From Candidatus Poribacteria bacterium (GTDB lineage Bacteria; Poribacteria; WGA-4E; UBA9662), in assembly GCA_002709695.1 (NCBI GenBank), contig PAQF01000086.1:70516-134515 (forward strand): 64,000 bases of DNA. Reading direction: 5' to 3'. The position numbers and the translations under genes were made by a program. The notes beneath the pieces are model-generated. The model was not told the origin of the DNA, did not search any database, and was given only the letters and a program-made list of their open reading frames with translations. Below, piece after piece: positions 1 to 64,000 of this stretch (positions within the stretch are counted from its first letter, which is position 1; each line of letters begins with the position of its first letter).

Positions 1-1245
1 GGAGAGCCGTTTCCAATTGCGATTGGTTCCGATGGGAACGCAATATCAGTGGATCCTCCTATTGTCCTTCCAGAGATGGAAGACTTTCGTCCGGAGACAT
101 CTAACGACCCGAATCTTCCTGTTAGTCCACCTCTTTCTCGTGCTGACGATTCATGGCAGGAAATAGAAACAAATGGGAAGAAGTATAAACGTGAACTTAA
201 CGTGATGCCACAATGGGCGGGATCGTGCTGGTATTTCCTGAGGTTTATTGATCCCAAGAACGAGCAAACATTTTGTGATGGTCAAAAAGAGCGGTTTTTC
301 ATGCCGGTTGATCTTTACGTTGGTGGGGCTGAACACGCAGTCCTGCATTTATTGTATTCACGTTTTTGGCATAAAGTACTGTATGATCTTGGTCATGTTT
401 CTACTCCTGAACCATTTAAGAAGCTGTTTAACCAAGGAATGATTACAGCTGATGCGTTTGCTGATAGTAGAGGGGTGTACATCGATATTCGTGAAGTTGA
501 ATTACGTGATGGGGAACCGTATCATATCAAAACTGGAGAGAAACTCACACGGTCTAGTGGGAAAATGGGGAAGCGTTACAAGAATGGACTTCCTCCAGAG
601 GAAGTAGGCAAAGAATATGGGGTTGATACACTGCGTCTATATGAAATGTATATGGGTCCCTTGGAGACAAGTGCGCCATGGAGCATGGAAGGGATACGTG
701 GTATGCAGAGGTTCCTACAGAGGGTCTGGAGGAATTTTGTAACCGAAGATCGAACTCCTAATTTGGTTGACGATTCAACGCGGGAACTTGAAAAGTTGTT
801 ACATAAAACAATCCTCAAAGTTACTGATGACCTCGAAAACCTGCGCTTCAATACGGCTATTGCCGCATTAATCGAGTGCAACAATGAACTTGTGCAAATA
901 CAGAGTGTTCCAAGGGGAGTTGGACGTACTTTCCTATTACTTCTTGCTCCGTTTGCACCACATATTGCTGAGGAGATTTGGGAAATCTGCCAATTCTCCG
1001 AACATCAACTTTCAAGTGAAAGTTTTCCAATTGGCGATCCAGAGAAAGCCAAGGATGATGAAATTACGATAGCAGTACAAATTCTAGGGAAAATGCGTGG
1101 TACAATTCAGGTTCCAACCTCAGCAACAGATGAGGAGGTGGAAGTTTTTGCCAAGTTAGACCCAAAAATTGCTAGGCGTTTGGAAGGACATGAGATCCGT
1201 CGTGTAATCGTTGTACCTCAGCGTCTGATTAACTTTATCATTTAG
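1..1245 (+). CDS. leuS: Leucyl-tRNA synthetase, C-terminal part (5' end outside window)
   Basis: Charges tRNA-Leu with leucine in the cytoplasm. The reading frame is open from base 1, so the N-terminal half (HIGH motif and most of the editing domain) lies upstream of the window. The visible part contains the class I core pieces WAGSCWYFLR and LYVGGAEHAVLHLLY, and the signature loop GKMGKR, a KMSKS variant in which the first Ser is Gly; KMGKS-type loops are known in other LeuRS lineages. The anticodon-binding domain follows (YEMYMGPLETSAPW onward) and the C-terminal domain ends at the TAG at 1243-1245. The RNase J gene starts 32 bases later on the same strand. Confidence 0.95.
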   Translation, partial: GEPFPIAIGSDGNAISVDPPIVLPEMEDFRPETSNDPNLPVSPPLSRADDSWQEIETNGKKYKRELNVMPQWAGSCWYFLRFIDPKNEQTFCDGQKERFFMPVDLYVGGAEHAVLHLLYSRFWHKVLYDLGHVSTPEPFKKLFNQGMITADAFADSRGVYIDIREVELRDGEPYHIKTGEKLTRSSGKMGKRYKNGLPPEEVGKEYGVDTLRLYEMYMGPLETSAPWSMEGIRGMQRFLQRVWRNFVTEDRTPNLVDDSTRELEKLLHKTILKVTDDLENLRFNTAIAALIECNNELVQIQSVPRGVGRTFLLLLAPFAPHIAEEIWEICQFSEHQLSSESFPIGDPEKAKDDEITIAVQILGKMRGTIQVPTSATDEEVEVFAKLDPKIARRLEGHEIRRVIVVPQRLINFII

Positions 1246-1277
1246 GTATATTAACCTCAAAATTATTGAAGAGATTT

Positions 1278-2945
1278 ATGGTTGAAAATCAAGCTGATTA
1301 TGTATCAATTATCCCTCTTGGTGGTCTAGGCGAATTTGGTATGAACATTATGGCTTACGAATGCGGTGACGATATTGTTGTCATTGATTGTGGGATTATG
1401 TTCTCTGATGATTCAGCTCCTGGAGTGGATTACATTATTCCTGACATTAGTTACTTACTACAAAACGAACATAAAATTAGAGCTGTTGTTATCACTCATG
1501 CGCATGAGGATCATATGGGTAGCCTCTCTTTCTTTCTGGATCAGGTTAATGTCCCAGTTTATGGGACAGAACTAACGCTTGCGTTTGCCAAAGAACGCCT
1601 GCGAGAAAATAAAGTTCTGTCTAAGTCGAATTTGAATGTGATTACGCCACACGACAGTTTAGAATTAGGTTGTTTCAAACTTGAATTCGTTCATATGACG
1701 CATAGTATACCATCGGCCTTAGCAGTAGTGGTCAAGACCCCAGTGGGTGTGATTGTTCACACTAGTGATTTTAAGTTCGATCCGACTCCCGTAGACGGTA
1801 AACCGAGCGACATTCACAAACTTGCAGCACTTGGTGAAAAAGGGGTATTGCTCCTTCTGTCAGATAGCACTAATGCTGATCGCTTGGGTGTGACACCTTC
1901 TGAGCGTAGTATTTATTCTAATCTGGACAATATTTTCCAAAATGCGGAACAAAGATTGTTTGTTTGTACATTTGCCTCTAGTCTGCATAGGGTTCAGCAA
2001 TTTATTGATCTTGCAGTCAAACACCGTCGCTTGATTGCGGTTTCCGGGCGGTCAATGATCGGTAACATTAACATTGCTGCTGAACTTGATTACTTGGATC
2101 TCCCACATGATCTATTAATTGACTTAAAAGATGTTAATAGGTTTGAACCCAATGAGACGATGATACTCTGTACTGGTAGCCAAGGCGAACCGAGGTCGGC
2201 TATGTCTCTCATTTCAAGAGGAGATCACGCGTCGCTACGCATTGACTCGGGAGATACTGTGTTGATGTCTGCGCGGCAAATCCCAGGGAATGAAAGGCAA
2301 ATTGGGAAGATGATCGGTCATATAATGCGACGTGGAGCACATGTGATCCACGAACAAAATGACCATGTGCACGTTTCTGGACATGGTGCACGTGAAGATC
2401 TGAAGTTAATGTTAACTCTAACCAAACCGAAGTTCTTCGTTCCAATTCATGGTGAGTACAGTAATCTGGTTCAACATGCTGAACTGGCTGAATCTCTGGG
2501 GATTCCAAGTCAAAGTATCATTGTCGCTGAGACTGGTGACTTAATTTTGCTTGAGGATGACGACTGTTATATCGATGGCAGAGTGCAGTCTGGGGTTGTT
2601 TTTGTCGATGGGAAATTAAAAACGACCGAGGACATTGTTTTGCGTGATCGTTGCCAGTTGGCCACAAATGGAATGGTGATTCCAGTTGTGGTAATTAGTC
2701 AAGAAACTGGTGAACTCGTTGGTTTGCCTGAGATCGTTTCACGTGGCTTCGTTCATATTGATGTGTCTGAGGACCTTATAAATGAAGCCAAAGGTATTGT
2801 TGCTAAAGCAGTTGATAGCGTTAGATTTGACGTGAAAGAAGAAGTAGATTTAATTCGGGATAAGATTCGCTCGGAACTTAAGCGTTTTCTTCGAAGTCAA
2901 ACAGCCCAAACTCCTATCATTTTGCCAGTTGTGATGATAATTTAG
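1278..2945 (+). CDS. rnj: Ribonuclease J (metallo-beta-lactamase/beta-CASP RNase)
   Basis: Predicted 5'-3' exo/endoribonuclease of RNA maturation and decay. About 555 residues, the usual RNase J length. The N-terminal metallo-beta-lactamase fold carries HAHEDHMG (HxHxDH zinc site); the beta-CASP part has the conserved HVSGHG and PIHGEY segments; a C-terminal domain follows. I take ATG 1278 as the start because GAAGAG lies just upstream and the family core (SIIPLGGLGEFGMN) begins soon after; a TTG at 1266 in the same frame would add four residues. It probably shares a transcript with leuS. Confidence 0.93.
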   Translation: MVENQADYVSIIPLGGLGEFGMNIMAYECGDDIVVIDCGIMFSDDSAPGVDYIIPDISYLLQNEHKIRAVVITHAHEDHMGSLSFFLDQVNVPVYGTELTLAFAKERLRENKVLSKSNLNVITPHDSLELGCFKLEFVHMTHSIPSALAVVVKTPVGVIVHTSDFKFDPTPVDGKPSDIHKLAALGEKGVLLLLSDSTNADRLGVTPSERSIYSNLDNIFQNAEQRLFVCTFASSLHRVQQFIDLAVKHRRLIAVSGRSMIGNINIAAELDYLDLPHDLLIDLKDVNRFEPNETMILCTGSQGEPRSAMSLISRGDHASLRIDSGDTVLMSARQIPGNERQIGKMIGHIMRRGAHVIHEQNDHVHVSGHGAREDLKLMLTLTKPKFFVPIHGEYSNLVQHAELAESLGIPSQSIIVAETGDLILLEDDDCYIDGRVQSGVVFVDGKLKTTEDIVLRDRCQLATNGMVIPVVVISQETGELVGLPEIVSRGFVHIDVSEDLINEAKGIVAKAVDSVRFDVKEEVDLIRDKIRSELKRFLRSQTAQTPIILPVVMII

Positions 2946-3063
2946 CTAGTTATCGTCTACAGTGATTTTGTAAAAGGTTCTTTAAATTTGCAATCAGACT
3001 AGCATAAATCGAAGTTGGTTGTTCCTCAGTATAGTTTCTGGGGCTGCATTATAGGGAGTATGT

Positions 3064-5337
3064 ATGATTTTTCCTTTTTTACATTGGTTATCCTCTACGC
3101 TTTGTACTACCCAATTGGATACAGAATCTAACCAACCGTTACGGGGCACATCCCAATTAACGCTTGACGAGGATATTGCCTCCTATTTGGTCTCAGGTGT
3201 TGATCGATTTTTGTTAAATCAACTCGACCAGTCAGTTTCAAAGCGTGAGGAATATTGGGAGCGGGACTTTTCGTCTCCTGCAAATTATGCTATGTCAGTT
3301 GAGCCGAACCGAAGGCAGTTATCTCAGATCTTGGGAATACGTGATAACCGTCTTTCATTTAAAGGGTTAGAATTGATTTCATCTACAAATCAGCCTGCCC
3401 TTGTCGGAAAAGGGGATGGTTACGATATTTTTGCCGTACGTTGGCCTGTAATTCATACAATTCATGGTGAAGGCCTGCTATTAGCACCTTCAGATAAACC
3501 AATAGCCAACATAATCGCCATCCCTGATGCTGATGTTTTACCAGAACATGTTTCTGGTTTGGTTGAAGGAGTTCCAGGTCATTCACAGTTTGCTAGACAT
3601 CTCGCAGAAAGCGGTTGTAGGGTTGTCATTCCAACCCTTATTTCGCGAAAATCAGACCAAATGCCGAATCAGATTTCGAAGCGCGAATGGTTATACCGTT
3701 CTGCGTTTGAGCTAGGTCGCCATTTGATCGGCTACGAATTGCAGAAAATTTTTGCTGTTGTCGATTGGTTCTCTACTCAATCTCAGGATGATGTAAAGGT
3801 TGGAGCTATTGGATGGGGGGAAGGTGGGATGTTAGCATTGTACGCTGGGGCAATCGATCTACGTATTGATGCTGTCTGTGTAAGTGGCTATTTCAATTCC
3901 CGACAAGAGATTTGGAAAGAACCCCTTGAGCGTAACGTCTTCGGTTTACTCACTCAGTTTGGTGATGCTGAATTGGCTGCAATGGTTGCACCTCGGCATC
4001 TAATCATCGAAGCTGCTGATTTTCCGGAAGTACATGTGCCGCCGGGAACAGGAGGTGCTGCCCCCGCAGATTTAGTGACACCACCGTTAGATCAGATTGA
4101 AGCAGAGGTTGCACGTGCCCAATCAATTGTCGAAAAGCTCAATCCAAAACCCAAGATTGAACTTATTCAGGCGAAGAACGGTGTCTATGGAACTACTGAA
4201 TCACTACAATTGTTTTTGGATTCGTTTTCGACACAAACAACGGTGTCCTTTTCTGAAAACCGACCCGAGAATCTTGACGCAAATTTCCAACCTGACAGGC
4301 GGGAAGATCGTCAACTTGCGGAGATAGATCAGTATAACCAATGGTTACTCGGTGAAAGTTCCCAAACTCGACAAGAGTTTTTCTCAAAATTAGATACTAA
4401 CTCACTTGGAAATTATCAACAGACAATAGAATGGTATCGTGATTTCTTTTCGCGTGAAGTAATTGGTCAATTTGATTTAGATTTACTCCCTGTCAATCCA
4501 CGCTCGCGACTTTCTTATCAAGGCAAAAATTGGCGAGGATACGAAGTCGTTTTGGATGTCTGGCCTGAGGTTATTGCTTATGGTATTTTATTATTGCCGA
4601 ATGATATTGAAGCAGATGAAAGAAGACCGGTTGTTGTTTGCCAACATGGACTGGAAGGTCGTCCACAGGACATTATTCAGGGTGATCATGATGCCTACCA
4701 CGACTTTGCCGCTAAACTAGCAGAACGTGGCTTTATCACTTTTTCCCCACAAAATCTCTACATTTTTACAGATCGATTTCGCACGCTCCAGCGTAAAGCC
4801 AATCCGATGCAGAAAACACTCTTTTCAATCATAATTCCGCAGCATCAGCAGATAGTGAATTGGCTTCAATCATTGTCTTATGTTGATCCAAACCGAATTG
4901 CGTTTTATGGATTAAGCTATGGAGGAAAAACGGCTATGCGTGTTCCACCGCTTGTCACGGATTATTGTCTCTCAATCTGTTCTGCCGATTTCAATGAATG
5001 GGTTTGGAAAAACGCCTCAACGCGAAGTAGCTATAGCTATGTGAATTCAGGCGAATACGAAATTTTCGAATTTGATTTGGGGAGCACCTTTAACTATGCT
5101 GAGATGAGTTGGCTAATATGTCCACGACCATTTATGGTTGAGCGTGGACATTTTGATGGCGTAGCTCCAGATGAAACCGTCGCCTATGAATATGCTAAGG
5201 TAAAACGTCAGTACGATTTACTTGGGATAGGGAACCGAACCGAGATGGAAGTCTTTAGTGGGCCGCATACAATTAATGGAATTGGGACCTTTGAGTTTCT
5301 TCACCAGCATCTCAATTGGCCAGTAAGGAAAGATTAA
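3064..5337 (+). CDS. Two-domain alpha/beta hydrolase (dienelactone hydrolase/acetyl xylan esterase-like)
   Basis: A 757-residue protein built of two alpha/beta-hydrolase domains. In the first (roughly residues 100-380) the nucleophile elbow reads GWGEGG, so the expected Ser of GxSxG is Gly and this copy is probably inactive. The second (roughly 450-750) has the elbow GLSYGG with Ser, a plausible acid in HFDGVAPDE and a His in SGPHTING, a complete triad. The substrate is unknown; family members cleave esters of sugars or lactones. The start is supported by AGGGAG a few bases upstream of ATG 3064. A cleavable signal is not clear at the N-terminus. Confidence 0.8.
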   Translation: MIFPFLHWLSSTLCTTQLDTESNQPLRGTSQLTLDEDIASYLVSGVDRFLLNQLDQSVSKREEYWERDFSSPANYAMSVEPNRRQLSQILGIRDNRLSFKGLELISSTNQPALVGKGDGYDIFAVRWPVIHTIHGEGLLLAPSDKPIANIIAIPDADVLPEHVSGLVEGVPGHSQFARHLAESGCRVVIPTLISRKSDQMPNQISKREWLYRSAFELGRHLIGYELQKIFAVVDWFSTQSQDDVKVGAIGWGEGGMLALYAGAIDLRIDAVCVSGYFNSRQEIWKEPLERNVFGLLTQFGDAELAAMVAPRHLIIEAADFPEVHVPPGTGGAAPADLVTPPLDQIEAEVARAQSIVEKLNPKPKIELIQAKNGVYGTTESLQLFLDSFSTQTTVSFSENRPENLDANFQPDRREDRQLAEIDQYNQWLLGESSQTRQEFFSKLDTNSLGNYQQTIEWYRDFFSREVIGQFDLDLLPVNPRSRLSYQGKNWRGYEVVLDVWPEVIAYGILLLPNDIEADERRPVVVCQHGLEGRPQDIIQGDHDAYHDFAAKLAERGFITFSPQNLYIFTDRFRTLQRKANPMQKTLFSIIIPQHQQIVNWLQSLSYVDPNRIAFYGLSYGGKTAMRVPPLVTDYCLSICSADFNEWVWKNASTRSSYSYVNSGEYEIFEFDLGSTFNYAEMSWLICPRPFMVERGHFDGVAPDETVAYEYAKVKRQYDLLGIGNRTEMEVFSGPHTINGIGTFEFLHQHLNWPVRKD

Positions 5338-5446
5338 AAGCGTCCTCAAGCATTTTGGAACTGTTTGATTGGTTGGATAGTTAATACTACCTTACTTTTC
5401 GGTCAACTGTCTATTGAAGTTAGAGTAGGGTTTAGACTTCGCTAGA

Positions 5447-5653
5447 CTATTGAAAGCAGGATCTCATAATCGTGATCAGTGTAATTGCTAGAATTACGAA
5501 GATAAATGATATTAAAGTTGTTGTTTGGGTAGGATTGAAAAAATCGTCATTCTGATGACCACACTGAGTGCAGTATGTATGTATTGATTGGACTATAGCT
5601 GAACACTTTGGGCATTCTTTTATTGTTGGTTTGATTTTTCCGAAGTTAATCAT
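5447..5653 (-). CDS. Small zinc-ribbon protein with one C-terminal membrane helix
   Basis: 68 residues. A CPKC-x11-CTQC zinc ribbon near the N-terminus is followed by a polar linker and a single hydrophobic helix (roughly residues 46-64) ending in MRSCFQ. The start overlaps the stop of the FliG-like gene by ATGA, so the two are probably translated together. No function can be assigned; zinc ribbon plus one helix is common in small membrane-associated adaptor proteins. Confidence 0.7.
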   Translation of the reverse strand: MINFGKIKPTIKECPKCSAIVQSIHTYCTQCGHQNDDFFNPTQTTTLISFIFVILAITLITIMRSCFQ

Positions 5654-6354
5654 GGCTTTTCTATTTGGACTTTTTCTGATGCTATCAAGACCCGAATCTC
5701 ATCAAGAATAAGTTTTTGGGCTTTCCTAACAACACTGGCACGAACTTTCCCTAAACTTTGTCTTTCCTTTTCTACACGGTTTTTCATCCGGTTCGGCATA
5801 TTTCTGAAAAATTTATCTTTGACTTCTTCGTCTAAGCCCTTAATTGCCGTAGCCAAATTATCCTGAATGGATGGTAATTTTAAGATGTATTTTTGGATGT
5901 TTGTGTCATCAATTAGCATTATGTCTTCAAAAGCAAACATAGCTTCTCTGATTTTGCTAACCTGATCTGTGTTTTCAAGACTCTTCAGAATGTCCTCGGT
6001 TGCATCATCATCTGTATGTGCCAACATCTTTGCTAGTGCTGATGATCCATGGATACTTTTTTGAGGACGGCGACTTGATATGGTTTTATTCAAGCGGTCT
6101 TGCAGAGAAGTCTGAATTTTACTAAGAAGTGTGTTGACTGTATTTTGATTCACTGTCTCCATTGTTGCAATACGTTGGGCTATGATATTTCGCTTTTCTT
6201 TTGGAAACTGAATTAGTATATTCGGTGCTCTCTCTGGAATCATATGTGTAAGAATAAGTGCTATTGTCTGCGGAGCTTCCAAAGAGATTGTTACATAGAC
6301 TTCGTCGCCCATCGCTGAGTCAAACATATTGTGTTGTTTCTTTGAGTTAGACAT
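5650..6354 (-). CDS. FliG-like protein (flagellar motor switch middle and C-terminal domains)
   Basis: 234 residues, against about 330 for flagellar FliG. Residues 20-75 match the middle domain: EAPQTIALIL corresponds to the EHPQ motif helix, followed by an RIATM segment. A loop with GSSALAKMLAH leads into the C-terminal domain, with MFAFEDIMLIDD and the charged torque-helix region (IKGLDEEVKDKFFRNMPNRM, then a LGKVR turn). The N-terminal domain that binds FliF in the basal body is absent. No other flagellar gene lies in the window; the only partner is the overlapping zinc-ribbon membrane gene. Homology is clear, but a motor role is doubtful. Confidence 0.8.
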   Translation of the reverse strand: MSNSKKQHNMFDSAMGDEVYVTISLEAPQTIALILTHMIPERAPNILIQFPKEKRNIIAQRIATMETVNQNTVNTLLSKIQTSLQDRLNKTISSRRPQKSIHGSSALAKMLAHTDDDATEDILKSLENTDQVSKIREAMFAFEDIMLIDDTNIQKYILKLPSIQDNLATAIKGLDEEVKDKFFRNMPNRMKNRVEKERQSLGKVRASVVRKAQKLILDEIRVLIASEKVQIEKP

Positions 6355-6484
6355 ACATAATTTTACATCATAATGATGGACTCGTCACGCAGAATGTCGG
6401 GTCTTGTGTAAGAAACTCTTGAATTTGATTTTCTATTTTCACTCCCATATGCTGGTAAACTGCAAGTCATTCAAAATCGTTCAC

Positions 6485-6513
6485 TTCGAGGTGGAACTGT
6501 TATCTTTTATAAT
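6485..6513 (+). promoter_or_regulatory. Putative sigma-70 promoter for the SprA-like gene
   Basis: A perfect TATAAT at 6508-6513 lies 17 bases after TTCGAG at 6485-6490 (weak -35). It precedes the SprA-like frame by about 55 bases, in the gap that separates it from the oppositely oriented FliG-like gene. Assigned from sequence match only. Confidence 0.35.
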
Positions 6514-6573
6514 TGAGAGACCTCGCTAACGGCCTAGAATACTCTGTGATTTCACTAGTAGAGTTCAGGGAAT

Positions 6574-9500
6574 TTGTTTATTAGCGTAGTGTTTTTTTTA
6601 ACTGTGGCTGTTGTTTTTCCTAGTTATTTCGGATTGCAACTTGGGTTTAATGATGTGACGACGCAATTATTGGTGCTTATTCGTAATAAGCTATCTCCCC
6701 ACAATTTATGTTTATTCTTAATGCTTATCTGGGTTACTTACCTGCAAGCAGAAATTATACCCAATGATGTTTCTCTCACGCAATCCTACGCGGATCAGAT
6801 CAAACCAGATAAAAAGGATCAAACCGGACTGAAAACCGATTTCGAAGACTTTCAGTTCAAGCGAAAGGTAGATCCATGGAAGCCGGATTCCCCTTTATAT
6901 GATAAAGGTAAGAAGGATAAGTCAGGTCATCGGCTTCAAATACTGTCTTCTTATTTGGACTCGCTACGCCTGTGGAGAAATTCACCCAGACTGATTGATC
7001 TGAAAGAGATTCTTGAACGACGCGATGAAGTGGAAACCAAAGAAGGAGGAATAGACTTACCACTGAATTCGAATCTAAAAATTACCGGCCATAAGTCTGT
7101 GACTGTAGAGCTCAATAAAACGCACTACTTCGGCCAGACAGACGTGAATCGATTTTATGCAGGAAGATCGCTTGGTGGTGGTTATAGTTCTGGTTTGGAT
7201 TTAGGTCTAAGTTCGTCATATAGTGATTATGATTCGTACGGAGGTGGTTACGGAGGTGGTTACGGAGGTGGTTCTGGAGGTGGTTACGGTGGCGGAGGAT
7301 TCTCAATGTCACGTTATGGTGGAGCGCCAAGAGCAAGTGGGATTAACATTCGGCAAACACTGCAAGTTGGTTTGAATGGCCGAGTTGGCGAACGTACTCA
7401 TGTTGAGGTTGATTACAGTGATTCTGATAGTGGTGGTGGTTTTGGCAGTGGTTATGGAGGTGGGTATGGAGGAGCAAAGCAACAAAAAATTCGTGTTTGG
7501 TATGAAGGTAAGACAGATAGTATATTAAAGCGGGTTGGGTTTGGCGATATAACCTTAAATTTACCAAATACTCGGTTTTTAAATATTAACCGAAACTTGT
7601 TTGGTTTAGAGGCAATAGCTGAGATAGCAGGCGCGAAAATAACGTCCTTCGCATCACGCTCCAAGGGAATTTCTGACACACGCCGATTTCGTGGTGAATC
7701 ACGCCGTGCTGGTTATGGTCGCGGCCAGCAGATTGCAGATGCCAATTATGTCAAAGAAAGATTCTATTTTATTCAACTTGATAATGATGAAATGCTTCAT
7801 GATCTTTATTTGCCGATTGCTCGTGGTAGTGAGCAGATTTATATTGATGATGGGGTTGCGAGTAACAATCAAGGTGGACAAAGAACAGTGCAAGGATATT
7901 TTAACTTACAATATCCAGGACAAGACTACAATATCAATTACGAAACTGGTGAGATCGAATTTTTAGTTCCAATTTCAGCTAGTTACAAGATTGTTGTTGC
8001 CTACAAGTATTTGGGTGATGGTGGTGGAACAGTAGGAAATTCGGAATCGGTGTTTATCGATGATAACGGTGATGGATCAATTGACGAAGAAGGAGAGGAA
8101 ATTGGTTATGTAACGATAAAGGACAAAAGTCTTCGAGGAACAGAGTCGAGACGAGTCTATAATCTTGGCAATCGCAACATTAACCCACGCGATTTTCAAG
8201 TGACTATTTGGCGCCAAGGTTCGGGAGAGTCGTTCACCATAGGCCAAGCAGATGTACCTTATATCCAAATTTTTGGCCTTGATCAAGATGGGGATGGTGC
8301 TGTTGATCCCGAGTTTATTGATTTTGATCGTGGAGTTTTGACTTTTCCGACTTTTCGTCCGTTTATGATAGAGGATCCTGAAAGCCCTTTCTTCCAGTAC
8401 AGAGATCAACTCAGCAATGCCGAGATTTACTTAGAGAATCCAAGATCAGCAGATCAGATTTACACGATTCAAGCAGATTACGCTTATCAGTCTGATAGTT
8501 ATAATGTTGGTCTCTTCGTTATTCCAAACAGTGAAACTGTTCGTCTTAATGGACGTAAGTTACAGCGTGATGTTGATTATATGATGATTTATGAAGTGGG
8601 TACACTAAGATTTTTCCGTCAACTTGATGAGTACGATGAAATTGAGGTTAAGTTTGAGCGATCGCCGTTTGGAGGCGCATTACAACAAACGGTAATGGGC
8701 CTTTGGTTGGAGTACAATTATGAACCGAAAGCGAAACCTGAGGAACAGAAAAAATCAGGCAGATTTGATCGTTTAATGGGAAATAGCAGTTCTGGCAGTA
8801 GCCGATCTGGAAGTAGTTTCGGGGGCAGGTCTCTTGGTAGAAGTGGTTTTGGAGGAGGTGGTTTTGGAGGAGGATACGGAGGTGGTTTTGGAGGAGGATA
8901 CGGAGGTGGTTTTGGAGGAGGATACGGAGGTGGTTTCGGAAGTTTGGGAGGGAGGTCTCGCCGTGGTCTTTATGGTGGTAGTTCAACTTACTTTAATCCT
9001 GTTTTCAAAAAAGGCTTTAACTTCTCAACGGGTTACATCCTAAACACTGGTCAGAAACCTCTCCAGATTCCAAGTCCGAATGAGGCACCGAGTCGTCTGC
9101 AAGCTTTCAACATTAATACAAGCTTGGGACATAGTTTTAATGTTGCTTGGTTGATCAATCCCATACCGTTGATCCAAGTAGAGAATTTTCCTTTTTCAGT
9201 TGACTTTAGTGGTGAAGCAGCTTTTTCTCATAATAATCCGAATAGTGTCGGGGTGGCTTTAATTGATAGCATGGAAGGGGCTCGTGAAGCATCTAGTGTC
9301 CCCACTTTTAAGCATAATTGGCGACCTGCAAGTGTCCCAAGTATTAGCAGTAATGAGCTTAAGGTAATATTACCGATACCGACATCTGAAAATCGTGCTA
9401 TTTTCAGAATCTTGCCGAAGGATGATGAGGATTCAAAGGCAATTGGGAACTATATGCGGAATCAGTACATACCAGCTTCAATAATTAATCCACTTGCCAG

Positions 9501-12500
9501 GTCTACTGAAGAACGTCTAATTATGGAAGTTGGCTATGATCTCACGGACGTAATTGAAGAATGGGGTGGATTCTCGTATGGGCTATCATCGTCTGGGTCT
9601 GATTTTTCAGATCGCGAATCCATAGAATTATGGTTCCGTGTGCTGGGAGAAGATGCTATCACGCTACACATTGATATTGGTATGGTGAGTGAAGACTCGG
9701 ATATTGATGTGAGACTAGATAGTGAAGATTTACCCAAGACCCTTGAGGATATAAACGGTGATGGTAAGGTTGATACTCTAGATTTGGACTTAGAAAATCT
9801 ACCAGACTCATACAAATACAGTGCTAATGGATCGCTAGATGTCGGTGAAGATAGAGGGTGGGACTATAATTCCACTCTCCAAAACTTTAGGATTGGTGCA
9901 GATAATAAAGTGCTTGATACGGAAGATTTAAACGGCGATGGCGTCCTTGATACAATTGATTCATATCTTAGTGTATCTATTCCATTGAACAATATTCCAA
10001 CTGAGTGGGTGAAAAAAGAAAACAAAAACGGATGGACTTTTCTTAGTATTCCTTTGACTGAGGCGTTTCCATATGGAGATCGAATTCCTAACCTTGGTTA
10101 TGTACAACATTTACGATTTTGGTTGCAAAAGAACCGCCCGGGTGCCGTTAACGGGGTCTTTGAGTGGTCCACTATTGAAATTGTAGGAAATCAGTGGGAG
10201 CAGGGAATCGTAACCAAAAGTGGTACAGTTGTCCTTGATACTGACGAGAAATTTACAGTAGGAACGAAAGATAACTACAATTTCGATGACTATAGAAAAG
10301 CTCATAGTTTGATTAAAAGTGACAAGCTTTTTAAAAAACTACATCCTTATACTGACATTGCGTTCGGCTTAGATTATTCAGAACAAAAAGAGCAGACATT
10401 AAGCCTAAAATATCGCTTGGAACCAGCATCGTTTGGTATTACCACTAGACAGTTAAGAGGGGTTCAACAGGGAGAAGGTCAAGATTTCTCAAAACACAAT
10501 AAAATTCGGTTCTGGTTGTATGGTGATAAGAGTCACGCGACTTTTGTTATGAGGCTAGCTTCATCAATGCGTACAGGTTATCGTTCTTCCTATTATTATT
10601 CGTCAAATGATCCATTTTCTGATCCAATGGATCAACAGGAAGATGATGTTAATGTATTTGAGAATCTAAAAGATTTTTATGAGTATAGTCGTATCATCGA
10701 TTTTGAAGGGTGGAAGTTAATTGAGATTGATCTATCTGATAACAAAAGAAACGAGTCTCCAGATTTGGTGGATACAAAACCGAATGTTATCAGTCTAAAT
10801 CAACCAAGTGATCCAATCCAACAGGAGCATCAACTGAGTGCGCAATTTGATGCTCCTGTTGCAGAAGAACCAGATGGACATCCTGACGAATTGTTAATTC
10901 GTGGTACTAATAGCTCAAATCTTTCTATCAAGAACATCGGTGGTATTCTGTTGGGTGTCCGGAATGAGAATACGTCAGATATTAGTGGAGAATTGTGGAT
11001 TAATGATATCCATTTGAGTGAACCTTTGGTCAGAGCTGGTTGGGCTCGACGTGGAAATGTGTCCATTGAACTAGGGAACCTGCTTCGTGTGAGAGGAGGT
11101 TTCGCCAATCAAGATAAGGATTTTGAAAGTTCTACCGGAGAAACTGGAAGACAACGACGACAAGATCGTGGTTTTAGTACTACAAACAATGATTTCAACA
11201 TTGATGCCGATCTCAATCTGTTTAGTTGGTTGCCAATCCAATATTCGGTTAAAGAACAGCAATCTGAAACTGAGAGTCGGCGAGGGACGATTAGTTCGTA
11301 TCAGAGCGGGAAGAGTCGGACGGAGAATCGGGATTTCTCAGCACAGTTTAATCTGCGTCCGTTGCCCACACTTGGATTTGCCTATAATTATCAAGATTTT
11401 TGGAATGAACGACAAGGCGATCAGTTAAGTGACTTGTATACAGGTAACATGCGCTATAGTTTGGGACAAAAGTTCAGTTTCGATCTGCAATACCGGCATG
11501 AGGATGTTAAAGTTGATCCATCAACGGCAACAAGTACATCAAGCAGAAGTAATTATGGAGGATACGGTGGATCTTATGGTAGGTATGGGCGAAATCGTGA
11601 CGAAAAAGTAGATAGCGGATCGATCTCCTTCAACTTTCAGCCGTTTGCAAGTTTTGGTCTTAATCCCAGGTATGATGTGCAGCGTGAGCGCGAACGGAGA
11701 GAAAGCACTACTCCGTTTTCGAGCCAAGCGACTTCTATCAATGAAAAAGAAACAGAAGGTAAATCAGAGTTCACGTTGGCGTCTCGTGAGCATCGAGTTT
11801 CCCTTAACCCGCGTTTGAATAAAGATTTTTTTGGCATTCGTCCAACTATTTCCAATCGTGTCAGTTTGCGCGAAAACTGGTTCAACGATACTAAGGATGC
11901 TTCTCTCAATGCGAATATCCGATTGGGACTGAGTCTCCGATTGAGGTCGTGGTTCGGTTGGTTGTTCCGAGAGAAAGTTAGCGAGCTCTCTCCATCTGAG
12001 GTCGACTCAGAAACTCAAAGCTCAGAAATGGAATCTTCGGTGAGAGAGGATAGCTTTGATATAGAAACGGATATTGAAGATAGACGACAGCGTGAAATTG
12101 AACGCTTAGAACGGATGGGCATCGATGCTTCCCAGATTGACCAAGCTGACAGTATGAAAGGTGATTGGATTAGCCGTGACAAAGCGGAAATTTCGCGAAA
12201 GATACAACAGAGAGAAGGCTTTGCTGAGGGGCAGGAAGCAGGGTTGCTTCAGCGTAGCGTGGAAAGTTTAGCATTCAACACCGATATGACTTATAACACT
12301 CAAGACTCGTTACGAAGACTTGCCCCTAATATTACAATATCAGAAATTATTCAGATTGAAGATGAGGACGAGCGGCGTACTCAATCTCGCAAAGGAACAC
12401 GATATAGTTTTCGAACTTCAATAGATCCATGGAAATGGGCTTCCCTTGGTGGAAACGCATCCTACAATAACAATTTTACTAAGTCTAGGAGTACTTCCTC

Positions 12501-13074
12501 TCGATCAAAATCAACCAGCTATGAAGGGGATCTGAAAATATTCAATTCTAAAAACACCTCGAGTCTTCAAATACGATATCGCCATATGATGCGCGATCAA
12601 AGTAATATTAATGCACAAATTGGTGAAAGTTTATCCCACGAACCATCAGTTAGCTGGACTCAAACTTGGAGTGGGGGTACACGTACTGCCTTTGGAGTTC
12701 GAACCACACTGAGAAATCAAGAACGTGCGGGTATACAAAGTTCCTCTTTTATTATTACTCCTAATTTTAGTATTGATTACAAAGTTAGAATTGAAGGTGG
12801 GATTAAAGTTCCTTTTCGTCGTCGTAGAGTTGTATTAGAACATGATCTTGATTTAAGTAATACCTTCTCAACAGTAATGCGGCGTGAAAAGTTTGGTGCC
12901 AACCGAGAAGAAAAATCAGAGCGGTACGAAACAACTTTGCGTACAAGATACAATCTAAGTAAACGTCTAACCTCTAACATAAACCTAGGACTCAGTTACA
13001 ATCAAGACCGTGTTGAAGAAGGTCGAGATTACCTTTCTATTGCCAGTTCTTTTACAGTCAGGGGTGAATTTTGA
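6574..13074 (+). CDS. SprA/Sov-like giant outer-membrane protein with Gly/Tyr repeats
   Basis: 2166 residues. SprA (Sov) is the outer-membrane translocon of the type IX secretion system. Family-like segments are INIRQTLQVGLNGRVGER followed by a VDY segment (about residues 258-280), the GFGDITLNLPNTRF and NRNLFGLEAIAEI strands, a YNINYETGEIEFLVP strand, and a long series of barrel-like strands ending in GEF, with a terminal Phe typical of outer-membrane barrels. Unusual are Gly/Tyr-rich blocks (about 219-245, 288-300, 747-792) and four Ca-loop-like DxNGDG/DxDGDG motifs near 497, 571, 1060 and 1119. The start is uncertain: TTG 6574 or, giving a better signal peptide (charged, then LCLFLMLIWVTYLQA), GTG 6673. 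No other T9SS gene is in the window. Confidence 0.75.
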   Translation: MFISVVFFLTVAVVFPSYFGLQLGFNDVTTQLLVLIRNKLSPHNLCLFLMLIWVTYLQAEIIPNDVSLTQSYADQIKPDKKDQTGLKTDFEDFQFKRKVDPWKPDSPLYDKGKKDKSGHRLQILSSYLDSLRLWRNSPRLIDLKEILERRDEVETKEGGIDLPLNSNLKITGHKSVTVELNKTHYFGQTDVNRFYAGRSLGGGYSSGLDLGLSSSYSDYDSYGGGYGGGYGGGSGGGYGGGGFSMSRYGGAPRASGINIRQTLQVGLNGRVGERTHVEVDYSDSDSGGGFGSGYGGGYGGAKQQKIRVWYEGKTDSILKRVGFGDITLNLPNTRFLNINRNLFGLEAIAEIAGAKITSFASRSKGISDTRRFRGESRRAGYGRGQQIADANYVKERFYFIQLDNDEMLHDLYLPIARGSEQIYIDDGVASNNQGGQRTVQGYFNLQYPGQDYNINYETGEIEFLVPISASYKIVVAYKYLGDGGGTVGNSESVFIDDNGDGSIDEEGEEIGYVTIKDKSLRGTESRRVYNLGNRNINPRDFQVTIWRQGSGESFTIGQADVPYIQIFGLDQDGDGAVDPEFIDFDRGVLTFPTFRPFMIEDPESPFFQYRDQLSNAEIYLENPRSADQIYTIQADYAYQSDSYNVGLFVIPNSETVRLNGRKLQRDVDYMMIYEVGTLRFFRQLDEYDEIEVKFERSPFGGALQQTVMGLWLEYNYEPKAKPEEQKKSGRFDRLMGNSSSGSSRSGSSFGGRSLGRSGFGGGGFGGGYGGGFGGGYGGGFGGGYGGGFGSLGGRSRRGLYGGSSTYFNPVFKKGFNFSTGYILNTGQKPLQIPSPNEAPSRLQAFNINTSLGHSFNVAWLINPIPLIQVENFPFSVDFSGEAAFSHNNPNSVGVALIDSMEGAREASSVPTFKHNWRPASVPSISSNELKVILPIPTSENRAIFRILPKDDEDSKAIGNYMRNQYIPASIINPLARSTEERLIMEVGYDLTDVIEEWGGFSYGLSSSGSDFSDRESIELWFRVLGEDAITLHIDIGMVSEDSDIDVRLDSEDLPKTLEDINGDGKVDTLDLDLENLPDSYKYSANGSLDVGEDRGWDYNSTLQNFRIGADNKVLDTEDLNGDGVLDTIDSYLSVSIPLNNIPTEWVKKENKNGWTFLSIPLTEAFPYGDRIPNLGYVQHLRFWLQKNRPGAVNGVFEWSTIEIVGNQWEQGIVTKSGTVVLDTDEKFTVGTKDNYNFDDYRKAHSLIKSDKLFKKLHPYTDIAFGLDYSEQKEQTLSLKYRLEPASFGITTRQLRGVQQGEGQDFSKHNKIRFWLYGDKSHATFVMRLASSMRTGYRSSYYYSSNDPFSDPMDQQEDDVNVFENLKDFYEYSRIIDFEGWKLIEIDLSDNKRNESPDLVDTKPNVISLNQPSDPIQQEHQLSAQFDAPVAEEPDGHPDELLIRGTNSSNLSIKNIGGILLGVRNENTSDISGELWINDIHLSEPLVRAGWARRGNVSIELGNLLRVRGGFANQDKDFESSTGETGRQRRQDRGFSTTNNDFNIDADLNLFSWLPIQYSVKEQQSETESRRGTISSYQSGKSRTENRDFSAQFNLRPLPTLGFAYNYQDFWNERQGDQLSDLYTGNMRYSLGQKFSFDLQYRHEDVKVDPSTATSTSSRSNYGGYGGSYGRYGRNRDEKVDSGSISFNFQPFASFGLNPRYDVQRERERRESTTPFSSQATSINEKETEGKSEFTLASREHRVSLNPRLNKDFFGIRPTISNRVSLRENWFNDTKDASLNANIRLGLSLRLRSWFGWLFREKVSELSPSEVDSETQSSEMESSVREDSFDIETDIEDRRQREIERLERMGIDASQIDQADSMKGDWISRDKAEISRKIQQREGFAEGQEAGLLQRSVESLAFNTDMTYNTQDSLRRLAPNITISEIIQIEDEDERRTQSRKGTRYSFRTSIDPWKWASLGGNASYNNNFTKSRSTSSRSKSTSYEGDLKIFNSKNTSSLQIRYRHMMRDQSNINAQIGESLSHEPSVSWTQTWSGGTRTAFGVRTTLRNQERAGIQSSSFIITPNFSIDYKVRIEGGIKVPFRRRRVVLEHDLDLSNTFSTVMRREKFGANREEKSERYETTLRTRYNLSKRLTSNINLGLSYNQDRVEEGRDYLSIASSFTVRGEF
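7240..7287 (+). repeat. 12-bp tandem repeat, about four copies (GGGY coding)
   Basis: Four consecutive copies of a unit close to GGAGGTGGTTAC, the third with TCT at its end, coding Gly-Gly-Gly-Tyr inside the SprA-like protein. In-frame, so copy-number change would alter length without breaking the gene. Confidence 0.8.
8857..8940 (+). repeat. 24-bp tandem repeat, 3.5 copies (GGFGGGYG coding)
   Basis: Three exact copies of a 24-base unit (8857-8880, 8881-8904, 8905-8928) and a half copy. They encode a Gly/Phe/Tyr octapeptide in the second glycine-rich block of the SprA-like protein. The identity of the copies at DNA level points to recent expansion. Confidence 0.9.
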
Positions 13075-13087
13075 GGAGTCTCAAAAT
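13068..13087. terminator. Hairpin between converging genes, possible weak terminator
   Basis: A perfect 8-bp stem (ATTTTGAG / CTCAAAAT) with a GAGT loop spans the stop codon of the SprA-like gene and ends just before the stop of the converging dehydrogenase. No T-tract follows on either strand, so termination is uncertain. Confidence 0.3.
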
Positions 13088-13089
13088 GA

Positions 13090-14184
13090 TTAATCTTCAA
13101 CCTCCCATTCCTTAAGACCCACGGGTAATGGAATTGGTCGTTCTACGTTGCTTTCAATTCTGATGTGTTGAGCTGTTTGAGAGGATTTATCAAAGGCCAA
13201 CATCGCTTCTAAAACATGGTAAGCAAGATCACCGCTAACTCGGTGTGGCCGATCATTTCTAATCGCGCGTACCATGTCAATCAAACCAATTATGCGGGCA
13301 TTTTGAGGGAACTCAAGTGGTATTTCAGCCCAATCCCCTCTCGCCTGAGCTACTTGCACTGAACCTCCAAAACCATTAGGGTCAGGGACTTTAATCGATC
13401 CATCCGTACCATAAAGTTCAATGCAGGGTAATCCATGACTCCACATGTCAAAACTCATGATCATAGTGATGATGGTTCCGTTAACAAATTCCAGTATACC
13501 TGTCAAATGCGTTGTTGTGTTAACGGGAATTCTAAGTCCATAAGCTTTTTCACTGGTGGCAATTCGTTCTTCAAAAGCTTTTGTCGTCACTGCAGCCACA
13601 CGTTTTATTGGTCCTAAGATGTTTACCAACGCTGTGATGTAGTATGGTCCCATGTCCATCATTGGTCCACCTCCAATATCATAATAAAATGCTGGGTTTG
13701 AGTGCCAATTTTCGTGACCATGACCGCACATAAAGGCGGATCCTGCGATTGGTTGACCAATTACATTAGAGTCTACCTGTTTTCGTGCGGTTTGGATTCC
13801 TGCTCCTAGAAAAGTGTCTGGGGCACAACCGATACGCAAATTTTGTCTCGCCGCAGTTTCCTTCAATTTGTGCCCACTATCAATATCGACAGCAAATGGT
13901 TTTTCACTGTAAGTGTGTTTATTTGCAGCGAGTGCCTTCAATCCAATTTCGGCATGGGCTTTCGGAATAGTTAAATTAACAACAAGTTCTATTTCCGAAT
14001 CAGCCAGAAGCTGATCAACACTTGTAGCATGACAATCAAACCTATCTGCTTGCTTATTGGCAGCATCCATGTTGATATCAGCACAGGCTTTAATCTCAAG
14101 AACGTCAGTCTTCCTAGCACCTTCAAAATAAGCCCCGCTAATGTTCCCACATCCGATGATACCCAATTTCATTTTATCTAACAT
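13090..14184 (-). CDS. Gfo/Idh/MocA family NAD(P)-dependent oxidoreductase
   Basis: 364 residues, full length for the family. The N-terminal Rossmann fold begins LGIIGCGNISGAYF; the EKPFAVDI segment supplies the conserved Lys-Pro of the active site. A C-terminal alpha/beta domain follows, with the GGGPMMDMGPYY motif containing the catalytic-region Asp. Substrates in this family are sugars, inositols and related polyols; this one cannot be specified. AAAGGA lies a few bases upstream of ATG 14184. Another member of the family follows upstream at 14545-15591 on the same strand. Confidence 0.88.
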   Translation of the reverse strand: MLDKMKLGIIGCGNISGAYFEGARKTDVLEIKACADINMDAANKQADRFDCHATSVDQLLADSEIELVVNLTIPKAHAEIGLKALAANKHTYSEKPFAVDIDSGHKLKETAARQNLRIGCAPDTFLGAGIQTARKQVDSNVIGQPIAGSAFMCGHGHENWHSNPAFYYDIGGGPMMDMGPYYITALVNILGPIKRVAAVTTKAFEERIATSEKAYGLRIPVNTTTHLTGILEFVNGTIITMIMSFDMWSHGLPCIELYGTDGSIKVPDPNGFGGSVQVAQARGDWAEIPLEFPQNARIIGLIDMVRAIRNDRPHRVSGDLAYHVLEAMLAFDKSSQTAQHIRIESNVERPIPLPVGLKEWEVED

Positions 14185-14544
14185 CGAATTTCCTTTCTGT
14201 GTGCTTTAATTGTTCAGTAATTTCTAGTAATCGAAAGCTTTAATATTTCTAACTGAGAGGAAGCCGATAGGAGCAGAAAAAAACTTTGTTTGGCTAATCC
14301 ATCTGTTATTCATAGCATTCATTGAAAATTCTATTTTTACCTTTTGTGAGTGTTGTGAAGTCGATTGCAAAGCTATTTTGGTTTTGATGATAGATACTTC
14401 AAATACCTAAAGTGGTGATTGACGGACATTCCTGCTGTTGGAGCTGACCGTTATTTGTACCGAAATTCAATTATTGGCAATGACTGAATCCCACTGGAGG
14501 TTTTCTAAATCAATAGGCTTGTCACAATATTCACTCCTATCATT
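14185..14544. other. Intergenic region, 360 bases, nothing recognised
   Basis: AT-rich gap between two minus-strand dehydrogenase genes. I see no convincing ORF, RNA gene or strong hairpin. It is long enough to hold a separate promoter for the downstream dehydrogenase. Confidence 0.5.
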
Positions 14545-15591
14545 TTACGAAAAATCTGGCGTATCTACTTTGACCTCATGTCCCAGATTGGTTGATTGAT
14601 AAATAGCATCAAAGATCAGATTGGTATAAAGAAAGGTGTCAGCGGGTATTGGTGATGCTAACTTGTTTTCGATGGCATTGACAAATTGTTTAATCTCGTA
14701 ACTGATATCGATGGAACCTTCTGGCAGATCTTCTGGTGTGAACTCAGTAAGATCGTTATATCCCCCGTGCATAAGACGTAATTTCGGATCGGAAAACGGA
14801 TATATCTCAGCGCTACCATGATTGCCTGCGATTCTTATCTGCCATTGTTCTCTAAAATTAATAGCCCATGAGTGTGCAAAAAAGAGTGTCATTCCTTCTT
14901 CAAAACGAATTAGTGCTGTACCAAAATCTTCTACGTTAAATTGTTCTGGATCCCACTCTCCGTCTGCAAAGTGGCCGAATATGTTCGCAGAAGATCCGGT
15001 GACGGCAACAGGTTTCGGGTGATTCATTAAATACAATGCGGTATCAAGCGTGTAGACACCATTGTCCATGAAAGCTCCTCCTCCAGCTGTTTCTTTGCGA
15101 ATGAAGCTTTGCCCCGGAATCCCGCGATGTTGCCAGCCAATGGCCTCTGCATAATATATATCTCCGAGTTTACTGTTTTCAATAAAAGCTTTGGTGGCTA
15201 GGACCTCAGGCATAAAACGCCATTTCATTCCAACCATCAGAATTCTATTATTTTTTCTGCTAGCTTTTGCCATTTGAATGCCTTCTGCTGCTGTAGCCGC
15301 CATTGGTTTTTCAACTAAGACGTGTTTGCCTGCGTTGAGAGCGTCAATACTCGGTTGAGCATGGGCTTTGGTATAGGTACAAACACTGATAGCACCGATT
15401 TGGTCCAACTTCAGCATCTCTTGATAATCAGAAAACGCATGTTTAACTCCCCATTGATTAGCTACAGATTTAGCTCGGTCGTAATCGATATCTGCCACCG
15501 CTAAAATTTCTGCACGGTCAGGTAATTGTATATAGCCATCTGCGTGTGCATGTGAGATGCCCCCTGTACCGATAATACCAATACCTATCAT
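14545..15591 (-). CDS. Gfo/Idh/MocA family oxidoreductase
   Basis: 348 residues. Starts with the Rossmann motif IGIIGTGGISHAHADGY; VEKPMAAT carries the conserved Lys-Pro, and GGGAFMDNGVYTLD is the second-domain signature. Clearly different in sequence from its neighbour at 13090-14184. Probably oxidises a sugar or sugar-alcohol derivative with NAD(P); the precise substrate is not readable. AAGGAA is placed correctly before ATG 15591. Confidence 0.88.
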   Translation of the reverse strand: MIGIGIIGTGGISHAHADGYIQLPDRAEILAVADIDYDRAKSVANQWGVKHAFSDYQEMLKLDQIGAISVCTYTKAHAQPSIDALNAGKHVLVEKPMAATAAEGIQMAKASRKNNRILMVGMKWRFMPEVLATKAFIENSKLGDIYYAEAIGWQHRGIPGQSFIRKETAGGGAFMDNGVYTLDTALYLMNHPKPVAVTGSSANIFGHFADGEWDPEQFNVEDFGTALIRFEEGMTLFFAHSWAINFREQWQIRIAGNHGSAEIYPFSDPKLRLMHGGYNDLTEFTPEDLPEGSIDISYEIKQFVNAIENKLASPIPADTFLYTNLIFDAIYQSTNLGHEVKVDTPDFS

Positions 15592-15682
15592 GATTTTTCC
15601 TTTTTGCTAATAGTGTTTTTCCCACTTACTGTGGATTTTGGAGCATAGCATAAACAGTGTTCAGTGTTTCGAAAATGGTGTT

Positions 15683-16318
15683 CTAGTCAAGCTTAGTAAT
15701 ATTATTATCGGCAATTTTCCATAAGTAGAGAGTAGCGAGTGATCTAAATGGTCTCCATTTTTCTGCAATTTTGAGCATCTCGTCTGATGCTGGTAGATCA
15801 TTAAGATGGCACAAAATGTGCAAACCTTTTCTTATTCCTAGATCACCTGTAGGGAAAACATCAGGTCTTTTCAAGGAGAAAATGAGAAACATGTCCACAG
15901 TCCATTGACCTATGCCCCTAACAGTTTTCAAAACTAGGCTGATTTCTTCATCACTCATATGTGCGAATTTGCTCCACTTAATTTCGTCACTGCTCCATTT
16001 GTAGGATAGTCCTTGAATGTAGGTCGCTTTGCGCTCAGACAATCCAATGCTTTTCAAGGTTTGTAGAGGGGTTTGATAAACGTGTTGGGGATCGATAATA
16101 TTGTCGAGAGGGTATAAGTTCCTGAATCGTTGATAAATGGTATTGGCAACCTTACCGCTTAGTTGCTGATAAATGATTGATTTTACTAAAGACTCGTAAT
16201 AGTCAGAATCATCATCAAGACTAATTGTACCAAAATGATCAATTAGCCGTTTCATATCCGGATCAATTTCAGACAGATATTGGATTCCTGCCTTAATATC
16301 CATTGCCGTGGATTCCAA
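15683..16318 (-). CDS. DNA-3-methyladenine glycosylase II-like (AlkA/HhH-GPD)
   Basis: Predicted base-excision repair glycosylase removing alkylated purines. 211 residues, typical of the short AlkA-like form that lacks the N-terminal domain of E. coli AlkA. Key elements: SIIYQQLSGKVA in the N-terminal helices, the helix-hairpin-helix VRGIGQWTVDMFLIF, then FPTGDLGIRKG with the catalytic Asp. Start ambiguous between ATG 16318 and ATG 16303; neither has a strong ribosome-binding site. Confidence 0.88.
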   Translation of the reverse strand: MESTAMDIKAGIQYLSEIDPDMKRLIDHFGTISLDDDSDYYESLVKSIIYQQLSGKVANTIYQRFRNLYPLDNIIDPQHVYQTPLQTLKSIGLSERKATYIQGLSYKWSSDEIKWSKFAHMSDEEISLVLKTVRGIGQWTVDMFLIFSLKRPDVFPTGDLGIRKGLHILCHLNDLPASDEMLKIAEKWRPFRSLATLYLWKIADNNITKLD

Positions 16319-16434
16319 ATTTGTAGTTGTCTTGTATTATAATCATAGAATTTTTCTTTCCTGCCTACATTCTACAATATGAATTGAAATGGAACCAAAT
16401 TATATTCTCGTTTTGCTTCTAATGAAAATCAATT

Positions 16435-17856
16435 ATGCTAAAATGCAAGGTCGAGCTGATAATGCCAGTACAATTTAACGGGAAAAGTTTTCTGAGTTTT
16501 TTACCTACTAAACTGATGCAAAAAGCTAATCGAGATTTGACTAAGGGGAAAATTACAAAAAACCTGATTTGTTTGGCAATCCCAATTCTTATGACTTACA
16601 TTTTGCAGGATGCCTTTGAAGTTGTTGACATGATTTTTATCGGACGGTTAGGGGCACCGGAATTGGCTGCTGTGGCGATGAGTGGTAACATTCTTCGTTT
16701 GGTTGCTGTTGCAGGCCTTGGAATTTCAACAGGGGCTACAGTGTTGGTTTCTCAATCGATTGGTGCTAAGAAACAAGCAGAGGGAGAAAACATCGCCTTG
16801 CAATCATTGTTGCTTTCTGTCTTTTTTTCCGCGGGCATTTGTGGGATTGGTTACCCTTTGTCAGCATTTTCTCTGAGAATATTAGGAGCAGAACCAGAGA
16901 TTTTGCAATTGGGTGTGCCTTACATGCAGATTGCCTTTATCGGTTTGATTATAAGGTTTCTATCAATGACCCTGAATTCCATATATCGAGGAGCTGGCGA
17001 TGCAGTTACACCAATGTTAGTACTCATTTTTGCGACATTTCTGAACATTGTACTTGATTGGTTGCTAATATTTGGCAAGTTGGGTTTTCCTGAACTTGGA
17101 ATTGTAGGATCAGCTTATGCTACCTTAATTGGCCGAAGTACTAGTGTGTTGATCATGTTGTATCTTTGTTTTAGGGGCAAGGGTGCTATCTCTTTAAAAC
17201 ATGTGGATTGGTGTGTCAATTTTCCGGAAATGGGAAAAGTCCTTAAGCTAGGGGTTTTCAGTGCTATGCAGGGGTTTTGGCGGCATTTTTCTCGTCTTGG
17301 TTTTTTGCGGGTAGTTGCCAGTTATGGTACCAGTGCAGTGGCCGCGTATGCTGTTTGTATGCGCCTTCGTGTAATAGTGATGAATCCTGGGTTCGCAATT
17401 GCGGGTGCTGTTTCACCTATGGTTGGACAGAACTTAGGCGCTTGTCTCGTTGATCGAGCAAGAAAATCAGCCCAAGTTGGTAACTGGTTGGCTGTCTTTG
17501 TTATGATTGGTATTGGAGTTCTTTTTCTATTTTTCCCTGGATTCTTTGTCAGTATGTTTACTCAAGACCCATCGGTTATTCGGATAGCGGAAGTCTATCT
17601 ACGCTACTTGTCCCCAACTTTTGGGTTTATTGCCGTGTCTTTAGTATTAGGCCGAGCAATGACAGGGTCTGGTGATACTCTTTCCCCAATGGTCATAACA
17701 TTAGTTTCGCAATGTGGTATTGGTTTAGTGTTGGTTATTTTATTATCTTATACCATCAATATGATTGGGATATGGATTGGAATTGCGCTGTCAAATGTTG
17801 TACAAGGGTTGTTGATGTGGATTAGATACAGATACTCTGATTGGGAAACAAAATAG
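16435..17856 (+). CDS. MATE family multidrug/cation antiporter
   Basis: A membrane exporter of about 12 helices, up to 473 residues. The N-terminal helix region (NLICLAIPILMTYILQDAFEVVDMIFIGRLG) and the repeat of the same pattern in the second half (FSAMQGFWRHFSRLGF) are MATE signatures. The start is uncertain: ATG 16435, 16462 and 16516 are in frame, and the family usually begins close to the RDLTKGKI segment just after 16516. Substrate unknown. Confidence 0.88.
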   Translation: MLKCKVELIMPVQFNGKSFLSFLPTKLMQKANRDLTKGKITKNLICLAIPILMTYILQDAFEVVDMIFIGRLGAPELAAVAMSGNILRLVAVAGLGISTGATVLVSQSIGAKKQAEGENIALQSLLLSVFFSAGICGIGYPLSAFSLRILGAEPEILQLGVPYMQIAFIGLIIRFLSMTLNSIYRGAGDAVTPMLVLIFATFLNIVLDWLLIFGKLGFPELGIVGSAYATLIGRSTSVLIMLYLCFRGKGAISLKHVDWCVNFPEMGKVLKLGVFSAMQGFWRHFSRLGFLRVVASYGTSAVAAYAVCMRLRVIVMNPGFAIAGAVSPMVGQNLGACLVDRARKSAQVGNWLAVFVMIGIGVLFLFFPGFFVSMFTQDPSVIRIAEVYLRYLSPTFGFIAVSLVLGRAMTGSGDTLSPMVITLVSQCGIGLVLVILLSYTINMIGIWIGIALSNVVQGLLMWIRYRYSDWETK

Positions 17857-18032
17857 AGTAGTAATGAAATTATATTTTGCAAAAAATAGCAGAAACGAGA
17901 GTTAATCAGGTGTTTCCACAGAAAATAATTTGATCTCCTGTTAGATGGGTGTGTTTTGTTGAAAATATTGGCAATCGTTGTTGTCTGATGTGACTAAATA
18001 AGATTTTAGGTGAATTTATATGTTGTTGAGAG

Positions 18033-18647
18033 TTAAGTCGTTTTTGCATCTATGAATTTTTTGGCCAATTGATAATCCTCGGATGTATTGAGGTTAAGGA
18101 AAGCATGTCCAGTGGGGTCAAGTGGTTGCCATACTTTTGGAGGGATTTGATGTACTTTCAGTTGTTTGAAGAGTTGGAAAAGGCTTAACTTCCCTTGAGA
18201 AATAGCATACTTGATAATTGGCAGACATGACTGATTATAGATTGCACAGAGGGGTTCCAACCCATAATTGGATCTAGGAACCACAACATCGGAACCATTC
18301 ATAACCGTCGTCATTTTTTGTAAAATTCTTAGGTTCAAAAATGGCAGATCACAAGCTGTAACTAAGACATGACTATGTTCTGTCAATGACAGCGCTGTTA
18401 AAATCGCACCCATTGGCCCAAGCCCACGTTGCAAATCTCTAACAACTGTAACTTGAAATTCTTCATATAAGTTAGGGTGATTTGTAACAATTAACAAATC
18501 ACTGGTTATTTTACGCAGAATTGTAATTGTACTTGATATTATCGGTTCTCCATTAAGTAGTAAAAATGCTTTGTTGGTGCCCATACGTTGGCTTTTTCCA
18601 CCTGCTAGTATGGCAGCTGTGATCTTTTGGCTATTTCCCATTGTCAT
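18033..18647 (-). CDS. mobA: Molybdenum cofactor guanylyltransferase (MobA)
   Basis: Transfers GMP to molybdopterin to form the bis-MGD cofactor. 204 residues. The nucleotide-binding signature LAGGKSQRMGTNK is near the N-terminus, VTACDLPFL supplies the metal-binding Asp, and LEPLCAIY is the family PLxAxY-type segment. No other molybdopterin gene is in the window. It lies downstream of a small membrane gene (15 bases away) and the bifunctional nuclease, probably as one transcript. ATG 18647 or ATG 18641 could start it. Confidence 0.88.
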   Translation of the reverse strand: MTMGNSQKITAAILAGGKSQRMGTNKAFLLLNGEPIISSTITILRKITSDLLIVTNHPNLYEEFQVTVVRDLQRGLGPMGAILTALSLTEHSHVLVTACDLPFLNLRILQKMTTVMNGSDVVVPRSNYGLEPLCAIYNQSCLPIIKYAISQGKLSLFQLFKQLKVHQIPPKVWQPLDPTGHAFLNLNTSEDYQLAKKFIDAKTT

Positions 18648-18661
18648 TACGGGGTTCGGTG

Positions 18662-18838
18662 TTACACATTTTTAAACTTACGATACAAAACCAATACCAA
18701 AGTACATATGGCAAATAATGCGATAATCATTGCCAAAGTTTTGATGATGCTCATAAAGACTGAAAGTGCAATTTTTACTATTGTTAGAACTAAAATACCA
18801 ATCAATACAAGAAAAAGTAATTTCTTTATGAGATCCAT
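18662..18838 (-). CDS. Small hydrophobic membrane protein, 58 residues
   Basis: An open frame from ATG 18838 to TAA at 18662-18664. The product starts MDLIKKLLFLVLIGILVL and has two hydrophobic stretches (about residues 7-20 and 35-51) separated by a short polar part, with a basic tail YRKFKNV. It sits exactly between the bifunctional nuclease and mobA on the same strand, 59 and 14 bases from them, with no other use for the space. No clear ribosome-binding site and no family recognised. Confidence 0.55.
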   Translation of the reverse strand: MDLIKKLLFLVLIGILVLTIVKIALSVFMSIIKTLAMIIALFAICTLVLVLYRKFKNV

Positions 18839-18897
18839 ATTCTGGATGTTTTTACACTTGGTAGTTTAAATAGACAGCTTTGGAATTTTTGAAGTAG

Positions 18898-19386
18898 CTA
18901 CACTTCATATTCCGCTAGAGTATCTTCATCCAAATCTGCCAAAGTATTGGCTTGCTGTGACTGTTCGGATTCCTTCAGTTCTTCCTCCGAAAAACCACTT
19001 TGTTCAATCAATTCCTCGGTAACGTATATTGGAACGTCAAATCGCAGGGATAGTGCAATTGCATCACTGGGACGAGAGTCGACTTTCAGCGTTTCTTTGT
19101 TGACTTGGAGGTGTATTTCTGCCAAAAATGTTTCTTCCTTAATTGTATGGACATGAATTGCTTCAACTTTGGCTGATAGGACTTCGATAATGTTTTTAAG
19201 TAAGTCATGTGTCATTGGCCGTGGCGGTTCTTCATCTTTGAGTTTAAGCTGAATTGCCAATGCTTCAGCCTGACCAATCCAAATTGGCAACATGCGCCGT
19301 GGGTCACCGTCCGTCTCGCGAAGGAATACAATCGGAGTTCCGATATTCGCATCAACAGAGATAAACGCTACTTCAACTTGTATCAT
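18898..19386 (-). CDS. Bifunctional nuclease (BFN/DUF151) domain protein
   Basis: 162 residues. The BFN core is complete: GTPIVFLRE, LPIWIGQAEA, the RPMTHDLL turn and SRPSDAIALSLRFDVPIYV. Proteins of this family have been reported to degrade DNA and RNA, but their cellular role is unsettled. The tail is acidic. AAGGAA is about ten bases upstream of ATG 19386. First gene of a probable transcript running into the 58-residue membrane gene and mobA. Confidence 0.9.
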   Translation of the reverse strand: MIQVEVAFISVDANIGTPIVFLRETDGDPRRMLPIWIGQAEALAIQLKLKDEEPPRPMTHDLLKNIIEVLSAKVEAIHVHTIKEETFLAEIHLQVNKETLKVDSRPSDAIALSLRFDVPIYVTEELIEQSGFSEEELKESEQSQQANTLADLDEDTLAEYEV

Positions 19387-19586
19387 TTTTATCTATTCCT
19401 TTTTGAATAGGGTTGGAATTCTTTTAAAAAACGTTTGGATAACCATAGCTGAATTTTTATTTTATAAGTCTATTCCTTCCTTGAGTTATAAAAGAATTTT
19501 TACGAATTCGTGGTTGTTTTTTACGAATTTAGGAAGTCGATGAAAAATTGTGGCTCAGTCCAATCTTTAAATGAGTTCATATTCTT

Positions 19587-20043
19587 CTATCGAATTGATT
19601 TTTTTACGAGAAAGAAACGTGTTTGTTCATCATACTTCCAGATGACGATTTCCTCTCCGTTTTTTTATATTTGGCTCGCCTTGATCGACTTTGCAGAAAA
19701 GGGTGATATTCGAATAAGGGTTTTTGACTCGTGCTATTCCGAACTTTTCGTCTACCTTCCAACTGATTATATGAGCTGTTTGACCAATAAGTTGATTTCG
19801 GTTAAGAGAATCGTTGTCTCCCTCTGGAAAAGCGTAGGATACCAAGCTCGAGAAAAGATAGGTAAAGGTACAACTAATTACGAGAGTTGTTGTACTCAAC
19901 CAAAATCCAGCAAATGAGCTAATAGGGTACGTCAGTTGAGAGTTCAGTGTTAAACCAATGATTGACCAGTACACTCCAAAAACAAGTGGAACCATTGCCG
20001 GTGGCATTTCTCCAGGATTTAATAGTTTAATAAACTTGTTCAT
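19587..20043 (-). CDS. YqiJ/DUF1449-like membrane protein with OB-fold tail; frame broken at an A7 run
   Basis: In frame from ATG 20043 the protein has two membrane helices (about residues 17-33 and 44-72) and an OB-fold-like tail starting LIGQTAHIISWKVDEKFGIA, and stops early at 19630-19632 after an unconvincing tail (RRGNRHLEV). Shifting frame at the A7 run (19660-19666) gives NGEEIVIWKYDEQTRFFLV and a stop at 19587-19589, which is how this OB-fold should end. Six As instead of seven would restore about 151 residues. Either a one-base indel (real or assembly) or transcriptional slippage. Function of the family is linked to membrane microdomain (flotillin-associated) proteins. Confidence 0.65.
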
Positions 20044-20422
20044 GATTTTGTAGCGGGTGAGACCAATGAGTCAAAAATGTACCGATTTCCTCCCCCAAAG
20101 CGGAGTCTTAAAGATAACGAAAAAACTTGGTGAGTTAATGAGCCCATTACAAACAAGTATAAAGTATGAATGTAATTTAGCTTGTATTGTTAAGTTAACT
20201 CCCGGAGATTTTTCCGTTAGTCTTTCTTAAAAATGTATTTTAACATTAGTTCCGATGGGCCATTATAGCATAGCCACAGGTTCCTTGCAAAATACTGAGA
20301 CTTTGTATAAAATGGCGATTGTTCTTCTGTACTAAGCCAGTGGGCATCTCCCATCTATTAAGCATGGTGGAGATGGTTCCACAAGCGATATCAAATGCTT
20401 GTTTCAAAAGGGAAAAGCGATT
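20044..20422. other. Intergenic region with one imperfect hairpin
   Basis: 379 bases between divergent genes. The only structure noted is an inverted repeat, CATCTCC (20345-20351) with GGAGATG (20369-20375), ending about 47 bases before the next start. A weak promoter-like pair (TTGCAA, 15-base gap, TATAAA) lies around 20286-20312. No ORF or RNA gene is supported. Confidence 0.4.
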
Positions 20423-21244
20423 GTGACTAAGGATATTGCCCTGTTGGTATTATTGGTGTTTTCTGTTGCTAGTTGTAGCGAAGATAAATTAGAAGAGATC
20501 AAGCCTGTCGCTATTGGTCATAGCAAGTCCGAAATCCTCATTTTTGGAAAAAAGGACAATAGCGAAATGGTGCTGATACCTGCTGGTAGCTTTGAAATGG
20601 GAGATCATCTAGATAATATGGGAAATGCTTTACCGGTTCACACCGTGGAACTGGATGCCTTCTATATGGATAGATATGAAGTCACCGTTGGTCAATTCAA
20701 GAAATTTGTGCGAGAGAGTAAGTATAGCTACAATCGATGGAATGATATCGTCGTTTTTTCATCAACTGATGATCATCCTATGTCTTATGTCAGTTGGTAC
20801 GATGCTGCTGCTTATGCGAAGTGGGCTGGCAAGCGTTTGCCTACTGAAGCGGAATGGGAATATGCAGCACGGGGTGGTTTGAGAGGTAAACGATATCCTT
20901 GGGGAAATGATATTACGCATGAGGATGCTAACTATGCTGATATGAACGGCAAAGACAAATGGCAATATTGTGCGCCAACGGGAAGTTTTGATCCCAATAG
21001 GTATGGACTTTACGATATGTCGGGAAATGTCTGGGAATGGTGTGCCGATTGGTATGGAGAAAGTTATTATGTTAGTTCACCTTTGAAGAATCCACCTGGT
21101 CCCAGTACAGGCAGGATAAGAGTATTACGTGGCGGCGCATGGTATTATGCGGCCGATGCTCTACGGGTTACATATCGCATTGGACGCTATCCGACGGTTG
21201 CCAACTTCGGTTATGGATTTCGGTGTGCCGTGGATATCCCCTAG
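20423..21244 (+). CDS. Formylglycine-generating-enzyme-like (SUMF1) lipoprotein lacking the catalytic cysteines
   Basis: About 273 residues. GTG 20423 is chosen because AAGGGA lies about nine bases upstream and the product then begins as a lipoprotein signal (MTKDIALLVLLVFSVASC, lipobox VASC); TTG 20399 is an in-frame alternative. The FGE-sulfatase fold is complete: IPAGSFEMGD, YEVTVGQFKKFV, YVSWYDAAAYAKWAGKRLPTEAEWEYAA, YDMSGNVWEW, RVLRGGAW, ending FGYGFRC. Where true FGE has its active Cys pair, this protein reads YYAADALRV without Cys, so sulfatase activation is unlikely. It is probably anchored to a membrane facing the periplasm. Confidence 0.85.
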   Translation: MTKDIALLVLLVFSVASCSEDKLEEIKPVAIGHSKSEILIFGKKDNSEMVLIPAGSFEMGDHLDNMGNALPVHTVELDAFYMDRYEVTVGQFKKFVRESKYSYNRWNDIVVFSSTDDHPMSYVSWYDAAAYAKWAGKRLPTEAEWEYAARGGLRGKRYPWGNDITHEDANYADMNGKDKWQYCAPTGSFDPNRYGLYDMSGNVWEWCADWYGESYYVSSPLKNPPGPSTGRIRVLRGGAWYYAADALRVTYRIGRYPTVANFGYGFRCAVDIP

Positions 21245-21460
21245 TCTTGGTTATCATTTAGGTTTTTGGAATGTAAATTGTGTATCCTCCGTAATTATGC
21301 TTTTAATAGCTTAGTTAAGAATTAGATATTCCTTAGGCCTAGATTAACTGAAGAATACTGAAAAAAATGGTTGGTAAACGAAAAACTATCGGTGGATAAT
21401 ATAGAGTAAGGATATAGGTCAAGTTACTATTAAATTGATATAAGCACAAAGGAGAAAGTT

Positions 21461-22225
21461 GTGGCAGATCGATTGAAAAACAAAGTGGCAGTTATCACTG
21501 GGGCTGCACGAGGAATCGGCGCGAAAAGTGCTGAGATTTTTGCGCAAGAAGGTGCTGCTGTTGCGGTTTGGGATGTGCTTGAAGAACGTGGTCATACTGT
21601 TGTGAATAACATTATAGAAAATAATGGTCGGGCGTTTTTTTGTCGATGTGATGTAACAAGTAGTAATCAGATTGAAGGAGCGCTGGATCAAACAATTTCA
21701 AACTTGGGAATACCTAATGTCTTGTTTAACAATGCTGGTATTGCAGTTGTTGGTGAAATTGAAGAAATCAGTGAAGAAGAGTGGGATCATCAATATGCGG
21801 TCAATGTAAAAAGCATATATTTGGTGTCACGAGTTGTGATTCCAAACATGCGCCAAGTAGGTGGAGGATCCATTATTAATATGGCTAGTGAATCTGCTTA
21901 TGTTGGTTTTCCCATGCATCCTGCATATACATCATCGAAAGCTGCTGTCGTCCATTTATCACGTAGTATGGCGGTACGGTATGCGTCAGAAAGTATTCGA
22001 GTTAACAGTTTATGTCCTGGTACCATCGATACAGAATTACTTCAGGAGTTTTTAGATCAACAGGAAAATGGGGATGCTGTCAAGAAAGAAATCGAAGATA
22101 TGCATCCATTGGGTATTGGTACTTCCGAAGATATAGCTTGGGCTGCAGTTTACTTAGCTTCTGATGAGTCAAAGTATATGACCGGAGCTCCAATGCTAGT
22201 TGAAGGTGGAATTCTCTCGCTTTAA
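21461..22225 (+). CDS. Short-chain dehydrogenase/reductase (FabG-like)
   Basis: 254 residues, classical SDR. TGAARGIG binds the dinucleotide, NNAGIA follows the fourth strand, Ser and YTSSK form the catalytic set, and LCPGTIDTELL follows. The start GTG 21461 has GGAGAAAG immediately upstream. The closest general class is FabG/sugar alcohol dehydrogenases; the substrate is not determined. No operon partner: neighbours on both sides are separated by more than 200 bases. Confidence 0.9.
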   Translation: MADRLKNKVAVITGAARGIGAKSAEIFAQEGAAVAVWDVLEERGHTVVNNIIENNGRAFFCRCDVTSSNQIEGALDQTISNLGIPNVLFNNAGIAVVGEIEEISEEEWDHQYAVNVKSIYLVSRVVIPNMRQVGGGSIINMASESAYVGFPMHPAYTSSKAAVVHLSRSMAVRYASESIRVNSLCPGTIDTELLQEFLDQQENGDAVKKEIEDMHPLGIGTSEDIAWAAVYLASDESKYMTGAPMLVEGGILSL

Positions 22226-22766
22226 AGTGCAACTCTAATTGTAGAGTATCCGCTTCAATTCCTGCTAGCGAATGATACAAAAATATTCTTGTATTTAACC
22301 CGAATATTGTTATCTATTCACACTTTTTTAAATTTGCTGGAGTAATCCTATATACTCATGAATGGGTTGGGACGCTCTGGTGGTTAAGTAACTCTTTGGT
22401 TGTGTCTTTGCTCACTATCATATTGTAGAGTGTTTGCGTAAACGATTGGTTCTAACGTAAAGACAAAATAACTGTTCCAAGACTTTTTTTGGAGATATCG
22501 ATGATGGGTTGGCTATTTTCTCAGCATTAGTTATTGGTTTCCATGCAACTTGACGTAAAATCTATTGACTGTATGTATTGGTTGATTAATCTAACTCCAG
22601 TATTGACAAGCTAACCAGCTATTCTGACAGACAACGACGTAATCTCGTCGTCCAGTCCATCCTACAATTCTTGTGCTGAAATCGAAGAATCGAGAACCTG
22701 CCTTCTAAGTTCAAGAGTAAGGGAGAGATTAGCCAGTCGCATCGAGGATATCCTGCACGGTATGAA
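22226..22766. other. Intergenic region, 541 bases, no gene recognised
   Basis: Gap between the converging SDR and rsmB genes. It contains a small inverted repeat just after the SDR stop (ACTCTA-ATTG-TAGAGT) and a 6-bp hairpin near 22629-22646 (ACGACG / CGTCGT), neither followed by a T-tract. I checked for tRNA-like arms and found none. Some frames are open for up to about 100 codons but look non-coding. Confidence 0.45.
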
Positions 22767-24101
22767 TCAATCAATTTTACGTAATCTGACAGCAAAAGTT
22801 CCATCAACACCATGCGTGTGTGGAAATACTTGCAGGTATCCATCAGATGTAATTGCATTGGTGGGTAAGAATGGCAGATAATCACGTGCGGGTTCAATAG
22901 AAAACCGTGGACATGCTTCAAGAAATCGAGTAATTACTTCTTGGTTTTCCTCAACTTCGGTTGAGCATGTGCTGTAAACTATAACTGCACCGGATTTTAT
23001 TTGTATTGCTACTTTAAGCAGAATTTCAAATTGGAGGTTAGCAAGGTTCAATATCTGTTTGGCAGTTCTTTTCCAACGAATATCTGGATGGCGTCGCAAA
23101 GTACCGGTGCCTGAGCAGGGGGCATCAATCAAGATTAAATCTGCGGCAGCCAAAGCCTCGATCTGGTCCGTTTTGGCATTGGCAACTTGTGTGTCTATGT
23201 TTGTGATACCAAGTCGTTGACAGTTTTCCTGAATGCGTTCAGTTTTATTTTTTGAAAGGTCGACTGCAACAATATTTGTAACATTACCAACTAGTTGGGC
23301 AAGGTGTGTTGTCTTTCCACCAGGTGAGGCGCAAAGATCAACAATTTTGGATTTTTCCTGCGGAGCCAGCAAGTGAGCAACAAGTTGTGCTGCTTCATCT
23401 TGAACCTGAAACAATCCTGCCTGGAATTCTTTTAGAGAGCGGATTGGCTTAGTTTTAGTTAGCAGCAATCCCTCAGGTGAAATGTGGCTTTCCACAACTT
23501 CATTGCCGTCCTTTCGAAGTGACATAGCGAGTTCATGACGGTCAATGCGAAGTGTGTTAGCACGAACCGATAGAGGCGCTGTTTGATTGCTAGCATGACA
23601 GAATTCCAATGCCCATTTTAGGCTAAACTGTCCGATCCATTTTTTGACTAACCACTTAGGATAGGACAATTTCAAAGAGATATGTGAAATGGGGTCTACT
23701 TCCAGTGTAGGCGTTATCAAGCTGTCGGTTGACCGTTGAATTGCTCGTAATATAGCATTGACGAAGTTCTTCGATTTCTGGCCTTTTTGATTTGCTAGTT
23801 TAACGGTTTCATTGATAGCTGCATGGTTTGGGACCCTATCGAGATAAAGTAATTGATAAACGCCGATCCGTAGTATGGAACTCATCTGTAAATCGAATTG
23901 AAAGCTAGGCTTAGTAAACTGTTGGATTATCCAGTCAAGGTGCCCCCGCCAACGAATTGTGCCATATACGATTTCAGTTAGAAGTCTTTGGTCTACTTCG
24001 CTTAATCTGTTGTTCCGAATCACATCATCTATCACAGGTGAAATCTGTGAATTTCTGTTTTCAAGCTGGACTAAACATTTGAGGGCAAGTTTTCTTACCA
24101 T
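22767..24101 (-). CDS. rsmB: 16S rRNA (cytosine-967-C5)-methyltransferase RsmB
   Basis: 444 residues. An N-terminal NusB-like RNA-binding domain (VYGTIRWRGHLDWII, ILRIGVYQLLYLDRVP, AINETVKLANQ) is followed by the SAM-dependent methyltransferase: DLCASPGGKTTHLAQL (motif I), LIDAPCSGTGTLRRHPDIRW with the motif IV Cys, and VYSTCSTEVEENQ with the catalytic Cys. This domain order is specific for RsmB. Transcribed toward the SDR gene, divergently from rpsU. Confidence 0.94.
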   Translation of the reverse strand: MVRKLALKCLVQLENRNSQISPVIDDVIRNNRLSEVDQRLLTEIVYGTIRWRGHLDWIIQQFTKPSFQFDLQMSSILRIGVYQLLYLDRVPNHAAINETVKLANQKGQKSKNFVNAILRAIQRSTDSLITPTLEVDPISHISLKLSYPKWLVKKWIGQFSLKWALEFCHASNQTAPLSVRANTLRIDRHELAMSLRKDGNEVVESHISPEGLLLTKTKPIRSLKEFQAGLFQVQDEAAQLVAHLLAPQEKSKIVDLCASPGGKTTHLAQLVGNVTNIVAVDLSKNKTERIQENCQRLGITNIDTQVANAKTDQIEALAAADLILIDAPCSGTGTLRRHPDIRWKRTAKQILNLANLQFEILLKVAIQIKSGAVIVYSTCSTEVEENQEVITRFLEACPRFSIEPARDYLPFLPTNAITSDGYLQVFPHTHGVDGTFAVRLRKID

Positions 24102-24134
24102 ACTCTTATTAACTCTGTTGATCTAAATTTTCTA

Positions 24135-24164
24135 TTGATAATGGCTTAGTTGAGTTGATATAAT
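24135..24164 (+). promoter_or_regulatory. Sigma-70-type promoter of rpsU
   Basis: TTGATA at 24135-24140, an 18-base spacer and a perfect TATAAT at 24159-24164. It lies in the divergent gap between rsmB and rpsU and points at rpsU, predicting a leader of roughly 130 bases. Confidence 0.55.
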
Positions 24165-24301
24165 TCTATGGTTGTTTTGTTAGCAATTATACTGTAATTT
24201 TGCGTGTTTAGGGGTAAATTGCAGGAAGGTCTAGTTTATATTTAAGTTCCATATAAGTTTGAGTATAAGAAATTGTTGTTCGAAGGGGGTGTAAATAAGT
24301 C

Positions 24302-24628
24302 GTGATTCAGGTACAAGTTAATGTTGACCCGGATGAGCCCATCGAAAAAGCTCTCAGTCGCTTCAAGAAGAATTGTACTAAGGCTGGAATAGTCAAGGAA
24401 CTCAAGAAGAGAAGTTACTACGAAAAGCCGAGTGAGAAGAAGCGTAGAATAACCCTGAAAAGAGAGCGTAAGCTAAAGCTGGCTAGTCGGGACGATCAAA
24501 ACAATGATAATCGCTATCGTCGTGGGAATTCGAACAATCGATTTAACAACCGAAATACAGGTTACAATCGAAATCCGGGTTATAATCGAAATCCGGGTTA
24601 TAATAGTAACACAAGCAGGAGCAATTGA
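24302..24628 (+). CDS. rpsU: Ribosomal protein bS21 with long Asn/Arg/Gly/Tyr repeat tail
   Basis: 108 residues against the usual 60-70. Residues 1-62 are standard bS21: VDPDEPIEKALSRFKKN, AGIVKELKKRSYYEKPSEKKRR. From about residue 65 the protein becomes an Asn/Arg/Gly/Tyr-rich tail with tandem GYNRNP units, a low-complexity RNA-binding-like extension. GTG 24302 is the only start that gives the canonical N-terminus; a GGGGG run lies upstream. Monocistronic: it has its own promoter and a strong terminator. Confidence 0.92.
   Translation: MIQVQVNVDPDEPIEKALSRFKKNCTKAGIVKELKKRSYYEKPSEKKRRITLKRERKLKLASRDDQNNDNRYRRGNSNNRFNNRNTGYNRNPGYNRNPGYNSNTSRSN
24560..24600 (+). repeat. 18-bp tandem repeat in the rpsU tail
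   Basis: Two near-identical 18-base units (24560-24577 and 24578-24595) and the start of a third, each coding Gly-Tyr-Asn-Arg-Asn-Pro. They differ at one base, which suggests recent duplication. Confidence 0.8.
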
Positions 24629-24699
24629 TTGTTCAGCTAGCGAGAAAAATGTGTTTCGCGCTTATGATTTTTTTTATAAAAGCGTCTATATCCTCGACC

Positions 24700-24746
24700 G
24701 CGAGAGGCAGATATCAATCATCTGGTGTTTGCCTCTCGCTTTTTTT
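24700..24746 (+). terminator. Rho-independent terminator of rpsU
   Basis: A perfect 10-bp GC-rich stem, GCGAGAGGCA (24700-24709) with TGCCTCTCGC (24730-24739), a 20-base loop and seven Ts at 24740-24746. It acts on plus-strand transcripts. The downstream arm lies inside the final codons of the converging gene that ends at 24714. Confidence 0.85.
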
Positions 24747-25583
24747 GTCAGTATTGACATCAATATAAGCAATTATCTGGTCAATATCAATCAGGATTTT
24801 TGGTAAATCCCTAACGATCAAAGTGTTTGTGTTGAGATCAACTGAGATAGCTGTGTTTTGGGGGGTAAGAAACGGCTCGACTACTTCAAGTGCATAGTTT
24901 GCGGAAACGTAACTCAATGAGAAAAACTCGAGTTGTTGGAGACTATGAAATGATGTATCTTCCAGCTGATTGAATTTTATTGGATCAATACGAGATTTGT
25001 CTGAAACAACTTCAATCTGTTTTGTCAATGTTGGCGTTTTTTCTGCTTCAGGATCTAATTGTTGAAGTTGTTTTTTCTCTTGGGTCTCAAGCCAATTTAG
25101 CTGCGAAATCCTCCAGCGTAACACTCGTTTTTTGTAACTTAAACGCCGACGGAGCATTCGTAATTCCTCTGAATCTGGTGCCAATTCGGAAACCTGCTCG
25201 ATCGGTTTACTGGCCTCGTTAATTTCCAGTCGCAAATCAGCGATGATTTTGTCGAGTTGTTCTTTCGTTGGTATTGAAACCCTTCCTTTTGATGGTAGTT
25301 GTATACTTTGAACTTTTCCAATCCGTTGTTGAATTTCTTTAACACGTGAGGGGGCGTCTTTCTGTTTTTGAACGTTCCCCTCTTGCTGTTGAAAGTCTTC
25401 TTCTAAGCCTCGTTGTTCTGGATTAGAGATACGTTTTAATTCGCGCTCAAGGCGTTGCAATTCTGTTCGTAACCGAAGTTGATCCGCGTTTTCTTTTGTA
25501 TCTACCTGCACATCTGCTATTAAAAAACAGGCAACCGAAAACATGGAAATTGCTGTGCCCCAAACTTCTTTTTTTCGACTCAT
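24714..25583 (-). CDS. Exported coiled-coil protein with a secretin-type short domain
   Basis: 289 residues. A hydrophobic N-terminal segment (TAISMFSVACFLIADV) suggests export. Residues about 30-190 are Glu/Gln/Arg/Lys-rich and predicted coiled coil. The C-terminus (LEFFSLSYVSANYALEVVEPFL, then NTNTLIVRDLPKILIDIDQIIAYID) matches the secretin N1/short-domain pattern of type II/III secretion and pilus secretins, but no secretin barrel follows. Last gene of the minus-strand operon, 14 bases after the RlmD-type gene. Possibly a periplasmic scaffold; no specific function known. Confidence 0.65.
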   Translation of the reverse strand: MSRKKEVWGTAISMFSVACFLIADVQVDTKENADQLRLRTELQRLERELKRISNPEQRGLEEDFQQQEGNVQKQKDAPSRVKEIQQRIGKVQSIQLPSKGRVSIPTKEQLDKIIADLRLEINEASKPIEQVSELAPDSEELRMLRRRLSYKKRVLRWRISQLNWLETQEKKQLQQLDPEAEKTPTLTKQIEVVSDKSRIDPIKFNQLEDTSFHSLQQLEFFSLSYVSANYALEVVEPFLTPQNTAISVDLNTNTLIVRDLPKILIDIDQIIAYIDVNTDKKSERQTPDD

Positions 25584-25597
25584 TTCCTAACTCCGAA

Positions 25598-26902
25598 CTA
25601 TTGTTTTTGAAGCCAAGCGACTGTTTCAAAATGATAGGTCATCGGAAAAAGATCCACCAAATCCAGATTCTCTATTTTGTAAAATGGTTTAAGTTTGATT
25701 AAATCGCGTGCCAACGTGGTTGGGTTACATGATATGTACATAACATGGGAAGGGAGTATTTTTGTTACACTGACTAAATCCTCTGTCCAACAGCCAGTTC
25801 TTGGAGGATTGAGAATGATGAAATCTGCTTTAATACCTTCGATCTGTGCGAGGTTTTTGTTTTGAAACTCGGCATTATTTATCTGATTTTGTTTGGCGTT
25901 TTTGATGGCTAAATTTACCGAATTCCTATGCATATCAATCCCAAGGATGCGTTGAGAATACTTAGCAATTGGCAACGTGAACGTGCCAATTCCACAATGT
26001 GCATCAATTGTTGTTAATGGTTGGATGGACTGGGCGTTGCGCTTAGTAATTTCAATTAGAGTTTTTAGTCCACTGAAGCTGATTTGGAAAAAACAATCAA
26101 CACCAATCTCATACCTGATACCTTCGCATATTTCTGTAATTGAGTGTTTACCTGCAACCCAAATTGGAGAACCGCGTTCACCTGTTTTAACATAAACAGA
26201 GTTAATCCTCGGATAATTTTTTAAATCTTCTGTATGGATTTTTAAGTTTGGTTTTTTCCCTTTAGCATAGATAAGGATCAGCATGACTTCACCAGTGGAT
26301 TTTGACATTCGCAGAGAAAACGATTTTACCGAAAGAATCTGAAAATCTCGGATTAAATCAATAACCTGTGATAATGATAGATTAATCAGTGGGTCGGTGA
26401 TTTGACAGTGGTCGATTTGAACAAACTGGTGTGTGTCTTTTTGTTTGAATCCGAATTTGAACTCTGGTTCAACCTCATCAACTGTCAGGCGAATTTGAGT
26501 TCGATAATTCAGTGTGTGAGCAGCTGGGTGCAGTGTAATATCTGGCAGATCTGTTAATTTGGAAATTCGCTTGAGACTTTCATTTAATATCCGTTTTTTG
26601 GCGCCAAGTTGCGTGATGTAGTCAATTTGTTGCCACTGGCATCCGCCACATCCATCTTGAAAGAAAGTACACGGTGGAGCAACTCGGTCTGGAGATGGAG
26701 AAATAAGTTCGACAATCTTAGCCTCGAATCTATTTTTCTGAACTTTTGTGATTTCACTTAGGACAGTATCGCCTGCGACACCACCTTTTACGAAAGTCAC
26801 AACGTCGCCAATTCGACCCACAGCTGAATTGGAATAAGTTAAACTGTCCAAGTAAACTTTATGGCGAGCACCAATATCAAATGATTGGACATCCTCGTTC
26901 AC
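25598..26902 (-). CDS. 23S rRNA (uracil-C5)-methyltransferase, RlmD/RumA-TrmA family
   Basis: 434 residues. An N-terminal TRAM domain ([25 protein letters not shown]) precedes the Fe-S cluster motif [14 protein letters not shown], with a fourth Cys in IDHCQI. The SAM domain has [15 protein letters not shown], and [13 protein letters not shown] contains the catalytic Cys. The cluster argues for the RlmD/RlmCD type rather than tRNA TrmA. The GTG start overlaps the stop of the upstream dehydrogenase by four bases (GTGA), so they are translationally coupled. Confidence 0.9.
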
Positions 26903-28095
26903 AATATTTGCTCAATTATTTTATTGGTCTCCGGATCTTTAAGAATCTGCTTGGTTTTTCCATCTGGCATAACTTCAGTCTTCAATAAAATTTTTCCATC
27001 TATTTCAGTTATAGATCTAAGGTGTTCGACGGATTCCTCACCACGCCAAACCTCTAGCTGAATTGGTTCCCACTGCTTTGACTTAGCAGACTTATAACAA
27101 GCGTCAATCACAGCATTGACAACATATCCGTCATAGAAGGTCTCCATCGGTGTGGTATTATTATCTAAGCAATTGAACATTTCATTGAACATGTCAGTGT
27201 ATCCTAGTTCTGCTGCTTCATCCCCAACAGGAAAAAGCCAGCCTGTATCACCTTCTGCCTTCTCGGCTACATACCCACCTTGTCCAACTGAGGTAAACAT
27301 CTCGTAACCAGTTCTTAGCCAATGATTCAGCCAAATGGTTCCTTCAGAACCAGAGATCTCGTCGCGGAGATCCATTCCACCACGAAAAGCCCAGCTAACC
27401 TCAAATTGTCCCATAGCACCATTTTCAAACCGAATCAGACCAATACCGTGATCTTCAGCATCAATGGGATGAACGAGTGTATCAGCCCAACACATTACTT
27501 CAACAGGACGGATGCCTTTACCGACAAAACTGCGAATAATCTCAACACAATGACATCCCATGTCGACAATTGCACCACCTCCAGCTTGTTCAATGTCCCA
27601 AAACCAATCACTATGGGGGCCAGGATGCGTCTCGCGAGATCTAACCCATAAGATTTTTCCCAGTGCTCCGTTTTCGACGGATTGGATTGCCTTCAATGTC
27701 TTGGGCGGATAAACCAAATCCTCCAAGTAACCATTGAACACACCAGCTTTTTCAACAGCATCCAACATTCGTTTGGCCTCACTAGCGTTTCGTCCTAATG
27801 GTTTGGTGCAGAGAACTGCTTTTCCCGCTTCTGCTGCAGCAATCACAGCTTCTTCGTGACGGTCATTTGGCAAACCAATAATCACTGTATCAGTTTCGGC
27901 AAAGTTAATAGCTTCTTTGAGGCTTGTAGATCCATGTGGGACTTCCCATTTGTCTTGGAAACCTTTTGCCCGTTCTTCAGATCGTGAATACACCATATGG
28001 ACTCGTTCTGGGCCACGCTGATTGTGAAGTGTTAAAGTATAAAAATCAGCTATAAAACCTGTACCTAACATGGTAATTTTGTGTGGCTGTGTCAT
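26899..28095 (-). CDS. Gfo/Idh/MocA family oxidoreductase
   Basis: 398 residues. Rossmann motif [12 protein letters not shown], the CTKPLG segment for the usual EKP motif, and [15 protein letters not shown] in the second domain. ATG 28095 is preferred because GGAG lies seven bases upstream; a TTG at 28098 would add one residue. Member of the long minus-strand operon, 12 bases after the UlaG-like hydrolase. Pairing with that hydrolase suggests use of a sugar-derived substrate, which is inference. Confidence 0.88.
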
Positions 28096-28107
28096 CAATT
28101 TTCTCCT

Positions 28108-29001
28108 TCATCGTCTTTGCGAGTTTCTATGTGTTTTCCCTTTGCTGCTAAATCTTTCGCCGCATTTTAACAAACAGTAATTTTGCTTTTGTTCCTTTGC
28201 TTCAGCTAAAAACAGATCCGGTGAAACTGTATTGAATTCGAACATCTCATAATGGCATGGAATGACCAACTTAGCCCCGATTTGTTGAGCTAACCAGACC
28301 GCTTGGGAGCCATCCAAGTTACCGGACACTCGACGGGAAGGATCAGCCCCGTTAATTGGTAAGATCGCCAAATCTATCTCCCACCTCTTTAGTTGAGTAA
28401 CCATCCCATCGTATAGCATTGTATCACCGCTATGGTAAATTGTCCATTCCCCGAATTGAAACACGTAGCCGAGAAAATGATGTCGCCCGTTTGCATCGGT
28501 TTCCAGCGTTTCATGTGCTGCAGGAACGCCACTGATTACAATATCAGCGATTGTCATGCTCTTTCCTGCATCAGATCCGATTAGTGACTTAGTATCAACC
28601 TGCAATCGATCTGCAGCGAAGTTACGGTTTGCTGCCGGCACGACAATTTTCATTTTTTGGTTCACATCCATCAATGGAATCAAGGTGTCTGCGTCTAGGT
28701 GGTCCGTGTGGTTATGGCTGGAAGTCACCACATCAACAAAATCCAGTTGAGTAGGATCAATAATTATCTCTGTCATCCGGATATGAGGCTTGTCAGTATC
28801 GGCGTATTTTCTTGTCAACGAGTTAGATAAATAAGGATCTATTAGTAAGTGCCGTGAGCTAGTTGAATTTCCTTTTGCTCTATTCCACTGAATTAAGTAA
28901 CCACTTTGGCCGAGCCACCACAGGTTAAAATGCCCATTTTCCCTGGGAGATTCTTTGATGCTAGCCAGAAATTGATTGTCCATTAAGACAGGTTTAATCA
29001 T
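28108..29001 (-). CDS. Metallo-beta-lactamase-fold hydrolase, UlaG-like
   Basis: 297 residues. The zinc site SHNHTDHLD (HxHxDH) is near residue 95, with further ligand segments AAHET, HSGDTMLYDG and PCHYEMF. The layout resembles UlaG, the L-ascorbate-6-phosphate lactonase, and related carbohydrate lactonases. The start is ATG 29001, overlapping the stop of the barrel gene by eight bases, or ATG 28983; neither has a strong ribosome-binding site. Substrate not determined. Confidence 0.85.
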   Translation of the reverse strand: MIKPVLMDNQFLASIKESPRENGHFNLWWLGQSGYLIQWNRAKGNSTSSRHLLIDPYLSNSLTRKYADTDKPHIRMTEIIIDPTQLDFVDVVTSSHNHTDHLDADTLIPLMDVNQKMKIVVPAANRNFAADRLQVDTKSLIGSDAGKSMTIADIVISGVPAAHETLETDANGRHHFLGYVFQFGEWTIYHSGDTMLYDGMVTQLKRWEIDLAILPINGADPSRRVSGNLDGSQAVWLAQQIGAKLVIPCHYEMFEFNTVSPDLFLAEAKEQKQNYCLLKCGERFSSKGKTHRNSQRR

Positions 29002-30145
29002 AGGTTAATTTGATTGAAATAATGTTGTGATAGTAATTCAAAAAATCAAGAATTTTGGATTTTTCGTTGATACGATTTTTTACCAATTGATATCCGAGAA
29101 GCAAAGAAAACTTATTAGCCAACTTACGAGACATTAGGAAGTCAATTCCAATTTGCTGATTTATTCTACTTTGCGATTGGCTTTGAAAGATAGTTTTTCG
29201 GTTTTTAAAATTGAGTTGAAGTGCGGACAAGCGTAATTTAAACCAATGGCCATCAGCCATTCGATAGAAGCCAGTACCGCCAAATTCAAAGCTAACAAAA
29301 TCGTAAAATGATGTATTGGAATTGTTCTGAAAAAAGTTGATATCTTCTTGAATAATGATTTGATCTGTTGGAATTTGTATCAGTCGAGTTGTAAAAAGGT
29401 GTTTCCAATCGGTACGGAGATTTCCTGGACTGATTTTGGCAATTCCGAGTACCAAGTTATTCAGGTTGTCTTTATAACGTTGATGCTCAACTTGGTATTC
29501 AAACCGGCCTAAAAGGTTTTTCAGAATTCCAAATTGTAATTGCCAAATACCCAATTGTGAACGAGACCCTACAAGCAGAAAATCTTCTCGACGAGTCTGA
29601 TCATCATCAAAGCTCCTAAATCGAAGATGATATTTGAACACTTTACCGAACTGAAAACCGATTTGGTTTTCAACGTAATCGTAAACATCATCTTCTCGAT
29701 TAAGTCGCTGAATCTGGTGTTGGAAACGAAGACGTGGCAACTGATCGCTTAATCGGAGTATAAATTCTGTCGAGAAAGTGTTATTGAAACCATTAAAATT
29801 ATCAAGTTTATCATCTCTTCCAATGTAATCTTCCAATTGTGTTTTGAGCTGCGTTTTAACATCGAGAAGCTGACTGATGGGAAAAATACCTTGCAGATCT
29901 ATTCTTGCCTGATTAATAAGGCTTTGTATTTGTGGGACTCGACGCCCTGAAAGACTACTGGTATTTGGATCAATACTCAAACCAAACTCAATGTGATTGT
30001 CATAGGTGCTATTTGTTTGGAATTTGACCTTGATATTCTGCTGTTTGGCCTTGATATTCTGCTGCAAGTGTGGAAAGGAAGACAATTGTGCTAATGAAGT
30101 AAATGGAAAGGCCAGAAGAAAGAAAAAAAATAGAAAGGGAGGCAT
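28994..30145 (-). CDS. Outer-membrane beta-barrel-like protein of unknown function
   Basis: 383 residues from ATG 30145, which begins a clear signal peptide (MPPFLFFFFLLAFPFTSLAQ). The longer frame starting at 30247 would overlap the small lipoprotein gene and hide the signal. The mature part is a run of alternating amphipathic strands (for example FEFGGTGFYRM, WFKLRLSALQLNF, LLLGYQLVKN) ending IISIKLTYD, as expected for a barrel of roughly 16 strands. A short direct repeat near the N-terminus codes QQNIK twice. No named family recognised. Confidence 0.65.
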   Translation of the reverse strand: MPPFLFFFFLLAFPFTSLAQLSSFPHLQQNIKAKQQNIKVKFQTNSTYDNHIEFGLSIDPNTSSLSGRRVPQIQSLINQARIDLQGIFPISQLLDVKTQLKTQLEDYIGRDDKLDNFNGFNNTFSTEFILRLSDQLPRLRFQHQIQRLNREDDVYDYVENQIGFQFGKVFKYHLRFRSFDDDQTRREDFLLVGSRSQLGIWQLQFGILKNLLGRFEYQVEHQRYKDNLNNLVLGIAKISPGNLRTDWKHLFTTRLIQIPTDQIIIQEDINFFQNNSNTSFYDFVSFEFGGTGFYRMADGHWFKLRLSALQLNFKNRKTIFQSQSQSRINQQIGIDFLMSRKLANKFSLLLGYQLVKNRINEKSKILDFLNYYHNIISIKLTYD

Positions 30146-30158
30146 AGTTGTAATCCAA

Positions 30159-30383
30159 TTAATAAATTGTGCAAACGCCGTTGGCACAACTACTACCAGG
30201 TTTTTTCGTAATATCTCCAGAATTCTTCTTTCCCTCATTAAAATCAAATTCAGTTAAGATGGCCGGCGCTTCTGTTACAGAACCGGACAGATCAAGTTGA
30301 AGTTGTTCGTTTTGTGTAAAGTGTGCTGAACAACCTCCCATACTAATGATTCCGCCTACTAGGATAACCCAAAAAAAATTCAT
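30159..30383 (-). CDS. Small lipoprotein with C-terminal CxxxxC tail
   Basis: 74 residues. Signal with lipobox: MNFFWVILVGGIISMGGC. The rest is polar and ends SSCANGVCTIY, a conserved-looking Cys-x4-Cys tail. Its ATG overlaps the TGA of the TlpA-like thioredoxin gene, so the two are translationally coupled. A plausible role is as a partner or substrate of the redox proteins encoded just upstream; this is inference. Family not recognised. Confidence 0.7.
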   Translation of the reverse strand: MNFFWVILVGGIISMGGCSAHFTQNEQLQLDLSGSVTEAPAILTEFDFNEGKKNSGDITKKPGSSCANGVCTIY

Positions 30384-30892
30384 AGCAGTTTTTTTAATTC
30401 ATTCTCGTAAATCGGTTTTTCTAGTTGCTCGCCAATAAACGTTTTACGGATTTTACCTGACTGGTCAATCAGCACTGCGGTTGGAATCGCAACAATATTG
30501 TATTTGTCCATTAGGTCCGGTTCGCCCAAGAGGATCGTATAGTTTACACCTAGTTTCTTAATAAAAGGATTCACTGCCTTAAGACGTTCGCTATCGATCG
30601 AAATGCCAACCATCTCAAATCCTTGATCGTGATATTGATCATACAGGTCAATAAAGATTGGAATTTCTTCTTGACATGATTTGCACCATGTAGCCCAAAA
30701 ATCAAGGAGAACGATTTTTCCTCGGTAGTGAGATAAACTTACCTGCTTAAAGTCTGTGCTAAGCAAGGTGAAATCTGGTGCAGTGGAAGAATTCGAGTCT
30801 TGGATAGCATTATTGGGATTACCAACGTTGTTAGTTTCGTTTGAACAACAAATGGAACAACAAAATAAGGCGATAAGAACGAACTCTCTCAG
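30380..30892 (-). CDS. TlpA-like thioredoxin-fold membrane-anchored protein, probable CTG start
   Basis: Thiol-disulfide oxidoreductase with active site WATWCKSCQEE and cis-Pro segment VAIPTAVL. The family N-terminus (APDFTL) lies upstream of any ATG, GTG or TTG that could start it; the frame is open back to a TAG at 30914-30916. CTG 30892 is preceded by AAGGAG with an 8-base gap, and yields a hydrophobic Cys-rich signal (LREFVLIALFCCSICC) and 170 residues. A TTG at 30764-30766 would cut into the domain and has no ribosome-binding site. Probably lipid-anchored, though the lipobox is atypical. Second gene of the operon, 30 bases after the selenoprotein gene. Confidence 0.85.
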   Translation of the reverse strand: MREFVLIALFCCSICCSNETNNVGNPNNAIQDSNSSTAPDFTLLSTDFKQVSLSHYRGKIVLLDFWATWCKSCQEEIPIFIDLYDQYHDQGFEMVGISIDSERLKAVNPFIKKLGVNYTILLGEPDLMDKYNIVAIPTAVLIDQSGKIRKTFIGEQLEKPIYENELKKLL

Positions 30893-30922
30893 TGGAAAAT
30901 CTCCTTTTCGTTGCTAATTGAA

Positions 30923-32011
30923 TTACTGGGCTAACCGAATTGCCTTAAGCAAGTCATCAATCTTCGGTAAATCATCAGGATTAATGCTACTGTGCGTGGA
31001 ACGCCAACGAATAATGCCCTGCTTATCAACAATGAAAAAGGATACCTTGGAAAATCTGCCAAAGTCTAAAACATTGTAATCCTGAATTGTCTTTGCTGTT
31101 GGATCCGATAGAGAAAAATATTTCAGTTTATGTTGCTGATGAATCTTCTTGTTTTCGGCTACAGATTCATGGCTAATGGCAACGATTTCAGCTTTGAGTT
31201 CTGAAATTTTATTATAATTTCCTTGTAGCAGCTGTACCAGCTGCGGTAGGCATACAGGTCACAACTTACCACGGTGAAAAGTAAGAAGGACAGTTTGTTT
31301 GCTGGTGAAGTCTTTCAAAGCTACAATTTTGCCATCCACGTTAGATAGTGAGAAATTGGGAGCTAAATCTCCTAATTGTGAGCCGACATCAACTTTCTGT
31401 TCTGTTTCTTTGAGACTTATTTGTAGATCTTTTGTTTCGCCTTTTCCAATTGGTTCAACTGTAACTTGGAATTCAATCTTTCCATCTGCAAGGATTGTCA
31501 ATACCAACTCAACTTTGGGGGGTAATTGATTAAAAGAAAAAGCACCAAATTTATCTGTTTGAATTGTAAATTCATTACTAGGTGCAGAAACCGTAATTGA
31601 TGCATTTTCTATAAATGCACCTGCAGAGTCTATGACGATTCCCCGTATTGACGCCATCAGGGGAACAAGTTGAAAATTCTTTATAGCGACTTCTTTGTCA
31701 AGTAGAATAGCACTGGCTTCAGATGCTACGCGGTATCCCTCTGCAATAACGATGATATCGTAGTCTCCAAATTCCAGATAGGGAAAAATATATCTTCCAT
31801 TCTCGTCCGGATAGGTGGTTGCAATAATATTACCGGCCTGCATTAGTCGAATTTCAGTGGCAGCATCAGTTGGTTTTAGAAGACCTTCAATTTTGCCAAG
31901 TTGGGGTTGGGTTTCGTTTCTTGCGTCGTCTTCACAGCCATTAATAATGATAATTAGAGAAGCTGCTGTAAAGAAAATTAGGTTTTGAAGAAAAGGCATT
32001 TTATCTCTCAT
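30923..32011 (-). CDS. Selenocysteine-containing peroxiredoxin-like lipoprotein (in-frame TGA at 31259-31261)
   Basis: About 362 residues when the TGA is read as Sec (residue 251). Lipoprotein signal with lipobox IINGC, two carboxypeptidase-regulatory-like (Ig) domains (about residues 38-110 and 115-195), then an AhpC/TSA domain starting GDLAPNFSLSNVDG. The strand LLTFHRGKL runs into TGA, then PVCLPQLVQLLQ in the same frame, so TGA takes the first Cys position of the family RGxWCPxC motif (UxxC). The frame continues through VAISHES, YFSLSDPTAKTIQDYNV and SFFIVDKQGIIRWR to TAA at 30923-30925, a complete peroxiredoxin. Start may be ATG 32011, ATG 32050 or TTG 32062; the first gives the best signal. 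Confidence 0.88.
31228..31244 (-). promoter_or_regulatory. Bacterial SECIS-like hairpin
   Basis: A perfect 7-bp stem, GCAGCTG / CAGCTGC on the minus strand, with loop GTA (or GGTAC if the top pair opens). It starts 14 bases after the TGA, so its loop is about 21 bases downstream. Bacterial SECIS elements are expected about 16-37 bases after the UGA with a G early in the loop; both hold. A lower CCU/AGG pairing can extend it. Confidence 0.75.
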
Positions 32012-32086
32012 TTTTAAATGGTACTTCTCCTTCTGTTTTAATGTCTTCATTCTCTTAAACAAGGAGAATTTGTTTTATTCGGAAAA

Positions 32087-32116
32087 ATCATATTAGCTTT
32101 CTAATTTTTCTCTCAA
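32087..32116 (-). promoter_or_regulatory. Sigma-70-type promoter of the selenoprotein operon
   Basis: On the minus strand: TTGAGA (32116-32111), 18-base spacer, TATGAT (32092-32087); each box matches five of six consensus bases. The predicted start of transcription, near 32080, lies just upstream of the first gene of the eight-gene minus-strand run. Confidence 0.55.
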
Positions 32117-32441
32117 GTAACATACCTATTAATTACATCTAATCTTGCGTAAAGTCAAATTCCCGTTAACAGATAGAGTAGCATTGCTAACCTTTGCAAT
32201 GCTGTAGAGATAACGAAGGCACCTCCGGATCTCTTAAACTCATTTTAGTTTATGCCACCCTCCATCATAGGCTTTTAGATCAAGTATTTGGGCTTAATTA
32301 GCAATTAACATACCGACTTTATATGAAATCTTAAATCCTGGCATATAGTTACAGAAGGGAGGTTGAATCAGTAAACAGAACTGCACAGAACTCTAGGTCA
32401 CCCCATTGTTAAGGTCGTATTAAGTGCAACTGATATGAGGA
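32117..32441. other. Intergenic region with an 8-bp hairpin
   Basis: The gap after the MetE-like gene. It holds a perfect inverted repeat, AGCATTGC (32180-32187) and GCAATGCT (32196-32203), with an 8-base loop but no T-tract on either side. It could be a weak terminator or a protein-binding site. Otherwise I see nothing. Confidence 0.4.
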
Positions 32442-33485
32442 TTAAAGCCTCAGTTCATGAAGAACAATTTTGACACCCTTGACCATATTTGTTAATTTTT
32501 GCCGCGCTGCCCAACGTGCGGTTTGACTCAGGCCACAGTCTGGAGCAAATGATAGACGGTCTGGCGAAGCGTATTTTAAACAGAGCCGAACACGGTCGGC
32601 TACATCCTCTGGAGATTCTATGTAATAGCTTTTTACATCAACTATTCCAACGGCCACATCCATTTTTTTTGAGATCAATTCGATGATCTCAATTTCCGAA
32701 AACTGGCGACTGGCCATTTCGACGTGGATTTCATCAACATGCATATCGAGGAAGGCTGGAAACATTGGGGCGTATTTCCTCAATCCAACAGCACGTGCTT
32801 TGAAATTACCAAAACATAGGTGCGTCGAGAGTCGAACTTTACCGCGAACGGGTTCAATCGTGCGATTGAAAATATCGACAAAACGGGTAGGATCTTCGCG
32901 GTGAGCATAGCAACTCATTGATGGTTCATCAACTGTTAATTCTTGGCAACCAGCTTCAACCAAAAGAATCAATTCATTTTGTACAATCGGCAATAACGCT
33001 TCAGTAACTGCGTAACGGTCAGGGTACTGATCATTCGGAATCAACCGACCACTCATAGTGTATGGTCCAGGCACAGACGACTTCAATACTGGGCATGGGT
33101 CTAAGTGAGAAGTTAGCCGTTGAAGCCGGCCAAATTCCTCAACTGCGCCGAGTCCATCTGGGGCAAAAATTTGGTCAGTAATTTGGTGTTTACCTCGCTG
33201 ATCATGTGCGGGAGGACCAAACTTTCGGGAGGTCTCAGTCTCTGCTTTAATCCCTTTTAGATAACCATAGAAAGATAAATTAAAGTCGAAGCGTGTTTGT
33301 TCTCCATCAGTAATGACATCTAAGCCAGAGCTAAGTTGGTCACTTATCGCAACAGTTACTGCGTCTTCTTGGATTTCTTCTATATCACTGAAGCCGAATT
33401 GATTTAAGTTCTGAGAGGCAAATTCAAGCCAACCCGGAAATGGATAGCTTCCTATAACCGTAGTTCGGAGTGGAAATCCTTTCAT
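32442..33485 (-). CDS. Cobalamin-independent methionine synthase (MetE C-terminal domain) family protein
   Basis: 347 residues, corresponding only to the catalytic C-terminal half of MetE (about 750 residues). Present are LRTTVIGSYPFP, VITDGEQTRFDF, PGPYTMSG, the zinc ligands in STHLCFGNF (H-x-C), a Glu in HVEMAS and Cys in PDCGL. Such short forms transfer methyl groups to homocysteine or act on other thiol acceptors; the methyl donor here is unknown. Follows the SIS-domain gene by three bases in a minus-strand operon. Confidence 0.85.
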   Translation of the reverse strand: MKGFPLRTTVIGSYPFPGWLEFASQNLNQFGFSDIEEIQEDAVTVAISDQLSSGLDVITDGEQTRFDFNLSFYGYLKGIKAETETSRKFGPPAHDQRGKHQITDQIFAPDGLGAVEEFGRLQRLTSHLDPCPVLKSSVPGPYTMSGRLIPNDQYPDRYAVTEALLPIVQNELILLVEAGCQELTVDEPSMSCYAHREDPTRFVDIFNRTIEPVRGKVRLSTHLCFGNFKARAVGLRKYAPMFPAFLDMHVDEIHVEMASRQFSEIEIIELISKKMDVAVGIVDVKSYYIESPEDVADRVRLCLKYASPDRLSFAPDCGLSQTARWAARQKLTNMVKGVKIVLHELRL

Positions 33486-33488
33486 TCC

Positions 33489-34271
33489 TTAAGTTTCCCC
33501 GTTATTTTGATAAAGTTTGCTTATACGGTGTGCATGTTCATCATAGGCGGATTCAAACAGTTGAGATGCTCGCTTGTTACCGACTAAGCAGGAGGCCGTC
33601 AGTACTTTTGGAGGTTGACCAGCTCTTGTAAGCCGATCAGCCACTTCAGCTTTGACAGCATTGATTAAGGCTACACCCCCGATGGTTGAACCAGGTGAAA
33701 CAGGAGTGCCGAGACCCTCAACTTGTACCATCGAATCCCCTGGAGGAACCCCATTATCAAGAACCAAATCAACTATGTCTGGAAGCTTGATATTTTCAGG
33801 ATGTTTAGATTCACTCGCTTCCGAATGTTGAACACTTACCATGCCTACGACTTTCATTCCAGTCTTCTTAAATCCTTGTGCTATTTCGATGGGAACAATA
33901 TTTGTCCCACTAGATGAAATAACTAAGGCAGAGTCTATCTCGGACAAGTCGAAATTACGTAGGATTTGCTTGGCAAATCCACTGACGTTTTCGAGGTACA
34001 TCGCCTGACGTTGACCATTTGTGCCGGTAACATTGTTATGGAATGTCAACGACAACTCAACAATGGGGTTAAAGCCAGGAAAAGATCCGTAACGAGGCCA
34101 CATTTCTTCCACCATGATTCGACTATGTCCTGAGCCAAATAGATGAACCATACGTCCTGCTAAAATTGTTTCGCTGAACCAATCTGCGACTTGATTGATT
34201 TGGTCATATTGCTGCTCAATGAGATCAAAAATTTTGCGGCATTTGTATATATATTGCTGACTTGGTTTCAT
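33489..34271 (-). CDS. SIS-domain protein, UPF0309 family
   Basis: 260 residues from ATG 34271, which overlaps the stop of the upstream SDR (ATGA) and has AAGGAC before it. The SIS (sugar isomerase) fold shows LFGSGHSRIMVEEMWPRYG with the phosphosugar-binding loop, and VISSSGTNIVPIEIA. UPF0309 proteins are uncharacterised but presumed to bind or isomerise phosphosugars. The operon with an SDR and a MetE-like protein does not clarify the substrate. Confidence 0.85.
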   Translation of the reverse strand: MKPSQQYIYKCRKIFDLIEQQYDQINQVADWFSETILAGRMVHLFGSGHSRIMVEEMWPRYGSFPGFNPIVELSLTFHNNVTGTNGQRQAMYLENVSGFAKQILRNFDLSEIDSALVISSSGTNIVPIEIAQGFKKTGMKVVGMVSVQHSEASESKHPENIKLPDIVDLVLDNGVPPGDSMVQVEGLGTPVSPGSTIGGVALINAVKAEVADRLTRAGQPPKVLTASCLVGNKRASQLFESAYDEHAHRISKLYQNNGET

Positions 34272-35053
34272 AGATATTGTCCTTCCGAAATTGACCAACC
34301 ACCATCAACGGCTAGAACTTGACCTGTTACAAACTTTGATTCATCTGACAAGAAAAACACAACTGCTTGATTAAGATCGGATGGCAAACCAATCCTACCA
34401 CCATCCAATGGTTGCTTTGTTTGGATATACTGCATAATTTTCTGATCGGTTGATGCTCGTTTTGCCATTGGTGTGTCGACTAGAGCTGGTGCAATAACAT
34501 TGAACCGAATACCTTGATCCGCGTAGAAAGAGGCTGAGGATTTAGTCATCCCAATGATTGCTGCTTTGGCAGTAGCATAGGTAAGCGTGCCAAAATAATG
34601 GGAGGAAGGAGAAAATCCTAAGACAGATCCCATGTTCAAAATCGAGCCACAGGTTTCCTGCCTGTGAAATTGCTGGACGGCCGCACGATTTGAGTAGAAC
34701 ATGGAAGTCAAGTTGAGCTCTAGCGTTTTATGCCAACCTTCGTCTGTAACCTCGTGTAGTGGAGCATCTCCCATGCTGCGGCCGCTACCACCTGCAACAT
34801 GGTAAAGACCATGGATGATTCCTTGCTCCGTTACGAAACGGTCAATAATGGACGAAACCATATTTGGATTTGTAGCATCGCCAACAGCAACAATTGCGCG
34901 ACTGCCTAATTTTTTTTTTGCTCGATCAACTTTTTCGGTATTACGGCCAAAGGTAGATACTTTTGCTCCTGCCTTAATGCATGCATGACATGCTGATAAT
35001 CCCATCCCAGAAGTACCTCCAACAATAACAATATGTTTGTCGTTTAGAGTCAT
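34268..35053 (-). CDS. Short-chain dehydrogenase/reductase
   Basis: 261 residues. The cofactor loop reads GGTSGMG, AGGSGR replaces the usual NNAG, and Ser with YATAK forms the catalytic group; the C-terminus is GQVLAVDGGWSISEG. A classical SDR of unknown substrate. First of three overlapping or nearly abutting minus-strand genes (SDR, SIS, MetE-like). Confidence 0.88.
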   Translation of the reverse strand: MTLNDKHIVIVGGTSGMGLSACHACIKAGAKVSTFGRNTEKVDRAKKKLGSRAIVAVGDATNPNMVSSIIDRFVTEQGIIHGLYHVAGGSGRSMGDAPLHEVTDEGWHKTLELNLTSMFYSNRAAVQQFHRQETCGSILNMGSVLGFSPSSHYFGTLTYATAKAAIIGMTKSSASFYADQGIRFNVIAPALVDTPMAKRASTDQKIMQYIQTKQPLDGGRIGLPSDLNQAVVFFLSDESKFVTGQVLAVDGGWSISEGQYL

Positions 35054-35279
35054 ACTTGCTTGGACTCGGAATTAATTGCAGAATTTTGTGGTTTTGCTTT
35101 GGTTAATCGCAAGAGCGTAGAATATATTAGCTTGGGAATCGAACACTGCGAGATTCGCTGAAATTGGCCTTATTACCATATAGTTGCATGCTTGTTGCCG
35201 TTAAGTGTTTTTTAATTTGGTTGAATAAGTAGCCTTGATTTTTGAATATAAAGTGTAAGGGGTGGTGATTATTCTCTAT

Positions 35280-37166
35280 TTAGAATACTCCATCAATTAT
35301 CACTTTGACTTGAGTAGACCCAGCGTCTGAGGCAAAAGTCATGTAAAGCATATCAAGTTCATCATTGTAAGTATAACTTCCACCACCGTTTGATCCTTTG
35401 ATTTGGAATTTCAGTCGGAAGCTTCTCCCGAAATCGTAATATACATTGGCTCCCCAGCCCACACTTCTCGCTGAAAAATCCAAGTGACTTTTGTTACCTG
35501 GATCAAAAGCATACTTAATCTGTCCCATATTTGAGACCGAAAGGTTAATCTCTCCCCCTACTTCCCTATAGGTGTAGGGGTTATGATCTCGGATCAGTTC
35601 AAAGCCCAACGCAATGCTCTGCTTTAAGCTATCTTTGACTGTTCGACCGTCAGCAACAAAACTACCTCGAAAATCTTCGAAGGCAGGTGTACGATAGTAC
35701 AGATCATCAGTTGTTTCATTCCAGCCGATGGTGTGAGTTAGTTTCATTTGAAAGTCTTCGTTAAAATCGTACTTCAAGGCAGTAGTAGCATCTATACTGT
35801 TTTTGACTAGATCTTGTTCGTAATCTGCTCCTAGAGAAACGTCGGCATCTAAATCATCTTCATTATCGATCCACACTCCTTCATCACCACGTTGGTATGT
35901 GAGCTGGACTTCGGTTTGTAGTGCGGAGCGAACGAACGGGGAGGTTGGAGAAAACTTACTTACTTGTAACGATTGGGTATTGATAAAATAGAGATTGCCA
36001 CTTGAATCAATTGCTTTCAAGTCTAAGTTGGCAAAATTCTTATCTTCTCGTTGAAAACGAATCAGGGTCTTTTCTAGAAAAGACCCGTCGGAACCAAATC
36101 GCTGAACTTTCAGGAATTGGCTCTGAAAAGTTCGTTTTTTACTGGAAAGTCTCTGGAATTTAGGAGTCATCAATGGGTCGTTCATGCGCGTTGGTAACTT
36201 GGAAGCGGATAATTTCCAGTATCGCGATTTATCTGCTACAAGAACCGAGTTATCTGCTAACACTACCAGATGGTAAGGGGATATTAATGCCCCATCATCG
36301 TAGCCGTATTCCCCGAAAGCTGAGACGAACTCACCACTGGCATTATATTTCAAGACGCGATGCAGTTTTTGATCGACAATGTAAATATAACCTTCCAAAT
36401 CAATCGTCATGTCAGTGGCTTTAGCTACCTGTCCAACGCCGGGTTGATCAACCGTGAATGTTGATAATATAAAACCTTCTGCAGAGATCTTCCGAACCTC
36501 GCCGTCATCGTAAATGTACATATTTTCTTGCTCATCAACCGAGAGAAAGAAGGTTCTCTTGGTATTTCCTTGCGGCAGAAAAAGCGCATAGTGTCCCTCA
36601 GAGTCTAAAGCGGGGGCCGCAGTGTCAAAAAACTGAGAGTACTGAGAAAGTAATTCATGGTTTAATGGAAGAGATGTATTGGTTAATGAGGAATTATTTA
36701 GGGATTTAATTCCTAAATGAGTTAGATGGTGTACAAAATAAGTTTTGATGAACTGACCTTCGGCATCGAATTTGTGAATACATGCTCCGTAAGTGAAGAG
36801 CTTTGGGGCATCTGCTCCTTCAATCGGGGAAATTTTCCAGTCTGAAACATAAATTTTCCCATCAGTACCAATAGCCATATCTGTGATATTGGCAAAGATA
36901 AACTTTTTTGGGTTGCTCCTAATTGTAAAATCGAGAGTTCCATCTGGCATAAGTTTTTGAATTTTTCGCATTCCCTTGCCGTTATCAGCAATGTAGATGG
37001 CACCTTCTTGGTCAAAGCTAAATAGTGTTTTGTCCGAAAATTTCCCTCCATTATTACCTTTCCCTCCGAATTGAAATTCAAATTTCACTTCCTTGGCAAA
37101 GCCAAATAATATGTTAGCAGACAAGAGAGTCATAACCGCAAATGATAAGGATCTTCGGAGTATCAT
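35280..37166 (-). CDS. NHL-repeat beta-propeller fused to a C-terminal barrel-like domain
   Basis: 628 residues with a signal peptide ([24 protein letters not shown]). Residues about 30-400 hold NHL-type blades, recognisable by repeated D-x-EG-x-IYI-D pattern ([43 protein letters not shown]). From about 410 the protein changes to long amphipathic strands ([51 protein letters not shown]) and ends VKVIIDGVF with terminal Phe, as in outer-membrane barrels. The start overlaps the nusB stop by four bases (ATGA). Function unknown; probably cell-surface. Confidence 0.72.
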
Positions 37167-37921
37167 ATTTTCTGTCTTTTCTCTTCACTTTGGTTAGAAT
37201 TGTTTTCCAATCGATTAGCTTCGGTATGATTGGTGAAGCTCAGTTGCTTAACTTTATCTAAAACACCATTAACAAATTTGGCGGAGTCGTCAGTACCAAA
37301 GATTTTAGCGAGTTCAACTGCTTCATTAATTGAAACAGCGAAAGGAATGTCTGCAAGAAATAAGATCTCATAGGTGGCTAGCCGTAAAGCTGACAAATCG
37401 GTAAGTGGCATCCTATTGCGTGTCCAATGTTCTGAAGCGGAATCAATCAATTGGTCGATCATAGCCAAATGTTCAATGGTGCCTTGAACTAATGAATTGG
37501 CAAAATCGATTATGTCGTCTGTTGCTTCAAAGGCCTTAAGCAAAATTTCTCGTTTCTGCTCGGATGGGTGAGCAGAAATTTCAACAGTTTCGTCTTCATC
37601 TTCTTCATTTCTATTCCAGAATAAATTCTTGAATAAATCAACTAACTCTTGGTTTGAATTATGAGGACTTTTTTTCTGGGTTTCAAATTTTTCTTGGAAA
37701 GTAAGCACTTTTTGGTTGAAATCATCTTGAGCTTTCTCTGTCTGGCTCGTATTTCCATGCAACAACCACCGAAATACACTGAGTGGATAAAACCCATCTG
37801 ATACATTTGTATCTGGTTGGTTCCAGAAGTATGTAAAATCAAGGTCAGAGCTGTCCTGATATATTTCAAGTTGATAAAGCATTTGGAGTGCAAAGGCCCG
37901 TGCCTTAGTACGCCACATCAT
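37163..37921 (-). CDS. nusB: NusB-family antitermination protein with a large insertion
   Basis: 252 residues against about 140 for NusB. The N-terminal helix ([17 protein letters not shown]) and the C-terminal part ([63 protein letters not shown]) are standard NusB. Between them, residues about 35-125 are an acidic, low-complexity insertion (a run of Glu/Asp near 105-112). NusB with NusE binds boxA RNA in rRNA antitermination. Upstream AAGGAG is 11 bases before ATG 37921, and a second ATG follows at once. Coupled to the NHL/barrel gene. Confidence 0.85.
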
Positions 37922-38146
37922 CTTACGAATATCTCCTTAATTTCGAGAACCATCGCTTTTGCAACCTCAAGTTACTTGCGATTTAAGGATAGCATATGCT
38001 TAATTAAAATTGATAGTAAAAATGCCTTGTCTATTTCCTTCGTGCACAACTCTAAAAGCTGAAAAGGTGTACATGTCTAGTGTGTAATCTTGTATACTAT
38101 TAAAAGCTTTGGAAAAGCGAATGTAATTATACATGGTGTTTGAATT

Positions 38147-39277
38147 GTGGATTACTATAAAATTCTAGGACTTTCAACGTCTGCTACACTTGGTCAGATT
38201 AAAAAAGCGTTCCGCCGGTTTGCGATTGAATTCCATCCTGACAAAAATCCTAATAATCCTATTGCTGAAGACAAATTTCAGAGGGTGTCAGAAGCATATG
38301 CTGTTCTGTCAAACCCGGAAAAGAGAGCAAAATACGATCGATCTTATACTGTTGCTCAAGATAGGGCAGAGCAGCGCTCTGCTAGAGAGAGTCAACAATC
38401 TTTTACTAGGACGAAGCCAACATCAAAAACAAACAACGAATCTCCAACTCCGGCTGCACACTCAAAGGAAAGAAGGAATTTCTCAGGTACGTCTTTCTCG
38501 GATTTTTTTACTGATTTCTTCACTGAATCAGAAGATCAGAAAACAAAAATCAAAAGACCCATACGTGGTGAAAGCATTCAACAAATTCTTGAGATAGATC
38601 TAAAAGATGTTATGCAGGGAGGCCAATTCATGGTTCCTGTAACCATTCAAGAAATCTGTATCCGGTGTAATGGAGTTGGAAGACAAGGAGCCATCGACTC
38701 GCGTGGATGTCGAAGATGTGCAGGGACAGGTACTATCGAGGTTCAGATGGGAAACGTTGATGTGAAGCGTGTATGTCCCAGTTGCTGTTATAACATCGAT
38801 GACAAAGGAATTCCCTGCTTCAATTGTCGGGAAACAGGTAGAATTGAGAAAACACACACAATAATGGCCACTGTAAAACCGGGGGTTAAGGACGGTACAC
38901 GCTTAAGGATGCTTGGTAAGGGCGAACCAGGTGTCTACGGTGGGCCAAACGGGGATTTGTTCCTGAAAGTTTGGGTTCGAGAGCATCCATACCTCGTACG
39001 ACGTGGAAACAATCTCCATAGCGAGGTGGAGATTGATTTTATTGATGCCATTTTAGGGAATCGGGTTTCGGTACAAACGCTTGATGATTTGATTCCTATT
39101 GATATTCCTCCTGGAACGCAACCCAACCATGAGTTTAAACTTACTGGGAAAGGGCTTCCGAATGAAGAAGGAACAGATATTGGTGATCAAATTGTAACAC
39201 TTCGAATCAAACTGCCAACCGAAATTTCATCGTACCAGGTGGAGTTGCTCCAAAAATTTCATCTGGACCCACCGTAA
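38147..39277 (+). CDS. dnaJ: Co-chaperone DnaJ with a reduced zinc-finger set
   Basis: 376 residues. The J domain (DYYKILGLSTSATLGQIKKAF, with HPD in EFHPDKN) is complete. The following linker is Ser/Thr/Lys-rich and lacks the usual Gly/Phe-rich character. Of the four CxxCxGxG zinc modules, two are normal (CIRCNGVG, CRRCAGTG), and two are degenerate though they keep both Cys (CPSCCYNI, CFNCRETG). The C-terminal substrate-binding domains are intact (KPGVKDGTRLRMLGKGEPG, PIDIPPGTQPNHEFKLTGKG). GTG start. No dnaK or grpE nearby. Confidence 0.9.
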   Translation: MDYYKILGLSTSATLGQIKKAFRRFAIEFHPDKNPNNPIAEDKFQRVSEAYAVLSNPEKRAKYDRSYTVAQDRAEQRSARESQQSFTRTKPTSKTNNESPTPAAHSKERRNFSGTSFSDFFTDFFTESEDQKTKIKRPIRGESIQQILEIDLKDVMQGGQFMVPVTIQEICIRCNGVGRQGAIDSRGCRRCAGTGTIEVQMGNVDVKRVCPSCCYNIDDKGIPCFNCRETGRIEKTHTIMATVKPGVKDGTRLRMLGKGEPGVYGGPNGDLFLKVWVREHPYLVRRGNNLHSEVEIDFIDAILGNRVSVQTLDDLIPIDIPPGTQPNHEFKLTGKGLPNEEGTDIGDQIVTLRIKLPTEISSYQVELLQKFHLDPP

Positions 39278-39575
39278 TTGATCTTCATAATCGGTTTACC
39301 TGAAGAATTAGTTGAATTGCCTGCACATACCTCACACTTCTTCGACTATAGTAAAATTCCAAACATTCGTAATTCTTGAGTCAATTTTTAAGAGATTGTA
39401 GTTTTTCTTTAGTTGAAGTCCTAGTTTGGAATGTAATTCAGTGATTGTGAGGTCGGTTTTCATCGAGCTAGATATTTCCCTATAAACTTTGGCTTGTTCT
39501 CTTTATTTAATTTCTTTGGCCAAAATATTGTTCATTTCGAGAGGTTAAACACTGTGAGGAAGCGTTAGCAAAGCC
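39278..39575. other. Intergenic region, about 300 bases, nothing recognised upstream of the promoter
   Basis: AT-rich gap after dnaJ. No ORF or RNA gene stands out. The last part carries the inverted repeat and promoter listed separately. Confidence 0.45.
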
Positions 39576-39604
39576 TTGCTAATTAACGGTACACATGCTA
39601 TGAT
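39565..39604 (+). promoter_or_regulatory. Promoter with palindromic operator-like site over the -35 box
   Basis: TTGCTA (39576-39581), a 17-base spacer and TATGAT (39599-39604) form a good sigma-70-type promoter. The -35 box is the right arm of a perfect inverted repeat TTAGCAA-AGCC-TTGCTAA (39565-39582), as expected for a repressor operator. It drives the AAA+ ATPase and the giant surface protein. Confidence 0.55.
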
Positions 39605-39630
39605 ACAAACAGCAAAACCCTACGAATAAA

Positions 39631-42033
39631 GTGAAGAAAATGCCCAGCTTTTTTGACCGAATTGCCAAGGAATATAAAGCCGGTTCCGCACATATGTTTA
39701 TGCTTCACTATAATACATATGATTTGGCAAAAGATGCGGAACATGGATATTTGCCAATATTCTATTATCTTATGGAACAATTGAATATGACTGGGTGCGA
39801 TATTGTTCTTGGGTATACGCCATCACAAGGAATCATTTGGCCGCAAATAGATCATTGGAAATGGATCCAACGTTCACTTGGGCTGGTTAGCGAGGATGTT
39901 AAATGGGTTGGTGAAATTCAGGGAGACTTACCTTCTGTCGGCCAGTTTGATGAGCAGGGAACGTTTATAGCAGAGGAACTGGGGCTAGGGCGAATCCGTG
40001 CTTCAGTTGGCAATGTACGTACTGAATCACCTCAGTTCCGCATTACGGATGACCAGATTAAGCAACTTGAAATTTCACCTCAACAATTTGAGATAGAATC
40101 TGGTCAAAAAATCCGGCTAAAATTAACTGGTTTTGATGTGTTGAATCGCCCAATTGGGATTCAGCAAGCACATTGGAAAGTTGAAGGAGGAATTGGTGAT
40201 ATAACTCATGATGGTGTATTTACTGCTTCAAAGGCAGGTAAAGGGAAAATCACTGTTCAAATACATAATGTGGGTACGGAGTCTGATGAAATCGTGGTTA
40301 TTCCTGGAGATCTTGCCAAAATCAAATTTGAGGAGATGCCAAGAGAGATAAAACCGAGGGAACCCTATAAATTCGAACTTGTTGGTGAGGACTCGAGTGG
40401 TAATTCGGTAGAAATTGAAGATGCTCAATGGGAAATTGTTTCTGAGCGCGAAGTAAATCCACATCGCAAAAAAATTAACTCTGGTGTAATACACGAGAAG
40501 ATGCATGAAGATCCTTTCATTGGATCAGGTAAACTTCCAATAACTTCTGATTGGTTAAACCAACTGAATACACTTTTCAACACAACGAGATATAAAGTTG
40601 GGTTGGTGATGTTCTATACGGAAAAAATCGCGCCAAATGGGGATATGTCCATACTCTCAGAAGAAACAGCGACATTTTTGGATACGCTACAGAGGTGGGC
40701 AATGGACTTCGATATAAGACTGAAAAAGCATCTCTTACTGATGGTGGCACATGATATTACCGAAGTTCATCCTGTGTTGACTCAAAGTAGTGATATCCCG
40801 GTTGTGGAAATTCCTTTTCCTGATTACAATGATCGATTTGAATTTATTAATCATTTAATCAGCTTGCCTGTTCAGACCAACCCGGAGTCACAAGCGCAAA
40901 TTACGACACAGATAAAACTTCACCCGGATTTAACGATGGAACAAGTTGCCCAAGATACCGCGGGCCTTACCCTTTTTGGTATTCATGATGTTGCTTTGCG
41001 GGCGGAAGAGGTTCGTGAACCAATTACACCAACGCTGATTGATCAGTATCGGCGTGAGAATGTCGAGATTCATAGTCGTGGTTTGCTAGAAGTTGTGTCG
41101 ACTCCCTACAATCCGGTGCTTTTTGTTGGTGGCATGAGACACGTTGGTGAGATAATGAAAGATATCTTGACTGCTATCCGTCAAGGTGATCTGAAGCGTG
41201 TGCCACGGGGATTGTTGCTGTTGGGACCTCCTGGTACTGGTAAAACCTTGTTAGCTCAGATCATTGCAAGGCACAGTGGATTGACTTTTGTTCGACTTAA
41301 AAGTCCACGAGAATGGATTGGTATTGAGAAGCCTATGGCAGGGGATGGGAAATCGTATCAAAGCGATTTAAGGATGGCACTTAGTTTTGTTCAAGCCGTA
41401 ATACCGGTAATTGTTTTTGTCGATGAAATCGATTTGGTCAGTAGTCCACATGTAGGTCATGGAACTCAAACACCAAACAGTATGTTGCCTGCTGAATTGA
41501 CTAATATGATTAGTGATCCAGAATACCATGGTAAAATCCTCTGGATTGGTGCATCAAATCGTCCCGATGCCATTGATCCTGTGTTTCGACAACGTGGTGT
41601 TTTTGATCATCGATTAATTTTGCTTCGGCCAACTGGCCAGGAACGTGCTGATATTCTGGAGAAACTTTTCAGAAAACATCAGATTACATTTGATAGTATT
41701 GATTTCAGTCAAACAAACCGAGCAACACGGAGACTGAGCGGTGGGGATCTTGAGCGTATTGTGTTAAGGAGTTATAATCTCGCTAAACGACATGAACGTG
41801 AGGTTGTTTCCCAAGAAGACTTGAATCGAACCATTGACGATTACATTCCTGAACATTCACCTGAAATGAACGAGTTTATGGGGCTTTTGGCACTTCGTGA
41901 AGCAAATTCTCGATCAATGATTCCACCGAATTTGCCTCATGAATTAAGAGAATATGTTGATGGAAACCGAATTGACAAGCAAAAAATCAATCGTCGTCTT
42001 CAAGAATTAAAGAATTCTCTTGGTATGTCTTAA
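39631..42033 (+). CDS. Ycf46-like AAA+ ATPase with an Ig-like (Big_2-type) insertion
   Basis: 800 residues. The C-terminal third is an AAA+ module: Walker A GPPGTGKT (about 531-538), Walker B VIVFVDEID (about 595-603), sensor 1 GASNRPD and a lid ending in the STYNL-like RSYNLAKR. The region before it (LMVAHDITEVHPVL, then VVEIPFPDYNDRFEFI and LTMEQVAQDTAGLT) resembles Ycf46-type ATPases. Residues about 140-275 are unlike the rest: two beta-rich Ig-like units (EISPQQFEIESGQKIRLKL, DGVFTASKAGKGKITVQI), typical of surface proteins. No signal peptide. Start GTG 39631 or ATG 39640. Twelve bases before the surface-protein gene. Confidence 0.8.
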   Translation: MKKMPSFFDRIAKEYKAGSAHMFMLHYNTYDLAKDAEHGYLPIFYYLMEQLNMTGCDIVLGYTPSQGIIWPQIDHWKWIQRSLGLVSEDVKWVGEIQGDLPSVGQFDEQGTFIAEELGLGRIRASVGNVRTESPQFRITDDQIKQLEISPQQFEIESGQKIRLKLTGFDVLNRPIGIQQAHWKVEGGIGDITHDGVFTASKAGKGKITVQIHNVGTESDEIVVIPGDLAKIKFEEMPREIKPREPYKFELVGEDSSGNSVEIEDAQWEIVSEREVNPHRKKINSGVIHEKMHEDPFIGSGKLPITSDWLNQLNTLFNTTRYKVGLVMFYTEKIAPNGDMSILSEETATFLDTLQRWAMDFDIRLKKHLLLMVAHDITEVHPVLTQSSDIPVVEIPFPDYNDRFEFINHLISLPVQTNPESQAQITTQIKLHPDLTMEQVAQDTAGLTLFGIHDVALRAEEVREPITPTLIDQYRRENVEIHSRGLLEVVSTPYNPVLFVGGMRHVGEIMKDILTAIRQGDLKRVPRGLLLLGPPGTGKTLLAQIIARHSGLTFVRLKSPREWIGIEKPMAGDGKSYQSDLRMALSFVQAVIPVIVFVDEIDLVSSPHVGHGTQTPNSMLPAELTNMISDPEYHGKILWIGASNRPDAIDPVFRQRGVFDHRLILLRPTGQERADILEKLFRKHQITFDSIDFSQTNRATRRLSGGDLERIVLRSYNLAKRHEREVVSQEDLNRTIDDYIPEHSPEMNEFMGLLALREANSRSMIPPNLPHELREYVDGNRIDKQKINRRLQELKNSLGMS

Positions 42034-42045
42034 GGGGTTAGCTTT

Positions 42046-45000
42046 GTGGCTAAATATTTTTTCTACAGTAGCATTGCGCTTCTGCTAGGGTTTCTATTTT
42101 ATCCGAGACATGACGTTAATCTAAGTCAGAGCCAATATTTCATCAAGCCCATTCGCAAAATGGATTCTTCCCCACTCCAATCGACAGATTTGATCAGAAG
42201 CGACCCCCCTTTTGCCACTTATGATCTTGGTTATGTTTATTTGGTTGATAAAGCTAAGGTGCAATTTGAAGACCCAAATGAGAGTGGACCGAAGCAATTT
42301 GATATCTGGGTTGGAAAGGATAGTTCTCAGTCACGTTTTACACGGGTTTTCTCTTATGTTGGGAATTCTCGTGAATACAATTTTGCGTTGCAACCCTTTC
42401 AATTTCCAACCGAAGTACGTTGGATTCAAGTTGTGGTTAATGATTGGTTTAATAATAAACCAAATTTAAAAGTTGATAATTTTCAAGTTGGATTAAGATA
42501 TAAATCTCATGCACCTATTCAATCGATGACTTCCAATTTTAATCAAGTTGACTTGCCTATACTAAGGGATCTGATTCATTTTGAAGGCTCAAAATGGGTG
42601 GCAGCTCAACGAGTGGAAACTGAAGTTGAGGACAAGGAGAAAGGAGTCGAGATAAAATATGAAACACCGAGAGCGTCCATTTCTGTTACGGCGGATATCG
42701 GTGAAATTCAAAAAATATACGGTTTTCAGTTGACTACTGATGGTCCTGGAGACAGCGTTGAGACCTACTCAGTTGCTATAAGCTCAAATGAACAAAATTA
42801 TCAGCAGGTCTATACATCTCCGCAATTGCCGGATGAGACTGTAGTAGACCAACAGCTCTTTGACATACCGGTGATAGGGCGTTACATTCGTTTACATATT
42901 GAAGAAGGTGATTGGCATGGTGATTACGCTGAGATCCGTGAGTTTGAAGTTTATACCAAAGACTATCGACCTAATAATTTGGAGAGAGAATTCGGGAACT
43001 ATAATGCCATCCAAATGCAACACGAAAGGCTTGGTGAGGCAAATAACGCATTGGCTCCACACTTGATACAAGGATTTGCCTTTGAACGAGAAATCTCTGG
43101 CGAAAATCGATACTTTCTTGCTGAAGGTACCGAACCCAATAAAGTTTCCCCAGGTAACCCTGATTCCGCCAGAAGTTTTTCTTACCATTATGATGCTGTA
43201 AAGATTGGATACAGCCAACTTAAACCTTGGATGCTCTATTGGGTAGAAGTAGAATATCTGCAAGAAAATAGCGGGATGCGTGTTCAAAACCTCTTAGCGG
43301 ATGGTTATATTCTTCATCCCGCAATGAGGATACCTTCAGGGAGTTTCAGTACTGAAACTATGCCTATCCCCTCTGAAGCCTATGCTGATGGGCGTGTGGA
43401 ACTTCATTTCAATCGCATTACTGGTCCCAATGCAGTCGTTTCAGAGGTGCGACTATACGAAGCTAGGCCCATCGAAATTTCGGCCCCTGAAATGGTAGAA
43501 TCTCAAACACTTCCGCTCGACCAAATTGGTCGTGCCATTAAGGTAGATCAGGGGATTGTAATTGATGGCTATATAGAAGATTGGCACCTTTTATATCCAC
43601 ATACTGCACGTGAAATCGACCCGAATCCAAAAAATTTTGGTCGGTTTTTGGATTCTGAACCAGTAAAAGACATTGTTACACTTTATACCCAATGGAACGA
43701 GGAAAATTTTTATATTGCTGCAGCAATCGACCATATTGGGCTTAAAAGTACTGATCGTGATGTAATTCATATTTTTTGTGATACTACCAGACAAGCTTCA
43801 ACTGGCATGTATAAAAAAAATGACCACCATTTCGTTTTGACAATCTACAGATCGAGCGAAAATCAGCTTTTTGTTCATCCAACTCAGACTCATCATCATA
43901 TGGATGCGATCCCTAAGAATATTAACTTTCATAAACATATTGACACCAAAATCATGCCAACGGATAAAGGATACAACCTAGAAATACGTTTCCCAAAGGA
44001 TCTAGTTCTTCAGAATTACGAGCCCGACATTGGAAAATCGATTGGATTCAATTATATCTATTCTGTGGGAGATCGCAGTTTTGCTTATGCTTCCGGTGAT
44101 GTAAACGCATCACCCAGTGATTGGAATCCGATTGAATTGGTCAGCCAAATTAGCGGTCGGGTTGTATTCATGGACGAACGGTTGTTAATGCCGATACCCA
44201 CTTTTGCAGCGGGCGATACAATTAGCCTATGTGTGTGGGATGCAGACAGCAATGCCGATCGCACAAATTCGGAGTCAATTCAAGCCTCATTGGAAAATAT
44301 TACTACTGGTCAAACCATGCATCTTACATTATATGAGACTGATTTCATTACTTTAATCGATGGTATTAGGGGGGATAGGTCTGAAAATAGTTCTCTGTTT
44401 ACTAAGCAGGTTGTAACCGTCTTTGAGGAAGCACGTGATAAGTCTGGCACAACAGATAATTCTCCAAGTATATTGAAAGTACGTGGGAATGACCAAATTC
44501 TGTTGAATTACATTGATCCTTATTTCAGTCGTGACGAACAAAACAAGTCGGTTGAAGCTACCGTGATTGTAACCAGTGGAAACAACGGAAAAATCTTTAT
44601 TAATGGTGTTGATAAATCAGCTGAATTGGTTGAACTTGGTTCAAAACTTTATATTAATGTTCAAGATGCCGATGTATCGAAAAGTAGTGAGATTGAAGTG
44701 AAATTGTCAGTGAACGGAACCGATGAAAGAGAGTCAATTAAACTTTTGTTTGATCCGCAACATAACTATCATTCTGGTCAGCTTATGACTATTTATAGCG
44801 AAAAACCGAAACCGAATGATATGAAGCTTCAGGCAATTGGGATGCAAACGATTAGTGTTGAGTATACGGATCAACTACTTGACACAGGTGAGGCCAATGT
44901 GAAAATTCAGACCCAAGCAACAGTAAAAATTGGAGATACTGCACAATTGATTATCAACGGAGGCCCTATGTTCGAAGATATTCCATTTAGGACAGGGACT

Positions 45001-47823
45001 ACTCTAAAGATTGAGCTTCAAGATGCGGATCTCAATCAAGATTTAACACAAAGGGAAGTCGTTGATGTCATAATTGAAGGAGACCAGTTACAAGATCAAT
45101 ATAAACTTGTGTTAACCGAGACCAATGCTGATGGTAGTGTGTTTGTTGGTACTGTTGAAACAAAATATGCAGTGGCAGCTGATACTAAAAACAATAAACT
45201 CGAAGTCATTGGTGATGAAAAAATTACAGTTGTTTACATCGACCAAATTCAAGGTTCTGGGGAAACTCAGGTTCTAATTTCGAGAGTTGCTAGGGTTATG
45301 ACTGGTTATGATGGAATTATTGAAATCGTACAATCAAATCAGGTTACTGACTTGGAGAATTTTAACGCAGGGAACGTACTTCACTTTCGACTTCGTGATA
45401 AGGACATCATTCAAGATGCTGTTGAAATTACCCTTACTGGTAATATGTTGAACGATCGAGAGAAAATTGTATTGTTTTCGACGTCTTCAGAAGGGAATTT
45501 TTCTGGTTCTATGCCTACCGTGTATGGTGTTGAATCACGGATTGGTGATGGGATCATCCAGGTAAAAGGCTCAGAGATAATTCAGGCTTTGTACCTTGAT
45601 GCTCTTAGGAAAACTGGTGAAACAAATATAGAGGTCATCGATACCTGTAAAGTAAACCTTGGTACAACTGGAAATATAAATGTTTATAATGAATTGGGTT
45701 TTGATCCGGATTCCATGTTAAATTCCCCAATAAGCCGTTTTCGCGCAAATGATACGTTGATCCTTGAAATCAGAGATGCAGACTTGGATACAACAAACGC
45801 AGTAGCTCAGGTTTTTGAGACCAATCTTACTGAGAACTTGGTTCGTGATAGGATAAGAATAACAATGCTGGAAACTTCCGGTAACGCAGGTGTTTTCCGT
45901 GGTCGACTAAAAACTGATTACGGGGAGAGCCCAATTGTAAATGATGGTACTCTCCAAGTTCAAGGAGGTGACATTGTTACCTTTGTATATACTGATGCGT
46001 TACAGTATACTGGGGCGACACAGGTGCAAATTCGTGTTGATCTGATGGTAGAGGTTGGAGAAACTGGCGATATTGAAATTTATACTGCTGATCCAACGCG
46101 TTTAATCAGTAATTTCTCTGTTGGTACCGGAAGTTTCAACAATAACGAAAAACTGTTGATTCGGTTGACAGATAAAGATTTAGATCTTTTTTCGAAAGAA
46201 ATTGAGTCTGTAAAAGTAACTGTTCGTGGGAATGTACTTGGAAACCATAAGGTTATTAATCTGCACGAAACAACCCAAAATTCTGGTATCTTCGAAGGTC
46301 CTCTGACAACTAGTAGCCAATCGGATGATGATCCAATCGGATTGGTTCTTACTGATAAAGAGGTAATTACTGTTAGTTATCTGGATGCACTTGCAGCGAC
46401 TGGTGAGACCGGAGTAGTGACAAAGGTGCAGGCAATTGTACTTAGTGGGAATGAAGGTATTCTAAAGATTACTGATAAAGATGAGATCGAAGTCGGAAGT
46501 TTCATTGCTGGAGATTCTCTGTATTTTTGGCTTGAAGACCTTCTGCTCAGTACTGTCGTTGATGCAGTTGAGGTCATAATCACTGTTTACGGTAGCCGTA
46601 CACAAGATCAGGTTGATGTTGTGTTGGAAAAGAAGCCAAACCAAGATGGCGTTTTTTGGGGGAGGGTTCCGACACGTTATGGAAGAACTGCAGTTGTGGA
46701 TGACACACTTGATGTACAGGGGGAAGAAGCGGTGACGGCTATATATTCACCCGGATTTAGTACAATTAATACCGCAACTGTTGAGGATATTACTTATGTT
46801 GATAAAGGGGTTAGTGGTAATTTAGCTGTCACCCGTAAGGATGGTTCGGCACTCCAAAACTTCAATATAGGCACTACTCTCTATTTCCGTGTGGAAGATC
46901 AGGATCTCAATGTTGATCCTTCTGTAGCTGAATCAATTGGGTTACGTATACGAGCCAATGAAACGGAAATAGATAATAACATTATTCTTCTTGAAGAAAA
47001 CGAAGATTCTCAGATATTTCGTGGGTCGCTTCAAACGGTATATGGAAAATATGTCGATGAGGTCAATCAGCTTGAATTAACTGGTGGGGAATCGATTACC
47101 ATTATTTATGATGATCGTTTAGTTGAGACGGGTGAAGCGAATATTGAAATAACGACTATGTGTCGGTCGAATTTGGTTGCTTGGGCAGCAAGAACAAAAA
47201 AAACCGTCGTCATTGATGGACTTGATGATCAATGGCCACTTGAAAAGGCAATTGTAACTCCAAAAGATGAGGGCCTATTATGGTTGCAATGGGATCAAGA
47301 CTCTTTATACTTCCTAGCACAAATTTATGATAATGAAGTTGAAGTGGACGATCCAATTCGATATTATCAAAGTTCTGATGCACTGGAAATCCATATTGAC
47401 TTGCATCCAACACATAAAAACAGACCCGCTTATCTTGACAATCAGGGTGATTCGGATCAGCTCATTTTTTGGATTTGTCCAAAGGGAGGTGGTTTTGATG
47501 GAAGTCGCCCATATTTTGGTCAGTCTGCCCCCAAACTCGTCCCGAATTATGAGGCTAAAGGACTACAGATAGCTGCGACTGAACAGGAAAATTATTATAC
47601 GATTGAGGCTCGTCTTCCTTTTTATCCTATACTTAAAGGATTTGATCCTATGAAAATGAAACGAAACAATAAACTTGGTTTTAATTTCATTATTCATCGA
47701 TCAGACGAACGGTCAGTTTATTGGGCAGAGCAAATGCCAAACACCAAGTTAGTTCCTCCTAGTAGTCTTGGCTTGCTGATTCTGGAGGATGTTGAAAAAA
47801 TAAAGGTCTCGTCAGGGAACTAG
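42046..47823 (+). CDS. Giant repeat-containing surface protein with F5/8C-like and CBM9-like domains
   Basis: 1925 residues from GTG 42046, with AAGGGG eight bases upstream and a signal-like N-terminus (KYFFYSSIALLLGFLF). Domains in order: two discoidin (F5/8 type C)-like modules (about 55-160 and 205-300), a CBM9/DOMON-like domain (about 505-700), about eight copies of a 115-120-residue beta-rich repeat (about 705-1705), and a second CBM9-like domain (about 1712-1922). Repeats share TGE..V-x-I at the start, a G-x-I-x-I strand, F-x-AG/GT, L-x-D-x-D, and a VF-x-G-x-x-T-x-YG turn. Probably exported and carbohydrate-binding; downstream of, and probably co-expressed with, the AAA+ ATPase. Confidence 0.82.
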   Translation: MAKYFFYSSIALLLGFLFYPRHDVNLSQSQYFIKPIRKMDSSPLQSTDLIRSDPPFATYDLGYVYLVDKAKVQFEDPNESGPKQFDIWVGKDSSQSRFTRVFSYVGNSREYNFALQPFQFPTEVRWIQVVVNDWFNNKPNLKVDNFQVGLRYKSHAPIQSMTSNFNQVDLPILRDLIHFEGSKWVAAQRVETEVEDKEKGVEIKYETPRASISVTADIGEIQKIYGFQLTTDGPGDSVETYSVAISSNEQNYQQVYTSPQLPDETVVDQQLFDIPVIGRYIRLHIEEGDWHGDYAEIREFEVYTKDYRPNNLEREFGNYNAIQMQHERLGEANNALAPHLIQGFAFEREISGENRYFLAEGTEPNKVSPGNPDSARSFSYHYDAVKIGYSQLKPWMLYWVEVEYLQENSGMRVQNLLADGYILHPAMRIPSGSFSTETMPIPSEAYADGRVELHFNRITGPNAVVSEVRLYEARPIEISAPEMVESQTLPLDQIGRAIKVDQGIVIDGYIEDWHLLYPHTAREIDPNPKNFGRFLDSEPVKDIVTLYTQWNEENFYIAAAIDHIGLKSTDRDVIHIFCDTTRQASTGMYKKNDHHFVLTIYRSSENQLFVHPTQTHHHMDAIPKNINFHKHIDTKIMPTDKGYNLEIRFPKDLVLQNYEPDIGKSIGFNYIYSVGDRSFAYASGDVNASPSDWNPIELVSQISGRVVFMDERLLMPIPTFAAGDTISLCVWDADSNADRTNSESIQASLENITTGQTMHLTLYETDFITLIDGIRGDRSENSSLFTKQVVTVFEEARDKSGTTDNSPSILKVRGNDQILLNYIDPYFSRDEQNKSVEATVIVTSGNNGKIFINGVDKSAELVELGSKLYINVQDADVSKSSEIEVKLSVNGTDERESIKLLFDPQHNYHSGQLMTIYSEKPKPNDMKLQAIGMQTISVEYTDQLLDTGEANVKIQTQATVKIGDTAQLIINGGPMFEDIPFRTGTTLKIELQDADLNQDLTQREVVDVIIEGDQLQDQYKLVLTETNADGSVFVGTVETKYAVAADTKNNKLEVIGDEKITVVYIDQIQGSGETQVLISRVARVMTGYDGIIEIVQSNQVTDLENFNAGNVLHFRLRDKDIIQDAVEITLTGNMLNDREKIVLFSTSSEGNFSGSMPTVYGVESRIGDGIIQVKGSEIIQALYLDALRKTGETNIEVIDTCKVNLGTTGNINVYNELGFDPDSMLNSPISRFRANDTLILEIRDADLDTTNAVAQVFETNLTENLVRDRIRITMLETSGNAGVFRGRLKTDYGESPIVNDGTLQVQGGDIVTFVYTDALQYTGATQVQIRVDLMVEVGETGDIEIYTADPTRLISNFSVGTGSFNNNEKLLIRLTDKDLDLFSKEIESVKVTVRGNVLGNHKVINLHETTQNSGIFEGPLTTSSQSDDDPIGLVLTDKEVITVSYLDALAATGETGVVTKVQAIVLSGNEGILKITDKDEIEVGSFIAGDSLYFWLEDLLLSTVVDAVEVIITVYGSRTQDQVDVVLEKKPNQDGVFWGRVPTRYGRTAVVDDTLDVQGEEAVTAIYSPGFSTINTATVEDITYVDKGVSGNLAVTRKDGSALQNFNIGTTLYFRVEDQDLNVDPSVAESIGLRIRANETEIDNNIILLEENEDSQIFRGSLQTVYGKYVDEVNQLELTGGESITIIYDDRLVETGEANIEITTMCRSNLVAWAARTKKTVVIDGLDDQWPLEKAIVTPKDEGLLWLQWDQDSLYFLAQIYDNEVEVDDPIRYYQSSDALEIHIDLHPTHKNRPAYLDNQGDSDQLIFWICPKGGGFDGSRPYFGQSAPKLVPNYEAKGLQIAATEQENYYTIEARLPFYPILKGFDPMKMKRNNKLGFNFIIHRSDERSVYWAEQMPNTKLVPPSSLGLLILEDVEKIKVSSGN
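44160..47160 (+). repeat. Array of about eight degenerate protein repeats (345-360 bp each)
   Basis: Seen at protein level: successive units beginning near TGEANVKI, SGETQVLI, TGETNIEV, TGATQVQI, TGETGVVT and INTATVED. DNA identity between units is low, so the array is old. It forms the stalk between the two CBM9-like domains of the surface protein. Confidence 0.75.
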
Positions 47824-47827
47824 CCTT

Positions 47828-47857
47828 TTAGAACCGATTGCTGTGCCAACCTATAAT
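47828..47857 (+). promoter_or_regulatory. Possible promoter before oppD
   Basis: A perfect TATAAT at 47852-47857 lies 18 bases after TTAGAA (47828-47833, weak -35). It precedes the TTG start of the ABC ATPase gene by about 20 bases. Confidence 0.3.
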
Positions 47858-47876
47858 TTATCTTAGGATTTAAGTT

Positions 47877-48869
47877 TTGGATTATCCACTACTAGACATT
47901 ACCGGGTTAAGTACTGTTTTTAACACAGATGATGGAGTGATTCGAGCGGTTGATGATGTGAGCTTTTCAATTAGCCGTGGACAGACTCTTGGCATTGTAG
48001 GTGAAAGTGGGTGTGGAAAGAGTGTCACAGGTTTATCTATTTTACAACTTCAGTCTCCGGGCCAGATCGAAAAAGGGCAGATCCATTATTACAAAAATAA
48101 TGTGGATCTACCAATTAACATTGCTCAACTAGCACCGAGAAGTGAAGAGATGCGCTCCATCCGCGGTAATGATATTGCTATGATCTTCCAGGAACCAATG
48201 ACTTCCCTGAATCCTGTTTATACAATAGGGAACCAAATATCTGAGGCTGTTATTCTTCACCAGCGGGTTAGTAAACAAGAAGCTCGTACTCGATCTATTG
48301 AAATGTTAGATAGAGTTGGGATTCCAGCCCCACATAAACGTGTAGATGATTATCCTCATCAACTGTCTGGCGGCATGCGTCAGAGAGCGATGATTGCTAT
48401 GGCACTTTCCTGCAATCCTTCGCTACTGATTGCAGATGAACCCACAACCGCATTGGATGTGACAATTCAAGCTCAAGTCCTTGATCTTATGCGAGAGTTA
48501 CAAGAGGAACTAGGCATGGCAATCATGATGATCACACATGATCTCGGTGTAATCGCCGAAATCACCGATGAAGTTGTTGTTATGTACGCTGGCCGTGTTG
48601 TTGAAAAAGGAAATTTGGACCAGATTTTTTACCATCCTCTCCACCCATATACGCGTGGATTGCTAGAATCGATTCCAGTACTTGGGATTAACTCGCATAA
48701 ACGGTTACATTCGATTGCGGGATCTGTACCTCGCCCGTTGGCAATGCCACTGGGGTGTGCGTTTGCCCCGCGTTGTACAGAACGGTTTGAGCGTTGTAGT
48801 GAAATGCCTGAACTTAAAGCAGTTGACGAACACAATTCTGTTCGCTGCTGGATCCATGAAACTCACTAA
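47877..48869 (+). CDS. Oligopeptide/dipeptide ABC transporter ATP-binding protein (OppD/DppD type)
   Basis: 330 residues, TTG start. Walker A GESGCGKS, the Q-loop FQEPMTSLNP, signature LSGGMRQR, Walker B LLIADEPTTALD and switch His ITHDLGV. The C-terminal oligopeptide-transporter extension has the Cys set CAFAPRC...RC..MP and a final RCW, which in related ATPases holds an Fe-S cluster. Paired with the OppF-type gene 20 bases downstream; the matching binding protein and permeases are 4 kb further on, after the DUF4956-CotH-VTC genes. Confidence 0.93.
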   Translation: MDYPLLDITGLSTVFNTDDGVIRAVDDVSFSISRGQTLGIVGESGCGKSVTGLSILQLQSPGQIEKGQIHYYKNNVDLPINIAQLAPRSEEMRSIRGNDIAMIFQEPMTSLNPVYTIGNQISEAVILHQRVSKQEARTRSIEMLDRVGIPAPHKRVDDYPHQLSGGMRQRAMIAMALSCNPSLLIADEPTTALDVTIQAQVLDLMRELQEELGMAIMMITHDLGVIAEITDEVVVMYAGRVVEKGNLDQIFYHPLHPYTRGLLESIPVLGINSHKRLHSIAGSVPRPLAMPLGCAFAPRCTERFERCSEMPELKAVDEHNSVRCWIHETH

Positions 48870-48889
48870 AGTCGATGTAAAATAAAAGA

Positions 48890-49888
48890 ATGGAAAAAAT
48901 ACTTCAAGTTAGAAATCTAAAGAAATATTTTCCAATTCGACGCGGCATATTGCAAAAGCAAATTGGAAGCGTAAAAGCGGTAGATGGCGTAAGTTTTGAT
49001 GTACACCGGGGAGAAACACTTGGGTTAGTTGGAGAAAGTGGGTGTGGAAAAACCACCACGGGGCGATGCTTGATGCGTTTGATAGACCCAACTGATGGCG
49101 AGGTTTTGTTTGGTGAAGAGCAGATTGATTTCTGCAAACTGACTCAGGTTGAATTGAAGCCCTACAGGCGTAGGATGCAGATGATTTTTCAGGATCCATA
49201 TTCATCCCTTAACCCGCGCATGACTGTTGGCGACATTATTGCTGAGCCTCTCTACGTCAATCAAGTTTTAAATAAGTCCGAAACAGAGGATAGAGTTGTT
49301 AATTTACTTGACTCAGTTGGGTTGCAGAAAGATGATATTCGTCGTTATCCACATGCTTTCAGTGGGGGACAGCGGCAGAGAATTGGGATAGCACGAGCAT
49401 TAGCATTACAGCCAGAGCTGATTATTGCCGATGAACCAGTCTCCGCGTTGGATGTTTCGATCCAAGCGCAGATTCTCAACTTGCTGGAGGAACTGAAGGA
49501 AAAATTTCAGCTGTCTTATATCTTTATTGCTCACGATTTAAGCGTTATAGAACACATCAGCGACCGCATTGCAGTTATGTACCTTGGTCGGATTGTGGAA
49601 ACTAATGTTGCACACGAAATTTATCATTATCCAAAACATCCATATACTGAAGCACTAATATCGGCAGTCCCAATGCCAGATCCAAAGATACAAAAAGGAC
49701 GGAAAAGAATTAGGCTTGAAGGAGATGTGCCAGATCCATCAAGCCCGCCATTGGGGTGTCATTTTCATCCAAGGTGTGGCTATGCGGTGGATGTTTGTGC
49801 ACAAGAAGATCTGCGACTCGAACTGACTACATCAGAATCAGGAGTAGCTTGTCACCGACGCGATGAGTTATCTCTTCAAGGTATCTAA
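48890..49888 (+). CDS. Oligopeptide/dipeptide ABC transporter ATP-binding protein (OppF/DppF type)
   Basis: 332 residues. Starts with the OppF-like [13 protein letters not shown]; Walker [21 protein letters not shown] at the Q-loop, signature FSGGQRQR, Walker [13 protein letters not shown], His in IAHDLSV. The C-terminus has the LGCHFHPRC extension. It is expected to pair with the preceding ATPase to power the OppBC-type permeases encoded at 56084-58178. Confidence 0.93.
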
Positions 49889-49971
49889 TAGTTAGATGTG
49901 ACTAATCTCCATCGTTAAATTGGTCTGTCCTTGTTTGATCATTTAATATAATTTAAGGTTAATATCCCTCT

Positions 49972-50649
49972 GTGAAAAATTTACCAGTCTTGCAGGAATT
50001 GGCAACTAGAACAGTTGAACAAGTCTCCGTTTGGGTCATAATTTACAATCTGTTTCTATCTGCAGTCCTGTCTTTAATTTTGGGTTGGGTTTATACCAGA
50101 TACGGCTCGGCACTCTCCAATCGGCAACAATTTGCCCGCAATTTTTTGCCGATTACAATGACGACAATGTTTATCATTACAATTGTAAAATCCTCACTTG
50201 CCCTATCACTCGGGTTAATTGGAGCACTTTCAATCATTAGGTTCCGAACAGCAATCAAGGAACCGGAAGAACTTTCATATCTGTTTCTCGCTATTGCGGT
50301 TGGTATGGGCATTGGAGCGAATCAGGCTATCATCACAGTTATTACGCTGCTAACGATTGCTGCGATAATTTTCTTGAAAAATGTTAATAAGAGCAGTGTG
50401 GAAAGTGGCCAGCATCTTTACTTGACAGTTTCAAGCTCAACTCAAGATGGAAACGAACTCGATGCCATTATCAAAGTGCTTCAGAAGCATTGTACACATG
50501 TTAACTTGAAAAGGTTTGACGAAAACTCGAATTTATTGGAAGTATCATTCCTAGTTGGTTTTGAAAGTTACTCACAATTAGAAATGGGTAAATCTGAATT
50601 ACAGGGACTCAATGATTCAATGCGTATCTCGTTTCTAGATAATAGCTGA
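49972..50649 (+). CDS. DUF4956 membrane protein
   Basis: 225 residues, GTG start. About four membrane helices in the first 140 residues, with the family signature SLGLIGALSIIRFRTAIKEPEELSYL (here given in part) and a soluble C-terminal domain of about 85 residues. DUF4956 genes frequently sit next to genes for VTC-type polyphosphate polymerase domains and CotH proteins, exactly as here. Function not established; a membrane partner of VTC is a reasonable guess. Confidence 0.88.
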   Translation: MKNLPVLQELATRTVEQVSVWVIIYNLFLSAVLSLILGWVYTRYGSALSNRQQFARNFLPITMTTMFIITIVKSSLALSLGLIGALSIIRFRTAIKEPEELSYLFLAIAVGMGIGANQAIITVITLLTIAAIIFLKNVNKSSVESGQHLYLTVSSSTQDGNELDAIIKVLQKHCTHVNLKRFDENSNLLEVSFLVGFESYSQLEMGKSELQGLNDSMRISFLDNS

Positions 50650-50688
50650 ACGTCGTCTACTGACGTTTGTATATGGAGATATATTTAA

Positions 50689-53340
50689 TTGGAACTCAAG
50701 AATTCCAACAGACAATACTGGTTTGCGTTAAGCGGGAAAAATAATTGGTTTCTCAAGAATGCGCGATCTTGGAAACTATTCTTTTATCTTTTTGTAGGTT
50801 TTATATTCATATTGTACAGTTTATTAATGTTCATTTATGGAGGTTATTACTATCGTAAGTTCGAGGACAATATAAAGTCGGTTCGCGATTCGGTGGCGAT
50901 TTTTACTTCTGCTGGTTTCTCCCGTGTGCGAAAAACAGAAGGGATAGATCAGATTCAAATAAATATTAATCCGAAAAATTTTCGCAAGCTCTCTCTTCAA
51001 AAAGAACGCGCTTTAAAGCAAGGAAAATTGTTCGTTACAGAGTCTGACTATGTTTCAGCGATAATACAACATGAAAATGAAACGATAAAAGTTAAACTCC
51101 GCTTAAAAGGTGACCACATAGACCATCTTCAAGGCAAGAAATGGTCTTTCCGGATCGTTGTTAAAGGAAACAACACTATTTTGGGAATGAGAAGGATGTC
51201 AATACACCATCCCAAAACACGGAATTATCTTAATGAATGGTTGTTCCACCAGGCATTAGCCAAGGAAGGTCTTCTGGGATTGCGATATCAGTTCATCAGA
51301 GTCGTTTTGAACCAAAAAGATCTGGGTATTTATGCCTTAGAAGAGCATTTTGACGCGTATCTTTTAGGACATAACCAATTGTGGAATGGGCCAATTGTCA
51401 GATTTAACGAAGAATTTTTCTGGAAAGAAATAGCACAAAAAAGTACGTTCGATCGTGCTAGGATGAGTAGTGGGTCTTACCTCTCAAGTGATATCGATGC
51501 ATTTCAAACAACGAAATGGATTTCAACACCAAGTAATCGCAAGCAATACCTCAAAGCAATTTCCCTTCTGGAATCATTTCGTCGAGGGCAATTACAAACT
51601 AGTCAAGTTTTTGATGTTGAAAAGCTCGCTAAATTCTTTGCTCTTACAGATTTGATGGGAGCTGAACACGGTTCACGTTGGCATAATGCAAGATTCTACT
51701 ATAATCCTGTAACCTCGAGATTACAGCCTATTGGGTTTGATGGGAATGCGGGACAGTCTATCAGGTCATTGTGTGCTACGGTCAACGGAAATTATCTTGG
51801 CAACCATGGCTCACAAATTGCGGATAATTACTATGCAAAAATCTTTAATGATGAAGTATTCTTTCGTCGATATGTGAAAGCACTAAATCGGATGTCAGAA
51901 CCTGTTTATCTCGATAATCTATTCGCTTCTGTAAGTGTACCCTTTGGTGTTAACCTTGGCATTCTTAAAAGTGAATTTTTCCGCTCCAGTTTTTCGAAAC
52001 AAGTGTATAGGGAGAACCAAGAGTACATTAAAACAATTTTGAATCCCGTTAAAGGAGTGCATGCCTACCAATATGGGTTAAGCGAAAATGAAATTGAACT
52101 TCAAGTTGCAAGTATTCAGTCTTTACCAATTGAGGTAATCAGCGTTTCATATGAGGACTCAGTTATATTTCAAGCTGACAAGCAGACGGTTCTTCCAGCT
52201 AAGGTACCTAAGAAACTTGTTGCCTATCAGAACATCAAGTTCGTGATCCCAACAAATTTTGATTGGGATGATAGTATGAGATCTGACCTGAAAATTAACT
52301 ATCGAATTTTGGGAATGGATAAGATAAGATCCGAAACTGTCTTTCCTTGGCCTTACATGGAAGATGATTTCGTGAAAGATGATTTTATCCGAAAATTACC
52401 TAACATCCATGCATTTGATTTCTTGAAAATCGACGAAGAATTAAAGCAAATTTCTATTCGAAAAGGAACGTGGACGATTAGTCAAGACCTAATAGTACCA
52501 AGAGGCTATCATTTATTTTGTCCGTCAGGTGTAAAGATTAATTTAATTAATTCTGCTACAATCCTTTCTTATTCTTCAATTTATTTTATTGGTAATGAAG
52601 AAGAACCGATTGTCATTTCATCTGACAATTCGTCGGGACAGGGATTAACGGTTATAAATTCTCCAAAACAGTCGGCATTACAGTTCGTCACGTTTAACAA
52701 CTTGGCAGCCTCGACAAAAGATGGGTGGGAGTTGACAGGAGCTGTTACATTTTATGAATCACCTGTTCAAATTGACAATTGCCAATTCGTTGGCTCGAGA
52801 TCTGAAGATAGCCTCCACATTATGAGATCCGAATTTATAATTAGAAATTCGGTTTTTAGCCATTCATTTTCTGATGCACTTGATACCGATTTCTGTGAAG
52901 GTGAGGTCATGGAATCATCCTTTTTTCATTGTGGTAATGATGCTCTAGATGTGTCTGGAAGTATAGTGTCTGCCAAAGATCTTACAATTGATGGAGTTGG
53001 TGATAAAGGACTTAGTGCTGGGGAGAACAGCGAAATGTTTGTTCATCGAGTGGATATAAAAAATGCCAGAATCGCTCTGGCAAGCAAAGATCTATCTCGG
53101 GTAAGTGTTGATCAGCTTAAGATTAATGATTCTCATTATGGTTTGGTAGCCTTTCAAAAAAAGCCAGAATTTGGCTGTGGATTGATAACGGCGAAACATC
53201 TTGAGATGAAAAACCTTGAGACACCATATTTTGTTGAAGAAAAGTCGACTATCATTATCAATCAACAGAAAATAAACACATACCAAGAAAATGTCAAAAA
53301 GATTTTGTACGATGTTAAAGATGGGAAAAGCACGTTGTGA
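50689..53340 (+). CDS. CotH-like kinase fused to a right-handed beta-helix domain, membrane anchored
   Basis: 883 residues, TTG start with GGAGA upstream. One N-terminal membrane helix (LFFYLFVGFIFILYSLLMFIYGG). Residues about 95-470 are a CotH domain (KVKLRLKGDHIDH, WSFRIVVKG, FIRVVLNQKDLGIYALEEHFD, DLMGAEHGSRWHNARFYYNP, PIGFDGNAG); CotH of spore-formers is an atypical protein kinase. From about 590 on, repeated short strands with Asn, Asp and Gly turns (IDNCQFVGSRSED, FIIRNSVFSHSFSDALDTD, ESSFFHCGNDALDVSG) form a parallel beta-helix like those binding or cutting polysaccharide. The stop overlaps a small 40-codon ORF. Confidence 0.83.
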   Translation: MELKNSNRQYWFALSGKNNWFLKNARSWKLFFYLFVGFIFILYSLLMFIYGGYYYRKFEDNIKSVRDSVAIFTSAGFSRVRKTEGIDQIQININPKNFRKLSLQKERALKQGKLFVTESDYVSAIIQHENETIKVKLRLKGDHIDHLQGKKWSFRIVVKGNNTILGMRRMSIHHPKTRNYLNEWLFHQALAKEGLLGLRYQFIRVVLNQKDLGIYALEEHFDAYLLGHNQLWNGPIVRFNEEFFWKEIAQKSTFDRARMSSGSYLSSDIDAFQTTKWISTPSNRKQYLKAISLLESFRRGQLQTSQVFDVEKLAKFFALTDLMGAEHGSRWHNARFYYNPVTSRLQPIGFDGNAGQSIRSLCATVNGNYLGNHGSQIADNYYAKIFNDEVFFRRYVKALNRMSEPVYLDNLFASVSVPFGVNLGILKSEFFRSSFSKQVYRENQEYIKTILNPVKGVHAYQYGLSENEIELQVASIQSLPIEVISVSYEDSVIFQADKQTVLPAKVPKKLVAYQNIKFVIPTNFDWDDSMRSDLKINYRILGMDKIRSETVFPWPYMEDDFVKDDFIRKLPNIHAFDFLKIDEELKQISIRKGTWTISQDLIVPRGYHLFCPSGVKINLINSATILSYSSIYFIGNEEEPIVISSDNSSGQGLTVINSPKQSALQFVTFNNLAASTKDGWELTGAVTFYESPVQIDNCQFVGSRSEDSLHIMRSEFIIRNSVFSHSFSDALDTDFCEGEVMESSFFHCGNDALDVSGSIVSAKDLTIDGVGDKGLSAGENSEMFVHRVDIKNARIALASKDLSRVSVDQLKINDSHYGLVAFQKKPEFGCGLITAKHLEMKNLETPYFVEEKSTIIINQQKINTYQENVKKILYDVKDGKSTL

Positions 53341-53459
53341 TTTTTGATAATCCTCAATCTCGCAAAATATTAATCAGCTACTGGATATCCAGTTATATTG
53401 ATGTGCTTGGTTGGCATCGTTTTTACCATGAAGATCTTCTAAATAAAGAAACAACATGA
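53337..53459 (+). CDS. Hidden 40-residue ORF coupled to both CotH and VTC genes
   Basis: An open frame of 40 codons from GTG 53337 to TGA 53457-53459. It overlaps the CotH stop (GTGA) and the VTC start (ATGA), so it fills the gap exactly, as coupled operon genes do. The product (VIFDNPQSRKILISYW..., with a Trp/Tyr/Ile-rich middle and an acidic tail) shows no known family. Its presence explains an otherwise 115-base gap in a tightly packed operon. No own ribosome-binding site is needed if coupled. Confidence 0.5.
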   Translation: MIFDNPQSRKILISYWISSYIDVLGWHRFYHEDLLNKETT

Positions 53460-54148
53460 TAGAACTATTTGATATTAAAATTTGGCGTTATGAACGGAAG
53501 TTTGTTGTATCTGAATTTTTGCAACAGAAGATAGAACTGATTATTAGACTCCATCCAGCGTTGTTTTCCGAGATACACCATCAGCGTTGGGTGAACAATA
53601 TTTACTTTGATAGTTTTAGTGCGCGAAACTATCATGATAACATCGAAGGTTTAAGAAATCGGGTGAAAGTTCGGATTCGTTGGTATGGCAGTTTTTGGGG
53701 GAAGGTAAAAGAGCCTATGCTGGAATTTAAGTTAAAAGAGGGAATCCTCGGTGCCAAAAAAATATTCCCTTTATCCCCATTCTTTATTGATGAGAAAATT
53801 GGAGTGACAGGCATAAACGACATGATCAGAAATTCAGACCTTCCGGATTTGGTAAAAACGTATTTGTCCCCTTTGACCCCCTGTTTGTTAAATCGTTATC
53901 TTCGAAGATATTATAGATCATGGGATAGGAGCTATCGTATCACCGTCGATTCTGGCATGGAATGCAACACAATAGGCTCCCAATTTCAAGTTCTATTTCA
54001 AAAAGATTCGGACAACATCAACACCATTCTTGAACTGAAATATGATTCTAGCAAGGACGCAAACGTAGATACAATTACCAACCATTTTCCGTTCAGGATG
54101 ACCAAAAATTCAAAATATGTTAATGGGATCGAGAGTACGCTGGTCTAA
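53456..54148 (+). CDS. VTC-domain polyphosphate polymerase-like protein
   Basis: 230 residues. VTC-domain features: YERKFVV near the N-terminus, NNIYFDSFSARNYHDNIEGLRNR, KVRIRWYG, LEFKLKEG, RYLRRYYRS with YRITVDSG, and ILELKYD. These basic and acidic residues line the tunnel in which yeast Vtc4 makes polyphosphate from ATP. Soluble by itself; the DUF4956 protein two genes upstream may supply a membrane part. The oppA-type gene starts two bases after its stop. Confidence 0.88.
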   Translation: MIELFDIKIWRYERKFVVSEFLQQKIELIIRLHPALFSEIHHQRWVNNIYFDSFSARNYHDNIEGLRNRVKVRIRWYGSFWGKVKEPMLEFKLKEGILGAKKIFPLSPFFIDEKIGVTGINDMIRNSDLPDLVKTYLSPLTPCLLNRYLRRYYRSWDRSYRITVDSGMECNTIGSQFQVLFQKDSDNINTILELKYDSSKDANVDTITNHFPFRMTKNSKYVNGIESTLV

Positions 54149-54149
54149 C

Positions 54150-56087
54150 ATGGAATTAATCAAAATAATCAGATACGTTTTTCTAAGTGGTATCATTCTT
54201 GTTTTTGGTTGCTTAGACCAAACAGTGAAGAAGGATTTATCAACTTATTCAAGCGGTTTGGAGTCCAAAGAATCACCAATGTTGGCTAGAATGGTGAAGG
54301 AAGGAAAACTACCACCATTGGTAGAGAGGATTCCTGAAAACCCACTGGTTGCAAAAACTGACTTCGATGGTTACGAGCAGCCTGGGGGCTATGGCGGCAC
54401 TTGGCATAGGTTTCATAGTAGCCCCGAACTTGGATCTTGGAAAATGATTGGAGGATATGCTCCGCTGATCCGATGGAAATTCGATTGTTCAGGTTTGGAA
54501 CCTGGTACAGCAGAAGCTTGGGAATTTAACCAAGAAGGTTCTGTTTTAACTATACATTTGCGGAGGGGAATAAAATGGTCGGATGGCCATCCTTTTACTG
54601 CTGAATCATTTGCTTTCTTCTATCAACTTTGTTTGGATACACGTCATAGTTATGAACCACCCGTGTGGTGTCTCGTCGATGGTAAGCCAATGGAAGTTGA
54701 AACACCAGATAATTATACTATTGTAATGAAATTTGCTGGACCAAACTGGCTTGCACCGTTGTGGTTGGGAACTGGATTTTGGCATTCCGAAAAATACAAC
54801 ATCCCCAAGCATTACATGGTCCAATTCCATCCAGATTATTCCGAATACAAAAACTTCAATCAGTTCGAAAAGCAGGATCTGAACCATAAGAATCCAGATC
54901 GGCCAACATTATGGCCTTGGAGAATGATTAGAAACGAGAAAGGGGGGTATCAGGTCGAATTTGAGCGAAATCCATATTATTATGTGGTTGATTCACTAGG
55001 ACGGCAACTGCCGTACATTGATAAAGTCAAGACCAGTCTTGTTCCAGATCCACAAGTTCGAGTCTTAAAAATCCTTGCTGGTGAGATTGATTGTCAGTTT
55101 CGAGGAGCTGAGATAAGAGACTTGGCCTTATACATAGAAGGCCAAAAACGTGGAGACTATAAAGTCTTGAGATGGGAAACTACGGCTGGAGCACAACCTG
55201 CAATCTTACTCAATTGGACCGATCCAGATCCGGTGTTGCGTAAACTGATGCGGGATCAACGTTTTCGTAAAGCTTTAGCGTTAGGGGTTGATCGAAACAA
55301 GTGTAATCAAATCGCTTGGCGTGGTTTGTTGCAGCCACAGGCAGCAACGGTAAGTCAGGAAGGTTGGCACTTTATTGGTACTGCAGGGCAGGAACTTTTT
55401 GAAAGATGGAAGAAAGCAGACGCAGATTTTAGCATTGAGGAAGCGAACAGTTTGCTGAACGAAATTGGACTGACAAAACGAGATAAAGATGGGGATCGAC
55501 TTCGGCCTGATGGTAAAAAGCTTACTATAGTCATCGATATGCCAAGCTCAAAGCAAAGTAGTCAGGAAAATGATATTGGTTTAATTATTGCTGAGGATTG
55601 GAGGAAGTTGGGAATTAAAATTGTTATTAACACTCCACCTGGGTCCGAACTCAGTTTAAGACGCAACCTCGGAAAATTTACAGTTAGCATGCATGGCGAA
55701 GCCGAAATGGATTTGTTCACCTATCCTGATTGGGTGTTTCCTACTTTGTCTAAGTATTGGCATCCAAGGGTTGGAAAATGGTACGAAACTGGTGGACAAG
55801 AGGGCGAACCACCAACGGGACCTCTCAAGAAGCTTCTAGATCTTTACGATGCAATCAAAAAGGAAAGTGATTTGCAGAAAAGGCATCAATATGTCCGGGA
55901 TGCGGTTCAGATTCATATCGATGAAGGCCCATTTCACCTTGGTACGGCAGGCCGATCCCCACAACTTGTGATTTCCAAGAATCGGTTCCATAATGTTCCA
56001 AGCACAGGTATTTTAGGACCATGGGCAATTAGTGGGCCCGCAACAAGCTACCCTGAGCAGTATTTTATTAAAGGGGATCATCCATGA
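54150..56087 (+). CDS. Peptide ABC transporter substrate-binding lipoprotein (SBP_bac_5)
   Basis: 645 residues from ATG 54150, which gives a lipoprotein signal (MELIKIIRYVFLSGIILVFGC); a longer frame from 54117 would run into the VTC gene. Family segments: WEFNQEGSVLTIHLRRGIKWSDGHPFTAESFAF, VEFERNPYYYVVDSLGRQLPYIDKV, DQRFRKALALGVDRN, and EDWRKLGIKI. It captures oligopeptides or similar solutes for the OppBC-type permease. The stop overlaps the next start by ATGA. Confidence 0.9.
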   Translation: MELIKIIRYVFLSGIILVFGCLDQTVKKDLSTYSSGLESKESPMLARMVKEGKLPPLVERIPENPLVAKTDFDGYEQPGGYGGTWHRFHSSPELGSWKMIGGYAPLIRWKFDCSGLEPGTAEAWEFNQEGSVLTIHLRRGIKWSDGHPFTAESFAFFYQLCLDTRHSYEPPVWCLVDGKPMEVETPDNYTIVMKFAGPNWLAPLWLGTGFWHSEKYNIPKHYMVQFHPDYSEYKNFNQFEKQDLNHKNPDRPTLWPWRMIRNEKGGYQVEFERNPYYYVVDSLGRQLPYIDKVKTSLVPDPQVRVLKILAGEIDCQFRGAEIRDLALYIEGQKRGDYKVLRWETTAGAQPAILLNWTDPDPVLRKLMRDQRFRKALALGVDRNKCNQIAWRGLLQPQAATVSQEGWHFIGTAGQELFERWKKADADFSIEEANSLLNEIGLTKRDKDGDRLRPDGKKLTIVIDMPSSKQSSQENDIGLIIAEDWRKLGIKIVINTPPGSELSLRRNLGKFTVSMHGEAEMDLFTYPDWVFPTLSKYWHPRVGKWYETGGQEGEPPTGPLKKLLDLYDAIKKESDLQKRHQYVRDAVQIHIDEGPFHLGTAGRSPQLVISKNRFHNVPSTGILGPWAISGPATSYPEQYFIKGDHP

Positions 56088-57070
56088 CGGCATATATTAT
56101 GCGTCGTGTTCTGCTCGCGGTCCCAACTCTTGTCGCAATTTCAATCATAGGTTTTATTATTATTCAATTACCTAAAGGGGATTATCTTGATCGAAAGATA
56201 CAGGAGCTTGAGGAGCAATACGGTGATAGTAGCTCAATGGAAATGGCTGAGGAATTGCGAAAACGTTATGGGCTTGATAAACCAATGGCCATACGATATT
56301 TTGTCTGGGTTACTGGGTTTATTCAAGGTGAATTTGGTGAATCCTTTGAATATGAAGTCGAAGTGAGTGAACTTGTTTGGGATCGTTTGCTACTAACACT
56401 TCTGATTTCTATTGCCGCATTAATTTTTACGTATGTTATCGCTATTCCACTCGGCATTTATTCAGCAACTCACCAGTATAAATTTTCGGATAACTTCTTG
56501 ACTTTGCTAAGTTTCATTGGTATGTCGCTACCAGCCTTTCTTGTTGCATTATCCTTGATGGTATTTGTCTTTGAGCTTTTTGGAATTCCGTTGTTTGGGT
56601 TATTCTCGTCTTATTACGAAGGTGCCCCTTGGACCGCAGGAAAATTAGTAGATTTACTAAAGCACCTTTGGCTTCCTGTCATTGTTGTTGGTTTGAATGG
56701 CACAGCTGGATTAATGCGCATCATGCGTGGAAATTTGCTTGATGTATTAGGACAACCATTTGTGCGTACCGCGCGGGCAAAAGGACTCAAAGAAGCCGTC
56801 GTGGTTATTAAACATGCATCGCGTTTAGCCATAAATCCATTGATTAGTATTTTGGGTATGAGTCTTCCTGCCATACTGTCTGGAGAAGCAATTGTCTCAA
56901 TAGTACTTGGTCTACCAACAGTTGGGTCATTACTATTTCGCAGTCTCCTCGTGGAAGATGTCTATTTGGCGGGAACATTACTTATGTTGCAGAGCATGCT
57001 TCTGGTTACAGGCAACCTGTTAGCTGATATTGCACTCGCTTGGGCTGATCCGAGAATACGTCATGAATGA
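56084..57070 (+). CDS. Peptide ABC transporter permease, OppB/DppB type
   Basis: 328 residues, six membrane helices. The N-terminus MTAYIMRRVLLAVPTLVAIS and the large first periplasmic loop with RKRYGLDKPMAIRYFVWV are typical of DppB. The EAA loop reads VRTARAKGLKEAVVVIKHASRLAINP. Overlaps the binding-protein gene (ATGA) upstream and the second permease gene downstream (eight bases). Confidence 0.92.
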   Translation: MTAYIMRRVLLAVPTLVAISIIGFIIIQLPKGDYLDRKIQELEEQYGDSSSMEMAEELRKRYGLDKPMAIRYFVWVTGFIQGEFGESFEYEVEVSELVWDRLLLTLLISIAALIFTYVIAIPLGIYSATHQYKFSDNFLTLLSFIGMSLPAFLVALSLMVFVFELFGIPLFGLFSSYYEGAPWTAGKLVDLLKHLWLPVIVVGLNGTAGLMRIMRGNLLDVLGQPFVRTARAKGLKEAVVVIKHASRLAINPLISILGMSLPAILSGEAIVSIVLGLPTVGSLLFRSLLVEDVYLAGTLLMLQSMLLVTGNLLADIALAWADPRIRHE

Positions 57071-58178
57071 TAAAACAAGCAGGGAAAAACAGAATATGGA
57101 ACACGAAATTTTGCCAGACGGTTATAGTGATGAGTCTAGCGAAATAGCGAGTCTCAGTTACCGGCAACTGATCTGGCGGCGTTTTCGTAAGAGCCGTATG
57201 GGAATCATCTCCGCTACTATCTTGATTTTTTTCTATATCATTGCTGTTTTTGCCGACTTTTTTGCTCCCTATCATTATAACGATATTAAAATGCATTTTC
57301 GCCATGTCCCTCCACAACGTGTTCGGTTTTCAATCGAATATGGTTTCCACGTTTACGACCTTACGTCGGTGAGAAATCCCGAAACGCTAGAATTGGAGTT
57401 TACATCTGATCCTAACCGTACCTATCCCGTTCAATTTTTTTACCAAGATCATAATGGTAAGCGACACTTGATTGGATCTGCTGGTCCTATGTTTGTGTTG
57501 GGGACGGATCGGATGGGGCGCGATTTGTTGTCGAGAATAATATATGGTGGTCGCGTTTCAATGACAGTTGGATTATTTGGTGTTTTTATCAGCTTGATCT
57601 TAGGTTCAATACTGGGAACTGCCTCAGGTTATTTCGGCGGAAGTGTAGATATCTGTATACAACGTTTAATTGAAGTGTTATTGGCTTTTCCCACTATTCC
57701 GCTCTGGATGGCACTTGGTGCAGCATTACCACCGGGTTTGCATCCTATTGTTGTTTTCTTCGGTATTACTGTTATTCTGGCTCTAGTCGGATGGGGAAAC
57801 TTGGCTAGGCAGGTTCGCGGAAAAGTCCTAGCTTATCGTGAACAGGAATTTGTTATGGCTGCGCAAGCGGCAGGTGGAAATCACTGGCATATTATTACTC
57901 GCCACTTATTGCCTGGGTCTTATAGTCATATCATAGTTATTGCCACACTTTCGATCCCTGGTATGATTATTGGTGAAACCACACTGAGTTTTCTTGGTCT
58001 GGGAATTCGTCCTCCGATGACAAGTTGGGGAGTTTTGCTTGAAGAAGCTCAACGTGTGACAGTATTATTACATTATCCATGGTTGCTTTTTCCTGCTATC
58101 CCAGTTTTATCTGTTGTAGTTTCATTTAATTTTCTGGGTGATGCACTTCGAGATGCAACCGATCCTTACTCAGATTAA
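57063..58178 (+). CDS. Peptide ABC transporter permease, OppC/DppC type
   Basis: 371 residues from ATG 57063, inside the end of the previous gene. OppC N-terminal domain (RRFRKSRMGIISATIL), then a periplasmic stretch of about 85 residues before LGTDRMGRDLLSRIIYGGRVSM, longer than in E. coli OppC but seen in some lineages. EAA loop: MAAQAAGGNHWHIITRHLLPG. Last gene of the transporter block. Confidence 0.92.
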   Translation: MNDKTSREKQNMEHEILPDGYSDESSEIASLSYRQLIWRRFRKSRMGIISATILIFFYIIAVFADFFAPYHYNDIKMHFRHVPPQRVRFSIEYGFHVYDLTSVRNPETLELEFTSDPNRTYPVQFFYQDHNGKRHLIGSAGPMFVLGTDRMGRDLLSRIIYGGRVSMTVGLFGVFISLILGSILGTASGYFGGSVDICIQRLIEVLLAFPTIPLWMALGAALPPGLHPIVVFFGITVILALVGWGNLARQVRGKVLAYREQEFVMAAQAAGGNHWHIITRHLLPGSYSHIIVIATLSIPGMIIGETTLSFLGLGIRPPMTSWGVLLEEAQRVTVLLHYPWLLFPAIPVLSVVVSFNFLGDALRDATDPYSD

Positions 58179-58234
58179 AACTCCATGTGCATGATGTGCG
58201 GTTTTCTGAAAGTTGCTGTGAATTTTAGGGTATT

Positions 58235-59326
58235 ATGAACCAAAGTATAGAAGTTCGTACAGAGAATTTGAGAAAACAATTTGGTGATGTACAGGCAGTC
58301 AAGGATGCAAATTTACATATTGCAAAAGGTGAATTCTACACTTTTCTTGGACCAAGTGGTTGTGGGAAAACAACGTTACTACGTATGCTGGCTGGCTTTA
58401 CATCTGCCGATAGTGGATCAATATATTTTGACGATCAGATCGTGAATGATATACCACCTTGGAAACGGAATGTGGGTATGGTCTTTCAAAACTATGCTTT
58501 GTGGCCACATATGAATGTTTTCGAAAATATTGCTTTCGGATTACGGGAACGGGGAATAGCCAAATCTGAAATTCAGGGTCGAGTTGAGCGATCTCTGAAG
58601 ATGGTGAATTTGGAAGGACATGATAAACGTCGTCCTTCTCAGCTTTCTGGTGGTCAACAACAGCGTGTTGCTTTAGCACGGACACTTGTTACTGAACCTG
58701 GCTTGTTACTTTTAGATGAACCATTATCGAATCTTGATGCTAAATTGCGTGTCCAAATGCGAGAGGAATTGCTCCGGTTACAACGTGAACTTGGAATAAC
58801 AACAATCTACGTTACACATGATCAAGAAGAAGCACTTATTACTTCCACACGTATTGCTGTAATGTCAGAAGGAGAAATAATTCAGGAAGGTACACCTAGG
58901 GAAATTTATGAGTTGCCTTACACGAAGTCTGTCGCTGATTTCGTCGGAACTTCCAATTTGTTTTCGGCAAAGATAATTGACGTCAGCCAAGACCTGTTGG
59001 TATTATCCTCTGACGAAATAAAAAATCTTCAAGTCGGTTGGCAAAATTTCTTCAGCCAAGCACCACCGATCGGAAGTCTTGTCGAATTCAATATTAGACC
59101 CGAATTAATTAGATTTTCGAAAGAAGATGAAATCATAAATCGGATTTTGGGAACGGTGGAATCAACTGCTTATCTTGGTTCACAGATCCAATACGTAGTT
59201 GCAATAAGCAAAAGTAAGGTTCTCAAAGTAAACACCTTGAATTTGAAAACAAACAGGTTTTATGAACTGGGAGAAAGAGTTGAGCTAACATTTTCTCCTC
59301 ATGACATCGCGTTGTTGCACAATTGA
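58235..59326 (+). CDS. ABC transporter ATP-binding protein, PotA/UgpC/FbpC-like
   Basis: 363 residues. Walker A GPSGCGKTT, Q-loop VFQNYALWPHMNVFENIAFGL, signature LSGGQQQR, Walker B LLLLDEPLSNLDAKLR, switch VTHDQEEAL, then a TOBE-type C-terminal domain (about residues 290-355). This architecture serves spermidine, iron or sugar importers. It follows the peptide transporter by 56 bases but is of a different class; no matching permease or binding protein is in the window, so it may serve a transporter encoded elsewhere. Confidence 0.9.
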   Translation: MNQSIEVRTENLRKQFGDVQAVKDANLHIAKGEFYTFLGPSGCGKTTLLRMLAGFTSADSGSIYFDDQIVNDIPPWKRNVGMVFQNYALWPHMNVFENIAFGLRERGIAKSEIQGRVERSLKMVNLEGHDKRRPSQLSGGQQQRVALARTLVTEPGLLLLDEPLSNLDAKLRVQMREELLRLQRELGITTIYVTHDQEEALITSTRIAVMSEGEIIQEGTPREIYELPYTKSVADFVGTSNLFSAKIIDVSQDLLVLSSDEIKNLQVGWQNFFSQAPPIGSLVEFNIRPELIRFSKEDEIINRILGTVESTAYLGSQIQYVVAISKSKVLKVNTLNLKTNRFYELGERVELTFSPHDIALLHN

Positions 59327-59448
59327 AAATTTATGATGACCAGTTTTACGTATCTGCTGGCCTGTTTTGTATTGGAACTTCCAGACCTTACCGAGAATTG
59401 GCTTGAGGTGTTTACAATATTATTAGTTTTTAAGAAGGGAACTGTAGC

Positions 59449-59919
59449 ATGAGATTTTCGCTTGGCACTGGTGGAGCTGTTCTGCGAAATAATCGGTTAT
59501 TGATGGTTCACCACAATTATGAACCTAGAGTTTGGCGAATCCCCGGTGGCTATGTTAAACCTGAAGAAGCTGCTCATGATGCCTGTATTCGTGAGATTTT
59601 CGAGGAAACACAAATCCGAACCAAAGTCAATGGATTATTGGGTGTACGACACCGGATAAATGAAAAGGATAACTCAACCTACTTGATTTTTCAACTGACA
59701 CCAATAGATTTCCACAATCCGATTCCTGATCAGCGTGAAATCGATGATGCAAGATACTTTTCACTATCGGAAATCGAAGAATTTTCCAAAGATCAGATGC
59801 CCGAGCTGAATCGACTGGTAGCACGCCGACTATTAAGTGGAACACCACCCATACTGCTGTCTAATTTCGGAGATGTCAACAATACAAATCAATCCTACGA
59901 CCTTTATCTTTCCAGTTGA
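59449..59919 (+). CDS. Nudix hydrolase
   Basis: 156 residues. Complete Nudix box: GYVKPEEAAHDACIREIFEET (G-x5-E-x7-RE-x2-EE). The flanking segments (GTGGAVLRNNRLLMVHHN, YLIFQLTP, ARYFSLSEIEEF) fit a small nucleoside-diphosphate-derivative pyrophosphatase. Substrate unknown. GAAGGGA precedes ATG 59449. Confidence 0.9.
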   Translation: MRFSLGTGGAVLRNNRLLMVHHNYEPRVWRIPGGYVKPEEAAHDACIREIFEETQIRTKVNGLLGVRHRINEKDNSTYLIFQLTPIDFHNPIPDQREIDDARYFSLSEIEEFSKDQMPELNRLVARRLLSGTPPILLSNFGDVNNTNQSYDLYLSS

Positions 59920-59927
59920 GTGTTACC

Positions 59928-60542
59928 TCACAATTTTATCGTTGCCCAAATTAGCCGCTGACAGATTGTTAGACCCACCAGTATACTCATGATGGAAAAC
60001 AAGATAGCCATGTGCTCAGGCATTATAAAAAATAGTGAGTACATCAGAATCGTTTCCGTACCTCCAACTAACCCTGTAGGCATAATTATCGTTGTGTCTT
60101 CTCTGCTTGTTTTTGATCCTTGTTTTTGCTTTTCTAAAATTGCGGATAGGTACATCCATGAAGCTGCGTTAACGTAGAAGGTGGAAATCATCAAGGTCAA
60201 ACAAAAGTATCTTTCTACAGTTGGTGAACTAACGACCAAACTAATGGGAATGGCTGCATAGGTGATAAAGTCAAATAGGATATCGATATATCCTCCCAGA
60301 TCTGTCTGGCGTTGGTGAATTCGGGCGATGGCTCCATCCAACCCATCAAAAAACCGGTTTAGAACCCAGAATATCAGGGCAGTAAGATAGAGCTTTTGCA
60401 GAACAAAACCGACAGTCAGTCCACCCAGTATCAAACTGAACATAGTAATCAGGTTTGGTGGAATATCCAACATTTTTGCTAATGAAACAAATAGACGATC
60501 TTTTATTTGCCGGAATAAAGCATCAAACATGAGGTTTATCAC
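59928..60542 (-). CDS. CDP-alcohol phosphatidyltransferase
   Basis: Integral membrane enzyme that transfers a phosphatidyl group from CDP-diacylglycerol (or a similar donor) to an alcohol in phospholipid synthesis. 204 residues from GTG 60542, or 200 from ATG 60530. The family motif is intact: DGLDGAIARIHQRQTDLGGYI followed by DILFD (D-G-x2-A-R-x8-G-x3-D-x3-D). Five or six membrane helices. Product class not determined. Converges with the Nudix gene (eight bases apart). Confidence 0.9.
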   Translation of the reverse strand: MINLMFDALFRQIKDRLFVSLAKMLDIPPNLITMFSLILGGLTVGFVLQKLYLTALIFWVLNRFFDGLDGAIARIHQRQTDLGGYIDILFDFITYAAIPISLVVSSPTVERYFCLTLMISTFYVNAASWMYLSAILEKQKQGSKTSREDTTIIMPTGLVGGTETILMYSLFFIMPEHMAILFSIMSILVGLTICQRLIWATIKL

Positions 60543-60553
60543 ACTGTTTTACT

Positions 60554-60582
60554 TTTATAGAACAGGTTCTGTTCTGTATAAT
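60554..60582 (+). promoter_or_regulatory. Putative promoter for the cytochrome c gene
   Basis: Perfect TATAAT at 60577-60582, 17 bases after TTTATA (60554-60559). Between the boxes lies AGAAC-AG-GTTCT (60559-60570) with perfectly inverted arms, and a further GTTCT copy. Match-based only. Confidence 0.35.
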
Positions 60583-60634
60583 ATTATGGTGTTTTTGTCT
60601 AATACGATACTTGAGATTTTTCAGGAGAATTTTC

Positions 60635-61396
60635 ATGCGTCAATTGTTGTTTTGGGGGCTTATACTTTTTCTAACTTTTTTTGAGACATCGGCTAAATCG
60701 GAAATCTCTCCGCAAGCAAAGTTGGGACGCGAACTGTTTTATGATCCATCTTTTGGAGGAACCATAGATTCAAATAAAGCCAGCGGTATGTCATGTGCAA
60801 CTTGTCACGCAGATTTTGACGAAAAAGAAGAACCCGATGGACAAATTCGTACGGGGCACAGTATTATTGGGGTGCGGGATCGGGGGAAATCCCAATGGGC
60901 AAAGGTTACATCTGATATGTTTGAAAGAGCCGCGGGTGGTGCGGGATTCTGCTATCAGCGTTTTCTACAACGAATTCCAGAAAGAAAAATTGACCCCTCT
61001 GCTATCCCCGAAGCTCAAGCCGAAGCTCTAATGGCCTACTTCGATTATATGTCAGTTGGCAAGAAATCGCCAGAAGTAAAATTGCAAGGTATTAGTAAGG
61101 ACGCATCAAAAATAGCTGCCGACCGAATACTTAAAATTAATGGCAAGGCGAAAAATGGATGGAAATTCTATGCTAGAGCTTGTGCAAACTGCCACGCTAA
61201 GCCGAAAAAAGGTGGTATTGGCCCCCAAATGGTTAAATCTCGCCCACCAGCTAACTTACAGAAAAGATTGCATAAGATTGCATCTTATGTTCGAGCGGGA
61301 GGATATACAATGCCAGCTATGGGTAAAGAAAAGTTATCTGATCAAGCTTTGGCAGACATTCTTGCGTTTATTAGTAGCTTAAATAAAAGACAATGA
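60635..61396 (+). CDS. Diheme cytochrome c, periplasmic
   Basis: 253 residues from ATG 60635 (AGGAG eight bases upstream), beginning with a signal peptide (MRQLLFWGLILFLTFFETSA). Two CxxCH heme sites: CATCHADFD near residue 58 and CANCHAKPK near residue 188. The first half resembles the MauG/cytochrome c peroxidase start (AKLGRELFYDPSFGG), the second a small mono-heme c domain with the axial Met in YTMPAMGKEKLSDQALADILAFI. An electron carrier or a reduced peroxidase-like protein; partner unknown. Confidence 0.85.
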   Translation: MRQLLFWGLILFLTFFETSAKSEISPQAKLGRELFYDPSFGGTIDSNKASGMSCATCHADFDEKEEPDGQIRTGHSIIGVRDRGKSQWAKVTSDMFERAAGGAGFCYQRFLQRIPERKIDPSAIPEAQAEALMAYFDYMSVGKKSPEVKLQGISKDASKIAADRILKINGKAKNGWKFYARACANCHAKPKKGGIGPQMVKSRPPANLQKRLHKIASYVRAGGYTMPAMGKEKLSDQALADILAFISSLNKRQ

Positions 61397-61414
61397 CCTC
61401 CCCCAATTGTGCTG

Positions 61415-61444
61415 TTGATTTTGTGTTTGAATCAGGCATATACT
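61415..61444 (+). promoter_or_regulatory. Sigma-70-type promoter before pyrK
   Basis: TTGATT (61415-61420), an 18-base spacer and TATACT (61439-61444). It predicts transcription starting near 61451, about 55 bases before the pyrK start. Confidence 0.5.
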
Positions 61445-61506
61445 ATGATAGCAATTCTTTCTGTCTTTCATATCTCTCAGCTATAGAAAACTAGGAGTGC
61501 TTTTCG

Positions 61507-62310
61507 TTGCTTAAAAAGTTTGATACGCCCTCAAAAATTATTTCGAATGAGCAGATTGCAACCAATCACTTTCTGCTACGTTGCAAATGTCCGAAGATTG
61601 CAGCCCAGTCGAAACCAGGGCAGTTCATCCATGTGTTAATTGATGAAGGCTCGAATTTGCTATTGCGGCGTCCATTCACGATTTATAGTGTTAAAGACGA
61701 TGAGATTTCTATGCTTTATCAAATTATTGGAAAAGGGACTAAAATTTTATCAACTTGTCAACAGGGCCAGCAGATCAACGTCCTAGGGCCTCTAGGGAAC
61801 TGTTTTGATCTTTCGATTGAACCTGACCCGGCAATTGTTGTCGGTGGTGGGGCGGGAATTGCTTCTCTTATGCTACTAGCAACTGCGCTTCGGGTAAATG
61901 GAATTAGATTGATTGCTATGATTGGTTCGATGAGTAGTGATCGTCTTTTGAGTGTTAAAGATCTAGAAGAAATAGGTGCTGAGATACATATTACAACAGA
62001 TGACGGCAGCTTTGGTAATCAGGGGTTTGTCACCGACTCTCTTTTAGCAGTTTTAGAAAAACCTACCAAAAATGGGCTTCGAAATCCGATCATCTTCACG
62101 TGTGGCCCCAGTGGCATGCTTCAAGCGGTGACGGAAATTGTAGTTGATCATGAAATACCTTGTCAGGTTGCAATGGAAAATGAGATGGGGTGTGCCTTGG
62201 GTGTCTGTTTAGGATGTGTCTGTAAAGTACGTTTGCCAAATGCAGGTTTTGAGTTTCAGCGCGTCTGTTCTGAAGGACCTGTTTTTAATGCGGAAGACAT
62301 CATCTGGTAA
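61507..62310 (+). CDS. pyrK: Dihydroorotate dehydrogenase electron transfer subunit (PyrK-like)
   Basis: 267 residues, TTG start with AGGAG nine bases upstream. FAD-binding RRPFTIYS, NAD-binding GGGAGIASLMLLA, and the 2Fe-2S cysteine cluster GCALGVCLGCVCKV with a further Cys in RVCSEG. PyrK feeds electrons from PyrDB to NAD in pyrimidine synthesis. pyrD is usually adjacent but is not in the window. The TPR/PD40 lipoprotein gene begins three bases after its stop. Confidence 0.9.
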   Translation: MLKKFDTPSKIISNEQIATNHFLLRCKCPKIAAQSKPGQFIHVLIDEGSNLLLRRPFTIYSVKDDEISMLYQIIGKGTKILSTCQQGQQINVLGPLGNCFDLSIEPDPAIVVGGGAGIASLMLLATALRVNGIRLIAMIGSMSSDRLLSVKDLEEIGAEIHITTDDGSFGNQGFVTDSLLAVLEKPTKNGLRNPIIFTCGPSGMLQAVTEIVVDHEIPCQVAMENEMGCALGVCLGCVCKVRLPNAGFEFQRVCSEGPVFNAEDIIW

Positions 62311-62313
62311 TTC

Positions 62314-63645
62314 ATGAAGCGATTGTTATTTTCTACCCTTACATTGTGTCTTTTTGTTACATCCGGATGTGATCCGTTACAATCCCCTCAGGAATTAATC
62401 AATGCAGGTCAGTTACAGGATGCTGCTTCCTTGTTAGAAAAAATTGTCCAAGCCAAACCTGAAAATGTGAAAGCCCGAGTGTTACTTAGTGATATCTATG
62501 ACCAGTTAGGGCAATACAACCAATCAGTTAATCAACTTCGGGAAGCGATTGTTATTCTTCCTGCGCAGCCAGAAGACCAAGCTGTTCTGCGAATTAAGTT
62601 AGCCAAACTCTATCTCAAAAATAGCGATCGAAAAAAAGCATTCAGTCAACTTCGATTAACGTTACAGTCGACTTCAGATCATGACATTATTAGTCAAGTA
62701 GCAGGCTTGATCACAGATCGATACCAAGTTACAAAACTAACCGAGGGAGATTCAGACAATTACTCCCCAAATTTTTCGCCCGACGGTAAGCAGATTACCT
62801 TTTCTTCTTACAGGACTGATAGTAGTGAGGTTTATATTATGGATCTAAATGGCAGGATTCGGCAACGTGTCACTTTTACGACTGATTTCAACGAGCTGGC
62901 TCCTGTATTTCTGTATGACAATAAGTATATCCTCTACATTAGAGAACCCAAAACCTCTCGCCAGATTACAATTACTTTGCAGGGAAGCGGCTCATCTCGA
63001 ATTTATGCAGGTCTGAGTATTTCGCATATCTTCAGCAAGAAAATTCAGGAGCTTTTACCCATTGGACATGGTGTGCGCGCACCTAGTATTTCACCTGATC
63101 GAAAGCGGGTTCTTTATGAAATTAAAAGTGGAGATAACCTTGAATTATACGAGATTGATCTTACCAATGTGAATCTTGGCAACATCAATCCGAAGGCTGT
63201 ATCAGCGAGACAAATTACTAAAAACACAACTGATGACGGAAGTCCTGCGTTTTACCCCGATCAGAAAAAGATTGTTTTTAGCTCCTCACGCCAAGAACAA
63301 CCACATCAGATCTACACCACCGACATAAATGGTACTGATGAAACCCATTTAAATGCGAATCCATATGACTGTTACAGTCCTATCGTTTCACCGGATGGCA
63401 AACAAATTGTTTTTGTTTCCGCTCGGTATGGCGATATCGAAATATATTCGATGAATGTTGATGGAACAAATGATCATCAAATTACCAATGGTATTGGAGC
63501 GTCGATCCAACCCGCATTTTCGCCTGATGGGTCTAAGATTGCTTTTGTTTCTGATAGAAGCGACTCTTTTCAAGTTTATCTCATGCACTTGGATCAGCCA
63601 ATTGGAAAATCAGAGTTGCTGCAATATCTGGCTTCGCGTCAATAA
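62314..63645 (+). CDS. Lipoprotein with TPR and TolB-like PD40 beta-propeller
   Basis: 443 residues. Signal with lipobox (MKRLLFSTLTLCLFVTSGC). Residues about 25-135 are TPR-like helices (LQDAASLLEKIVQAKPENVKARVLLSDIY). From about 150 there are PD40/TolB-type blades with the repeated S-P-x-F-SPDGK-I-x-F-x-S-x-R motif (YSPNFSPDGKQITFSSYR, CYSPIVSPDGKQIVFVSARYG, QPAFSPDGSKIAFVSDRS). Likely a periplasmic, membrane-tethered protein-interaction module. No Tol genes nearby. Confidence 0.85.
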   Translation: MKRLLFSTLTLCLFVTSGCDPLQSPQELINAGQLQDAASLLEKIVQAKPENVKARVLLSDIYDQLGQYNQSVNQLREAIVILPAQPEDQAVLRIKLAKLYLKNSDRKKAFSQLRLTLQSTSDHDIISQVAGLITDRYQVTKLTEGDSDNYSPNFSPDGKQITFSSYRTDSSEVYIMDLNGRIRQRVTFTTDFNELAPVFLYDNKYILYIREPKTSRQITITLQGSGSSRIYAGLSISHIFSKKIQELLPIGHGVRAPSISPDRKRVLYEIKSGDNLELYEIDLTNVNLGNINPKAVSARQITKNTTDDGSPAFYPDQKKIVFSSSRQEQPHQIYTTDINGTDETHLNANPYDCYSPIVSPDGKQIVFVSARYGDIEIYSMNVDGTNDHQITNGIGASIQPAFSPDGSKIAFVSDRSDSFQVYLMHLDQPIGKSELLQYLASRQ

Positions 63646-63920
63646 ATGGTGATAAGATCATCACTTTTACCTTAAGTTTTTCGCCAATTCCCCTTATTTT
63701 CCCAGTTGGATTTTATCAATATTTTAACTAGGTATCTATGATAGAAGTAGGAGTGGAGCCCATACAATGGTTAATTATTTAGAATTTAGCAGTTGTCGTT
63801 GGCAAAAGTTGTTTTCACAGCAGGTCTAACAATAGCCAATATGATAAAATTTATGATAGAATTGACCCGAGGCTATCTAACCAGTATTGGAGTAACCTCT
63901 AAAACTTGTAAGGAGACATG

Positions 63921-64000
63921 ATGAGAGCTGTCGATAAGAATAATGGATATGAGTGTGCGATTCAGCCTGAGGCCGACCTGAGTTTTGCCGATCTAGTGGG
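63921..64000 (+). CDS. Start of an unidentified gene, truncated by the window end
   Basis: ATG 63921 has AAGGAG (63910-63915) five bases upstream; an ATG at 63918 is in the same frame. The frame stays open to the end (MRAVDKNNGYECAIQPEADL and a few more residues). Too short to identify. Confidence 0.55.
   Translation, partial: MRAVDKNNGYECAIQPEADLSFADLV

Follow-up and report, generated by a model that had tools for sequence, protein, structure and literature searches.

We found that a gene at 30923-32011 on the minus strand of the window, the 64-kb stretch of Poribacteria DNA analysed here, almost certainly encodes a selenoprotein with a peroxiredoxin (Prx) fold, in which an in-frame UGA is decoded as selenocysteine (Sec), and which is probably an envelope-anchored reductase. 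On this strand it reads from 32011 to 30923. When 32062-30923 is translated with TGA as U, it is one continuous frame that contains a lone TGA (31259-31261) and closes at a TAA (30925-30923), which is followed by AAAAGGAG ahead of the next gene. The protein reads ...TVLLTFHRGKL-U-PVCLPQLVQLLQ... around the TGA (HRGKL-U-PVCLPQLVQL) and ends in ...IRLAQ*. ATG codons at 32011 and 31999 are both plausible starts; from the former, the product has 362 residues including Sec251. The initial annotation, made from the sequence alone, had placed the TGA at the first Cys of a CxxC motif and had read about 110 more residues up to a TAA beside the next gene. Both statements were borne out, with HRGKL-U-PVC at the site, on the minus strand, and 111 residues after it.

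The protein starts with a putative signal peptide (31940-32011, minus strand), which is modelled as a helix at residues 5-23 and ends in a lipobox-like motif. This motif is imperfect, being INGC in the window gene and VSGC in the same-genus genome G001. The putative lipid-anchor residue Cys24 is at least 90% conserved (alignment A1), and from its sequence the protein is probably exported to the envelope and lipid-anchored. Pfam also agreed with the initial annotation on two regulatory domains followed by an AhpC/TSA domain. Two CarboxypepD_reg beta-sandwich domains (31412-31909, minus strand; PF13620 in two stretches, 6e-17), which are present in 29 of the 30 homologues tested, precede an AhpC/TSA (Prx-like) domain (30926-31390, minus strand; PF00578, 3.7e-23, over the cut-off). 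The latter match spans the TGA, so that the domain includes a U-P-V-C active site composed of Sec251 and Cys254, and its assignment agrees with sequence and fold matches in the PDB.

The genome containing the window (G000) is 96% complete and has the Sec machinery. It contains SelB, a tRNA-Sec (70.6 bits, anticodon tca) that follows the SelB match at a distance of about 0.4 kb, full-length SelA (514 bits) and SelD (L012, G000:C48; 360 bits). The selD gene has its own in-frame TGA (TCGUAAK) and SelD is therefore itself a selenoprotein; UxxK is given as the Sec motif of SelD (PMC13188914). Thus, all four genes that the initial annotation had proposed to look for, selA, selB, selC and selD, were found in the source genome.

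Homologues were searched for in 146 genomes, of which 131 gave matches, and 90 loci were then read in all six frames. The query carried Cys at the site, so that homologues with Sec were not favoured. Nearly every good match in Poribacteria has exactly one TGA. A TGA was found at the same column in 102 Prx-like domains, all of them with UxxC (102/102); 101 were from Poribacteria genomes and one (L085, in G128) was from another phylum. A Cys codon in relatives, which the initial annotation had suggested seeking, was found at the Sec column in two homologues only, both in G082 (RGYWCPVC and RGLFCPYC), and more distant peroxiredoxins have Thr there. Full-length SelA, SelB and tRNA-Sec were searched for in G082 and none was found, although this absence is uncertain since the genome is only 61% complete. 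None of the three was found in G074 (95% complete) either, and its sole Prx-domain match is weak. SelB and tRNA-Sec in the incomplete genome G002, and full-length SelA in the incomplete genome G021, were not found, yet both genomes keep TGA genes. The homologue from the other phylum, NRGFMUPHC, is Prx-like with UxxC. SelA, SelB and tRNA-Sec are all present in its genome, and within its aligned stretch nothing of a CarboxypepD_reg part was seen.

In G001, the gene has the same TGA and is 82% identical to the window gene. Protein identity between G000 and G001 is 80% in the 110 codons before the TGA and 89% in the 110 codons after it, and dN/dS is about 0.23 before and about 0.30 after. The initial annotation had considered that homologues might be unrelated in sequence after this point, which is not what this pair shows. 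The nearest named relative of the protein, 81% identical, is from a Candidatus Poribacteria MAG, and a plasmid search for relatives gave weak Bcp/redoxin matches only.

Taken with the machinery, the TGA column shared by 102 homologues and the two Cys homologues indicate that the UGA is almost certainly read as Sec. Two other explanations of the TGA were considered. Standard ORF calling stops the gene at this codon, as a true termination, a pseudogene, a frameshift or a sequencing error with a truncated Prx domain would have it. However, the TGA is shared by an independent assembly of the same genus and by 102 homologues, and the frame, the active site and purifying selection persist up to the TAA. 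We therefore rejected truncation, the probability of which is very small. Alternatively, UGA might be reassigned throughout the genome to another amino acid such as Trp, Gly or Cys, and the frame that is open across the TGA would fit this as well. On the other hand, five neighbouring genes stop at TGA (26899, 28108, 30380, 34268 and 37163). Since TGA is the normal stop of at least these five, UGA is not simply reassigned. There are four read-through candidates within the 64 kb, but only one has homology support; another one is two adjacent genes in the same frame, and two have no recognisable domain as judged by eye. These observations and the complete Sec machinery make genome-wide reassignment so improbable as to be negligible, and it was also rejected.

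The Sec reading is also consistent with a SECIS hairpin at 31228-31244 (minus strand). As the initial annotation had described, a perfect 7-bp hairpin with a G-first loop, GCAGCUG-GUA-CAGCUGC, starts after exactly 14 bases past the TGA; counted from the first base after the TGA, one arm occupies bases 15-21 and the other bases 25-31. As an Rfam scan of the 64-kb window found nothing, we turned to a comparative test of the hairpin. The single-sequence fold of the region is unremarkable (z -1.1), and the significance of the hairpin thus comes from comparison across homologues. All seven pairs form at the +14 offset in 76% of the 102 genes, and at any other offset in 14% at most. Among 97 distinct genes, 74 have 7/7 pairs and the mean is 6.73, whereas synonymous recodings of the same peptides gave a mean of 4.17 ± 0.10 with a maximum of 4.51 in 1,000 runs; minimum-energy z-scores, taken gene by gene, average -2.7. 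The excess was retained after thinning: 41 representatives with less than 70% identity have 6.63 pairs against 4.26 ± 0.16 in recodings, and 10 representatives with less than 50% identity have 6.5 against 4.33 (sd 0.32). Of the 97 distinct genes, 95 have G as the first base of the loop.

In a covariation analysis of 35 sequences, 22 compensatory cells were found, against 6.6 ± 2.5 in shuffles (0/500), and slid controls gave at most 5 cells. The covarying pair types are A-U/G-C, C-G/U-A and C-G/G-C. Since shuffling leaves relatedness in place, the slid controls are important here, as is the synonymous test on the thinned sets. Between G000 and G001, one C-G pair is compensated to U-A, synonymously on both arms. 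The two Cys homologues of G082 encode a similar peptide (QLEELQ and QLAEIQ) and have lost the hairpin (5/7 and 4/7 pairs). The bacterial SECIS that the initial annotation had wanted checked therefore covaries and exceeds synonymous recodings. This gene set, in which either arm shows compensatory changes that are synonymous, provides unusually clean natural data on the minimal bacterial SECIS.

An AlphaFold model built from the family alignment has a mean pLDDT of 88, and its C-terminal domain resembles the Bcp and AhpE peroxiredoxins (TM 0.84-0.89 on target). Sequence matches in the PDB are Prx/Bcp and ResA, and none is named as a Sec relative. When aligned to solved Prx structures, Sec251 falls on the Thr of PxxxTxxC and Cys254 on the peroxidatic Cys, which makes the site a UxxC of the thioredoxin-like kind, carried by a Prx fold. 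The name peroxiredoxin in the initial annotation thus holds for the fold, but not for the site, since UxxC is not the TxxU of classical Sec-Prx. Because Sec replaces the Thr of the Prx motif, peroxidase activity is not readable from the sequence.

The gene immediately downstream, a candidate redox partner, encodes a TlpA/thioredoxin-like protein with WCKSC (30380-30892, minus strand; Pfam AhpC-TSA 1e-27, Thioredoxin_8 1.5e-17) and a hydrophobic, lipoprotein-like N-terminus. Thirteen genomes from three families retain such a neighbour, and G000 also contains a DsbD_TM match. From the UxxC on a Prx fold, the kept neighbour and the DsbD-type transporter, we infer a lipid-anchored Sec reductase recycled by a TlpA-like partner. 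It would work as follows: SelB with Sec-tRNA(UCA) would bind the mRNA hairpin just past the UGA (31261-31259) and insert Sec251, yielding a 362-residue product in which a signal peptide and lipid anchor and two CarboxypepD_reg spacers precede the Prx-fold domain with U-P-V-C. Sec251 would act as a reactive selenolate that reduces peroxide or an oxidised thiol, and would then pair with Cys254 as a selenenylsulfide. The adjacent TlpA-like protein may re-reduce this bond and may itself be supplied across the inner membrane by the DsbD-type transporter of the genome. As far as sequence can indicate function, it is reasonably probable that the protein is an envelope Sec-dependent peroxide/thiol-disulfide reductase with a TlpA-like partner.

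The protein might instead be an envelope thiol:disulfide reductase or isomerase that does not act on peroxides. The thioredoxin-like UxxC, the TlpA-like neighbour and the literature name Prx-like thiol:disulfide oxidoreductase (PMC13188914) argue for this possibility, which we regard as tentative because the sequence and fold are closer to peroxiredoxins than to TlpA/ResA. That same closeness, with Bcp and the 1-Cys Prx AhpE as the top fold matches and Cys254 aligned with the peroxidatic Cys of solved Prx structures, could also mean a true peroxiredoxin in which Cys254 is peroxidatic and Sec251 resolving. In this protein, however, Sec stands where PxxxTxxC has its Thr, and the Pro is not retained (HRGKL). 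Moreover, the attacking group is usually the selenolate, and a resolving role of Sec251 is therefore rather unlikely.

The TlpA-like partner proposed for the envelope Sec reductase is not universal, because genomes of family f3 either lack the gene or have two or three tandem Sec paralogues in its place; the redox partner may therefore vary among Poribacteria families. Three UxxC Sec-Prx genes in a row were seen at L060 (G007:C12) and L062 (G017:C117), and pairs in many other f3 genomes. In the TlpA-like gene, the hydrophobic N-terminus is not preceded by any ATG, GTG or TTG; the probable start is a CTG (30892-30890) after AAAGGAG, which is kept in G001. The next gene after the redox pair encodes an outer-membrane-like protein with no Pfam match (28994-30247, minus strand), and a gene resembling it by eye seems to follow in L046.

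Prx-like selenoproteins with UXXC in place of TXXU were reported in a survey of the Sargasso Sea (PMC1088965) and are listed in later reviews (PMC9312934; PMC13188914 Table 1). Since it has been published since 2005, the UxxC Prx-like family is not new. By the rule of the 2022 review, the window protein belongs to this family because it has the same domain and the same Sec motif. It shares PF00578, UxxC for TxxC/TxxU and a SECIS just downstream with the known Prx-like thiol:disulfide oxidoreductase selenoproteins (UxxC/UxxU). Its placement among them is by domain and motif. It differs from them in its N-terminal part, where a putative lipobox is followed by two CarboxypepD_reg domains ahead of the Prx domain, and in its amplification and near-fixation of Sec within Poribacteria. 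The Sec peroxiredoxins with TxxU (PF00578) have the Prx fold and Sec in common with it, but here Sec lies three residues earlier and Cys occupies the peroxidatic position, giving HRGKLUPVC and not PxxxTxxU. The peroxiredoxin-like family protein cd02970 with UxxS (PMC13188914 Table 1), of which Poribacteria contain a UPNS relative, also has a Prx-like domain and Sec first in its motif, whereas the second active-site residue of the window protein is Cys. The TlpA/ResA thiol-disulfide oxidoreductases are exported, as it probably is, and likewise have an AhpC/TSA-type domain with two redox residues (xxxC); the adjacent gene is TlpA-like. However, the window protein fits the peroxiredoxin fold better and has Sec for the first Cys. 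No NCBIfam model reaches its cut-off on the window protein. The best match, the SelL-related redox protein NF040769, scores 47 bits, far below the curated cut-off of 120, and the protein is therefore not a member.

The statement of the initial annotation that this is not a standard annotated family thus applies to the lipoprotein/CarboxypepD_reg architecture, but not to the UxxC Prx-like family, which is catalogued (PMC1088965, PMC13188914). In the literature searched, outside which most subscription journals lie, we found no description of the CarboxypepD_reg fusion, the near-fixed Sec or the amplification in Poribacteria, and no paper on Poribacteria with selenoproteins or with peroxiredoxins. 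The lipid-anchored, CarboxypepD_reg-fused architecture, the near-fixation of Sec and the spread and amplification across Poribacteria appear to be new.

A survey of more than 5,200 bacteria in 2016 counted only 32 Prx-like thiol:disulfide oxidoreductase selenoproteins (PMC5029168), against about a hundred UxxC genes in one phylum here. Organisms have been classed as selenoprotein-rich from six selenoproteins upwards (PMC5029168), and among the matches listed, the near-complete or complete genomes G015 and G011 each have at least six TGA-bearing genes of the Prx type. It is likely that Poribacteria are an unrecognised selenoprotein-rich phylum with an envelope antioxidant system derived from amplified Sec Prx-fold proteins. 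These would comprise the lipid-anchored CarboxypepD_reg-Prx(UxxC) proteins, often in tandem and sharing one minimal SECIS as the standard of the phylum (7 bp, a loop of 3 nt, constant offset), UxxS Prx-like proteins and a two-Sec fused peroxiredoxin. Because standard annotation would cut such genes at UGA and lose the active site, a major part of the redox and selenium biology of this uncultured phylum stays hidden. The gene set also offers a testable case of putatively envelope-anchored selenoproteins.

The two-Sec peroxiredoxin was seen in G000 as one ORF (L106, G000:C26:165957-170811, minus strand) that fuses two AhpC/TSA domains and contains two TGAs in frame. The motifs are DFTGGU and DMTPGU or DFGRGU, each domain having a TxxU or GxxU-like site. 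It was also present in 14 of 14 further Poribacteria genomes (L108-L121), which were chosen by paired search hits, and hairpins recur after its TGAs. This conserved two-domain, two-Sec peroxiredoxin appears to be new. In a further Prx-like family, RGTWUPNS (UxxS; L122-L132), ten genomes have TGA and G046 has Cys; its hairpin does not occupy the position seen in the UxxC family.
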